NCBI GenBank assembly: GCA_010672165.1
Contig: JAAHHN010000051.1
Location: 1-35,039, forward strand
Origin: Spirulina sp. SIO3F2
GTDB lineage: Bacteria > Cyanobacteriota > Cyanobacteriia > Cyanobacteriales > Spirulinaceae
Reading direction: 5' to 3'
DNA: 35,039 nt
Shown here: piece by piece, positions 1 to 35,039 of the stretch
How positions within the stretch are numbered: the stretch's first letter is position 1
How the letters are laid out: the number at the start of each line of letters is the position of its first letter
Position numbers and translations under genes: made by a program
Notes under the pieces: generated by a model
The model's database searches: none
The model's input: the letters and a program-made list of their open reading frames with translations, nothing else
What the model was told of the DNA's origin: nothing

Positions 1-117
1 AATGACTTACGTCTACTCATCCGCGAACAACTCCTGAAACTCGAACAAGCGACTATTGCCTCTATTGCAGGCAGAAAGAGCATTTTAGATGCCTTATCTG
101 TAGCTGGCATTTTGTGA
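1..117 (+). CDS. C-terminal end of an unidentified protein (cut by window edge)
   Basis: Frame 1 is open from the first base to a TGA at 115-117 and gives 38 residues ending in LDALSVAGIL. The stretch is helical, with leucine- and glutamate-rich heptad character (LLIREQLLKLEQATI). Its product cannot be recognised from so little. It converges with the EAD1-like gene whose likely stop is at 142-144 on the other strand. The minus strand is also open across this stretch, but the plus reading has more natural composition. Confidence 0.4.
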   Translation, partial: NDLRLLIREQLLKLEQATIASIAGRKSILDALSVAGIL

Positions 118-141
118 TTTGGTATAAATAAGGAGTGCATC

Positions 142-743
142 TCAGTTTGGCAGCCAGTCCGGCCAGTCAAAGAATTGCTCCTCATCATCTTGTGGGACAA
201 ACGTTTGGCGACTTGGGTTTCTGCACTTCCCCAGCTATTTCTCAGCAAATCCTCTATAGAAAAGTGTTCAGAGAGTGGAAGCACCAACTCACGATTGCCA
301 CAGCGGACTTCGGTGAAAAACTGTAGCCGTTGCTTACGGGTTTCAATGGCGCGATCGAGGTCTTCAGCTTCTAGGTCGATTGCCTGTCGTCTTTGCTGTT
401 CAAGGTCAGTAAGATGAGTGAGTAATTTGTGACAGGCTTCCCCCAATAGTTGGGATTTCTTATCAAGTTGACCATCTTGAATGGTTTTCTGTAGTTGAGT
501 GATCTTGGAGTTGCGATCATTGACCTCACAAAATTTGCGATAGAGGTCGTCAAGACTATCCTGACTAGCAAAAGTCTCGATTAATTCATCAGCCAAAACC
601 GCTAGACCTTCTGTTGGATCGCACTGATCAAGATTAATGCCGTCAAATTCATCTTTGATAAACAACGCCAGCTTTTTGGACGTTATGTAGACCTTAGTCA
701 GTGCTTCTCGCAATGCTTTTTTAGTCTGTCCTGTCCATTTCAT
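142..743 (-). pseudogene. EAD1-like domain protein with coiled coil, probable one-base frameshift near its 3' end
   Basis: The ATG at 743-741 opens a frame starting MKWTGQTKKALREALTKVY. Residues 1-85 resemble effector-associated domain 1: a helical adaptor with K/R-A-L-R-x-A-L early, then LADELIETFASQ and LYRKFCEVN. Residues about 90-150 are charged and coiled-coil-like. After about residue 177 the original frame becomes implausible and stays open to the window edge. The frame reached by adding one base (somewhere between about 193 and 235, where there are GGG and CCCC runs) ends in the acidic tail QDDEEQFFDWPDWLPN and a TGA at 144-142, giving about 200 residues. It starts five bases after the small membrane gene's stop, so the two are probably co-transcribed. 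In published conflict systems such domains recruit effectors by EAD-EAD contact. That role here is inferred. The frameshift could also be a sequence error. Confidence 0.7.
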
Positions 744-748
744 CGCTA

Positions 749-1159
749 CTACTTTGGTGCAGGTAATAGAGGAATTGCTGACGTGTAAAAGAGCAGTACC
801 AAGGAGCCATAGATGGGTTGATACCAGGACAACTCTGCAAAGGGGCCACCAATGGCAAAAACCCAAATCGCAAAGGAGACACAGGAGAGCACAACTTGCC
901 GCCACGCTGTGGGTTTGCCTGCTTCTGCGGTCTGCTTACGTATCCAGAAGAAAGAGAAAACTAAACCTGCCACAAAGAGCAACCAGAGCAATCCCAAGCG
1001 CGGCACAGTATCATTCTGACTTTGAATTAAGCCACTGCCCGTTAACCACAAACCCACGACATCGGCTGGAATGTATTTGAGCAAGCGGTCAAAATAACCA
1101 TCAATGCTTGCCTCCGTCCCCCCCGACTCATAGGCTGTCCATACAATCCGACGACTCAT
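749..1159 (-). CDS. small three-helix membrane protein paired with the EAD1-like gene
   Basis: This 136-residue protein starts MSRRIVWTAYESGGTEASI. It has a motif region around YIPADVVGLWL (residues 29-39) and hydrophobic segments at about 56-73, 87-106 and 115-131, with an RK-rich linker after the first. I do not recognise a named family. A second, internally deleted copy with the same N-terminus (MGRRIVWTAYKS) and the same C-terminus (VLLFFTSAI) precedes the EAD1-like/GAF gene at 11738-11848, so the pairing with EAD1-like genes is repeated. A membrane-acting effector or anchor for the EAD1 partner is a reasonable inference but is not shown. Confidence 0.75.
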   Translation of the reverse strand: MSRRIVWTAYESGGTEASIDGYFDRLLKYIPADVVGLWLTGSGLIQSQNDTVPRLGLLWLLFVAGLVFSFFWIRKQTAEAGKPTAWRQVVLSCVSFAIWVFAIGGPFAELSWYQPIYGSLVLLFYTSAIPLLPAPK

Positions 1160-1600
1160 CCTTGAAACTCCTTAGGCTAAAACACTCACAATTTCGGTAA
1201 TAATCGGCTGAAGTAGAATTCTCTCCCGTAGACGCTCAAACCGATTTGAAACGGTTGCATCTCTGTAGAGAGTAAATCATCAGTCTATGCATTTTAGCTA
1301 TCTCGCTCTCTAAATCCCCCAATTCTGGGGTTTGGATGTGCCAAACTACTCGTATACTCAACCCACACCTAGGTACAGAATGGGTTGCAGGGCCGGGAGA
1401 CCCATCACCTAGCCGTCTCGGTTGCCAGATGGTGGTGTCGTGACACGCCTTAAGTGATGCATTAGATCACAAAGAGAATAAAACCTCATAACACTTGCCC
1501 TTGTTGGGTTTCGTGCCTCAGCTACCATCTATCTCATCTTTTTAGCTGTGTCACGACACTACAAAACTGACTAACAACAAGCCCTAGATACAGTTGGCGT
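1160..1600. other. intergenic region between two minus-strand genes
   Basis: No convincing coding frame is seen. It must hold the promoter for the membrane protein/EAD1-like pair at its left side and the 3' end region of the SLH gene at its right. It contains a hairpin-like pair, CCGGGAGAC and GTCTCGG, around 1393-1420, and the inverted repeat listed separately. Confidence 0.5.
1434..1559. repeat. inverted pair GTGTCGTGACAC / GTGTCACGACAC, MITE-like
   Basis: A 12-base element at about 1434-1445 is repeated in reverse complement at about 1548-1559, and each arm is itself nearly palindromic. The 126-base unit has no coding frame. The arrangement suggests the ends of a small non-autonomous element. 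No clear target duplication was found. Confidence 0.4.
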
Positions 1601-2497
1601 TTACCGTTGATTCCCCGGTGTGTGCCCCCCTTCATCATTGCTACCGCCGTGGGGTTGAGAGTTGCCTGGATCGCAACCTTCTGAACCGTTGCCAATCCCT
1701 TGGTTACAGTTTTGGCGTTGGGGTGAGGTTGAATTTTCGGTGGTTGAGTTCACCTCAGTCTGATCGACTTCAATCGTCGTAACATCCACAAGATAAGGGG
1801 ATGTAATCGCACTGACGCGATCGAACTTCACCAACGCCTGATAGAGCATCACTGCCGTATCCGCCCGGGTCGCCACTTGAGACAGATTCAACGTCCGGGC
1901 ATCGGGATAGCTGACCATCAAACCACTGCTGGTTGCCGCCGCAAGTAACTCTCGATATTCCGCTGGAACCGTGTTGATATCGCTATAAATATTCACCACA
2001 TTGGTGCCGCCGCTGGGTTCCAAACCAAACCCATTGACAAACAAAGACAGCAACTCCAAACGGGTTAGGGTTTGGTCAGGGTTAATGGCAGGAAAATTAA
2101 AGCCCATTTGATACAGGGATTGTAGGCTTTGATAAGACCAATGGTTAGCATTGATTCGGGGAAAACCATTCAGGTTACGGACAGGGGTGGCGTCATCAAA
2201 GGCTTGGGACATCATCGCGGCAAATTGGCCCCAGGTAATCGGGTCGTTGGGACGGAAGTCCCCATTTGGAAAGCCTTCTAAAATCTCTTGATCGAGCAAG
2301 CCATCAATAAACGGTTTTGCCCAATAACTATTAACCACATCATCGAACAGTGCCAATTCAAAACTAGCAAAATCTGCTGAGTTTGAGAATACAGACTGGG
2401 CGGTTTGGGCAGGACTAGGTGTTGCAAAACCGACTGTGGTGGTTGCGGTGGCTAGGGCAGCGATCGCCACACGGCAGGGAGTGGAAATATGGATCAT
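1601..2497 (-). CDS. secreted SLH-domain surface protein
   Basis: The ATG at 2497 is preferred over the upstream one at 2566 because it places a signal peptide at the N-terminus (MIHISTPCRVAIAALATAT, with a cut expected after SPAQ). The protein is then 298 residues. An SLH repeat starts near FDDVVNSYWAKPFIDGL and contains the typical GFPNGDFRPNDPITWGQFA. Weaker SLH-like segments follow (INANHWSYQSLQSL, and DTAVMLYQALV). SLH domains anchor proteins to the peptidoglycan-linked polymer of the envelope. The C-terminus is a polar tail rich in Gly, Asn and Pro (GNGSEGCDPGNSQPHGGS), a tail type I associate with cyanobacterial surface proteins. It is transcribed in the same direction as moaA upstream but with no obvious functional link. 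Confidence 0.85.
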   Translation of the reverse strand: MIHISTPCRVAIAALATATTTVGFATPSPAQTAQSVFSNSADFASFELALFDDVVNSYWAKPFIDGLLDQEILEGFPNGDFRPNDPITWGQFAAMMSQAFDDATPVRNLNGFPRINANHWSYQSLQSLYQMGFNFPAINPDQTLTRLELLSLFVNGFGLEPSGGTNVVNIYSDINTVPAEYRELLAAATSSGLMVSYPDARTLNLSQVATRADTAVMLYQALVKFDRVSAITSPYLVDVTTIEVDQTEVNSTTENSTSPQRQNCNQGIGNGSEGCDPGNSQPHGGSNDEGGHTPGNQR

Positions 2498-2604
2498 GAG
2501 TGGATATGACCTCACAAACAAATAGGAATAAAGTCTGCTGCCTTTTACAACGGCTTTACCCCCCATCCGATTTTTTTGTAACGCAAGAAAATTCCGTTCG
2601 AGAA

Positions 2605-3594
2605 TTAACCTCCAATTTGGGACATTGTGCGGGCATAAACTCCGTCATTTGTCCCTGATTCTCGCGCCTTAAAATTAATCTCCGGCTTGCGCAACAACAG
2701 CGATCGCACCTGTTCTCGCAACACACCAATTGACTCTCCCGATCGCAACGGTGTCCGTAAATCCAACTGCTCCGTCTCATTGAGCAAGCACGGCCGTAAC
2801 CAGCCATCCGCCGAGAGCCGTACTCGATTGCAGCGATCGCAAAAACATTCGGACATCTGACTAATAAAGCCCAATGTTCCCCGCGCCCCCGGAATCTGGA
2901 ACACATCCGCCGGGCCATTGCCCCGCACAGTCGATTCCACCAAACCCCAGCGATCGCGGATGCGCTGCCGCAACTCCGCCGAGGCGATCCATGCCCGCTC
3001 ACCAAAGAGTTCAGCATTGCCGATGGGCATAAACTCAATAAAGCGCACATGCCAGCCGCGATCGAGCGTCAGGGCAGCCAAGTCCTCAATCTCGTGGTCA
3101 TTGACCCCCGGAATCACCACCACATTTAGCTTTAGCGGATCAAACCCTACCCGATGCGCCGCCAAAATCCCGTCCCAAACCTGTTGCCAGCGATCGCGCC
3201 CCCGATGGCCAATAATCTGATGAAAAATCTCTGGTTCCAAGGAATCGAGGCTAATATTGATTCGCCGTAAGCCTGCCGCGTAGAGGTCTGCGGCGAGGGG
3301 CGCGAGCAAAAAGGCATTTGTCGTCAGGGCCAGGTCTTGGGTTTGGGGCAGCGCTGCGATCGCTCCCACCAGCTCCACCACATCCGGACGCAGCAAGGGT
3401 TCGCCGCCTGTGAGCCGGAACTTCCGAAATCCCAAGGGAATAAATACCTCCTGGAGTAGCGTGAGAATCTCAGCATTGGTGAGCACCGTGGCACTAGGGA
3501 CATAGTCCAGCGGTGTATCGGCAGGCATACAGTACTGACATCGGAAATTACAGCGATCGATGAGGCTAATGCGGAGATAATCAACAACATTCAT
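2605..3594 (-). CDS. moaA: GTP 3',8-cyclase (molybdenum cofactor biosynthesis)
   Basis: MoaA is a radical SAM enzyme that starts molybdopterin synthesis by rearranging GTP to 3',8-cyclo-7,8-dihydro-GTP. The 329-residue product begins [20 protein letters not shown], with the cluster cysteines C15, C19 and C22 (CNFRCQYC). The SAM-binding glycine motif [11 protein letters not shown] follows. The second, C-terminal 4Fe-4S site is visible as [17 protein letters not shown] with a later RPC. The length is normal for the family. No other moa gene is in the window, so the rest of the pathway is elsewhere. The usual C-terminal GG end is present (SQIGG), as the family requires. Confidence 0.96.
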
Positions 3595-4088
3595 GGCGGG
3601 ACAGGGCGTTAATCTTGAATTCAGGACTTACAGACTTGGAACAATTCGCATGGTTTGCGAGATCCCCCCGGCTACGCCGACCCCCTTAATAAAAGGGTTG
3701 CAAACTGCTTTGTTTTTCTACAAAATTCCCCAGTCGCTAGCGGCGTCACCCTCCTTTTGCAAGGGTAGGGCTGTTTTATGTTCCTAAAAGAAAGAAGCAA
3801 ACCCAAGGGCTCTCAGGTAGGGGCTGCGTTTCGCTGCCCAGCAACTTACCTGATTCATTGGCAGGATGGTGTTAAAGATTACGCGGGGGCACGGAAACCG
3901 AGCCCCTACAGCAGATCTGAAATTTTCTCTGGTCAACATAAAACAGTCCTACTTTTTTAAGGGGGGCAGGGGGGATCATGAATTTAGATATGAAATTTGT
4001 AAGTCCTAGATTTCTAAGATACCGACTTTAGCAATCTTGATGTTGTTCAATAGAAGCATTGAGGCCCTAAGCAGGCTTTATTCTGCCT
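3595..4088. other. repeat-rich intergenic region, no gene seen
   Basis: This stretch between divergent-ended moaA and the 3' end of rnc carries several cyanobacterial REP-like pieces, such as GATCCCCCCGGCTACGCCG and GGGGCACGGAAACCGAGCCCC. It also has nested inverted repeats. Short open frames here (such as 3593-3787 and 3778-3960) are composed of repeat sequence and are not credible genes. Confidence 0.6.
3623..4007. repeat. nested inverted repeats, possible MITE
   Basis: The outer arms are AGGACTTACA at 3623-3632 and its exact reverse complement at 3998-4007. The inner arms are AGGGCTGTTTTATGTT at 3767-3782 and AACATAAAACAGTCCT at 3935-3950, which match at 15 of 16 positions as inverted repeats. 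The inner arms continue outward into partially matching C/G-rich sequence. The nested arrangement could be one element inserted in another. Confidence 0.45.
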
Positions 4089-4865
4089 TCATCCTTCTAC
4101 TTGCTTCTCCTCTATCATCGGCTCCAAGGCATCCTGCGCTGCCGCCTTCTCAGCAGCTTTCTTGGAAGAACCTTGACCCGTACCTACAGGCATCCCCGCG
4201 ATCGTCACCATCGACTGAAACACAGGTGCATCATCCGTCCCCGCAATCCGCTTCGTGTGATAGCGGGGTGGCTCTCGGTCGGGGTTCAGCTCTAGGTCAG
4301 CGAGGACTTTCTCTTGGAGCAGACTTTTATAGTCCACGGCTTGAGACTGCATAGAGCGGAGCGATCGCTCTCCATCCACGAACAGCTCTTTGGTGACACG
4401 CTCAAACAGCGGCCAAACCCAATCCCGAACGGGTTGAATATCCGAATCACAATCCAAATAATAAGCCCCCACAACCGCCTCAAAGGCGCTCCCCAAAAGC
4501 CGAGGGTTTTGGCGGCCATTACTCCGTTCAACGCCTACACCTAAATACAGCCGTTTGTCTAGGTTAAAAACACGGGCAAACTTAGCCAATTGTTTGCCGT
4601 TAACCAAGGCGGTTCGCAGGCGAGTCATTTCGCCTTCATCGATGGTGCTATTACGTTGATAGAGAAATTCTCCACAAAGAAACGTCAAAATGGCATCACC
4701 TAAAAATTCGAGCCGTTCATTGTCTGGACCCGCTTCAGGGTTTTCTTTGTGATAAGAACTGTGGGTGAGGGCTTGCCGCAGTAGTTGAGGGTTGTGAAAT
4801 GAAGGAACGGACGGCATGACCGAAATGCTGGCGAGGTTGGCAGGAAATGAAAGAATGGATTGCAT
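4089..4865 (-). CDS. rnc: ribonuclease III
   Basis: RNase III cuts double-stranded RNA during rRNA and mRNA maturation. The 258-residue frame has the catalytic signature NERLEFLGDAIL, with the second acidic site at LLGSAFEAVVGAYYLD. A double-stranded-RNA-binding domain follows near DYKSLLQEKV and ends GQGSSKKAAEKAAAQDAL. A start at 4817 (MPSVPSFHNPQLL) would remove 16 residues and is equally possible, since the first conserved segment is LLRQALTHSSY. It is a single gene with no close partner on the minus strand. Confidence 0.94.
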   Translation of the reverse strand: MQSILSFPANLASISVMPSVPSFHNPQLLRQALTHSSYHKENPEAGPDNERLEFLGDAILTFLCGEFLYQRNSTIDEGEMTRLRTALVNGKQLAKFARVFNLDKRLYLGVGVERSNGRQNPRLLGSAFEAVVGAYYLDCDSDIQPVRDWVWPLFERVTKELFVDGERSLRSMQSQAVDYKSLLQEKVLADLELNPDREPPRYHTKRIAGTDDAPVFQSMVTIAGMPVGTGQGSSKKAAEKAAAQDALEPMIEEKQVEG

Positions 4866-5674
4866 TAATGATGATCGGGGTACTCAAAAACAAGGTTAGG
4901 TCGCAGTAGATGTCGTACCTTGGCACAGCAAAAAGGTGCAATGAAGAACAATATAGGGTGGGCATTGCCCAACCCATCAAGTTTTTGGAGATTCTGTGAT
5001 TTGCACTAACTAAGGCGTGTCAAAGTCATTAAGTGTGTATAACCTTTCAGACAGGGTTGCACTAGCTCAGGACTAATGTAGCCCAGCCGGGTTTTGGGTG
5101 ATGTCAACGTTTGCACCATTGAAAGCAGCTCACGACAGTAAGCCATATAAGCGACCAATTGCTGTTAAAAACAGTTGCAGTCTTGAGTATTCCACCCAAA
5201 GTATGGGGTTCTGATGGGTTATGCAGGCAGGGTTCAGAGCTGCATTAAAGCTAATCTAAATTCTCCTCATTAACACAACCCAACGCTTAACAGAGCGTAA
5301 CGCACTGACGGCACTTCGCCAGGTGATTTCAATCACGGCGGTAAGCAAAAAACGGCTCAGCAACTATTATCAACTCATTTCAAAATCTTGTAATATCTGC
5401 GATCGACAGCGTCTATAGCGAATTTCATGAGTATAAGGAGCGGGGGTTGCATAATTGCAGGAGGAGATTGCCCTCATCCCCAACCCTTCTCCCAATGGGA
5501 GAAGGGAGTCAGAAGCCCTCTCCCGTTGGGAGAGGGTTGGGTGAGGGGAATGCAGGATTCATCCTCAAAATCAGCAACGCCAAGCCTTGCCAACAATCGC
5601 GGGGTCAAGATTAGGGCGTGCAAACCCCCGTATTACTGTGTAAGAATGATAAGCATTGAGTATTTGCAGAGATC
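4866..5674. other. long intergenic region with repeats, no gene seen
   Basis: About 800 bases lie between the divergent starts of rnc and mnmA. Most of it has stops in all frames. The left part includes a GGGTTGGGCAATGCCCACCC-type repeat piece near 4956-4975. The right part has a REP-like hairpin at 5471-5548. An 83-codon open frame at 5427-5678 simply reads through that repeat and is rejected. Confidence 0.55.
5471..5548. repeat. REP-like inverted repeat
   Basis: The sequence CCCTCATCCCCAACCCTTCTCCC is followed by a spacer with a second GGGAGAAGGG/CCCTCTCCC pair and ends GGAGAGGGTTGGGTGAGGGG. The outer arms are inverted and can form a long hairpin. This repeat type is common between genes in cyanobacteria. 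Confidence 0.7.
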
Positions 5675-6727
5675 ATGACTCAGGTTGTTGTTGGACTCTC
5701 GGGTGGGGTGGATAGTTCCACCACTGCCGCCATTTTGCACCACCAAGGCTATGACGTGGTGGGTGTAACCCTATGGCTAATGAAGGGCAAAGGTCAATGC
5801 TGCTCCGATGGCATGGTGGATGCTGCAAAAATTTGTGAACAATTAGGGGTGGCCCATCACATTGTTGATACCCGTGATCTATTTCAAACCCATATTGTGG
5901 ATTATCTAGTCTCGGGCTATGAAGCAGGGGTCACACCCTTGCCCTGCTCCCAGTGCAATCGCACGGTGAAGTTTGGCCCAATGCTCAATTATGCTCGGGC
6001 GGAGTTGGGCATCGAGATGATCGCCACGGGCCATTATGCTCGGATTCGCCAAAACCCGGAGACGGGGCGGTATGAGTTGCTGCGGGCCTGCGATCGCAAC
6101 AAAGATCAGTCCTACTTTCTCTATGATCTGCAAGCAGAACTATTGCCTCATATTCTCTTTCCATTAGGTGAAACCACCAAGACCGAAACCCGCCAAATCG
6201 CGGCGCAATATAACCTTGTTACTGCTGACAAGCCCGAGAGCCAAGATCTCTGTTTGATTGAGGCTCACGGCTCGATGCGCACCTTTTTGGATCAATATAT
6301 TGCGCCGCGCACAGGTGAGATTGTGGACACAGACGGCCAGGTATTGGGGGAGCATCAGGGCATCCACCATTACACGATCGGCCAGCGCAAGGGGCTTGGC
6401 GTCTCTGCGCCCGACCCGCTCTATGTGATGAAGCTCGATCCAGTGATGAATCGCGTCGTCGTGGGTCGTCGTGACGAGGCAACCCAAACCACCTGTACTG
6501 TGCAGCGGCTCAATTGGCTCTCGATCGCGCCCCCCACCACCCCTCTGCAATGTGAAGTGCAAGTTCGTTATCGGGCTAAGCCCACGGCAGCGACAGCGAT
6601 TCCCCTACCTGAGGGGCGTTTTAAGCTCCAATTTGCGGAACCCCAGTTTGGCATTACGCCGGGCCAAGCCGCCGTTTTCTATCAGGGCGAGGTGACACTT
6701 GGGGGTGGCATCATTGAGCGGGAGTAG
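5675..6727 (+). CDS. mnmA: tRNA-specific 2-thiouridylase
   Basis: MnmA thiolates U34 in the wobble position of Lys, Glu and Gln tRNAs, using ATP to adenylate the base. The 350-residue product has the PP-loop SGGVDSS at residues 9-15. The first catalytic cysteine is in [11 protein letters not shown] and the second in [23 protein letters not shown] and the [12 protein letters not shown] segment are family hallmarks. The ATG at 5675 places the PP-loop at the expected distance from the start. Purine biosynthesis gene purB follows 38 bases later on the same strand, so the two may be co-transcribed. Confidence 0.97.
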
Positions 6728-6765
6728 TACCATAGAAAGGTTGTGCAACTCCCCTGCTAAGAACC

Positions 6766-8061
6766 GTGATCGAACGCTACACATTGCCTGAAATGGGCGA
6801 ACTTTGGACCGATGCCTACAAGTTTAAGACGTGGCTCCAAGTAGAAATTGCAGTGTGTGAGGCTCAAGCGGAGCTGGGTTATATCCCGGCAGATGCGGTG
6901 GAAGAAATTAAGGCAAAGGCGGATTTTGACCCCGATCGCATTCTAGAGATTGAGGCGGAAGTGCGCCATGATGTGATTGCTTTTTTGACCAACGTTAATG
7001 AATATGTGGGTGATCCGGGGCGTTATATTCATTTGGGTATGACCAGTTCCGACGTTCTCGATACAGGGCTGGCGCTCCAGATGGTGGCGAGCTTGAACCT
7101 GATTTTGGACAAAGTCGAGGAGCTGATTCAAGCCATCCGCTACCAAGCCCAGCAGCACCGAGAGACCGTAATGGTGGGACGCTCCCACGGCATCCATGCT
7201 GAACCGATGACGTTTGGCTTTAAGCTGGCCGGTTGGTTGGCTGAGGCGCAGCGAGGGCGCGATCGCTTGGTGCGCTTGCGGGAGGAGATTGCTGTGGGCC
7301 AAGTCTCTGGAGCAGTGGGCACCTATGGCAATATTGAGCCCCGCGTGGAAGCGATCGCCTGTCAGAAGCTCAACCTCAAGCCGGACTGTGCCTCGACGCA
7401 GGTGATCTCCCGCGATCGTCACGCTAATTTTGTGCAGCAGTTGGCGCTGCTGGCCGCCTCCCTAGAACGTTTTGCGGTGGAAATCCGTAACCTCCAACGT
7501 ACTGATGTGCTGGAAGTAGAAGAATTTTTCTCGAAAAAACAAAAAGGCTCCTCCGCCATGCCCCACAAGCGCAACCCGATTCGCTCTGAGCGCCTGACGG
7601 GCATGGCGCGGGTGATTCGAGGCAATGCCATGGCCGCCCTAGAAAACGTCGCCCTGTGGCACGAGCGGGATATTTCTCATAGCTCCGTCGAGCGGGTGAT
7701 CCTGCCCGATAGCTGCATTCTGCTCCATTTTATGCTCCATGAAGCCACGAAGCTGATTCAGAATCTGCTGGTTTACCCCGAGAATATGAAGCGGAATATG
7801 AATGTTTACGGCGGTGTGATCTTCAGCCAGCGAGTGCTGTTAGCGCTGGTAGAAAAAGGCCTGAACCGTGAGGATGCCTATCGTCTGGTGCAGGGCTGTG
7901 CGCATCAAGCTTGGAACACAGAAGGGGGGGATTTCCGGGCGTTAGTGGAAGCGGATGCTGAGATTACCCAGCACTTGGATGCGGACGCGATCGCGGCTTG
8001 CTTCGACACCCAAACCCACCTGAAGCACCTCGATGAGGTCTTCCAGCGCTTGGCGATTTAA
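6766..8061 (+). CDS. purB: adenylosuccinate lyase
   Basis: PurB releases fumarate from SAICAR and from adenylosuccinate in purine synthesis. The 431-residue frame starts at a GTG (MIERYTLPEMGELW), which matches the normal family N-terminus. It contains the fumarase/lyase signature SSAMPHKRNPIRSE, the catalytic histidine segment GRSHGIHAEPMTFG, and HLGMTSSDVLDT near residue 90. Length and motifs are normal. It lies 38 bases downstream of mnmA. Confidence 0.97.
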   Translation: MIERYTLPEMGELWTDAYKFKTWLQVEIAVCEAQAELGYIPADAVEEIKAKADFDPDRILEIEAEVRHDVIAFLTNVNEYVGDPGRYIHLGMTSSDVLDTGLALQMVASLNLILDKVEELIQAIRYQAQQHRETVMVGRSHGIHAEPMTFGFKLAGWLAEAQRGRDRLVRLREEIAVGQVSGAVGTYGNIEPRVEAIACQKLNLKPDCASTQVISRDRHANFVQQLALLAASLERFAVEIRNLQRTDVLEVEEFFSKKQKGSSAMPHKRNPIRSERLTGMARVIRGNAMAALENVALWHERDISHSSVERVILPDSCILLHFMLHEATKLIQNLLVYPENMKRNMNVYGGVIFSQRVLLALVEKGLNREDAYRLVQGCAHQAWNTEGGDFRALVEADAEITQHLDADAIAACFDTQTHLKHLDEVFQRLAI

Positions 8062-8344
8062 TCCCTGTATTTTATTTGTGCCATCTTTTTTAGTGAGTAT
8101 TAAACTGATGCGGGGCAGGGAAACCCAGCCCCTACAACTGCATATGCATTCTCTGCATCCACCCAACATGCTGTAGTGTCCAACAGTAGAAAAACTGTAA
8201 ATCAGAACAAGAGTAAAAATACTGGCCCCTATTGCAGGAGTCTGAGGGGGCAATTTCCCCCTCAGCGGGAGGTGTCGGGGGGCTGGCCCCCTGACAACCG
8301 GGTATTTTAACGAGACCGTTAACGTTTTAACCACGACCCACACC
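8062..8344. other. purB-rlmN gap with a strong hairpin
   Basis: CTGAGGGGG (8242-8250) and CCCCCTCAG (8257-8265) form a perfect nine-base-pair stem with a six-base loop. A second GGGGGGCTGGCCCCC stem lies just downstream. No run of T follows, so an intrinsic terminator is uncertain. A REP-like GGGGCAGGGAAACCCAGCCCC lies near 8112-8132. No coding frame is seen. Confidence 0.55.
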
Positions 8345-9385
8345 ATGCTTCAACCCCTCCTCGCCCTCTCCCAACCCGAACTCACTGACTGGGTGCAAAC
8401 CCAAGGCCAACCCGCCTATCGCGCCAAACAACTCCACCAATGGCTCTACCAAAAAGGAGCACGATCGCTCTCAGAGATCTCCGTCTTCCCCAAGGCCTGG
8501 CGGCAGCAGGTGGCCGATTATCCCGTGGGGCGATCGCAGATTGACTATTGCAGCACCGCCCCTGACCAAACCCGGAAATATCTGTTGCGCTTGGAAGATG
8601 GGCTAACAGTAGAGACCGTGGGAATGCCCACCGATAAACGCCTGACGGTCTGTGTCTCCTCCCAAGTGGGCTGCCCGATGGCGTGTGACTTTTGCGCTAC
8701 GGGGAAAGGGGGCTTTACTCGCAATCTTCAAGCTTACGAAATTGTCGATCAAGTACTGACAGTGCAAGAAGATTTTGGCCAGCGAGTCTCGAATGTGGTG
8801 TTTATGGGCATGGGCGAACCGCTGTTAAATTTAGAGCAGGTGGTGGTGGCCCTGCGATCGCTCAATCAGGATGTGGGCATTGGCCAGCGATCGCTGACTG
8901 TTTCTACTGTGGGCTTACCGAAACAAATTCAAAAACTCGCCGCCCATCAGTTACAAATCACGTTTGCGGTCAGCCTCCACGCCTCTAACCAAACTCTGCG
9001 CCAACAGCTTATCCCCAGTGCTGCCCATTACACTTTGGATCAGCTCCTCGCGGACTGTCGGGATTACGTCCAACTCACCAAGCGACGGGTTACGTTTGAA
9101 TATATTCTCCTGGCGGGTTTAAATGATTTGCCAGAACATGCCCAGGAACTAGCGAAGCATCTACGAGGCTTCCAAACCCATGTCAATCTGATTCCTTACA
9201 ATCCCATTTCTGAAGTGGATTATCAACGTCCGAGCCGCCAGCGAATTGAGCAGTTCAAACAACAACTGGAGCGCGATCGCATTGCGGTGAGTATTCGATA
9301 TTCTCGGGGTCTTGAAGCAGATGCGGCCTGCGGTCAGCTTCGGAGTTTGCGCCAGCACCCTGACAATGGAAACAAGCCTGCATAG
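8345..9385 (+). CDS. rlmN: 23S rRNA A2503 / tRNA A37 C2-methyltransferase
   Basis: RlmN is a radical SAM enzyme that methylates A2503 of 23S rRNA, and A37 in some tRNAs. The 346-residue protein has the cluster motif [14 protein letters not shown], a GMGEPLLN segment, and LVAVSLHAS-type sequence ([12 protein letters not shown]). The C-terminal methyl-carrying cysteine lies in [12 protein letters not shown]. The N-terminal helical part ([14 protein letters not shown]) is the usual RNA-binding element. The start ATG at 8345 gives the normal length. It ends 28 bases from the convergent glycosyltransferase gene. Confidence 0.96.
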
Positions 9386-9413
9386 TCGGAGAGTTGACGG
9401 AGGCTTTGGCATT

Positions 9414-10259
9414 CTATCCCTTATCCCATAAGGTTTCTGGAAACAACTGATGACGCGCTCTCAATGGAGCAGCAACTTTGCGCTTAATTTTTTGCTTCAG
9501 GGTCTGCCAACCTTGCATTGTGCACAGCATACGAGCACGCTGCTTGGTTTGAGGCGAGACAACTTTTCTGGCGAGGGCAACTGCTTGATTCATCACCGGG
9601 ACTTGGTCAAACCATGAGGGAGAAACATCACTGGCTGAACTGCGCTGATTCGCCACAGACGGTATAGCAATTAAGCGATTGATCTCAGGGTGCTGCCATT
9701 TAAACACATTGAGTGCGCCATCGAGCGACATGGGACCGTAGAGGCGATCGCCAACCGGCCCAACAAGCAAAGCTTCCAAAAAATCAATCAGCATCTGAAT
9801 GCTTTTGCCATTAACGGCATAGCAGTGAGAACCAATTTTCTCACCCGAGAAAGAACGGAGTATCGGGAGACTTTTTCCGTAATTTGGCTCATCTCCATGA
9901 CCACAGTAGCCAAACTGAACGAATGACCAGTCCTTAGACATTAATTGCTCAAGTAAATACGCCTCATGTTGTTTGAATTCTGGTGCGAACTCCAAATCAT
10001 CTTCTACAATCAAAACATTACGTAAGCCCTGTGCTTGAGCTTCTTTCAGGATTTCTAAATGGCTCAAAAAGCAGCCTTTTGCGCCAATTGACTTAAATGG
10101 AAATGCTTCTTTGGGTTGAATGGCTGAAAATAATTCAACCTTGCCGACTTGCAAGGGCATCCCTGCTTTTTGAAGTTCTTTCGCAATTTCATGACGGCGA
10201 TCAACTCGTTTGGGCAAGTTAATAACATAAGCCCGCTCAAAAAACTCACTAAACTTCAT
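9414..10259 (-). CDS. GT25-family glycosyltransferase
   Basis: The ATG at 10259 (MKFSEFFERAYVINLPKRVD) is preferred over 10289 because YVINL with an R-D-R helix is the standard GT25 N-terminus. The product is then 281 residues. Members of this family (such as Lex2/LpsA) add galactose or glucose to lipooligosaccharide. Visible features are CFLSHLEIL, the DXD-type metal site LIVEDDLEF, and SLDGAL. The C-terminal basic segment (KQKIKRKVAAPLRARH) is unlike the core and may touch membrane. Neighbours give no polysaccharide cluster, so the acceptor is unknown. The gene is AT-richer than rlmN next to it, which fits acquisition. Confidence 0.85.
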   Translation of the reverse strand: MKFSEFFERAYVINLPKRVDRRHEIAKELQKAGMPLQVGKVELFSAIQPKEAFPFKSIGAKGCFLSHLEILKEAQAQGLRNVLIVEDDLEFAPEFKQHEAYLLEQLMSKDWSFVQFGYCGHGDEPNYGKSLPILRSFSGEKIGSHCYAVNGKSIQMLIDFLEALLVGPVGDRLYGPMSLDGALNVFKWQHPEINRLIAIPSVANQRSSASDVSPSWFDQVPVMNQAVALARKVVSPQTKQRARMLCTMQGWQTLKQKIKRKVAAPLRARHQLFPETLWDKG

Positions 10260-10669
10260 CACTGCTCCTTTATGGTGTCTACAAATCAACCATAATCGCC
10301 TGGGAATTAGAGTTACAAGATCACTTTAGTGCTAATTTGATCGCCAAAATAATGAGTTTATTTTGATCTTGCTAAAATTATTGGCATCAGCTACTTATCA
10401 GTATTGCAAACATATAGGAATGATCAAATGAGTATTTTATGTACGACTAATGACGTATTGAAAACAAATATTTAACCGTGATTTGGCGAGGATGGACTAA
10501 TGATGTTAGTTTTCGTTTAGTGTGCATACCCTCCACTTCAGTGAGTAGTCATCAGTAAACAGTTATCAATCAGTGTAGAGCACGATCGCAGCCATACCGA
10601 GATAGGAAAAAGTGATAAGGTCAATTCAAGACCCCTTGTAACAGTTGACCCAAAACGCATATCAGCTGA
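10260..10669. other. AT-rich region between divergent glycosyltransferase and EAD1-like operon
   Basis: No coding frame is credible. The stretch is visibly AT-rich (for example around 10330-10480) and must contain the two divergent promoters. No specific operator or terminator could be assigned. Confidence 0.5.
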
Positions 10670-11727
10670 ATGTTAAAGCTCACCAGCGGCGACCGCCAAC
10701 AACTCCGCACAGCCATAACCTCCAGCTTTCGCAAATATTCGCATCTTAGAATGTTTGTCTCGGATTCTTTTGAAGACGTGCGGCTCAATGATATCGCCAC
10801 ATCACAAGCGCTCAAGGTTGCGGCGGATGATCTAATCGAGCACTTTGAAGAACAGGGTACAGTCTCAGCACTGATTTTGGCGCTCTACAAAGAGCGGCCG
10901 CGCAACCCAGAGATTCAACGTTGCTGGGGCGATTGCAGGACTTTTTGCAAAGCAGACTGCTACTGGATGATGAATTAGGGATTGGCGCTAATGTATCGCT
11001 GGATTGGACAGAGCCTTGGGATGATGTCCAGCTCGAAGCCTTTTTGCCCCGTCAGTTTGCTTATGAAGCAGATGTTGGGGCACTCTATCGGGGTCTTCAG
11101 CTGGCTAATGCCGTCTGTAAGATTTCGTTTACAGATAGCGATCACACCGGAACGGGCATCCTCATTGCGCCTGACCTGGTTCTGACCAACTATCATGTCT
11201 TGAGTCCTCAGCTCGTTGAGGAGAAAACCCAACTAGAAGCGCTGGCCCAGTCCCTACAATTTGAATTTGGCTATATTAGTCAAGAAAACACGGACTCAGT
11301 CCCAACTGATTGTTTCAATACGGCTGCCAGTGAGCCCGTTTTAGCCTGGAGTCCAGCTCCGCAATTAGACTATGTATTGTTGCGGGTGGCAGGGGCAATC
11401 GTGCAAGCTGATTACCTTAAGCCCGTTTCGATGTCATCAGTTCGTGAGCCCAGTCCCCGAACGAGTTTAAACTTGCTTCAGCATCCAGCCGGCCAGACGC
11501 TGAAAGTTTCCCTGAGCACCAATGGTGTAGTGCAAACTGATCCACAGCGGGGACGAATTTGGTATGTTAATCGTACCCAAGGGGGTTCAAGTGGTTCACC
11601 CTGTTTTACAGGGGATTGGGATTTCGTGGCATTACACCATGCCTCGGTCCCACGAGGATTTGGTAGCCTGCGAGAAGGAATTCTACTTCAGTCAATTGTT
11701 GCTGAAATTGAGAGTTTTCTAGCGTAA
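10670..11727 (+). pseudogene. EAD1-like domain fused to a trypsin-like serine protease, split by a frameshift
   Basis: The ATG at 10670 starts MLKLTSGDRQQLRTAITSSF, an EAD1-like adaptor whose last part reads LILALYKERPRNPEIQR. At about 10920 the frame must shift by one base: inserting one base gives NPEIQR-LLGRLQDFLQSRL and leads into the protease frame (10921-11727). The protease has GTGILIAPDLVLTNYHVL (histidine), LDYVLLRV (aspartate) and GGSSGSPCF (serine, second S), a complete triad at residues 92, 150 and 224 of that frame. No ATG and no clear ribosome site starts the second frame, only TTG, so a true fusion of about 350 residues is the best reading. Alternatives are a real break or a sequence error. 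EAD-bearing proteases are known effectors in conflict systems. Activity here is inferred. Confidence 0.75.
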
Positions 11728-11737
11728 GGAGTCACAG

Positions 11738-11848
11738 ATGGGTCGTAGGATAGTCTGGACAGCGTATAAATCAGAGAGGATGGAGACAAGCATAGTGCTA
11801 CTGTTCTTCACTTCAGCAATTTCCCCATTACCCACGCCAAAGCAGTAA
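11738..11848 (+). pseudogene. remnant of the small membrane protein gene, missing about 101 internal codons
   Basis: The ATG at 11738 gives 36 residues. They read MGRRIVWTAYKSERMETS, then IVLLFFTSAISPLPTPKQ. The first 18 match residues 1-18, and the rest matches residues 120-136, of the membrane protein at 749-1159. The deletion keeps frame and removes the first two membrane helices. As in that locus, the stop is followed by the two bases CG and then the ATG of an EAD1-like gene. It starts 11 bases after the protease stop. It could be a dead remnant or a short peptide. Confidence 0.75.
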
Positions 11849-11850
11849 CG

Positions 11851-14583
11851 ATGGAATGGAATGGTCAACAAAAAGAAAAGCTACGTGATACGTTAGTTGC
11901 GATTTACAGCAGTTCCGCTAAGTTGCGGCAGTTCGTTTCTTTTAAACTCGACAGAAACCTCAATGAAATAGCCCCGACATCAGATATTGGCGAACAAGCC
12001 TTTGAACTGATTGAAACAGCCTGTGGTGAGGGTTGGATTGATCAGCTATACCAAGAATTATGCAACGCTAATAAACGCATGCCTACCGTTATTCGGCTAC
12101 AGAAAATCATTCAGAATGGTAGTCAGAATGGCAGCCCTGCGACGATAGAGAAGACGGCTGAACTGGTTACTCAAACTGTATCTGAGATATCCCAAGAGAT
12201 TTTACAGTTAGAATTGGAGATCAAAAAAACTGTAGATCAACTCAGGAAAGAAAGAAGTGAGATTATTCGAGAAATTGTCAACATTACAGAAGTAGAGTGG
12301 TTAAATCAATTAAGAAACCAATATAAAAAAGCTCTGGGAGAAATCACTCATCATATTGGCACTTGGATGAATGCCGAACGAACAACAATTTATTTCCTCA
12401 ATAATGATCGAGATCAACTGTGGTCTATTTTTGCTCAAGGTGATGAAGAGGTAAATCGCCCTATTGAGATTAGTTTAAGAATTGGAGATGGTATTGCTGG
12501 AAGAGTTGCCCAACATAAAAATGTAATCAATATCTCGTATCCTGCCCGTGACTGTGAGCATTCAGAAGAGATCTTAAAACAAGATGAGCGTAATAACTTC
12601 AAAACCCATACTTTATTAACTATACCTATTAAGAATGATACGGAAGAAACATTTGCAGTTATTCAATTCGTGAACCGCTGGCGAACTGGCAATGATGAGA
12701 CAATTGAGCCTAACGAAAAAAATTATCAGCGATACAGTCGTAAGGGTTTTACAGATGAAGACAAACAGAACTTTATAAAGTTAGTTAAAAAAACATCAAT
12801 TCAGCGAATGTTGGAGGGCTTACAAGACTACTACAACCTCGCTCAGCAACTTAAAGGGAGTATAAAATCGACTCAAGCCGCTCAAGCGCTCAGTCAGAGT
12901 AGTGATGACTTTAGTGAAGCTCTACAGCAAATCATGACGGCAGCGAAAGACCTGATGAATGCAGACCGTAGTACGCTGTGGATTCTTGATCATACGGAAC
13001 AGAAACTGTGGAGCCAAATCCCAGATAGAGAGGGCAAGCTACGAGAGATTAGTATCAAAGTAGACCAAGGTTATGCAGGCAAAGTGGCGAGAGAGGTTAT
13101 TAATACAGGGGAATATTATGCCCTAAATATTCCGTTTGATGTATATAAAAATCCTTATTCTGAGACTGCTCGAAAATCTGATAAAGCTAATAATTATCGT
13201 ACCTGTAGTTTGCTCTGTATGCCAGTGCTCACCCATGATGAAAAATCTGGCAATCAGCGATTGATTGGTGTAACGCAACTGCTTAATAAGTTTCAGGAGG
13301 GTTTCTCAAGCTGGACTCCCAGTGGCAACAAAATATATGAACAGATTCCTCCTTGCTTTGAAACCAGTTTTACACAAGATGATGAGCGCCGGATGAGAGC
13401 GTTTAATGCCCAGGTCGCTGTTGTTTTACAAGGTGTGCAAAGATCAACGATTGAACCCAAAGCCATTTTATTTAGGCTACTCGAGAGTGCAGCCCTGATT
13501 GTAAGCGAATACTTGCCATCAGAATCAGCAATTATTTACTTATTTAATGAGCGAAATCATCTTCTTTGGACAATTATCAAGACAAACCAGAGTAATCAAG
13601 ATGTATTTGAAACGCTTGAGATCCCAGTCGGGCAAGGTGATATTGGAGAGGTCGCAGTAACAGGCCAGGATAAGTTTATTCATCAGAATCCTGGACGCGC
13701 CAGACGTGGAACTTACGACAAGAGCAAATTGATTTTTCCTTTGTTTGATAATAATCAGCGATTACTAGCAGTCGTCGAGGCTCGTCATAAGCGGATAGTC
13801 TCCCAAACAGTGAAAGAAACAACCGAATATATCGGGTTTAGTCAGAGTGATAAGGAGATTTTCTTTGGCCGCTTCTTTAAGTCTTTTCTTGAACAAATCC
13901 ATAGCTGTCATGCATTTTATGAAACTTTAAATATTCAAATCTATGCATCACAGCTAATCAATGCTCAACGACAAGTCCTCAGTTCTGGTCGTGAGCATTA
14001 TATGGAAAAGGTTATGGAATCAGCTCGCACATTAGTGAATGCTGATCGCTGTACCTTGTGGCGACTTAGCACAGATCAGACGATGTTAATAGCGGATGGA
14101 TACGTAGATGGAACGGGCTTAAAAGCGCTGAATCTCCAGGTGGGAATTGGGGATGGATACGTTGGTCAAGCGGCACAGATTATTTTGGCTAAAAAATCCC
14201 ACTCGGCGAATGAATCTTATTTCCTAAAGTTTGATTGTGATATTTATTGCCTGGAGCATGAGCAGGGTAAGACTGCCCGAGAAACGGATAGAGAGACAGG
14301 ATATCGTACCTGTAGTCTCCTCTGCATGCCGATTCTCAATCGGGAAAAGGAGTTGCTCGGAATTCTCCAGCTTTTAAATAAGTTAAATAGGACGGCTGAA
14401 ACCTTAGATGATTATACTCAATATATTGAGTCAGGTGAGATTCCTGCTTGTTTTGATGCAAGTTTTGATGATCTAGATATCCAACAGTTGGATCAGTTTA
14501 ACCAAATTGTGGGCGCACTTATTTATGAAGAAGTGACATTGGCAGAAGTCCGGAGTAAAACTGAGGAGCTAAAACAACTATAA
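11851..14583 (+). CDS. EAD1-like protein with coiled coil and four GAF domains
   Basis: The 910-residue protein begins MEWNGQQKEKLRDTLVAIYS. Residues 1-90 are EAD1-like (matching the neighbour at 743). Residues about 100-150 are coiled coil (EISQEILQLELEIKK). Then come GAF-like domains at about 150-315, 345-530, 535-690 and 710-895. GAF2 and GAF4 share RTCSLLCMP and a QLLNK segment. GAF2 carries a recognisable NKFDE pattern (N479, K480, F507, D510/D511, E512), a motif linked to cyclic nucleotide binding in other GAF proteins. GAF4 has NKFD but not the final E. No kinase, GGDEF or cyclase domain follows: the protein ends shortly after GAF4 (TEELKQL), nine bases before an IS-type inverted repeat, so a lost C-terminus is possible. 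A sensor that recruits effectors through EAD1 is inferred. Confidence 0.8.
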   Translation: MEWNGQQKEKLRDTLVAIYSSSAKLRQFVSFKLDRNLNEIAPTSDIGEQAFELIETACGEGWIDQLYQELCNANKRMPTVIRLQKIIQNGSQNGSPATIEKTAELVTQTVSEISQEILQLELEIKKTVDQLRKERSEIIREIVNITEVEWLNQLRNQYKKALGEITHHIGTWMNAERTTIYFLNNDRDQLWSIFAQGDEEVNRPIEISLRIGDGIAGRVAQHKNVINISYPARDCEHSEEILKQDERNNFKTHTLLTIPIKNDTEETFAVIQFVNRWRTGNDETIEPNEKNYQRYSRKGFTDEDKQNFIKLVKKTSIQRMLEGLQDYYNLAQQLKGSIKSTQAAQALSQSSDDFSEALQQIMTAAKDLMNADRSTLWILDHTEQKLWSQIPDREGKLREISIKVDQGYAGKVAREVINTGEYYALNIPFDVYKNPYSETARKSDKANNYRTCSLLCMPVLTHDEKSGNQRLIGVTQLLNKFQEGFSSWTPSGNKIYEQIPPCFETSFTQDDERRMRAFNAQVAVVLQGVQRSTIEPKAILFRLLESAALIVSEYLPSESAIIYLFNERNHLLWTIIKTNQSNQDVFETLEIPVGQGDIGEVAVTGQDKFIHQNPGRARRGTYDKSKLIFPLFDNNQRLLAVVEARHKRIVSQTVKETTEYIGFSQSDKEIFFGRFFKSFLEQIHSCHAFYETLNIQIYASQLINAQRQVLSSGREHYMEKVMESARTLVNADRCTLWRLSTDQTMLIADGYVDGTGLKALNLQVGIGDGYVGQAAQIILAKKSHSANESYFLKFDCDIYCLEHEQGKTARETDRETGYRTCSLLCMPILNREKELLGILQLLNKLNRTAETLDDYTQYIESGEIPACFDASFDDLDIQQLDQFNQIVGALIYEEVTLAEVRSKTEELKQL

Positions 14584-14592
14584 AGATCATAC

Positions 14593-15007
14593 CTAAGTAC
14601 AGGACAAAAAAAGGAGAGGATTGAAGGAGAAATTAAAGTTTGAATCAAAGCCAGAAGTGGAATTAGAGAAAAAACGGCGGAGAATATCGAAACCATAACG
14701 GAAAAGACTACGAGCACGACGCCCATGCGTCTTGAGCTTGATGGGCTTTTGAGCATGACGCCATAAACCCGCCTTCATCGCCCAAACAAAAGCAATCGCT
14801 AGTAGAGCCAAGAGTTTAGAAAGACGAGCAGCATCAGTAAAGTGGGTAGACTCAAGGCAAAAGCCCCGTGTCTTGAGCGCCCCAAAGAGAGTCTCAATAC
14901 CCTAGCGACGGGCATAATCTGAGGCTGCGGTGTGGACAGAGGCATTAGTAATCAGAATCAGAAAGGCATCATCATCTTTCGCTGTTGGTGCGAGATGAGT
15001 GCCGATT
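14593..15007 (-). pseudogene. 3' fragment of an IS4-family transposase
   Basis: The minus-strand frame reads APTAKDDDAFLILITNAS, then DYARR, a TAG at 14904-14902, GIETLFGALKTRGF and KLLALLAIAFVWAM, and ends at 14593. With tryptophan in place of the TAG it matches the IS4 signature Y-x2-R-x3-E-x6-K (YARRWGIETLFGALK). The N-terminal catalytic part is missing and the upstream side continues into unrelated repeat sequence. It is dead. Confidence 0.85.
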
Positions 15008-15167
15008 CTGAGTACAGGGCAAAAATCAGAAAATTTCTGAAACCCTGATAATTTCGTAGGCTGGGTTGACGAAGGAAACCCAAAACCAGCAAGGATTATA
15101 GTGAATGTGTTGGGTTTCGCTATAGCTCTGCCCAACCTACAGCCTATAACTTTGGTCCTGTACTGAG
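15008..15167. repeat. MITE-like unit with the same terminal repeats
   Basis: This 160-base piece has inverted ends CTGAGTACAGGGC and GTCCTGTACTGAG (11 of 13 match) and no gene. Its middle carries a common cyanobacterial repeat, GTAGGCTGGGTTGACGAAGG, and near the end TGGGTTTCGCTATAGCTCTG, with CCCAACCTAC. It could be a small non-autonomous copy of the element. Confidence 0.5.
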
Positions 15168-15210
15168 ATAAATTTATCCCCTGTGTGTAAGCGCATTTGC
15201 AATCAAAGAA

Positions 15211-15234
15211 AAACCCAGCCGTGAAGCTGGGTTT
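15211..15234. terminator. rho-independent terminator-like hairpin
   Basis: AAACCCAGC and GCTGGGTTT form a nine-base-pair stem with a six-base loop, flanked by A-rich and T-containing sequence. It sits at the 3' ends of both the plus-strand EAD1-like/GAF region and the minus-strand gene ending at 15297. Confidence 0.7.
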
Positions 15235-15296
15235 AATGTGTGTGAGGAGTCAAGAGGAAATCGAGAGAGAAACTAAAAATCTGAATTAGCCGAGTA

Positions 15297-15491
15297 TTAG
15301 TCGATGCTCAAGCGGCCGCGATAGACAGAGCGGAGAATGCGATCGATCGCGTGGCGTTCGTCGTCTTCAATATCTTCTGTGAGGATGGCGGCGAGCAAGC
15401 CGTAGCGATCAGCTTCGGTCAAGGTCTGGGTTTGGGCAGAATCAGCGAACATTGCGGAGATGGAGCCGGGGAGGAGGTCGAGTTGGGGCAT
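15297..15491 (-). CDS. small conserved cyanobacterial protein, function unknown
   Basis: The 64-residue product starts MPQLDLLPGSISAMFADSAQ and contains LTEADRYGLLAAIL followed by DDERHAIDRILRSVYRGRL. It is soluble and helix-rich, and resembles short proteins that I recall as common in cyanobacteria but unnamed. GC content and codon use fit the chromosomal background. No partner gene is obvious. Confidence 0.7.
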   Translation of the reverse strand: MPQLDLLPGSISAMFADSAQTQTLTEADRYGLLAAILTEDIEDDERHAIDRILRSVYRGRLSID

Positions 15492-15858
15492 GGATCGGAT
15501 GGGTTTCTCTCTACAGTTATAAGTATCCGTTTTTTGCCCGGCTTGCTCCGTGATGAGGTCACACCCTCTAGCGTGAACTTTGTCGCGATCGCGGTTGATG
15601 GGGCTAACGGGAGAAGAGTGGGGTCAGTTGGGTTTGGGCGCGATCGTGCTCTTGGAACTGTGTGAGGGGGATCACTAAGTTGCTGCTGGCATAATTACAG
15701 GAATTCCAGGTTAAGGAGCGGAGCTCCAGAGTACAATTCTGCTATTGGCGGTTGAAATGTAGAGCTAGTTAGGTACTGTTATCAGATTTGCTGAATCCTT
15801 GGACTCGCTGCCCTAAGTAATATCGATTACTTCAGGATGAGATTCCTCCATCTCTCTT

Positions 15859-16461
15859 ATGAAGAAAGCAGATATAAACCAAGATCAAGAACATAGATAT
15901 GAACCAAGAGACTGCAACAAAAAGATTGCAGCTAAGTTCTGTACTGGAGTGTTAATTTGTCTCATTGGGGTGGCACTGTGCTCAGCTTGCTTGATCTTGC
16001 TGGTGGTAGCGGTACTGAGAATTCCTCGACCTGATCCAAAGCCATTGCTAGAAACCAAGCGCTGTATTGAATGTTTCATGATAAATGCTAATCTGCGGGA
16101 GGCTGACCTAAAGGAGGCTCATATATATGGGGCCTTTATGTCCAATGCTGATTTGTAAAGGGCTGACCTTCAGAGGGCTTTCATATCAGGAGCTGATTTG
16201 CGGGGAGTTAACCTGAGAGAAGCTGATCTGAGAGGAGCTACACTAAATGGGTCTATTCTGCGGAAGGCTGATCTGAGAGAGGCGAACTTAGACAAGACAG
16301 ATCTGAGTGACACTGACCTGAAGGGGGCTAAGCTAAATGGGGCTAATTTGCAGGAGGCTAACCTGGATAATGCTGAACTGATTCGGGCTGACCTAACTGG
16401 AGCCATCTGGACTGACGGCTCTATGTGTAGCAATAAAAACTGTGACGGAAGAGCCTACTAG
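15859..16461 (+). pseudogene. membrane-anchored pentapeptide-repeat protein with an internal stop
   Basis: The frame from 15859 has a basic N-terminus, a hydrophobic segment at about residues 30-53 (GVLICLIGVALCSACLILL), then KRCIECFMINANLREADLKEA. A TAA at 16156-16158 lies exactly between A(D/N)Lxx units (ADL-stop-RADLQRA). The same frame then continues for 100 codons of A(D/N)LxxA repeats up to GAIWTDGSMCSNKNC, the usual family end. CAA (Gln) to TAA by one substitution would explain it. Pentapeptide repeats form a right-handed beta helix. Their role here is unknown. The gene is therefore probably inactive, or makes a truncated protein. Confidence 0.85.
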
Positions 16462-16666
16462 TATTGCCTGTTGGGCTAAGGTTTCTGTTCGAATCTAGCA
16501 CTAATAATGTCACTATTACCCACTGCACATAGGCTAGATCTTATCAATCCGCTGATGCTTTTCTAGCGTCAAATGATGTGGTGAATGATTCACTCAATAT
16601 CTTCAGGCAGTAGAAATATCTTAAGACTACTATCGCTAATTCTCTACCTCTAAACACACCCCCAAC

Positions 16667-17374
16667 TCAACACATTCCCAGCTCTTCACCCCCTGTACAA
16701 ATCAACCCCAACCGCAACGCCTTAACGATTGCTTGGGTACGATTACGTACCTCCAACTTCTCAAAAATTGAAGTCAAATGCGCCTTCACCGTCGCCACCG
16801 TGACATAAAGACGATGGGCGATCGCATTATTTGATTCCCCCTGCACTAGCCAATGCAAAACCTCCTGCTCCCGCTCCGTCAAATCGAGCGATCGCACCAC
16901 CTGCAAAACATTTTGGTTAAGAAACTGAAACTGCCGAAAAAAGCAGGTTGTCACCTCCGGCGACAGATACACCTGACCCTGCATCACCGTCTGAATCGCT
17001 GGATTGAGTTGTTGGCGAAGGGTTTCTTTAAAAATATAGCCCCGCGCCCCTGCTTGCATGGCCTTAAAGACCCAATGATCCGCCTCATTGGTAGAGAGGG
17101 CTAAAACCCGACCGGCGTAGCCCTGCTCCCGCAACTGCACCATCATTTCAATGCCACTCCCCTCCGCAAGTTCTAAGTCCAAAATAATCAGATCGGGTTT
17201 TTGCCGTGCTGCCAAGGCCAACGTTGCCGTGAGGGTTGCCGCCTCACCCACAATAGTGAAGGGTTGATTATCTAGAAACGGATAGAAGCTGAGCAGCGAT
17301 CGCAACTGACTACGAAACCGAGGTTCACTATCCACAAGTAGGATCGACAAGGTTTGTAGTTGCATTGTGGTCAT
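16667..17374 (-). CDS. NarL/LuxR-family response regulator
   Basis: A two-domain transcription factor of 235 residues. The ATG at 17374 is chosen over the TTG at 17380 because a GGAG ribosome site lies ten bases upstream. The receiver domain has the VDSEP acidic pocket, the phosphoacceptor aspartate in ILDLELAEG and a lysine in GYIFKE. The C-terminal LuxR helix-turn-helix reads LTEREQEVLHWLVQG, then ATVKAHLTSIFEKL. No histidine kinase is adjacent, so the partner is elsewhere. It is divergent from the Rieske oxygenase gene, which may be its target. Confidence 0.9.
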   Translation of the reverse strand: MTTMQLQTLSILLVDSEPRFRSQLRSLLSFYPFLDNQPFTIVGEAATLTATLALAARQKPDLIILDLELAEGSGIEMMVQLREQGYAGRVLALSTNEADHWVFKAMQAGARGYIFKETLRQQLNPAIQTVMQGQVYLSPEVTTCFFRQFQFLNQNVLQVVRSLDLTEREQEVLHWLVQGESNNAIAHRLYVTVATVKAHLTSIFEKLEVRNRTQAIVKALRLGLICTGGEELGMC

Positions 17375-17557
17375 AGTCAAAAATCTCCGAGAATGCCCAT
17401 CCTATGGGTTGGGTTTAGGCGATGTTGCTTTTCTCAGTATCGTGATTCTGATGAGATCCTCCAATACATAAATAGTGATAAAAAGTATGATCTTGACCCC
17501 ACAATAGATAAAATTACGATTTGTTAAGCTAGAACTTGTTGTGTTGGAGTTGTGCTG

Positions 17558-18916
17558 ATGGTGGCCAGTCCTGTTTCGGTGTTATCTACGGTTGAAACCC
17601 CCTTTGATTGGTCAGACGCTTGGTATCCTGTGCATTTCGTCCAGGATTTAGACAAGTCTCGTCCCATCCGCTTTGTGCTGCTGGGCCAACCCCTAGTGCT
17701 CTGGTGGCAACCCGTGAAGGAAGCATGGGTGGTGTTAAGCGATCGCTGCTCTCACCGTCTCGCCCCCCTTTCAGAAGGTCGAATTACTGCCGATGGTTGC
17801 TTGGAATGTCCCTATCATGGCTGGGCGTTTACCGAAATCGGCACCTGCGATCGCATTCCCTTCGCCCCAGAGGACAGCACCGCCCACCAAAGCGATCGCG
17901 CCACGATCCGCCATTATCCGAGTCAGGTTGCCCAAGGGTTGCTCTTTGTTTATGCAGGTGATCCTGCCAACGCAGACACCACACCATTACCCACCGTGCC
18001 GCCCCTGGATGAGCACCCTGGAGAATGGGTGATGGCAGATACCTTCCGAGATATTCCTTACGATGCGACCACACTCTTGGAAAACGTCCTCGATACCAGC
18101 CATGTGGCGTTTACCCACCATCCCCGCGTCGGCAACCGGGCCAATGCCAAAGACTTTGACCTCGAAGTGGCAGAAGTAACCCCAATGGGTTTCAAAGGGT
18201 TTTGGGAAGAAGGCCCCCGACGCGGTAAGTTTGGCCCCCAGGTGACAACTTTTCTCGCGCCCAGCTTGATGTGGCACGATATCGCCGAAAGCCCCTTTGG
18301 TCAGGTGATGACGGTGGTCTATGCCGTCCCTACTGAGAAAGGTAAATGTCGGGCGATCGTGCGGTTGCCCTTCCGGTTTAAGTCGTCGATTCCGCGTTTG
18401 GTTTTCAAGTTCACACCCCGGTGGTTTGGGCATCTGAACCAAAACAGCATTCTGGAAGATGACCAGATTTTTTTGCATCTTCAGGAGCGATCGCTGGCCG
18501 AAGCTGACCCCAACTACACCAAGGCCTGTTATCTACCTACAGGTTCCGATCGCTTTGTGTTGGCCTATCGTCAATGGGTGCAAAGCTATGGCGCCCCCTT
18601 TCCAGAGCAAGCCTTCGCCCCAGCGGAGACCGACCGGGCGGCGTTGCTGGAGCGCTACTATTCCCACACAATAAACTGTCAGAGTTGCCAGGGGGCACTG
18701 CGGTTGTTCCGGAAGTTGCGGCTGGGGAGCGCGATCGCAGCAGTCCTATTTGGGTTTGGGTTGCCTTTTGGTGTGGTTTTGCAATGGCCCCTTTGGGTAC
18801 TTATTGGCCTGGCGGTGGTCTCTGTTCTCAGCTTGGGGGCTTGGTGGCAGTTGGGGCAGTTGATTCAGCGGTTTTATGAGGGAGAATATCCGCCGACGCG
18901 GAATTATAAGGCTTAG
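17558..18916 (+). CDS. Rieske oxygenase of the PaO/TIC55 type
   Basis: The ATG at 17558 has a GGAG ribosome site eight bases upstream and yields 452 residues. The Rieske 2Fe-2S site is C64-S-H66 and C84-P-Y-H87. The non-haem iron region is ENVLDTSHVAFTHHPRVG. A PaO-type cysteine pair is in INCQSCQGALRLFRKL, and two hydrophobic segments near the C-terminus anchor the protein in a membrane. Plant relatives open the chlorophyll ring (pheophorbide a oxygenase) or act at the chloroplast envelope (TIC55). The substrate here is unknown. It is divergent from the response regulator gene. Confidence 0.88.
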   Translation: MVASPVSVLSTVETPFDWSDAWYPVHFVQDLDKSRPIRFVLLGQPLVLWWQPVKEAWVVLSDRCSHRLAPLSEGRITADGCLECPYHGWAFTEIGTCDRIPFAPEDSTAHQSDRATIRHYPSQVAQGLLFVYAGDPANADTTPLPTVPPLDEHPGEWVMADTFRDIPYDATTLLENVLDTSHVAFTHHPRVGNRANAKDFDLEVAEVTPMGFKGFWEEGPRRGKFGPQVTTFLAPSLMWHDIAESPFGQVMTVVYAVPTEKGKCRAIVRLPFRFKSSIPRLVFKFTPRWFGHLNQNSILEDDQIFLHLQERSLAEADPNYTKACYLPTGSDRFVLAYRQWVQSYGAPFPEQAFAPAETDRAALLERYYSHTINCQSCQGALRLFRKLRLGSAIAAVLFGFGLPFGVVLQWPLWVLIGLAVVSVLSLGAWWQLGQLIQRFYEGEYPPTRNYKA

Positions 18917-19105
18917 GGCTACGGCAAAAGTCTGCAATTGAGGGGCGATCGCTAACCTTATAGGGATAAAAGACGGCTAAGCTCTTACCCCTTGAGGTCA
19001 CAGATCTTAATCGACTGTATCAATGTTTAAATTTCCCCTGATCAAGGGGGGCGATCGGGGCGCACAATAGATCTTTTACCCCCATTCTGCAATCTCTCAA
19101 TAACT

Positions 19106-20785
19106 ATGTCCGACAACCGTAGAAGCCAAGTCGTCACCCAAGGTGTTCAACGTTCTCCAAACCGAGCCATGCTGCGGGCAGTGGGTTTTGGAGACGATGA
19201 CTTTGTGAAGCCCATTGTGGGCTTGGCGAATGGCTACAGCACCATCACGCCCTGCAACATGGGCATTAACACCCTGGCTGAGCGTGCTGAGACTGCCCTC
19301 CAAACTGCTGGGGCAATGCCGCAAATGTTTGGCACGATTACTATCTCGGATGGTATCTCGATGGGCACAGAAGGGATGAAATATTCCCTTGTTTCCCGTG
19401 ATGTGATCGCTGACTCCATCGAAACCGCTTGTAATGGTCAGAGTATGGATGGGGTGCTGGCAATTGGTGGCTGTGATAAGAATATGCCAGGGGCGATTAT
19501 TGCGATCGCGCGGATGAATATTCCCGCCATTTTTGTCTACGGGGGCACTATCAAACCCGGCCACTACGCAGGGGAAGATCTCACAGTTGTTAGTGCTTTT
19601 GAAGCGGTCGGGCAATACAGCGCAGGCAAAATCGACGAGACCACGCTCACCAATATTGAAAAGAATGCTTGCCCAGGGGCGGGCTCCTGTGGTGGCATGT
19701 TCACCGCAAATACCATGTCTTCTGCAATCGAGGCCATGGGTTTGAGCCTACCTTATTCTTCAACGATGGCCGCTGAGGATGCCGAAAAAGCCGAGAGCAC
19801 TGAAAAATCCGCCTTTGCAGTGGTTGAAGCGATCCGCCAGCAAATTCTCCCCAGCCAGATCTTGACCCGCCAGGCCTTTGAGAACGCGATCGCGGTGATT
19901 ATGGCTGTGGGCGGCTCCACCAATGCCGTGTTACATCTGCTGGCGATCGCCCATTCCATCGGTGTCGAACTAACGCTGGATGATTTTGAAACGATCCGGG
20001 CCAAAGTGCCCGTCCTCTGCGACCTCAAACCCAGCGGCCGCTACGTTACCACCAACCTCCATCAGGCCGGCGGCATTCCCCAGGTGATGAAAATGCTGTT
20101 GGTTAATGGCTTGCTCCACGGCGATGCCCTCACGGTGTCGGGTAAGACAGTGGCTGAAGTGCTCGCTGATATACCCGAGCAGCCTCCCGCTGACCAAGAT
20201 GTAATCCGACCGTTTGAGCAACCCCTCTACACCAGTGGGCACTTGGCGATTCTCAAGGGCAACCTAGCCGAATTTGGCGCAGTGGCGAAAATTAGCGGTG
20301 TCAAGAACCCCCAAATCACCGGTCCTGCCCGAGTCTTTAACTCAGAAGAAGACTGCTTAGACGCGATCCTCGCAGGCAAAATCCAAGCGGGGGACGTGAT
20401 CATCGTGCGCTACGAAGGCCCCAAAGGCGGCCCCGGCATGCGTGAAATGCTGGCCCCCACCTCTGCGATTATTGGTGCAGGTTTAGGTGACTCAGTGGGT
20501 CTGATTACGGATGGACGCTTCTCCGGTGGCACCTACGGCATGGTCGTGGGCCACGTGGCCCCAGAAGCTGCCGTTGGCGGCAATATTGGCTTGGTACAAG
20601 AGGGAGACTCGATTACGATTGATGCCCCAGCTCGGCTGTTGCAAATCAATGTTTCGGAAGCAGAATTAGCTGAACGTCGTGCGCAGTGGCAATCTCCCAC
20701 CCCCCGCTACACCAAAGGTGTTTTAGCGAAATATGCCAAATTGGTATCTTCGAGCCATCAAGGGGCAGTGACGGATCGGTTCTAG
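19106..20785 (+). CDS. ilvD: dihydroxy-acid dehydratase
   Basis: IlvD dehydrates dihydroxy acids in isoleucine and valine synthesis, using an Fe-S cluster. The 559-residue product has the expected cysteines in [16 protein letters not shown] and [16 protein letters not shown]. It also has [13 protein letters not shown] and [15 protein letters not shown]. Start and length are normal. It is a single gene, with no other ilv gene nearby. Confidence 0.97.
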
Positions 20786-21098
20786 AGTTCAAAGTTTAGG
20801 GTTCAAAGTTCAGAGTTTAGGTTCTTGCTGTAGGGGTCAGATTTCCTGACCCTCCGCCCTCATTGAGCCATTTCAGAATGTTGATCTGGGGATTGTTGCT
20901 ATCACGCGCTGGAGTTGAGTGAGGATCTCCTAGAATGAGGTATCAGAATATCGGCAAAGAGCCAGCTTATCTGGACATCCTGAATCTGAAAGCAGGGTGT
21001 TGGAGGATTAAGGGAGTGCATTCGCGTCTTGCAATGCTCCTTTTTCGCAGGGTCATAAGGATGCATCTCAATCACAGGAGGATTTAGAGGAATGGGGC
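20786..21098. other. intergenic region before the small STAND-like gene
   Basis: It begins with a short imperfect direct repeat (TTCAAAGTTTAG, then TTCAAAGTTCAG) at about 20789-20817. A GGGTCAGATTTCCTGACCC inverted pair at 20835-20853 could form a short hairpin after ilvD. No coding frame is seen. A GGAGG ribosome site near 21078 precedes the next gene. Confidence 0.5.
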
Positions 21099-21551
21099 AT
21101 GGTTCAATTACGGGATTTATCGCCCGCTCATCAGGAAGCGTTTACAACATTACAGACTGCGATCGAATGGGCAGAGAGTGAGACATTTACATTGTTGTTT
21201 GCCTGCTGTGACGATCGCGCCTTGCGTCCTGAACTCACACAGCAGTTTCAAACCCAAACGCAATTTAAGGTACGAGAGATTTATCTTGAACCCGATGTGT
21301 GGTTGGCCTACGAGACGCTGAAGCGGGAATTGGGGAACGAGCATCCCCAGGTGCTGTTTGTGGATGGTTTAGACACGGCCAAAGATGTCATTGCGGCGTT
21401 GCGGGATTGGAACGCGGCCCGGAATTCGTTTATGCGGGATTTTCGCTTTCCGGTGGTGATTTGGCTCGATCGCCCCGTCCAACGCCAATTACTCAGGGTG
21501 GCGAAAGATCTTGAAAGCTGGGGGACATACGTGGACTTTGACGAAGGCTGA
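21099..21551 (+). CDS. free-standing degenerate STAND-like NTPase domain
   Basis: The 150-residue protein has TFTLLFACCDD near residue 30, a Walker B-like strand PQVLFVDGLD, and FRFPVVIWLDRPVQRQLLR near its C-terminus. The order and spacing recall the N-terminal domain of large cyanobacterial STAND/TPR proteins (the PLVLWV-then-L-x-x-APDLWSW region). No Walker A (GxxxxGK[ST]) is visible, so it probably does not hydrolyse nucleotide. It ends soon after DLESWGTYVDF, without TPRs, and so is stand-alone or truncated. In conflict systems, inactive STAND domains act as scaffolds. That role here is inferred. It is followed by cpcS, with no clear link. Confidence 0.5.
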   Translation: MVQLRDLSPAHQEAFTTLQTAIEWAESETFTLLFACCDDRALRPELTQQFQTQTQFKVREIYLEPDVWLAYETLKRELGNEHPQVLFVDGLDTAKDVIAALRDWNAARNSFMRDFRFPVVIWLDRPVQRQLLRVAKDLESWGTYVDFDEG

Positions 21552-21636
21552 AGGTAGCAGGATAAAGGCAGAAACGTCCAGCGAAAATCTATAATGAGAC
21601 CGACACCCACTCATCTGGAGGCCCAATTCTGCCGTG

Positions 21637-22221
21637 ATGGACGCAATGACGTTCTTTGAAAAAAGTTCAGGACGCTGGCAATCCCAACGAACCACCCATC
21701 ATTTACCCTTTCGTCGTGCCGAAAGTGGGGGGTCTGACATCCAGGTTGAAGCGTTGCCCGCTAACGATTCCCGGATTGTGGAAATTTGCCAGATGCATGA
21801 GGTTGATCCCAGTCTGGCGATCGGTGGGGCCTATGTCGCCTGGGATGGGGCAATGGCTTGGGACAAAGAAGGGGAAGATCACGCTGGGAGCACCGTGTTT
21901 GCGTTGATTCCTGACGATGAAACGGGACGTACCGGTAAGCTGTTGCGCGAACGGGGCTATGCGGAAGTGGTTCCGGTGGCGGGACGCTATGAAATGGACG
22001 CCGAAGATGGGCTGAATTTGATTACGGACTACGACACGATGAGCGTTGAGGAACGCTTTTGGTTTGTGAATCCAGATCTCCGCCTACGTACTAGCACCGT
22101 CAAACGGTTTGGGGGCTTTAATACAGCCACATTTTGTGCAGAAGCCCGTCAGCGTCCAGATGCTGAACAAACGGATGTTACCGATGCTGTAACTCCAGTT
22201 CCAGCTCTTTTCGGTTGGTGA
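21637..22221 (+). CDS. cpcS: CpcS/CpeS-family phycobiliprotein lyase
   Basis: This family attaches phycobilins to a conserved cysteine of phycobiliproteins. The ATG at 21637 gives MDAMTFFEKSSGRWQSQRTT, which matches the family N-terminus. The GTG at 21634 would add only one residue. The product is 194 residues, and HHLPFRRAESGGSDI and ERFWFVNPDLRLRTS are typical family segments. The C-terminal tail (TPVPALFGW) is normal for the family. A GGAGG site lies upstream. Which subclass it belongs to is not settled from the motifs. Confidence 0.87.
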   Translation: MDAMTFFEKSSGRWQSQRTTHHLPFRRAESGGSDIQVEALPANDSRIVEICQMHEVDPSLAIGGAYVAWDGAMAWDKEGEDHAGSTVFALIPDDETGRTGKLLRERGYAEVVPVAGRYEMDAEDGLNLITDYDTMSVEERFWFVNPDLRLRTSTVKRFGGFNTATFCAEARQRPDAEQTDVTDAVTPVPALFGW

Positions 22222-22449
22222 TGTATTTGTCTTTGCATTTGATTTAGCTGTAAGGGCAGAGTTTCCCTGCCCTGCGCAAGCCTGGTATCCCTCGCAACTA
22301 TTCGGTCAATTTGCACTAGATGGTAGGAGCGCTGCTCACGCGTCCCAACAAAAAATCTCAAACGCCGTTTGTTTATTTATATGGATCATTCCTGGAGCTG
22401 TAAGAGGGGTCGCGAGAGGTGAGCGATTTCCCCTTCTGGTCTACAATTG

Positions 22450-22479
22450 CCCTTTAACAGCATCACTCATTGTTAAGGG
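22450..22479. promoter_or_regulatory. inverted repeat upstream of zipN
   Basis: CCCTTTAACA (22450-22459) and TGTTAAGGG (22471-22479) form a nearly perfect inverted repeat 27 bases before the GTG start at 22506. It could be an operator or an RNA hairpin. No regulator is assigned. The rest of the 22222-22505 gap holds REP-like sequence (GGGCAGAGTTTCCCTGCCC). Confidence 0.35.
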
Positions 22480-22505
22480 TCTATAAAAGGGGCTAACAAA
22501 TTATT

Positions 22506-24731
22506 GTGCGTATCCCGCTCGACTACTACCGAATATTGGGGGTTCCCATCCAAGCAGCGGCTCAACAATTGAGTCAGGCTTATCACGATCGCGCCCTACA
22601 GCTGCCCCGCCGCGAATACAGTGATCTGGCGATTAACACGCGTAAGCAGCTACTGGATGAAGCGTATACCATCCTCTCCGATGCCCAGCGGCGCTCTGAA
22701 TACGACCAAACCTTTCTTCAGGTGGCCCCGCCTGACCCTTCAGGCGCCACCACTGGCCCCACCTTGGATATTCATCCTGAGCAGTTTATTGGTGCATTGC
22801 TATTGCTCTACGAATTGGGTGAATATGAGTTGGTTCTACACCTAAGTGAACCGTTGCTCCAAGCCGATGCAGTGCTGGTTCCGGAGCAAATGCAATTGGT
22901 GAATAACCCCCTGAGCCGCGCTGATATTGTGTTGACAGTGGCCCTCTCCTGTTTAGAGTTGGGGCGAGAGCAATGGCAACAGGGCCAATCCGATCGCGCT
23001 GCCCAGACTGGCCATTATGGGCAAGAACTGCTGCTTAAAGAAGGTCTATTTCCTGGCATCCGTGGAGAATTGCGGGTGGATATGTTTAAGCTGCGACCCT
23101 ACCGGATTCTGGAGTTGCTCACCCACGATGAAAGTGAGGCTGAACTGCGCCAGAAGGGCATCCGGATTTTACAAGATATGTTAGGGGAACGCGGTGGTAT
23201 TGAGGGCCAAGGCGACGACCAATCTGGCTTAAATCTGGATGACTTTTTACGGTTTATCCAGCAAATTCGCAATCATCTCACCACGGCGGAACAGCAGGAA
23301 CTCTTCGGTATTGAAGCCCAGCGTCCTTCTGCTGTGGGCACATATTTATTGGCCTATGCCAAAATTGCCCACGGGTTTGCCTATGCCCAACCCCCAGCGA
23401 TCGCCCAAGCCCAAAATCTACTCAAACGGCTGGGGCGGCATCAGGATGTCCATTTAGAGCAGGCGGTCTGCGCCTTGTTGTTGGGGCAAACTGAAGCGGC
23501 TGGCCGCTTGGTGGAGCGATCGCAAGAGTATGAACCCCTAGCCTTTATTCGAGAGCAGTCCCAAAATGCACCAGACTTGCTGCCGGGCCTGTGCCTCTAT
23601 GGTGAACGCTGGTTGCAAACTGAGGTGTTTCCCCATTTCCGAGACACGGCCCACCGCACCTTAAGTCTTAAGGACTACTTTGCTAATGAAACGGTACAGG
23701 GCCACATTGAGCAATTAGCCACTGGCCATCCCCGTCCCCCGGTTCAGGCTGCGGCAGCTGCTGAATCCGCTGTACCGAGTCCAGCCCCAACGTCAGTGCA
23801 AGCAGCCCAGACCACGACGCTGCAATTGCAATCCCCTCCTGCCTCAACCAACGCCGCAGAAATTCCTCCAACTTCGGCCCCAGCCGCGATCGCAGCTACT
23901 GAATCTTCTGGTTCTGAGACTGAAATACCAACAACTCAAACTCCCGAAGGAGCAGTCGCCTTGGCTGACCCTCCCATTGAGCCTGTGCCCGAGCAGCCTC
24001 CAGAACCCACACCACCAGACTTAACGCCAGCGGAGGATCTCCCTGTGGCGGCGCGATCGCGCTCCCGCAGTCTGCGTCAGTCTCAAATTCAGCGTACTCG
24101 CTGGATTTTGATGGGAATTGCAGGGATATTTGCTTTGGTCAGTGTAGGCTTTTTGTTCAGTCAAATTGCGCAGCTTTTGGGCGGATCACGTGCGCCTGAA
24201 ACTGCGATCGAAACAGAACCACCAGAGACTGAAGTGCCAGAAACCCCTGAGGTGGAGACTCCCCCAGCGGCCCTTCCCCCAGAGTCCCAGTCTTCGGCAC
24301 CTGCGCCCATTGAAACACCCGCCCCAGTTATTGCCACTAACGATCCCTTGGATGAACTCTTGGCTGAAAAGGTCGTCCAAACTTGGCTCGCCGTTAAAGC
24401 GCTGGCTTTGGGGCCTGAGTATGAAAGTGAACAACTCAGCCTGATTTTGGCCGAACCGGCTTTAAGCACCTGGCAACAGCTTGCCAATGACCTCCGACTG
24501 GAGAACACCTATCGGGATTATGAGCATTCGGTGGAAGTCGAGACCATTACAACCGATGGGAATAATCCAGACAGTGCGTTGATTGAAGCTGCCGTGCGAG
24601 AGCAAGCTACCCCTTACCGTAATGGCCAACCTGAACCGGGTGGTTCCTATGATGACAATCTGCGGGTACGGTATGAGTTGATTCGCCAGGGTGACCAATG
24701 GCTAATTAGAGATATGCAAGTTTTACAGTAA
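22506..24731 (+). CDS. zipN: cell-division protein Ftn2/ZipN (ARC6 homologue)
   Basis: This protein anchors FtsZ to the membrane in cyanobacteria, as ARC6 does in chloroplasts. The GTG start gives 741 residues. Residues 1-70 are a J-domain-like region (DYYRILGVPIQ, then LLDEAYTILSDAQRRSEYD). A long helical middle follows. A Pro/Ala/Glu-rich linker comes next, then one membrane helix (WILMGIAGIFALVSVGF), a second acidic linker and a C-terminal IMS domain (VVQTWLAVKALALGPEYES, ending WLIRDMQVLQ). In ARC6, the C-terminal domain faces the periplasmic side or intermembrane space. The DUF3007 gene begins five bases after its stop. Confidence 0.93.
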   Translation: MRIPLDYYRILGVPIQAAAQQLSQAYHDRALQLPRREYSDLAINTRKQLLDEAYTILSDAQRRSEYDQTFLQVAPPDPSGATTGPTLDIHPEQFIGALLLLYELGEYELVLHLSEPLLQADAVLVPEQMQLVNNPLSRADIVLTVALSCLELGREQWQQGQSDRAAQTGHYGQELLLKEGLFPGIRGELRVDMFKLRPYRILELLTHDESEAELRQKGIRILQDMLGERGGIEGQGDDQSGLNLDDFLRFIQQIRNHLTTAEQQELFGIEAQRPSAVGTYLLAYAKIAHGFAYAQPPAIAQAQNLLKRLGRHQDVHLEQAVCALLLGQTEAAGRLVERSQEYEPLAFIREQSQNAPDLLPGLCLYGERWLQTEVFPHFRDTAHRTLSLKDYFANETVQGHIEQLATGHPRPPVQAAAAAESAVPSPAPTSVQAAQTTTLQLQSPPASTNAAEIPPTSAPAAIAATESSGSETEIPTTQTPEGAVALADPPIEPVPEQPPEPTPPDLTPAEDLPVAARSRSRSLRQSQIQRTRWILMGIAGIFALVSVGFLFSQIAQLLGGSRAPETAIETEPPETEVPETPEVETPPAALPPESQSSAPAPIETPAPVIATNDPLDELLAEKVVQTWLAVKALALGPEYESEQLSLILAEPALSTWQQLANDLRLENTYRDYEHSVEVETITTDGNNPDSALIEAAVREQATPYRNGQPEPGGSYDDNLRVRYELIRQGDQWLIRDMQVLQ

Positions 24732-24736
24732 TCATC

Positions 24737-25057
24737 ATGCGACGAATTGATGCAATTGGAATTATCTTCGGAGTATTTTTGGCAGGCGGTCTGGGTTATG
24801 TTGCCCTCCGGGCGCTAGGTATTGAAAGCACCCAGGCCGGGATTTGGAGCCAGGTTTTGTTGGTGGGCGGGATGCTGGGTTGGGTGGCAACCTATTTGTT
24901 TCGCGTCTCGACCCAAAATATGACCTATAACCAACAACTCAAGGACTACGAAGAAGCAGTTGTGCGCAAACAACTCGAAGAAATGTCTCCTGAGGAGTTA
25001 GCGGCATTGCAAGCGAAAGTTGAGGCGGCAGAGGCGGCTGGAGATTCTGTTGAGTAG
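24737..25057 (+). CDS. DUF3007 membrane protein
   Basis: The 106-residue product has two hydrophobic segments ([19 protein letters not shown], and [19 protein letters not shown]). It then has the conserved [21 protein letters not shown] and a coiled acidic tail ([15 protein letters not shown]). This matches the cyanobacterial and plastid DUF3007 family, commonly found next to trpA. It is tightly packed between zipN and trpA, so the three are probably co-transcribed. Function is unknown. Confidence 0.8.
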
Positions 25058-25101
25058 TAATGTTAAAATGGGCGCTCTTGACGACCCTCCTCTTTCCCTC
25101 T

Positions 25102-25896
25102 ATGACTTCAGTTTCGCAGCGGTTTCAAACCCTTAAAGCCCAGTCTCAATGTGCCCTGATTCCATTTATCACGGCGGGTGATCCTGACCTCGAAACCACT
25201 GCTAAAGCGCTACTGGTATTGGATCAAGCCGGGGCGGATTTGATTGAATTGGGGGTGCCCTATTCTGACCCCCTCGCCGATGGTCCCACTATTCAGGCCG
25301 CAGCGACTCGTGCTCTGGGGCGAGGGGTGAAGCTGGATGATGTGTTGCAAATTGTGCGCCACGTTGCCCCCGAAATTCAAGCTCCCATTATTCTGTTTAC
25401 CTATTACAATCCGATTTACCATCGGGGAGTGAAAGCATTTTTTGAGCAGATCGCGGCAGCAGGCGTGAAGGGATTGGTGATTCCAGATCTTCCCCTGGAA
25501 GAGGCTGACGAGATCCTGGCGATCGCCCAACAAGTGGGGGTTGAGGTCACACTCTTAGTCGCACCCACTAGCCCCAGCGAGCGGATCGCCGCGATCGCTC
25601 GTCAATCGCAAGGATTTATCTATCTGGTGAGTGTAACAGGGGTAACGGGGGCCAGAACTGAAGTCGCCTCACGGGTGGAAGAGTTGCTCCCGCAGTTGCG
25701 AGCTGTAACTGATAAACCTGTGGGTGTGGGTTTTGGGGTCTCGGAGCCCCAACATGCCCAAACATTGAAAGCGTGGGGTGTTGATGCGGTGATTGTGGGC
25801 AGTGCGATCGTTAAACGCTTGGCCCAGGGGACTCCGGAAGAGGGTTTGGCCGCGATTGCTCAGTTTTGCCAGTCGTTGAAAAGTGCAATTAGCTAA
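25102..25896 (+). CDS. trpA: tryptophan synthase alpha chain
   Basis: TrpA converts indole-3-glycerol phosphate to indole and glyceraldehyde 3-phosphate. The ATG at 25102 ([20 protein letters not shown]) gives 264 residues, the normal length. The upstream ATG at 25060 would add 14 unconserved residues. [15 protein letters not shown] holds the catalytic Glu and Asp. [10 protein letters not shown] and [12 protein letters not shown] are family signatures. The phosphate-binding end is [13 protein letters not shown]. Confidence 0.96.
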
Positions 25897-25899
25897 AGC

Positions 25900-26829
25900 A
25901 TGGTAACGGTTATCTATAGCGATCGCTTCCTTGACCATCAGACAGGGGGATGGCATTCTGAATCACCTGCACGGCTAGAAGCGATCGTCTCAGCACTGAA
26001 GGCGACGCCTTGGGCCAATCAGCTCCAATGGTGTAAACCAACACCGATAGCTGAGCGTGACCCGTTGCCCTGGGTTCAACAGTGCCACATCCCGGACTAC
26101 ATTGATTTTGTGAAGCGACGAGCGAATCAGCCTGGGATCACAATGCTCGACCCAGATACGGCCGTCAGTGATTATGAAGTGCTACTGCTGGCGGTGAATG
26201 CTTGGCTCGATGGAGTGGATCAGGTGCTTGGGAACCATAGCCCCTTTGCTTTTGTAGCGGCTCGCCCCCCCGGACATCACGCCGAACGGGATCATGCGAT
26301 GGGATTTTGTCTGTTTGGTAATGCGGCGATCGCCGCCCATTATGCCCTGACGTTGCCCACGATCTCGCGGGTAGGCATTTTGGATTGGGATGTACATCAT
26401 GGCAATGGTACCCAACATTTAGTGGAAACCAACCCCGCGATCGCCTATTGTTCGCTACACCAGTCCCCCGCCTATCCTGGCACGGGGCGAGCCAGCGACC
26501 AAGGCGACTTTAACAATGTTTGTAATATTCCGTTACCCCCCGGAAGCGCGATCGCAGATTACCGCGTACCGTTTGAGCAGCAGGTACTGCCGTTTTTACA
26601 AAGGTTTAAGCCCGATCTGTTAATTGTTAGTGCAGGCTACGATGCAACTCAAGCTGATCCACTGGCAGGGATGAATTTACAACCGCAGGATTATGGTTGG
26701 TTTACTCAAATGATTTTGTCATTGGAGCGGCCAATTGTGTTTGGCTTAGAGGGAGGCTATGATCTAGCAGCGTTGTCAGCGTCGGTGGTGGCGACGATTG
26801 GGGCTTGTCTGGGGCATGATTCGGAATAA
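25900..26829 (+). CDS. histone-deacetylase-family hydrolase
   Basis: A zinc-dependent amidohydrolase of 309 residues, starting three bases after trpA. It has the active-site histidines in RPPGHHAERDHAMGFC, the zinc ligands in LDWDVHHGNGTQH, a further aspartate in DATQADPLAGM, and LEGGYD near the end. Bacterial relatives include acetoin-utilisation and polyamine deacetylases. The substrate is not known. It may be co-transcribed with trpA. Confidence 0.93.
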   Translation: MVTVIYSDRFLDHQTGGWHSESPARLEAIVSALKATPWANQLQWCKPTPIAERDPLPWVQQCHIPDYIDFVKRRANQPGITMLDPDTAVSDYEVLLLAVNAWLDGVDQVLGNHSPFAFVAARPPGHHAERDHAMGFCLFGNAAIAAHYALTLPTISRVGILDWDVHHGNGTQHLVETNPAIAYCSLHQSPAYPGTGRASDQGDFNNVCNIPLPPGSAIADYRVPFEQQVLPFLQRFKPDLLIVSAGYDATQADPLAGMNLQPQDYGWFTQMILSLERPIVFGLEGGYDLAALSASVVATIGACLGHDSE

Positions 26830-27200
26830 GGCAATAACCCTTAGTGATGAAGGCTGCCGCGTATACACAAACTGTAAATCCTGACCTAATGCACAATTTA
26901 GCCTCCTGAATCCCCCTAAATCCCCCTACCCTGCGGGAAGCCGCAAAGCGTCTAGTGGAAGGGGGACTTTGAGTGCTTCCCCCCTTTCAAAGGGGGGCTA
27001 GGGGGGATAAAGTCCAGCTTTGGGACTTGAGATCAACTTCTGTATAAGCAGTAGGTGATGAAGGGGATGGCGAATAAAACCGAGTCGTCAGATACAGTTT
27101 TGAGTTCTTTCATCAACTCAAATGCTGCGCTGAAATGAACTGGGCGATCGCGTAGAATTCAGGAAGTTTGTCTTGAGTTCGCAAAACTCACAACGCAAAA
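26830..27200. other. repeat-rich intergenic region
   Basis: The stretch at about 26905-27009 (AATCCCCCTAAATCCCCCTA, then CCCCCCTTTCAAAGGGGGGC) is a common cyanobacterial intergenic repeat. GCGATCGC occurs near 27147. No gene is seen. The promoter of the kinase gene should lie near its right side. Confidence 0.6.
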
Positions 27201-28181
27201 ATGGCATTTTCTGAGGGGCAACTTCTACACGACGGCCAATACACCATTGAACGGGTGCTTAATTCTGGACGGTTTGGCGTCAGCTATCTGGCTCGCGCCA
27301 AGCGGGGGCAGCGAGTCGTGATCAAAACCTTCCGAGATGAGATTTGGGAGCAATGGGGCGGCGACAAAGACAAGTGGAACAATCAGATTCTCCAGGAAGC
27401 GGGGCTATTGGCCCGGTTTGATCATCCCCATATCGTTGAGTTTTTTCAGCCCTTTATTGAAGACGGGCAAGTGTGCTTGGTAATGGAATATGTGGCGGGG
27501 ACAGATTTAGCAACGCTGGCCGAGCAGCATCTCCCCCTAGATGAAGCTCTGGACTATGTTCAACAGGTCGGGGAAGCCCTCAAGGTAGTTCACACCGAAG
27601 GCTTGGTACATCGGGATGTGAAGCCGGCCAATATTATGCTACGGGCGGGTGAGCCGGAAGTGGTGTTGATTGATTTTGGTTTGGCGGGGGGCAGTGAGAC
27701 AACGCTCACGGTGAACACCGCCACCCGGCAGGCGGGTTTTGCGGCTCCGGAGCTTTATGACGCCACGGTCAAGGCAGGGTCTTACACGGATGTATATGGC
27801 TTGGGCGCAACGCTCTATGCACTGCTGGCTGGAGTTGCGCCCCCAGCAGCGGATCAGCGACGGGATGACAGCCTACCGCCGTTGGCTGGGGTTGAGAAGC
27901 GGGTGCAGCGAGCAATTCGGCAGGCGATGCGGTTGGATTGGGAAGCGCGGTTGCAGACAGTAGAGGAGTTTTTGGATTTGTTGGGGGTGGATGCGGACGA
28001 ACTACCACCGCTGCCATCACCTACCTCTGAAGGCAAGCATACTCGTCTGCAAACCTATGTGGCAATTGTGACGTTGGTTGTGACGATTGTGGGAATTGGG
28101 GTTGGGGTGTTTGGGGATGAGTTGAAGGGATGGTTGCGTCGGCCTGAACCGACACCGACGCCCCAGGAGACACAGGATTAA
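27201..28181 (+). CDS. membrane-anchored Ser/Thr protein kinase
   Basis: A 326-residue eukaryote-type kinase. The glycine loop is NSGRFG at residues 21-26, where the first usual glycine is Asn. Lys42 is in VVIKTF. The catalytic loop is HRDVKPANI (137-145) and the metal aspartate is in DFGLAG (158-163). The usual APE motif is AAPELYD. After residue 250 a low-complexity linker leads to one membrane helix at about 286-304 and a short basic-proline tail (RRPEPTPTPQ). It is likely cytosolic with a C-terminal anchor. The substrate is unknown. The gene ends 12 bases before the broken DUF1016 gene. Confidence 0.92.
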   Translation: MAFSEGQLLHDGQYTIERVLNSGRFGVSYLARAKRGQRVVIKTFRDEIWEQWGGDKDKWNNQILQEAGLLARFDHPHIVEFFQPFIEDGQVCLVMEYVAGTDLATLAEQHLPLDEALDYVQQVGEALKVVHTEGLVHRDVKPANIMLRAGEPEVVLIDFGLAGGSETTLTVNTATRQAGFAAPELYDATVKAGSYTDVYGLGATLYALLAGVAPPAADQRRDDSLPPLAGVEKRVQRAIRQAMRLDWEARLQTVEEFLDLLGVDADELPPLPSPTSEGKHTRLQTYVAIVTLVVTIVGIGVGVFGDELKGWLRRPEPTPTPQETQD

Positions 28182-28193
28182 ACACAGTTGATT

Positions 28194-28499
28194 ATGAGTA
28201 AACTGGAGCCTCGCCCATCGTCAACGTTGTTCCAAGAGATTCGGGACTTGATTGATCAAGCCCGACAGCGGACAGCCATTGCCGTGAATGCTGAACTTAC
28301 GTTGTTGTATTGGCAGGTGGGTCAGCGAATTCATACGCAAATCTTGCAGGGAGACCGTGCCACCTATGGTAGACAAATTATCAACACCCTCTCCGCCCAG
28401 CTCACTGAAGTTTACGGCAAGGGATGGAGTAAGCGGCAACTCCATCAATGTGTACAGTTTGCGATCGCTTTCCCGGAGCTTCAGATTGTGCACAATTGA
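28194..28499 (+). pseudogene. N-terminal fragment of a DUF1016 (YhcG-type) nuclease
   Basis: The ATG at 28194 gives 101 residues (MSKLEPRPSSTLFQEIRDLI). ARQRTAIAVNAELTLLYWQVGQRI and GKGWSKRQLHQCVQFAIAFP match the DUF1016 N-terminal domain. The nuclease half is missing. The stop TGA at 28497-28499 is formed where the host sequence meets GAGAAAGTGTTTG, the end of the IS5-type element, so the gene was cut by that insertion. Confidence 0.85.
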
Positions 28500-29263
28500 G
28501 AAAGTGTTTGAAAAGTGTTGCAGATAAAGTTGGGAGGCTGAAGTACAGCCCCTCAACAATCAAATGACACAACCAGCCTACGATACAGACCTGACTGATG
28601 ACCAGTGGCGACAACTGGAACCCCTGCTACCAGAAGCGAAGCCCGGTGGCAGACCGAGGACAACAAACCTAAGAGAAGTCGTGAATGGCATTTTCTATCT
28701 GCTGCGCACCGGATGTGCCTGGCGGTTATTGCCTCATGATCTCCCCAAGTGGCAAACTGTCTACAGCTACTTTCAAGCGTGGGAAGCCGATGGAACCTGG
28801 GAGCGGCTCAATCGAGTGCTCAGAGAGCAAGTCCGCCGCCAAGCTGGACGGAAGCGATTGCCATCAGCAGCTTGCATTGACTCTCAATCGGTGAAAACTG
28901 CGGGCGCTGCCCAAGAAACAGGTTTTGATGGTGGCAAGAAGGTCAAGGGGCGTAAACGGACCATTTTAGTCGATACGATGGGCTTGTTGCTTTGTGTGGT
29001 TGTTCACAGTGCTCGACGTTCTGACCAGGCTGGTTTAAAACTCTTGGGTTCTTGGTTCGCTGCTCCTTGGGGCTGTCTACAGCTCATTTGGACGGACAGC
29101 ACCTTTGGCGATCAGGCTTTCATCGCTTGGGTCAAGCAAACCTTTGGTTGGACTCTTGAGGTCGTTAAGCGCGCTGATAATCAGCCTGGTTTCAAGGTCT
29201 TGCCCAAACGTTGGGTCGTTGAGCGTACTTTTGCCTGGTTTGGTCGTTATCGTCGTCTGAGCA
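28498..29263 (+). mobile_element. IS5-family element, left end intact, right end deleted
   Basis: The left boundary is probably at about 28498 (GAGAAAGTGTTTGAAAAGTG), directly after the cut DUF1016 gene. The right inverted repeat is absent: at about 29260-29265 the transposase joins the interior of a minus-strand Uma2 gene. No target duplication can therefore be read. Confidence 0.8.
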
Positions 29264-29286
29264 CAGTTGCACAGCAAAATCAATGA
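28564..29286 (+). pseudogene. IS5-family transposase, C-terminus lost
   Basis: The protein has DLTDDQWRQLEPLLPEAKPG, the catalytic aspartates in CIDSQSVK and WTDSTFGD, and the glutamate in RWVVERTFAWF. Homology stops at FGRYRRLS, and the last seven residues (TVAQQNQ) come from the adjoining Uma2 gene read backwards. The full family sequence normally extends about 20 or more residues further. Confidence 0.9.
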
Positions 29287-29473
29287 GGGCATTACCCGCC
29301 GCATGATCATGGCCGACAGATAACAGTTCTATCCTCATGTGGTTTTGATGATAATAGCCTTTGGCTTTGGCCAGGGTCGGTTCGGCAAGCAGTTGAAGAT
29401 AGTCTTCCCAGGATGCCACAATCCAAGTACTGGTTGGTAATGCTGGTTTTAAAGGTGTTGTGAGCGAACTCAT
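29264..29473 (-). pseudogene. N-terminal fragment of a Uma2-family (DUF820) endonuclease
   Basis: The ATG at 29473 starts MSSLTTPLKPALPTSTWIVA. SWEDYLQLL, then MRIELLSVGHDHAAGNALIDF, matches the Uma2 N-terminal half. After about 70 residues it runs into the IS5-type element. The catalytic half is missing. Confidence 0.8.
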
Positions 29474-29528
29474 TCCCTGTGCCTCTGGATCGGCTTTGCC
29501 CTGCTCTGTATTGTAAACCTTGCGCCCT

Positions 29529-30143
29529 TCACGCCCAAACCCGCTTCAGCGTCAGCGTAAACCCCGGCAAAACCGGCTCCCCAGACAACGTCATCGGATT
29601 CTCCAATACCTCAACAGCCTGACCCAGACGATAAATCTCCACCCGCTTATTTTTCGGGTCAATCAACCAGCCCAACTGCGCTCCATTCTCCATATATTCC
29701 TGCATCTTGGCCTGAAGCTCCTTAAGACTGTCGGTCTCTGACCGCAACTCCACCACAAAATCTGGACAGAGAGGCGCAAAACCCTTGCGCTGCTTTGGAG
29801 TCAGCGCATCCCAACGCTCTTGACGTACCCAGGACGCATCCGGTGAACGATTCGCCCCATTCGGCAGCTCAAACCCACTCGAAGAATCAAACGCCAAACC
29901 ATGACCTCCTTCCTCTTCAATCCACCGAACTAGGAAGTAACTAAGTTTTACGTTCCGATAACCCGTCTCGCTACCTGTTGGTGGTGTCACGATCAATTCT
30001 CCTGTTGCAGTCCGTTCTAATCTCAGTTCACGATTCGCCGCCGCCAGTATCGCAAACTGCTCTGGCGTCACATGTAGCGTTAAGTTTTGGGGAAGCTGGA
30101 GCCAGAGGGGTTGAGGTTGAGGGGGAGCTTGAACGACCATCAT
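29529..30143 (-). CDS. Uma2-family (DUF820) endonuclease-like protein
   Basis: Starts at the ATG at 30143 (30140 is also possible) rather than the GTG at 30170. It gives about 204 residues. RLERTATGELIVTPPTGSETG begins the family core. SPDASWV, then CPDFVVELRSETDSL, supplies the PD-(D/E)xK-like acidic residues, and AQLGWLIDPKNKRVEIYR is typical. These genes are very common in cyanobacteria. Their cellular role is unclear. It is intact, unlike its two relatives in this window. Confidence 0.88.
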   Translation of the reverse strand: MMVVQAPPQPQPLWLQLPQNLTLHVTPEQFAILAAANRELRLERTATGELIVTPPTGSETGYRNVKLSYFLVRWIEEEGGHGLAFDSSSGFELPNGANRSPDASWVRQERWDALTPKQRKGFAPLCPDFVVELRSETDSLKELQAKMQEYMENGAQLGWLIDPKNKRVEIYRLGQAVEVLENPMTLSGEPVLPGFTLTLKRVWA

Positions 30144-30239
30144 TGCGACCTCATTGGTTGCGCTTGCCACTATTCTAACTAACGTATACCGATGTTCTGC
30201 CCAGACTGATAGACGATCGCCATCCCAGACAAGCTAGAA

Positions 30240-30254
30240 TGAGAACCATTCTCA
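30240..30254. promoter_or_regulatory. Fur/Zur-type palindromic operator
   Basis: TGAGAACCATTCTCA is a palindrome of the 7-1-7 Fur-superfamily form with one mismatch. It lies 25 bases before the start of the flavoprotein gene. A possible -10 element, TAGAAT (30235-30240), overlaps it. Metal-dependent repression by Fur or Zur is inferred. Which one is not decided by the sequence. Confidence 0.6.
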
Positions 30255-30279
30255 CTCTCAGCAATTCAAGCGAACCAGC

Positions 30280-31404
30280 ATGAGCCAACCGCAAACCAAA
30301 CAGTCCTATGACGTTGTGATTGTTGGCGCAGGAGCAGCAGGCATCGGCTGTGGCGTCGTGCTCAAAGAACTGGGTCTAGAGCGCTTCACCATTTTAGAGC
30401 GGCATCAGGTCGGGGCCTCCTTTAGACGCTGGCCAGAGGAGATGAAATTTATCACCCCATCCTTCCCCAGCCATGGTTTTGGACTGCTCGACCTCAATGC
30501 AGTGGCGTTAAAGACCTCGCCCGCGATCGCGTTTCGGCGCGAGCATATTAGCGGTAAACAATACGTCCTATACTTGCAAACTGTTGCCGATCACTTTGAG
30601 CTACCGATTCAGACTGGGGTGGATGTCCAGACAGTGGCGCCCTTGCCCCAAGGGGGCTTTCAGCTCCAGACCTCGACCGGAGACATCCGCGCTCAATTTG
30701 TGATTTGGGCCGCTGGGGAATATCAATATCCCCATCTCAATCCCTTTCCGGGGGCAGAGCATTGCATCCATAACAGTCAAATTCGGTCGTGGGCGAATGT
30801 CGAGGGGGACGAATTGATCGTCATTGGCGGCTACGAAAGTGGGATGGATGCTGCTGCTAATTTAGTCGCTCTGGGCAAGAAGGTCGGTGTGCTCGATCGC
30901 TCCGGAGCCTGGATAGATCCTGATCCTGACCCCAGCATTGTCCTCTCCCCTTACACCATGCAGCGCTTGGAATTTGTCTACCGCACTGGGCAACTGGCTA
31001 TGGTCGGGAATGCTGCGATCGAAGAAGTCAAACCTGTCCCTGGCGGCTACGCAGCCTATAGCGAATACCAAAAATGGCTGACCGCCCATCCTCCCATTCT
31101 CTGCACGGGTTTCGATACCAGTCTGAAACAGATTGCGCCCCTTTTCGATTGGTCTCAGGGCTACGCCGCCCTCACTGAAAACGATGAATCCACGCTGACC
31201 CCTGGTCTTTTTGTCACGGGCCCTTCAGTACGCCACGGGGATTTAATTTTTTGCTTTATCTATAAGTTTCGTCAGCGCTTTGCGGTGGTGGCTAATGCGA
31301 TCGCCGATCGCCTTGACCTCGACCCCAGCCCCCTTAATGCCTACCGCCAGGCCGGACTCTTCCGGGATAACCTCTCCTGCTGCGACAATGACTGCGTTTG
31401 TTAG
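30280..31404 (+). CDS. CzcO-like FAD/NAD(P) flavoprotein with cysteine-rich tail
   Basis: The 374-residue protein has the FAD-binding VVIVGAGAAGIGCG near the N-terminus and a second dinucleotide fold at LIVIGGYESGMDAAANL. It resembles flavoproteins linked to metal handling (CzcO type). The C-terminus is LSCCDNDCVC, four cysteines in ten residues, suited to binding a metal or cluster. It lies under the Fur/Zur-like box and 129 bases upstream of the FeoB-like gene on the same strand. A role in metal reduction or uptake is inferred. Confidence 0.82.
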   Translation: MSQPQTKQSYDVVIVGAGAAGIGCGVVLKELGLERFTILERHQVGASFRRWPEEMKFITPSFPSHGFGLLDLNAVALKTSPAIAFRREHISGKQYVLYLQTVADHFELPIQTGVDVQTVAPLPQGGFQLQTSTGDIRAQFVIWAAGEYQYPHLNPFPGAEHCIHNSQIRSWANVEGDELIVIGGYESGMDAAANLVALGKKVGVLDRSGAWIDPDPDPSIVLSPYTMQRLEFVYRTGQLAMVGNAAIEEVKPVPGGYAAYSEYQKWLTAHPPILCTGFDTSLKQIAPLFDWSQGYAALTENDESTLTPGLFVTGPSVRHGDLIFCFIYKFRQRFAVVANAIADRLDLDPSPLNAYRQAGLFRDNLSCCDNDCVC

Positions 31405-31426
31405 GGAAGTGGCGGGCAAGATGCCC

Positions 31427-31468
31427 GCGCTACGGAATAACCATGAGATTGAACAAAAACCGTAGCGC
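31427..31468. repeat. inverted repeat between the two metal-unit genes
   Basis: GCGCTACGG (31427-31435) and CCGTAGCGC (31460-31468) are exact inverted repeats with a 24-base loop. Flanking sequence (GGCGGGCAAGATGCCCGC, and GCCATCCTGGCTGCCAGG) has its own short hairpins. It is a known kind of cyanobacterial intergenic repeat and could act as a processing site between the two cistrons. Confidence 0.6.
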
Positions 31469-31533
31469 AGCCATCCTGGCTGCCAGGTGAATAATCCAGA
31501 CTCAGAATTTGAATCTTTTTCCTCTCTCCAGCC

Positions 31534-33171
31534 ATGACCCATGCCCTGCCGACCCAACGCATCACCGTGATCGTCGGCAAAGAAAGCACCGGTAAATCTG
31601 CATTGGCCGCAGCGCTCACCGGACGTTCTCCTGTCAGCACCAATATCCAAGGCTCAACGATCGCCTGTGAAACCTATCAGACCCGAGACGATACCCTGAT
31701 CGACACCCCTGGCATTCTCTTGCGCTCCGACACCGCCACCACCCGAACCGCCCTGGCCCAACTCCAGTGCCATAACCGGATTTTGCTCGTGGTTAAGGCG
31801 ACCCATATTGATGATGACCTGGCGGATCTGCTGCCGCTGGTTGCAGAGAAGCAAGGGCTAGTGGTCGTCACCTTCTGGGATAAAATCTCGCCCGCTGACC
31901 GCGCACAGCAGGTCTTAGAGCGTTGGGAGCAAGCCTCCGGTGTGAAGTTTCTGCCCGTAGATGCCCGGCAGCTTCGCCCGGAGCAACGTCAACAGATTCT
32001 AGCCGCATTGCAGACATTAAACCCCTTCCCTCCGCAATGGCAGGCAATGCCAGCGGGCTGGCAGTTCAAGCCTGCACCCACCTGGCTGGAGCACCCCTGC
32101 TGGGGTCGGTGGTTGGCTATCCTGCTGTTGCTGTTGCCAGCGGTGGCTGCGGTTTGGGTCGCCAATAGCGTCGCGGGCCTAATCGAGCCGCTGATCCAAA
32201 CGGGGTTGACCTCGCTGGTCAACGTGCTTTCTCAAACCCCACCACTGCTCGCAGCGATTCTAATCGGGCGCTATGGCTTAGTGACGATGGGGCCGCTGTT
32301 ATTGGTTTGGGCGGTGCCGACGGTGCTGCTCTATGCCCTGTTTTTAGGGACATACAAGGCCAGCGGTTTAGTAGAGCGCCTCACCGTGGCGTTGCATCCC
32401 GTCTTCAGGCCATTTGGCCTATCGGGACGAGATTTGGTACGGGTAATGATGGGGTTTGGCTGCAATGTGCCCGCCGTGATTAGCACCCGTGCCTGTTCCC
32501 GTTGTTCCCGACAGACCTGCATGGGTGCGATCGCGTTTGGGTCGGCCTGTTCTTACCAGCTTGGGGCCACTCTGGGGGTCTTCAGCGCTGCCCATCTGCC
32601 TGGTTTAGTCGTGCCTTACCTGGGCTACCTAACCCTAACCACTCTGATCTACACTCGCCTGACTGCACCCAAAGCCGCCCGCTCGCTCCACAATACGCTG
32701 ATGATCGAGCAGCGCACCTTTTTGGAGCTGCCCCGTTGGTCGGCGATCTGGCGCGAAACTCAGGGCAACCTGAGCCAGTTTTTCACCAATGCGCTGCCGA
32801 TCTTTTTCGGGATTACCATCTTTGCCTCGGTTCTGGACTGGCTCGGCGTGATCACCGTTCTGGCGGGATCGATTCATCCCCTGATGGGGCTGTTTAACCT
32901 GCCACCCGACGCTGCCCTCGCTGTTATTTTGGCTTCAATTCGCAAGGATGGGCTACTGCTCTTCGCAGAACCCGACACCCTAGCCGTCCTCACGCCCCTA
33001 CAAATCTTGACGGGGGTGTATCTGGCGGGGGTGTTGCTCCCCTGCCTAGTCACTGCCCTAACCATTGCCCGCGAACAGTCGGTGCGGTTTGCGGTGGGGT
33101 TGATGGTGAGGCAGGCGATCGCAGCGATCGCGTTTTCGATGGTGTTGGCCTGGGGCGGGCATTGGTTGTAA
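31534..33171 (+). CDS. FeoB-like GTPase/transporter with altered G domain
   Basis: The 545-residue protein has an N-terminal G domain with P-loop GKESTGKS (15-22) and LIDTPGIL (G3). The usual NKxD G4 is replaced by TFWDK, so guanine specificity is doubtful. The membrane part begins near WGRWLAILLLLLPAV and has the FeoB gate signature VMMGFGCNVPAVISTRACS. The following ACSRCSRQTC adds cysteines, and a second gate reads FGSACSYQLG. Ferrous iron uptake is the family role. Another metal is possible, given the unusual gate and the operator upstream. It is the second gene of the flavoprotein unit. Confidence 0.85.
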   Translation: MTHALPTQRITVIVGKESTGKSALAAALTGRSPVSTNIQGSTIACETYQTRDDTLIDTPGILLRSDTATTRTALAQLQCHNRILLVVKATHIDDDLADLLPLVAEKQGLVVVTFWDKISPADRAQQVLERWEQASGVKFLPVDARQLRPEQRQQILAALQTLNPFPPQWQAMPAGWQFKPAPTWLEHPCWGRWLAILLLLLPAVAAVWVANSVAGLIEPLIQTGLTSLVNVLSQTPPLLAAILIGRYGLVTMGPLLLVWAVPTVLLYALFLGTYKASGLVERLTVALHPVFRPFGLSGRDLVRVMMGFGCNVPAVISTRACSRCSRQTCMGAIAFGSACSYQLGATLGVFSAAHLPGLVVPYLGYLTLTTLIYTRLTAPKAARSLHNTLMIEQRTFLELPRWSAIWRETQGNLSQFFTNALPIFFGITIFASVLDWLGVITVLAGSIHPLMGLFNLPPDAALAVILASIRKDGLLLFAEPDTLAVLTPLQILTGVYLAGVLLPCLVTALTIAREQSVRFAVGLMVRQAIAAIAFSMVLAWGGHWL

Positions 33172-33222
33172 CCCCTGCCTCTGAACCAGTTTAGACTTTC
33201 GGGTTGGCTTCAAAGAGGTTTT

Positions 33223-33286
33223 GGTGCGTTACGCAGGAGCAGAGATTATCTATGTTATTGATAAATTGTTTCCCTGCTAACGCACC
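33223..33286. repeat. inverted repeat with GGTGCGTTA arms
   Basis: GGTGCGTTACGCAGG (33223-33237) and CCTGCTAACGCACC (33273-33286) are near-perfect inverted repeats between the convergent FeoB-like and Coq4-like genes. It is a common cyanobacterial repeat and might end transcription from both sides. Confidence 0.55.
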
Positions 33287-33307
33287 CTACACCATTAATG
33301 ATCATAA

Positions 33308-34390
33308 TCAATACAAATCCGCTTGTATATAATGAGAACTATCCTTGAAAATTTTACGCCGGGGAATTCCCAAAAACTCTCTCACCTCTTGAAGAGGATA
33401 GCCCAAATAGCGATCCCATCGAAAACAAGTAAGGGGTTTGCTTCGCAATCCTCGCTCAAAGCTTTCTAACATAGAATCTCTATATTCTTTTTCTTCTAAA
33501 GTTGCTTGGCTTGGTAAAGGTTGTAAAGCTGAATAAAGTTCCTCTAGATATTCATCAACACAGATTTCGATATCGAGACAGTTCAACTTAAATGATGCAT
33601 ACATCCATTTCTCACACTCTGCTATAAAAGTTGGGAAGCGAAAGTTCTTACTTGACTGCTTATAATCACTGGTGTTAAGCCATAACGGATAAGCATTCGT
33701 GAGCCATCTAGAACAATGTGGCATAGACGTATTAACCCACTCAGCAAAAATTGGAATGATGGACTTAAGATGAACCTGTCCTAGAATAAAAGCATAAATG
33801 TACATTTCTTCATGTAGCACAAGTAGATCGCGTTCGTAACATTGAGGATCGTTGTAAACAATAAATCCTCCATCCCAACCGTAATGATAGAATTCTCCAA
33901 CAAGATGGTAAAAATCATGAGTCTGACGCAACAAGCGAATAAACCATTCAACATCCGAATTCGTGGCTAGTGGATTTTTATCAAACTCATAAAACTTACC
34001 GTCACACATATATTGCAAGTAAGCACCTCCCAAAGTGTTTTTTGGGAAATGTGCTAAGCCTCCAGGCGACAAATTCGCCACAAGATAACGCTCATTTTGG
34101 AGAATCTCAATATCTGTCAAGCAAAGATGGATAAACTTATCAATACTCAATGATTTCTTATACTCTATCGAGACTTGACGTTGAACCTCAAGATTTTTGA
34201 TCGACCAATTCATGGCCATTGAAGAAGCTTTATCTTGAAAATCTTGCTGTACTAATTTCCCATGCAATTCCTCGTAATAGGATGCTTTTTCTGAATTTGG
34301 CACTAGAGAAAAATTTGAGCCGTCTGCATTATAGTCATTCTGCCCTGCATAAGTTGTAGCTTGATTGAGATAAAAATCAATATCTTTCAT
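33308..34390 (-). CDS. Coq4-like protein in AT-rich DNA
   Basis: The 360-residue product starts MKDIDFYLNQATTYAGQNDY. The core, NTLGGAYLQYMCDGKFYEF, then WFIRLLRQTHDFYHLVGEF, carries the Coq4 HDxxH motif at residues 158-162. HEEMYIYAFILGQ follows. Coq4 proteins act in ubiquinone synthesis, but cyanobacteria make plastoquinone, so the role here is open. It is longer than typical Coq4, with about 100 extra residues at each end. Base composition is clearly AT-richer than its neighbours, which suggests transfer. No similar gene is adjacent. Confidence 0.7.
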   Translation of the reverse strand: MKDIDFYLNQATTYAGQNDYNADGSNFSLVPNSEKASYYEELHGKLVQQDFQDKASSMAMNWSIKNLEVQRQVSIEYKKSLSIDKFIHLCLTDIEILQNERYLVANLSPGGLAHFPKNTLGGAYLQYMCDGKFYEFDKNPLATNSDVEWFIRLLRQTHDFYHLVGEFYHYGWDGGFIVYNDPQCYERDLLVLHEEMYIYAFILGQVHLKSIIPIFAEWVNTSMPHCSRWLTNAYPLWLNTSDYKQSSKNFRFPTFIAECEKWMYASFKLNCLDIEICVDEYLEELYSALQPLPSQATLEEKEYRDSMLESFERGLRSKPLTCFRWDRYLGYPLQEVREFLGIPRRKIFKDSSHYIQADLY

Positions 34391-34690
34391 GTTTTTATAT
34401 CTGCTTATTTTATTGTTATTTCATAAAGGCATTAAGCATTGATAATGCTGGCAATTATAAATTATAAAGACCTCGCCCATGTAATTATCTCGCATGTGGA
34501 TTTTTTTAAGATTCGGAACTAGTCATCTAGAGAGTTGTCGTTGTAGGGTGGGTGATGTCCACCGCAGTTTAATAACGGAAACCTCGAAAATTCAGAATCC
34601 AAGGTAGAGCGCAATGTATCCTTGCTGTTTAAGCTCTCAAAAATCACTAAAATAGCAATTAATTGAGGTTCCCAAACTACAAGCACTGAC
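34391..34690. other. AT-rich intergenic region
   Basis: Upstream region of the Coq4-like gene. It is AT-rich up to about 34510, then changes to repeat-like sequence (GTAGGGTGGGTGATGTCCACC at 34544-34564, paraphrased as a GTAGGGTGGG/CCACC unit). No coding frame is seen. The promoter of the Coq4-like gene should lie near 34391-34480. Confidence 0.5.
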
Positions 34691-34692
34691 TA

Positions 34693-34919
34693 CCCTCCCG
34701 AAAACTCTCGCAACAATCAAGTCCCCACCTGTTCTTGATCCTCCTGCCGACTTGCTCCAATACTGTGGCCAACACCGTCATCGGCAACCCACCTCAAACC
34801 AATGACGCATCCAGCCGCTGGCTCCCTCGTGGGGTGAGGGCATAGGCTAAAACGATCATCGCCCATACATCCACGACCCAATATTCTTTAACCCCCAGCA
34901 CCTCATATAGCGATCGCTT
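34693..34919 (-). pseudogene. decayed Uma2-family gene
   Basis: The minus strand from about 34919 reads KRSLYEVLGVKEYWVVDVWA, then IVLAYALTPRGSQRLDASLV and a TGA. Later, in another frame, it reads ASRQEDQEQVGT, then a stop and LLREFSGG. All pieces are in the order of the Uma2 C-terminal half. At least one frameshift and two stops break it. An in-frame TAG lies just upstream (LDN-stop-GNKRSLYE). Confidence 0.75.
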
Positions 34920-35011
34920 ATTGCCCTAGTTATCCAATACCTTACCTGGATTGAAACCGCTATCTGTAGATGCCAGTGGCCCGAAAAAGCCCCCCCATCA
35001 AACCTGCCACA

Positions 35012-35037
35012 AACAGTCGGTGTGGTTTGCGGTGGGG
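35012..35037 (+). repeat. copy of the FeoB-like gene's 3' coding end
   Basis: AACAGTCGGTGTGGTTTGCG followed by GTGGGG repeats the coding bases at 33074-33099 with one mismatch in 26. The upstream bases (TGCCACA versus TGCCCGCG) are weakly similar. It lies at the window edge, so its full extent is unseen. Confidence 0.6.
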
Positions 35038-35039
35038 CA

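Follow-up and report, generated by a model that had tools for sequence, protein, structure and literature searches.

What is a 36-codon open reading frame (11738..11848, forward strand) doing between a trypsin-like protease gene and a gene for an EAD1-GAF protein in Spirulina sp. SIO3F2? The window analysed here, which contains it, is a complete contig of 35,039 bases (C401) from a draft genome of 7.3 Mb (453 contigs, 96.5% complete). An earlier note, made on the sequence of the window, read the small frame as what an in-frame internal deletion had left of a membrane-protein gene, and suggested that a toxic or costly function had been lost while expression of the downstream gene was kept. Two questions follow: whether the frame is really the relic of a longer gene, and whether its reading frame was preserved by selection or by chance. 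Here we compare the locus with the other copies in the same genome and with its relatives, and we find a fairly ordinary gene remnant.

Results

The small frame is the relic of a longer gene

Within the window, tblastn aligned residues 1-19 of the remnant with positions 1159-1103 (68% identity, E 3.8e-5) and residues 18-35 with positions 805-752 (72%, E 1.1e-4). Both matches are the two ends of one reverse-strand ORF of 136 aa (749..1159), an intact paralogue of the lost gene. Compared with this paralogue the remnant lacks 303 nt, that is 101 codons (residues 19-119), and it consists of residues 1-18 joined to residues 120-136, plus one extra codon. The in-frame loss of about 101 codons, with both ends in register, is thus confirmed. 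The earlier note had these residues kept exactly in register; they are indeed aligned in register, and 24 of the 35 aligned residues are identical (by eye). The frame runs open from its start through the junction over 36 codons, but its stop does not correspond to that of the paralogue: AAG TAG TAG CG ATG in the 749-1159 copy stands against AAG CAG TAA CG ATG in the remnant, and this change accounts for the extra codon.

The similarity is not restricted to the frame. At the DNA level, 10605-11793 is 76% identical to a stretch of contig C20 in the same genome, while 11678-11793 and 11796-11874 match the other copy in the window (79% and 76%, respectively). The match therefore continues upstream into the protease gene and downstream into the first EAD1 codons, beyond both ends of the remnant, which shows homology and not chance. 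The family profile detects only residues 1-19 of the remnant, with an E value of 0.27, so that it is the close paralogues and the DNA that establish the homology. The deletion junction lies at 11791..11796 (forward strand), where several equivalent breakpoints span several bases. On inspection, ATTG is present at both edges of the lost stretch in the C20 copy, and a deletion of the 303 nt between short imperfect direct repeats is plausible.

The lost gene belongs to a four-helix membrane-protein family

Two intact copies of the gene, 83% identical, are found in the genome, at 749-1159 and on contig C20. Among 195 genomes of the order, 11, including this one, match the membrane protein at E<=0.001; in one of these (G140) the match is marginal and in two (G011 and G042) it is partial or carries a stop. 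In a scan of named genomes we found 28 loci (L055-L082), among them Cyanobacteria, the Alphaproteobacteria Jiella, Rhodovarius and Rhizobium, and also Thiomargarita, Chloroflexi, Gemmatimonadetes, Angelobacter and Rhodothermales. The closest relatives of the membrane protein are cyanobacterial. The protein is 130-144 aa long at 26 of the 28 loci, and the other two encode 110 aa (matching from residue 19) and 81 aa (interrupted).

We aligned 26 members, namely 25 of the 28 loci together with P0001, leaving out the two short ones and the second Mastigocoleus copy (L070). This alignment has 15 invariant columns and a core D-x-Y-x-D...KYIP. The AlphaFold2 model of the intact protein (mean pLDDT 78.9) has long helices at residues 32-47, 54-77, 86-103 and 115-131, and from this model and its hydropathy the lost protein is predicted to be a membrane protein. 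The deletion removed 13 of the 15 invariant residues and, of the four predicted long helices, the first three and the beginning of the last, and the retained N-terminus corresponds to a low-confidence tail of the model. The remnant shares with the family the homology of its retained ends and its place after a trypsin-like protease gene; at 36 aa it has neither the family length of 130-144 aa, nor the four helices, nor the D-x-Y-x-D...KYIP core. It descends from the four-helix membrane-protein family and is not a working member of it.

Neither intact copy matched anything above the curated Pfam cut-off, or anything in NCBIfam. When all 26 members were searched, single members or pairs matched eight unrelated Pfam families (E 0.0005-0.0075), three NCBIfam families (E 0.0003-0.0044, one of them named putative four-helix membrane protein) and one PADLOC family (E 0.0076), and no Pfam, NCBIfam or PADLOC family was common to more than two members. 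A Foldseek search of the PDB found nothing at E<=0.001, the best match having an E value of 0.19. With no consistent family and no PDB fold match, we claim no function for the membrane protein. Its neighbourhood is more constant: a trypsin-like protease match ends at most 0.3 kb upstream of the membrane gene at 22 of the 28 loci, as judged on the forward strand with a protease HMM that was itself built from these upstream ORFs. The other six loci have no match to this HMM, L060 because sequence is lacking there.

The neighbouring genes are partly broken

The gene upstream of the remnant encoded an EAD1-trypsin protease and now consists of two ORFs in different frames. The EAD1 half lies at 10670..10978 (forward strand; Pfam EAD1 4.6e-11, and alignment with the C20 copy). 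The Trypsin_2 half, at 10921..11727 (forward strand; Pfam Trypsin_2 9.6e-17), covers the whole length of the model and is in another frame after the loss of one base near 10920, a frameshift that is not in a homopolymer. A 3-nt gap that also separates this protease from the C20 copy is ordinary divergence and was not counted as a lesion. The position between protease and EAD1/GAF genes described in the earlier note is therefore retained, but with the protease split into EAD1 and trypsin ORFs.

The protease stop overlaps an AAGGAG motif (11725..11734, forward strand), a candidate ribosome-binding-like site judged from its sequence, shortly before the remnant ATG. Only 2 nt after the remnant stop begins the gene for a 910-aa protein with an EAD1 domain and four GAF stretches (11851..14583, forward strand; Pfam EAD1 1.2e-12, GAF 1.8e-32). 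At the DNA level, the start of this gene aligns with that of EAD1-VMAP in the first window copy, suggesting that the effector part of the third gene was exchanged within an ancestral layout common to both. The closest larger ORFs that we tested are a glycosyltransferase ORF (9414-10289) and one with pentapeptide repeats (15859-16158). Short broken reverse-strand ORFs at 14590-15000 may be a transposase relic. A scan of 10300-14800 gave six promoter-like sites (9.7 in shuffles) and four terminator-like sites (3.7 in shuffles).

Two further copies of the layout are present in the genome

The genome holds three diverged copies of the protease, membrane protein and EAD1-effector layout. The first copy in the window, on the reverse strand, retains the 3' end of its protease (1160..1221) and, intact, the membrane gene; from its EAD1-VMAP gene (150..743) an out-of-frame internal deletion of about 805 nt has removed the region corresponding to VMAP-C. 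The shifted frame of this EAD1-VMAP gene is open up to the contig end.

The third copy, on contig C20 (242-9486), looks complete. In order, its genes encode an FGE-domain protein, an EAD1-trypsin protease, the membrane protein, EAD1-VMAP-C, a MoxR-like AAA protein, a SAV_2336-N-terminal/FGE protein, Avd and a reverse transcriptase. Pfam supports VMAP-C (9.6e-16) and AAA_5 (1e-9), and the SAV_2336 N-terminal match has an E value of 1.4e-106. Pfam gives no vWA match for this last protein, and the vWA part of the system is presumably what the SAV_2336 N-terminal match represents.

Relatives carry the full-length gene

The earlier note had proposed looking for a full-length gene at this place in related genomes, and such a gene was found: of the 14 strong EAD1-trypsin loci (E<=1e-30, the remnant locus included), 12 adjoin a full-length membrane-protein gene. 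The two exceptions are the remnant itself and one locus (L095) with the first 83 residues only. Three weaker EAD1-trypsin loci (L098-L100, in G160, G084 and G185; E about 1e-23) have no adjoining membrane-protein gene; the gene that comes next is EAD1/VMAP-M1 in two of them, L098 and L100, while L099 was covered on its plus strand. A membrane-protein gene beside EAD1-trypsin proteases is usual, not universal.

The break in L095 is an insertion. Its N-terminal part, and a C-terminal part on another contig, both end in inverted sequence and have a nine-base direct repeat in common (L095/L013 and L016, genome G042); the N-terminal piece is identical over 330 nt in Moorena sp. SS36440bin_2. The membrane-protein gene has thus been broken at least twice independently, by a deletion here and by an insertion in a Moorena genome.

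We searched for the 36-aa peptide in 386 genomes of the phylum (an even sample of the larger group, this genome included) and found no second short form. Besides the copies of its own genome, the search gave three weak matches (G212, G269 and G335; E 0.006-0.07), which we take as chance, since at their loci the best match to the membrane-protein profile has an E value of 0.12 and the best to the protease profile one of 0.46. A separate family of short genes in relatives, which the earlier note had named as the finding that would count against a deletion, was therefore rejected within this sample of 386.

The locus itself is harder to follow. The genus is represented by this genome alone, and in the 12 other genomes of the family the best membrane-protein match (E 0.019) has two stops inside. 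The N-terminal part of EAD1-GAF was found in two other genomes of the 386, at no more than 33% identity, and no membrane-protein gene was present in the loci examined. The full EAD1-GAF protein matches 109 of the 195 genomes (this one included), mostly across the GAF part; the best match, 49%, is in two genomes of the same family, and the N-termini differ (by eye). A scan of the named genomes with EAD1-GAF gave no relative. As these searches for an orthologous locus came back empty, the exact ancestor of the remnant locus is not seen in another genome.

Substitutions on the retained codons hint at relaxed constraint

On the 35 retained codons, three-way parsimony assigned 7 synonymous and 10 nonsynonymous changes to the remnant lineage, and 14 and 4 to the two intact copies together (Fisher p=0.041). 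One of the ten replacements, S2G, also occurs in the outgroup Elainella and could be ancestral; when it is left out, nonsynonymous to synonymous changes are 9:7 versus 4:14 (p=0.076). The sample of 35 codons is small, and at dS near 1 three-way parsimony undercounts synonymous change. By NG86 on the retained columns, dN is 0.163 and dS 0.99 between the remnant and the 749-1159 copy, and 0.066 and 1.08 between the intact pair. The direction of the pairwise dN/dS agrees with an excess of replacements on the remnant lineage, and these figures hint, at marginal statistical strength, at relaxed constraint on the remnant since the deletion. The dN/dS of the remnant against the intact copies is nevertheless well below 1. 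Divergence that mostly arose before the deletion would give such a value, and so would a constraint that still holds in part.

Discussion

We read the remnant as a decaying relic, left by ordinary decay of a redundant and eroding copy of a putative defence operon, and we put the probability of this reading at about 0.7. The ancestral unit would have comprised an EAD1-trypsin protease, the four-helix membrane protein and an EAD1-effector, and is now present as three diverged copies. In the copy at 10670-14583, a deletion of 303 nt, probably between the short imperfect repeats, took away nearly all of the membrane-protein gene and would by chance have fallen in frame, and a one-base loss broke the protease of the same copy, with EAD1-GAF still open. 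Redundancy would be provided by the complete-looking C20 copy. The homology, the size and frame of the deletion, the neighbouring genes and the other lesions are observed; that redundancy is the cause, the order of the events, the repeat-mediated mechanism and the absence of function in the peptide are what we infer.

The state of the neighbouring genes favours decay. Indeed, the protease just upstream is frameshifted, and the sister copy has kept only the 3' end of its protease and suffered an out-of-frame deletion of about 805 nt, the frameshift and the 303-nt deletion both being known from one draft assembly. The loss of a toxic or costly function, as put forward in the earlier note, finds no support here; general decay fits better, given the frameshifted protease, the out-of-frame deletion in the sister copy, the complete-looking C20 system and the hint of relaxed constraint. 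Ordinary bacterial pseudogenes with internal deletions occur in redundant paralogues, and the remnant resembles them in its partial loss, in the lesions of its neighbours and in the intact copy elsewhere. It differs from them in staying an open and well-placed frame of 36 codons. Moreover, pure decay predicts neither the retained AAGGAG site nor the stop 2 nt before the next ATG, and EAD1-GAF, open over 910 codons, shows that the locus is not dead.

These last features could be explained if the deletion had been selected for being in frame. With EAD1-GAF and no longer EAD1-VMAP as the third gene, the membrane protein would then have turned useless or harmful, and translation of EAD1-GAF, an open frame of 910 aa, would need the ribosomes of the small ORF to restart 2 nt on. 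An AAGGAG precedes the small ORF whereas none was seen before EAD1-GAF, and the two are spaced as TAA-CG-ATG. The frame at the junction matters too: with one base dropped there, a stop falls 55 nt upstream, and with two bases dropped the 213 nt that we examined, extending beyond the ATG, contain no stop, so that only an in-frame deletion keeps a stop just before the EAD1-GAF start. The motif, the spacing and these frame effects together make a coupled restart plausible, and selection to keep translation coupled to EAD1-GAF is possible. However, one deletion in three is expected to be in frame in any case. The two copies in the window have three lesions of which the frame is clear, measuring 303 nt, one base and about 805 nt, and one of these is in frame; the loss of the protease front of the first copy, where the frame cannot be judged, is omitted. 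Moreover, the frameshift in the upstream protease means that coupling through the operon is already disturbed. We therefore consider a selected in-frame deletion unlikely, while giving it some weight. A more specific scenario, in which the switch of effector from EAD1-VMAP to EAD1-GAF made the membrane partner a liability, and the in-frame deletion left a 36-codon leader whose sole role would be to feed ribosomes into EAD1-GAF, seems to us quite doubtful.

The deletion and the frameshift might also be absent from the organism, as errors of sequencing or assembly in a draft of 453 contigs, all the more so as two inverted paralogous copies lie on one contig and no second genome of the genus is at hand for comparison. 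Yet over the retained codons the remnant differs from each of the two intact copies at about one base in four (26 and 30 of 105), so it is neither a collapse nor a chimera of them, and the protease frameshift lies outside a homopolymer; we regard such an error as very unlikely. Still more improbable, in our view, is that the deletion created a new functional small membrane peptide. The 36 residues form an open frame behind a ribosome-binding-like site, with a hydrophobic stretch in their second half, but the 19-residue Kyte-Doolittle maximum of this stretch (1.19) is far under the best of the parent (2.38), nearly all the invariant residues are gone, the codons tend to replacement changes, and among the 386 genomes sampled we found no relative that has the gene in this short form. 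The reading that we prefer is still the decay of a redundant copy.

To what kind of system did the copy belong? The C20 unit is likely a retroelement-diversified conflict system. VMAP ternary (vWA-MoxR-VMAP) conflict systems with EAD1-linked effectors and diversity-generating retroelements were described by Kaur et al. 2020 (PMC7159879), and, going by the portions of PMC7159879 and PMC10907252 consulted, the C20 unit fits the retroelement-linked systems of this kind, its vWA part being putative. Its genes include EAD1-trypsin, EAD1-VMAP-C, MoxR-like AAA, SAV_2336-N-terminal/FGE, Avd and reverse transcriptase, and the copy around the remnant is similar in having EAD1-trypsin and EAD1-effector genes. 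On the other hand, neither a MoxR-like ATPase nor a vWA or VMAP-C gene was found at 10670-14583, which holds only the broken EAD1-trypsin gene, the remnant and, as third gene, EAD1-GAF; this region and the nearest larger ORFs were covered by the scan, and the other ORFs of the window by reading.

Pfam holds Trypco models, and none of the eight Pfam families matched by the 26 members (E<=0.01) is one of them. Trypco1 and Trypco2 are small partners that co-occur with trypsin-like peptidases, according to the part of PMC7159879 consulted, and the membrane-protein gene is likewise small and accompanies a trypsin-like protease; the four-helix protein differs in being, by its model and hydropathy, a predicted membrane protein. 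A small four-helix membrane protein is absent from the consulted text of PMC7159879, and it may be drawn in the figures or supplements of that paper, of PMC8195603 or of PMC10907252.

In conclusion, the remnant draws attention to a conserved four-helix membrane protein without a name, encoded after trypsin-like proteases that often carry an EAD1 fusion. The family of this membrane protein is spread over several phyla, in Cyanobacteria, Alphaproteobacteria and other groups. If the membrane protein is the anchor, the substrate or the pore of the protease, which are guesses, natural knock-outs lying beside intact copies make its role testable.
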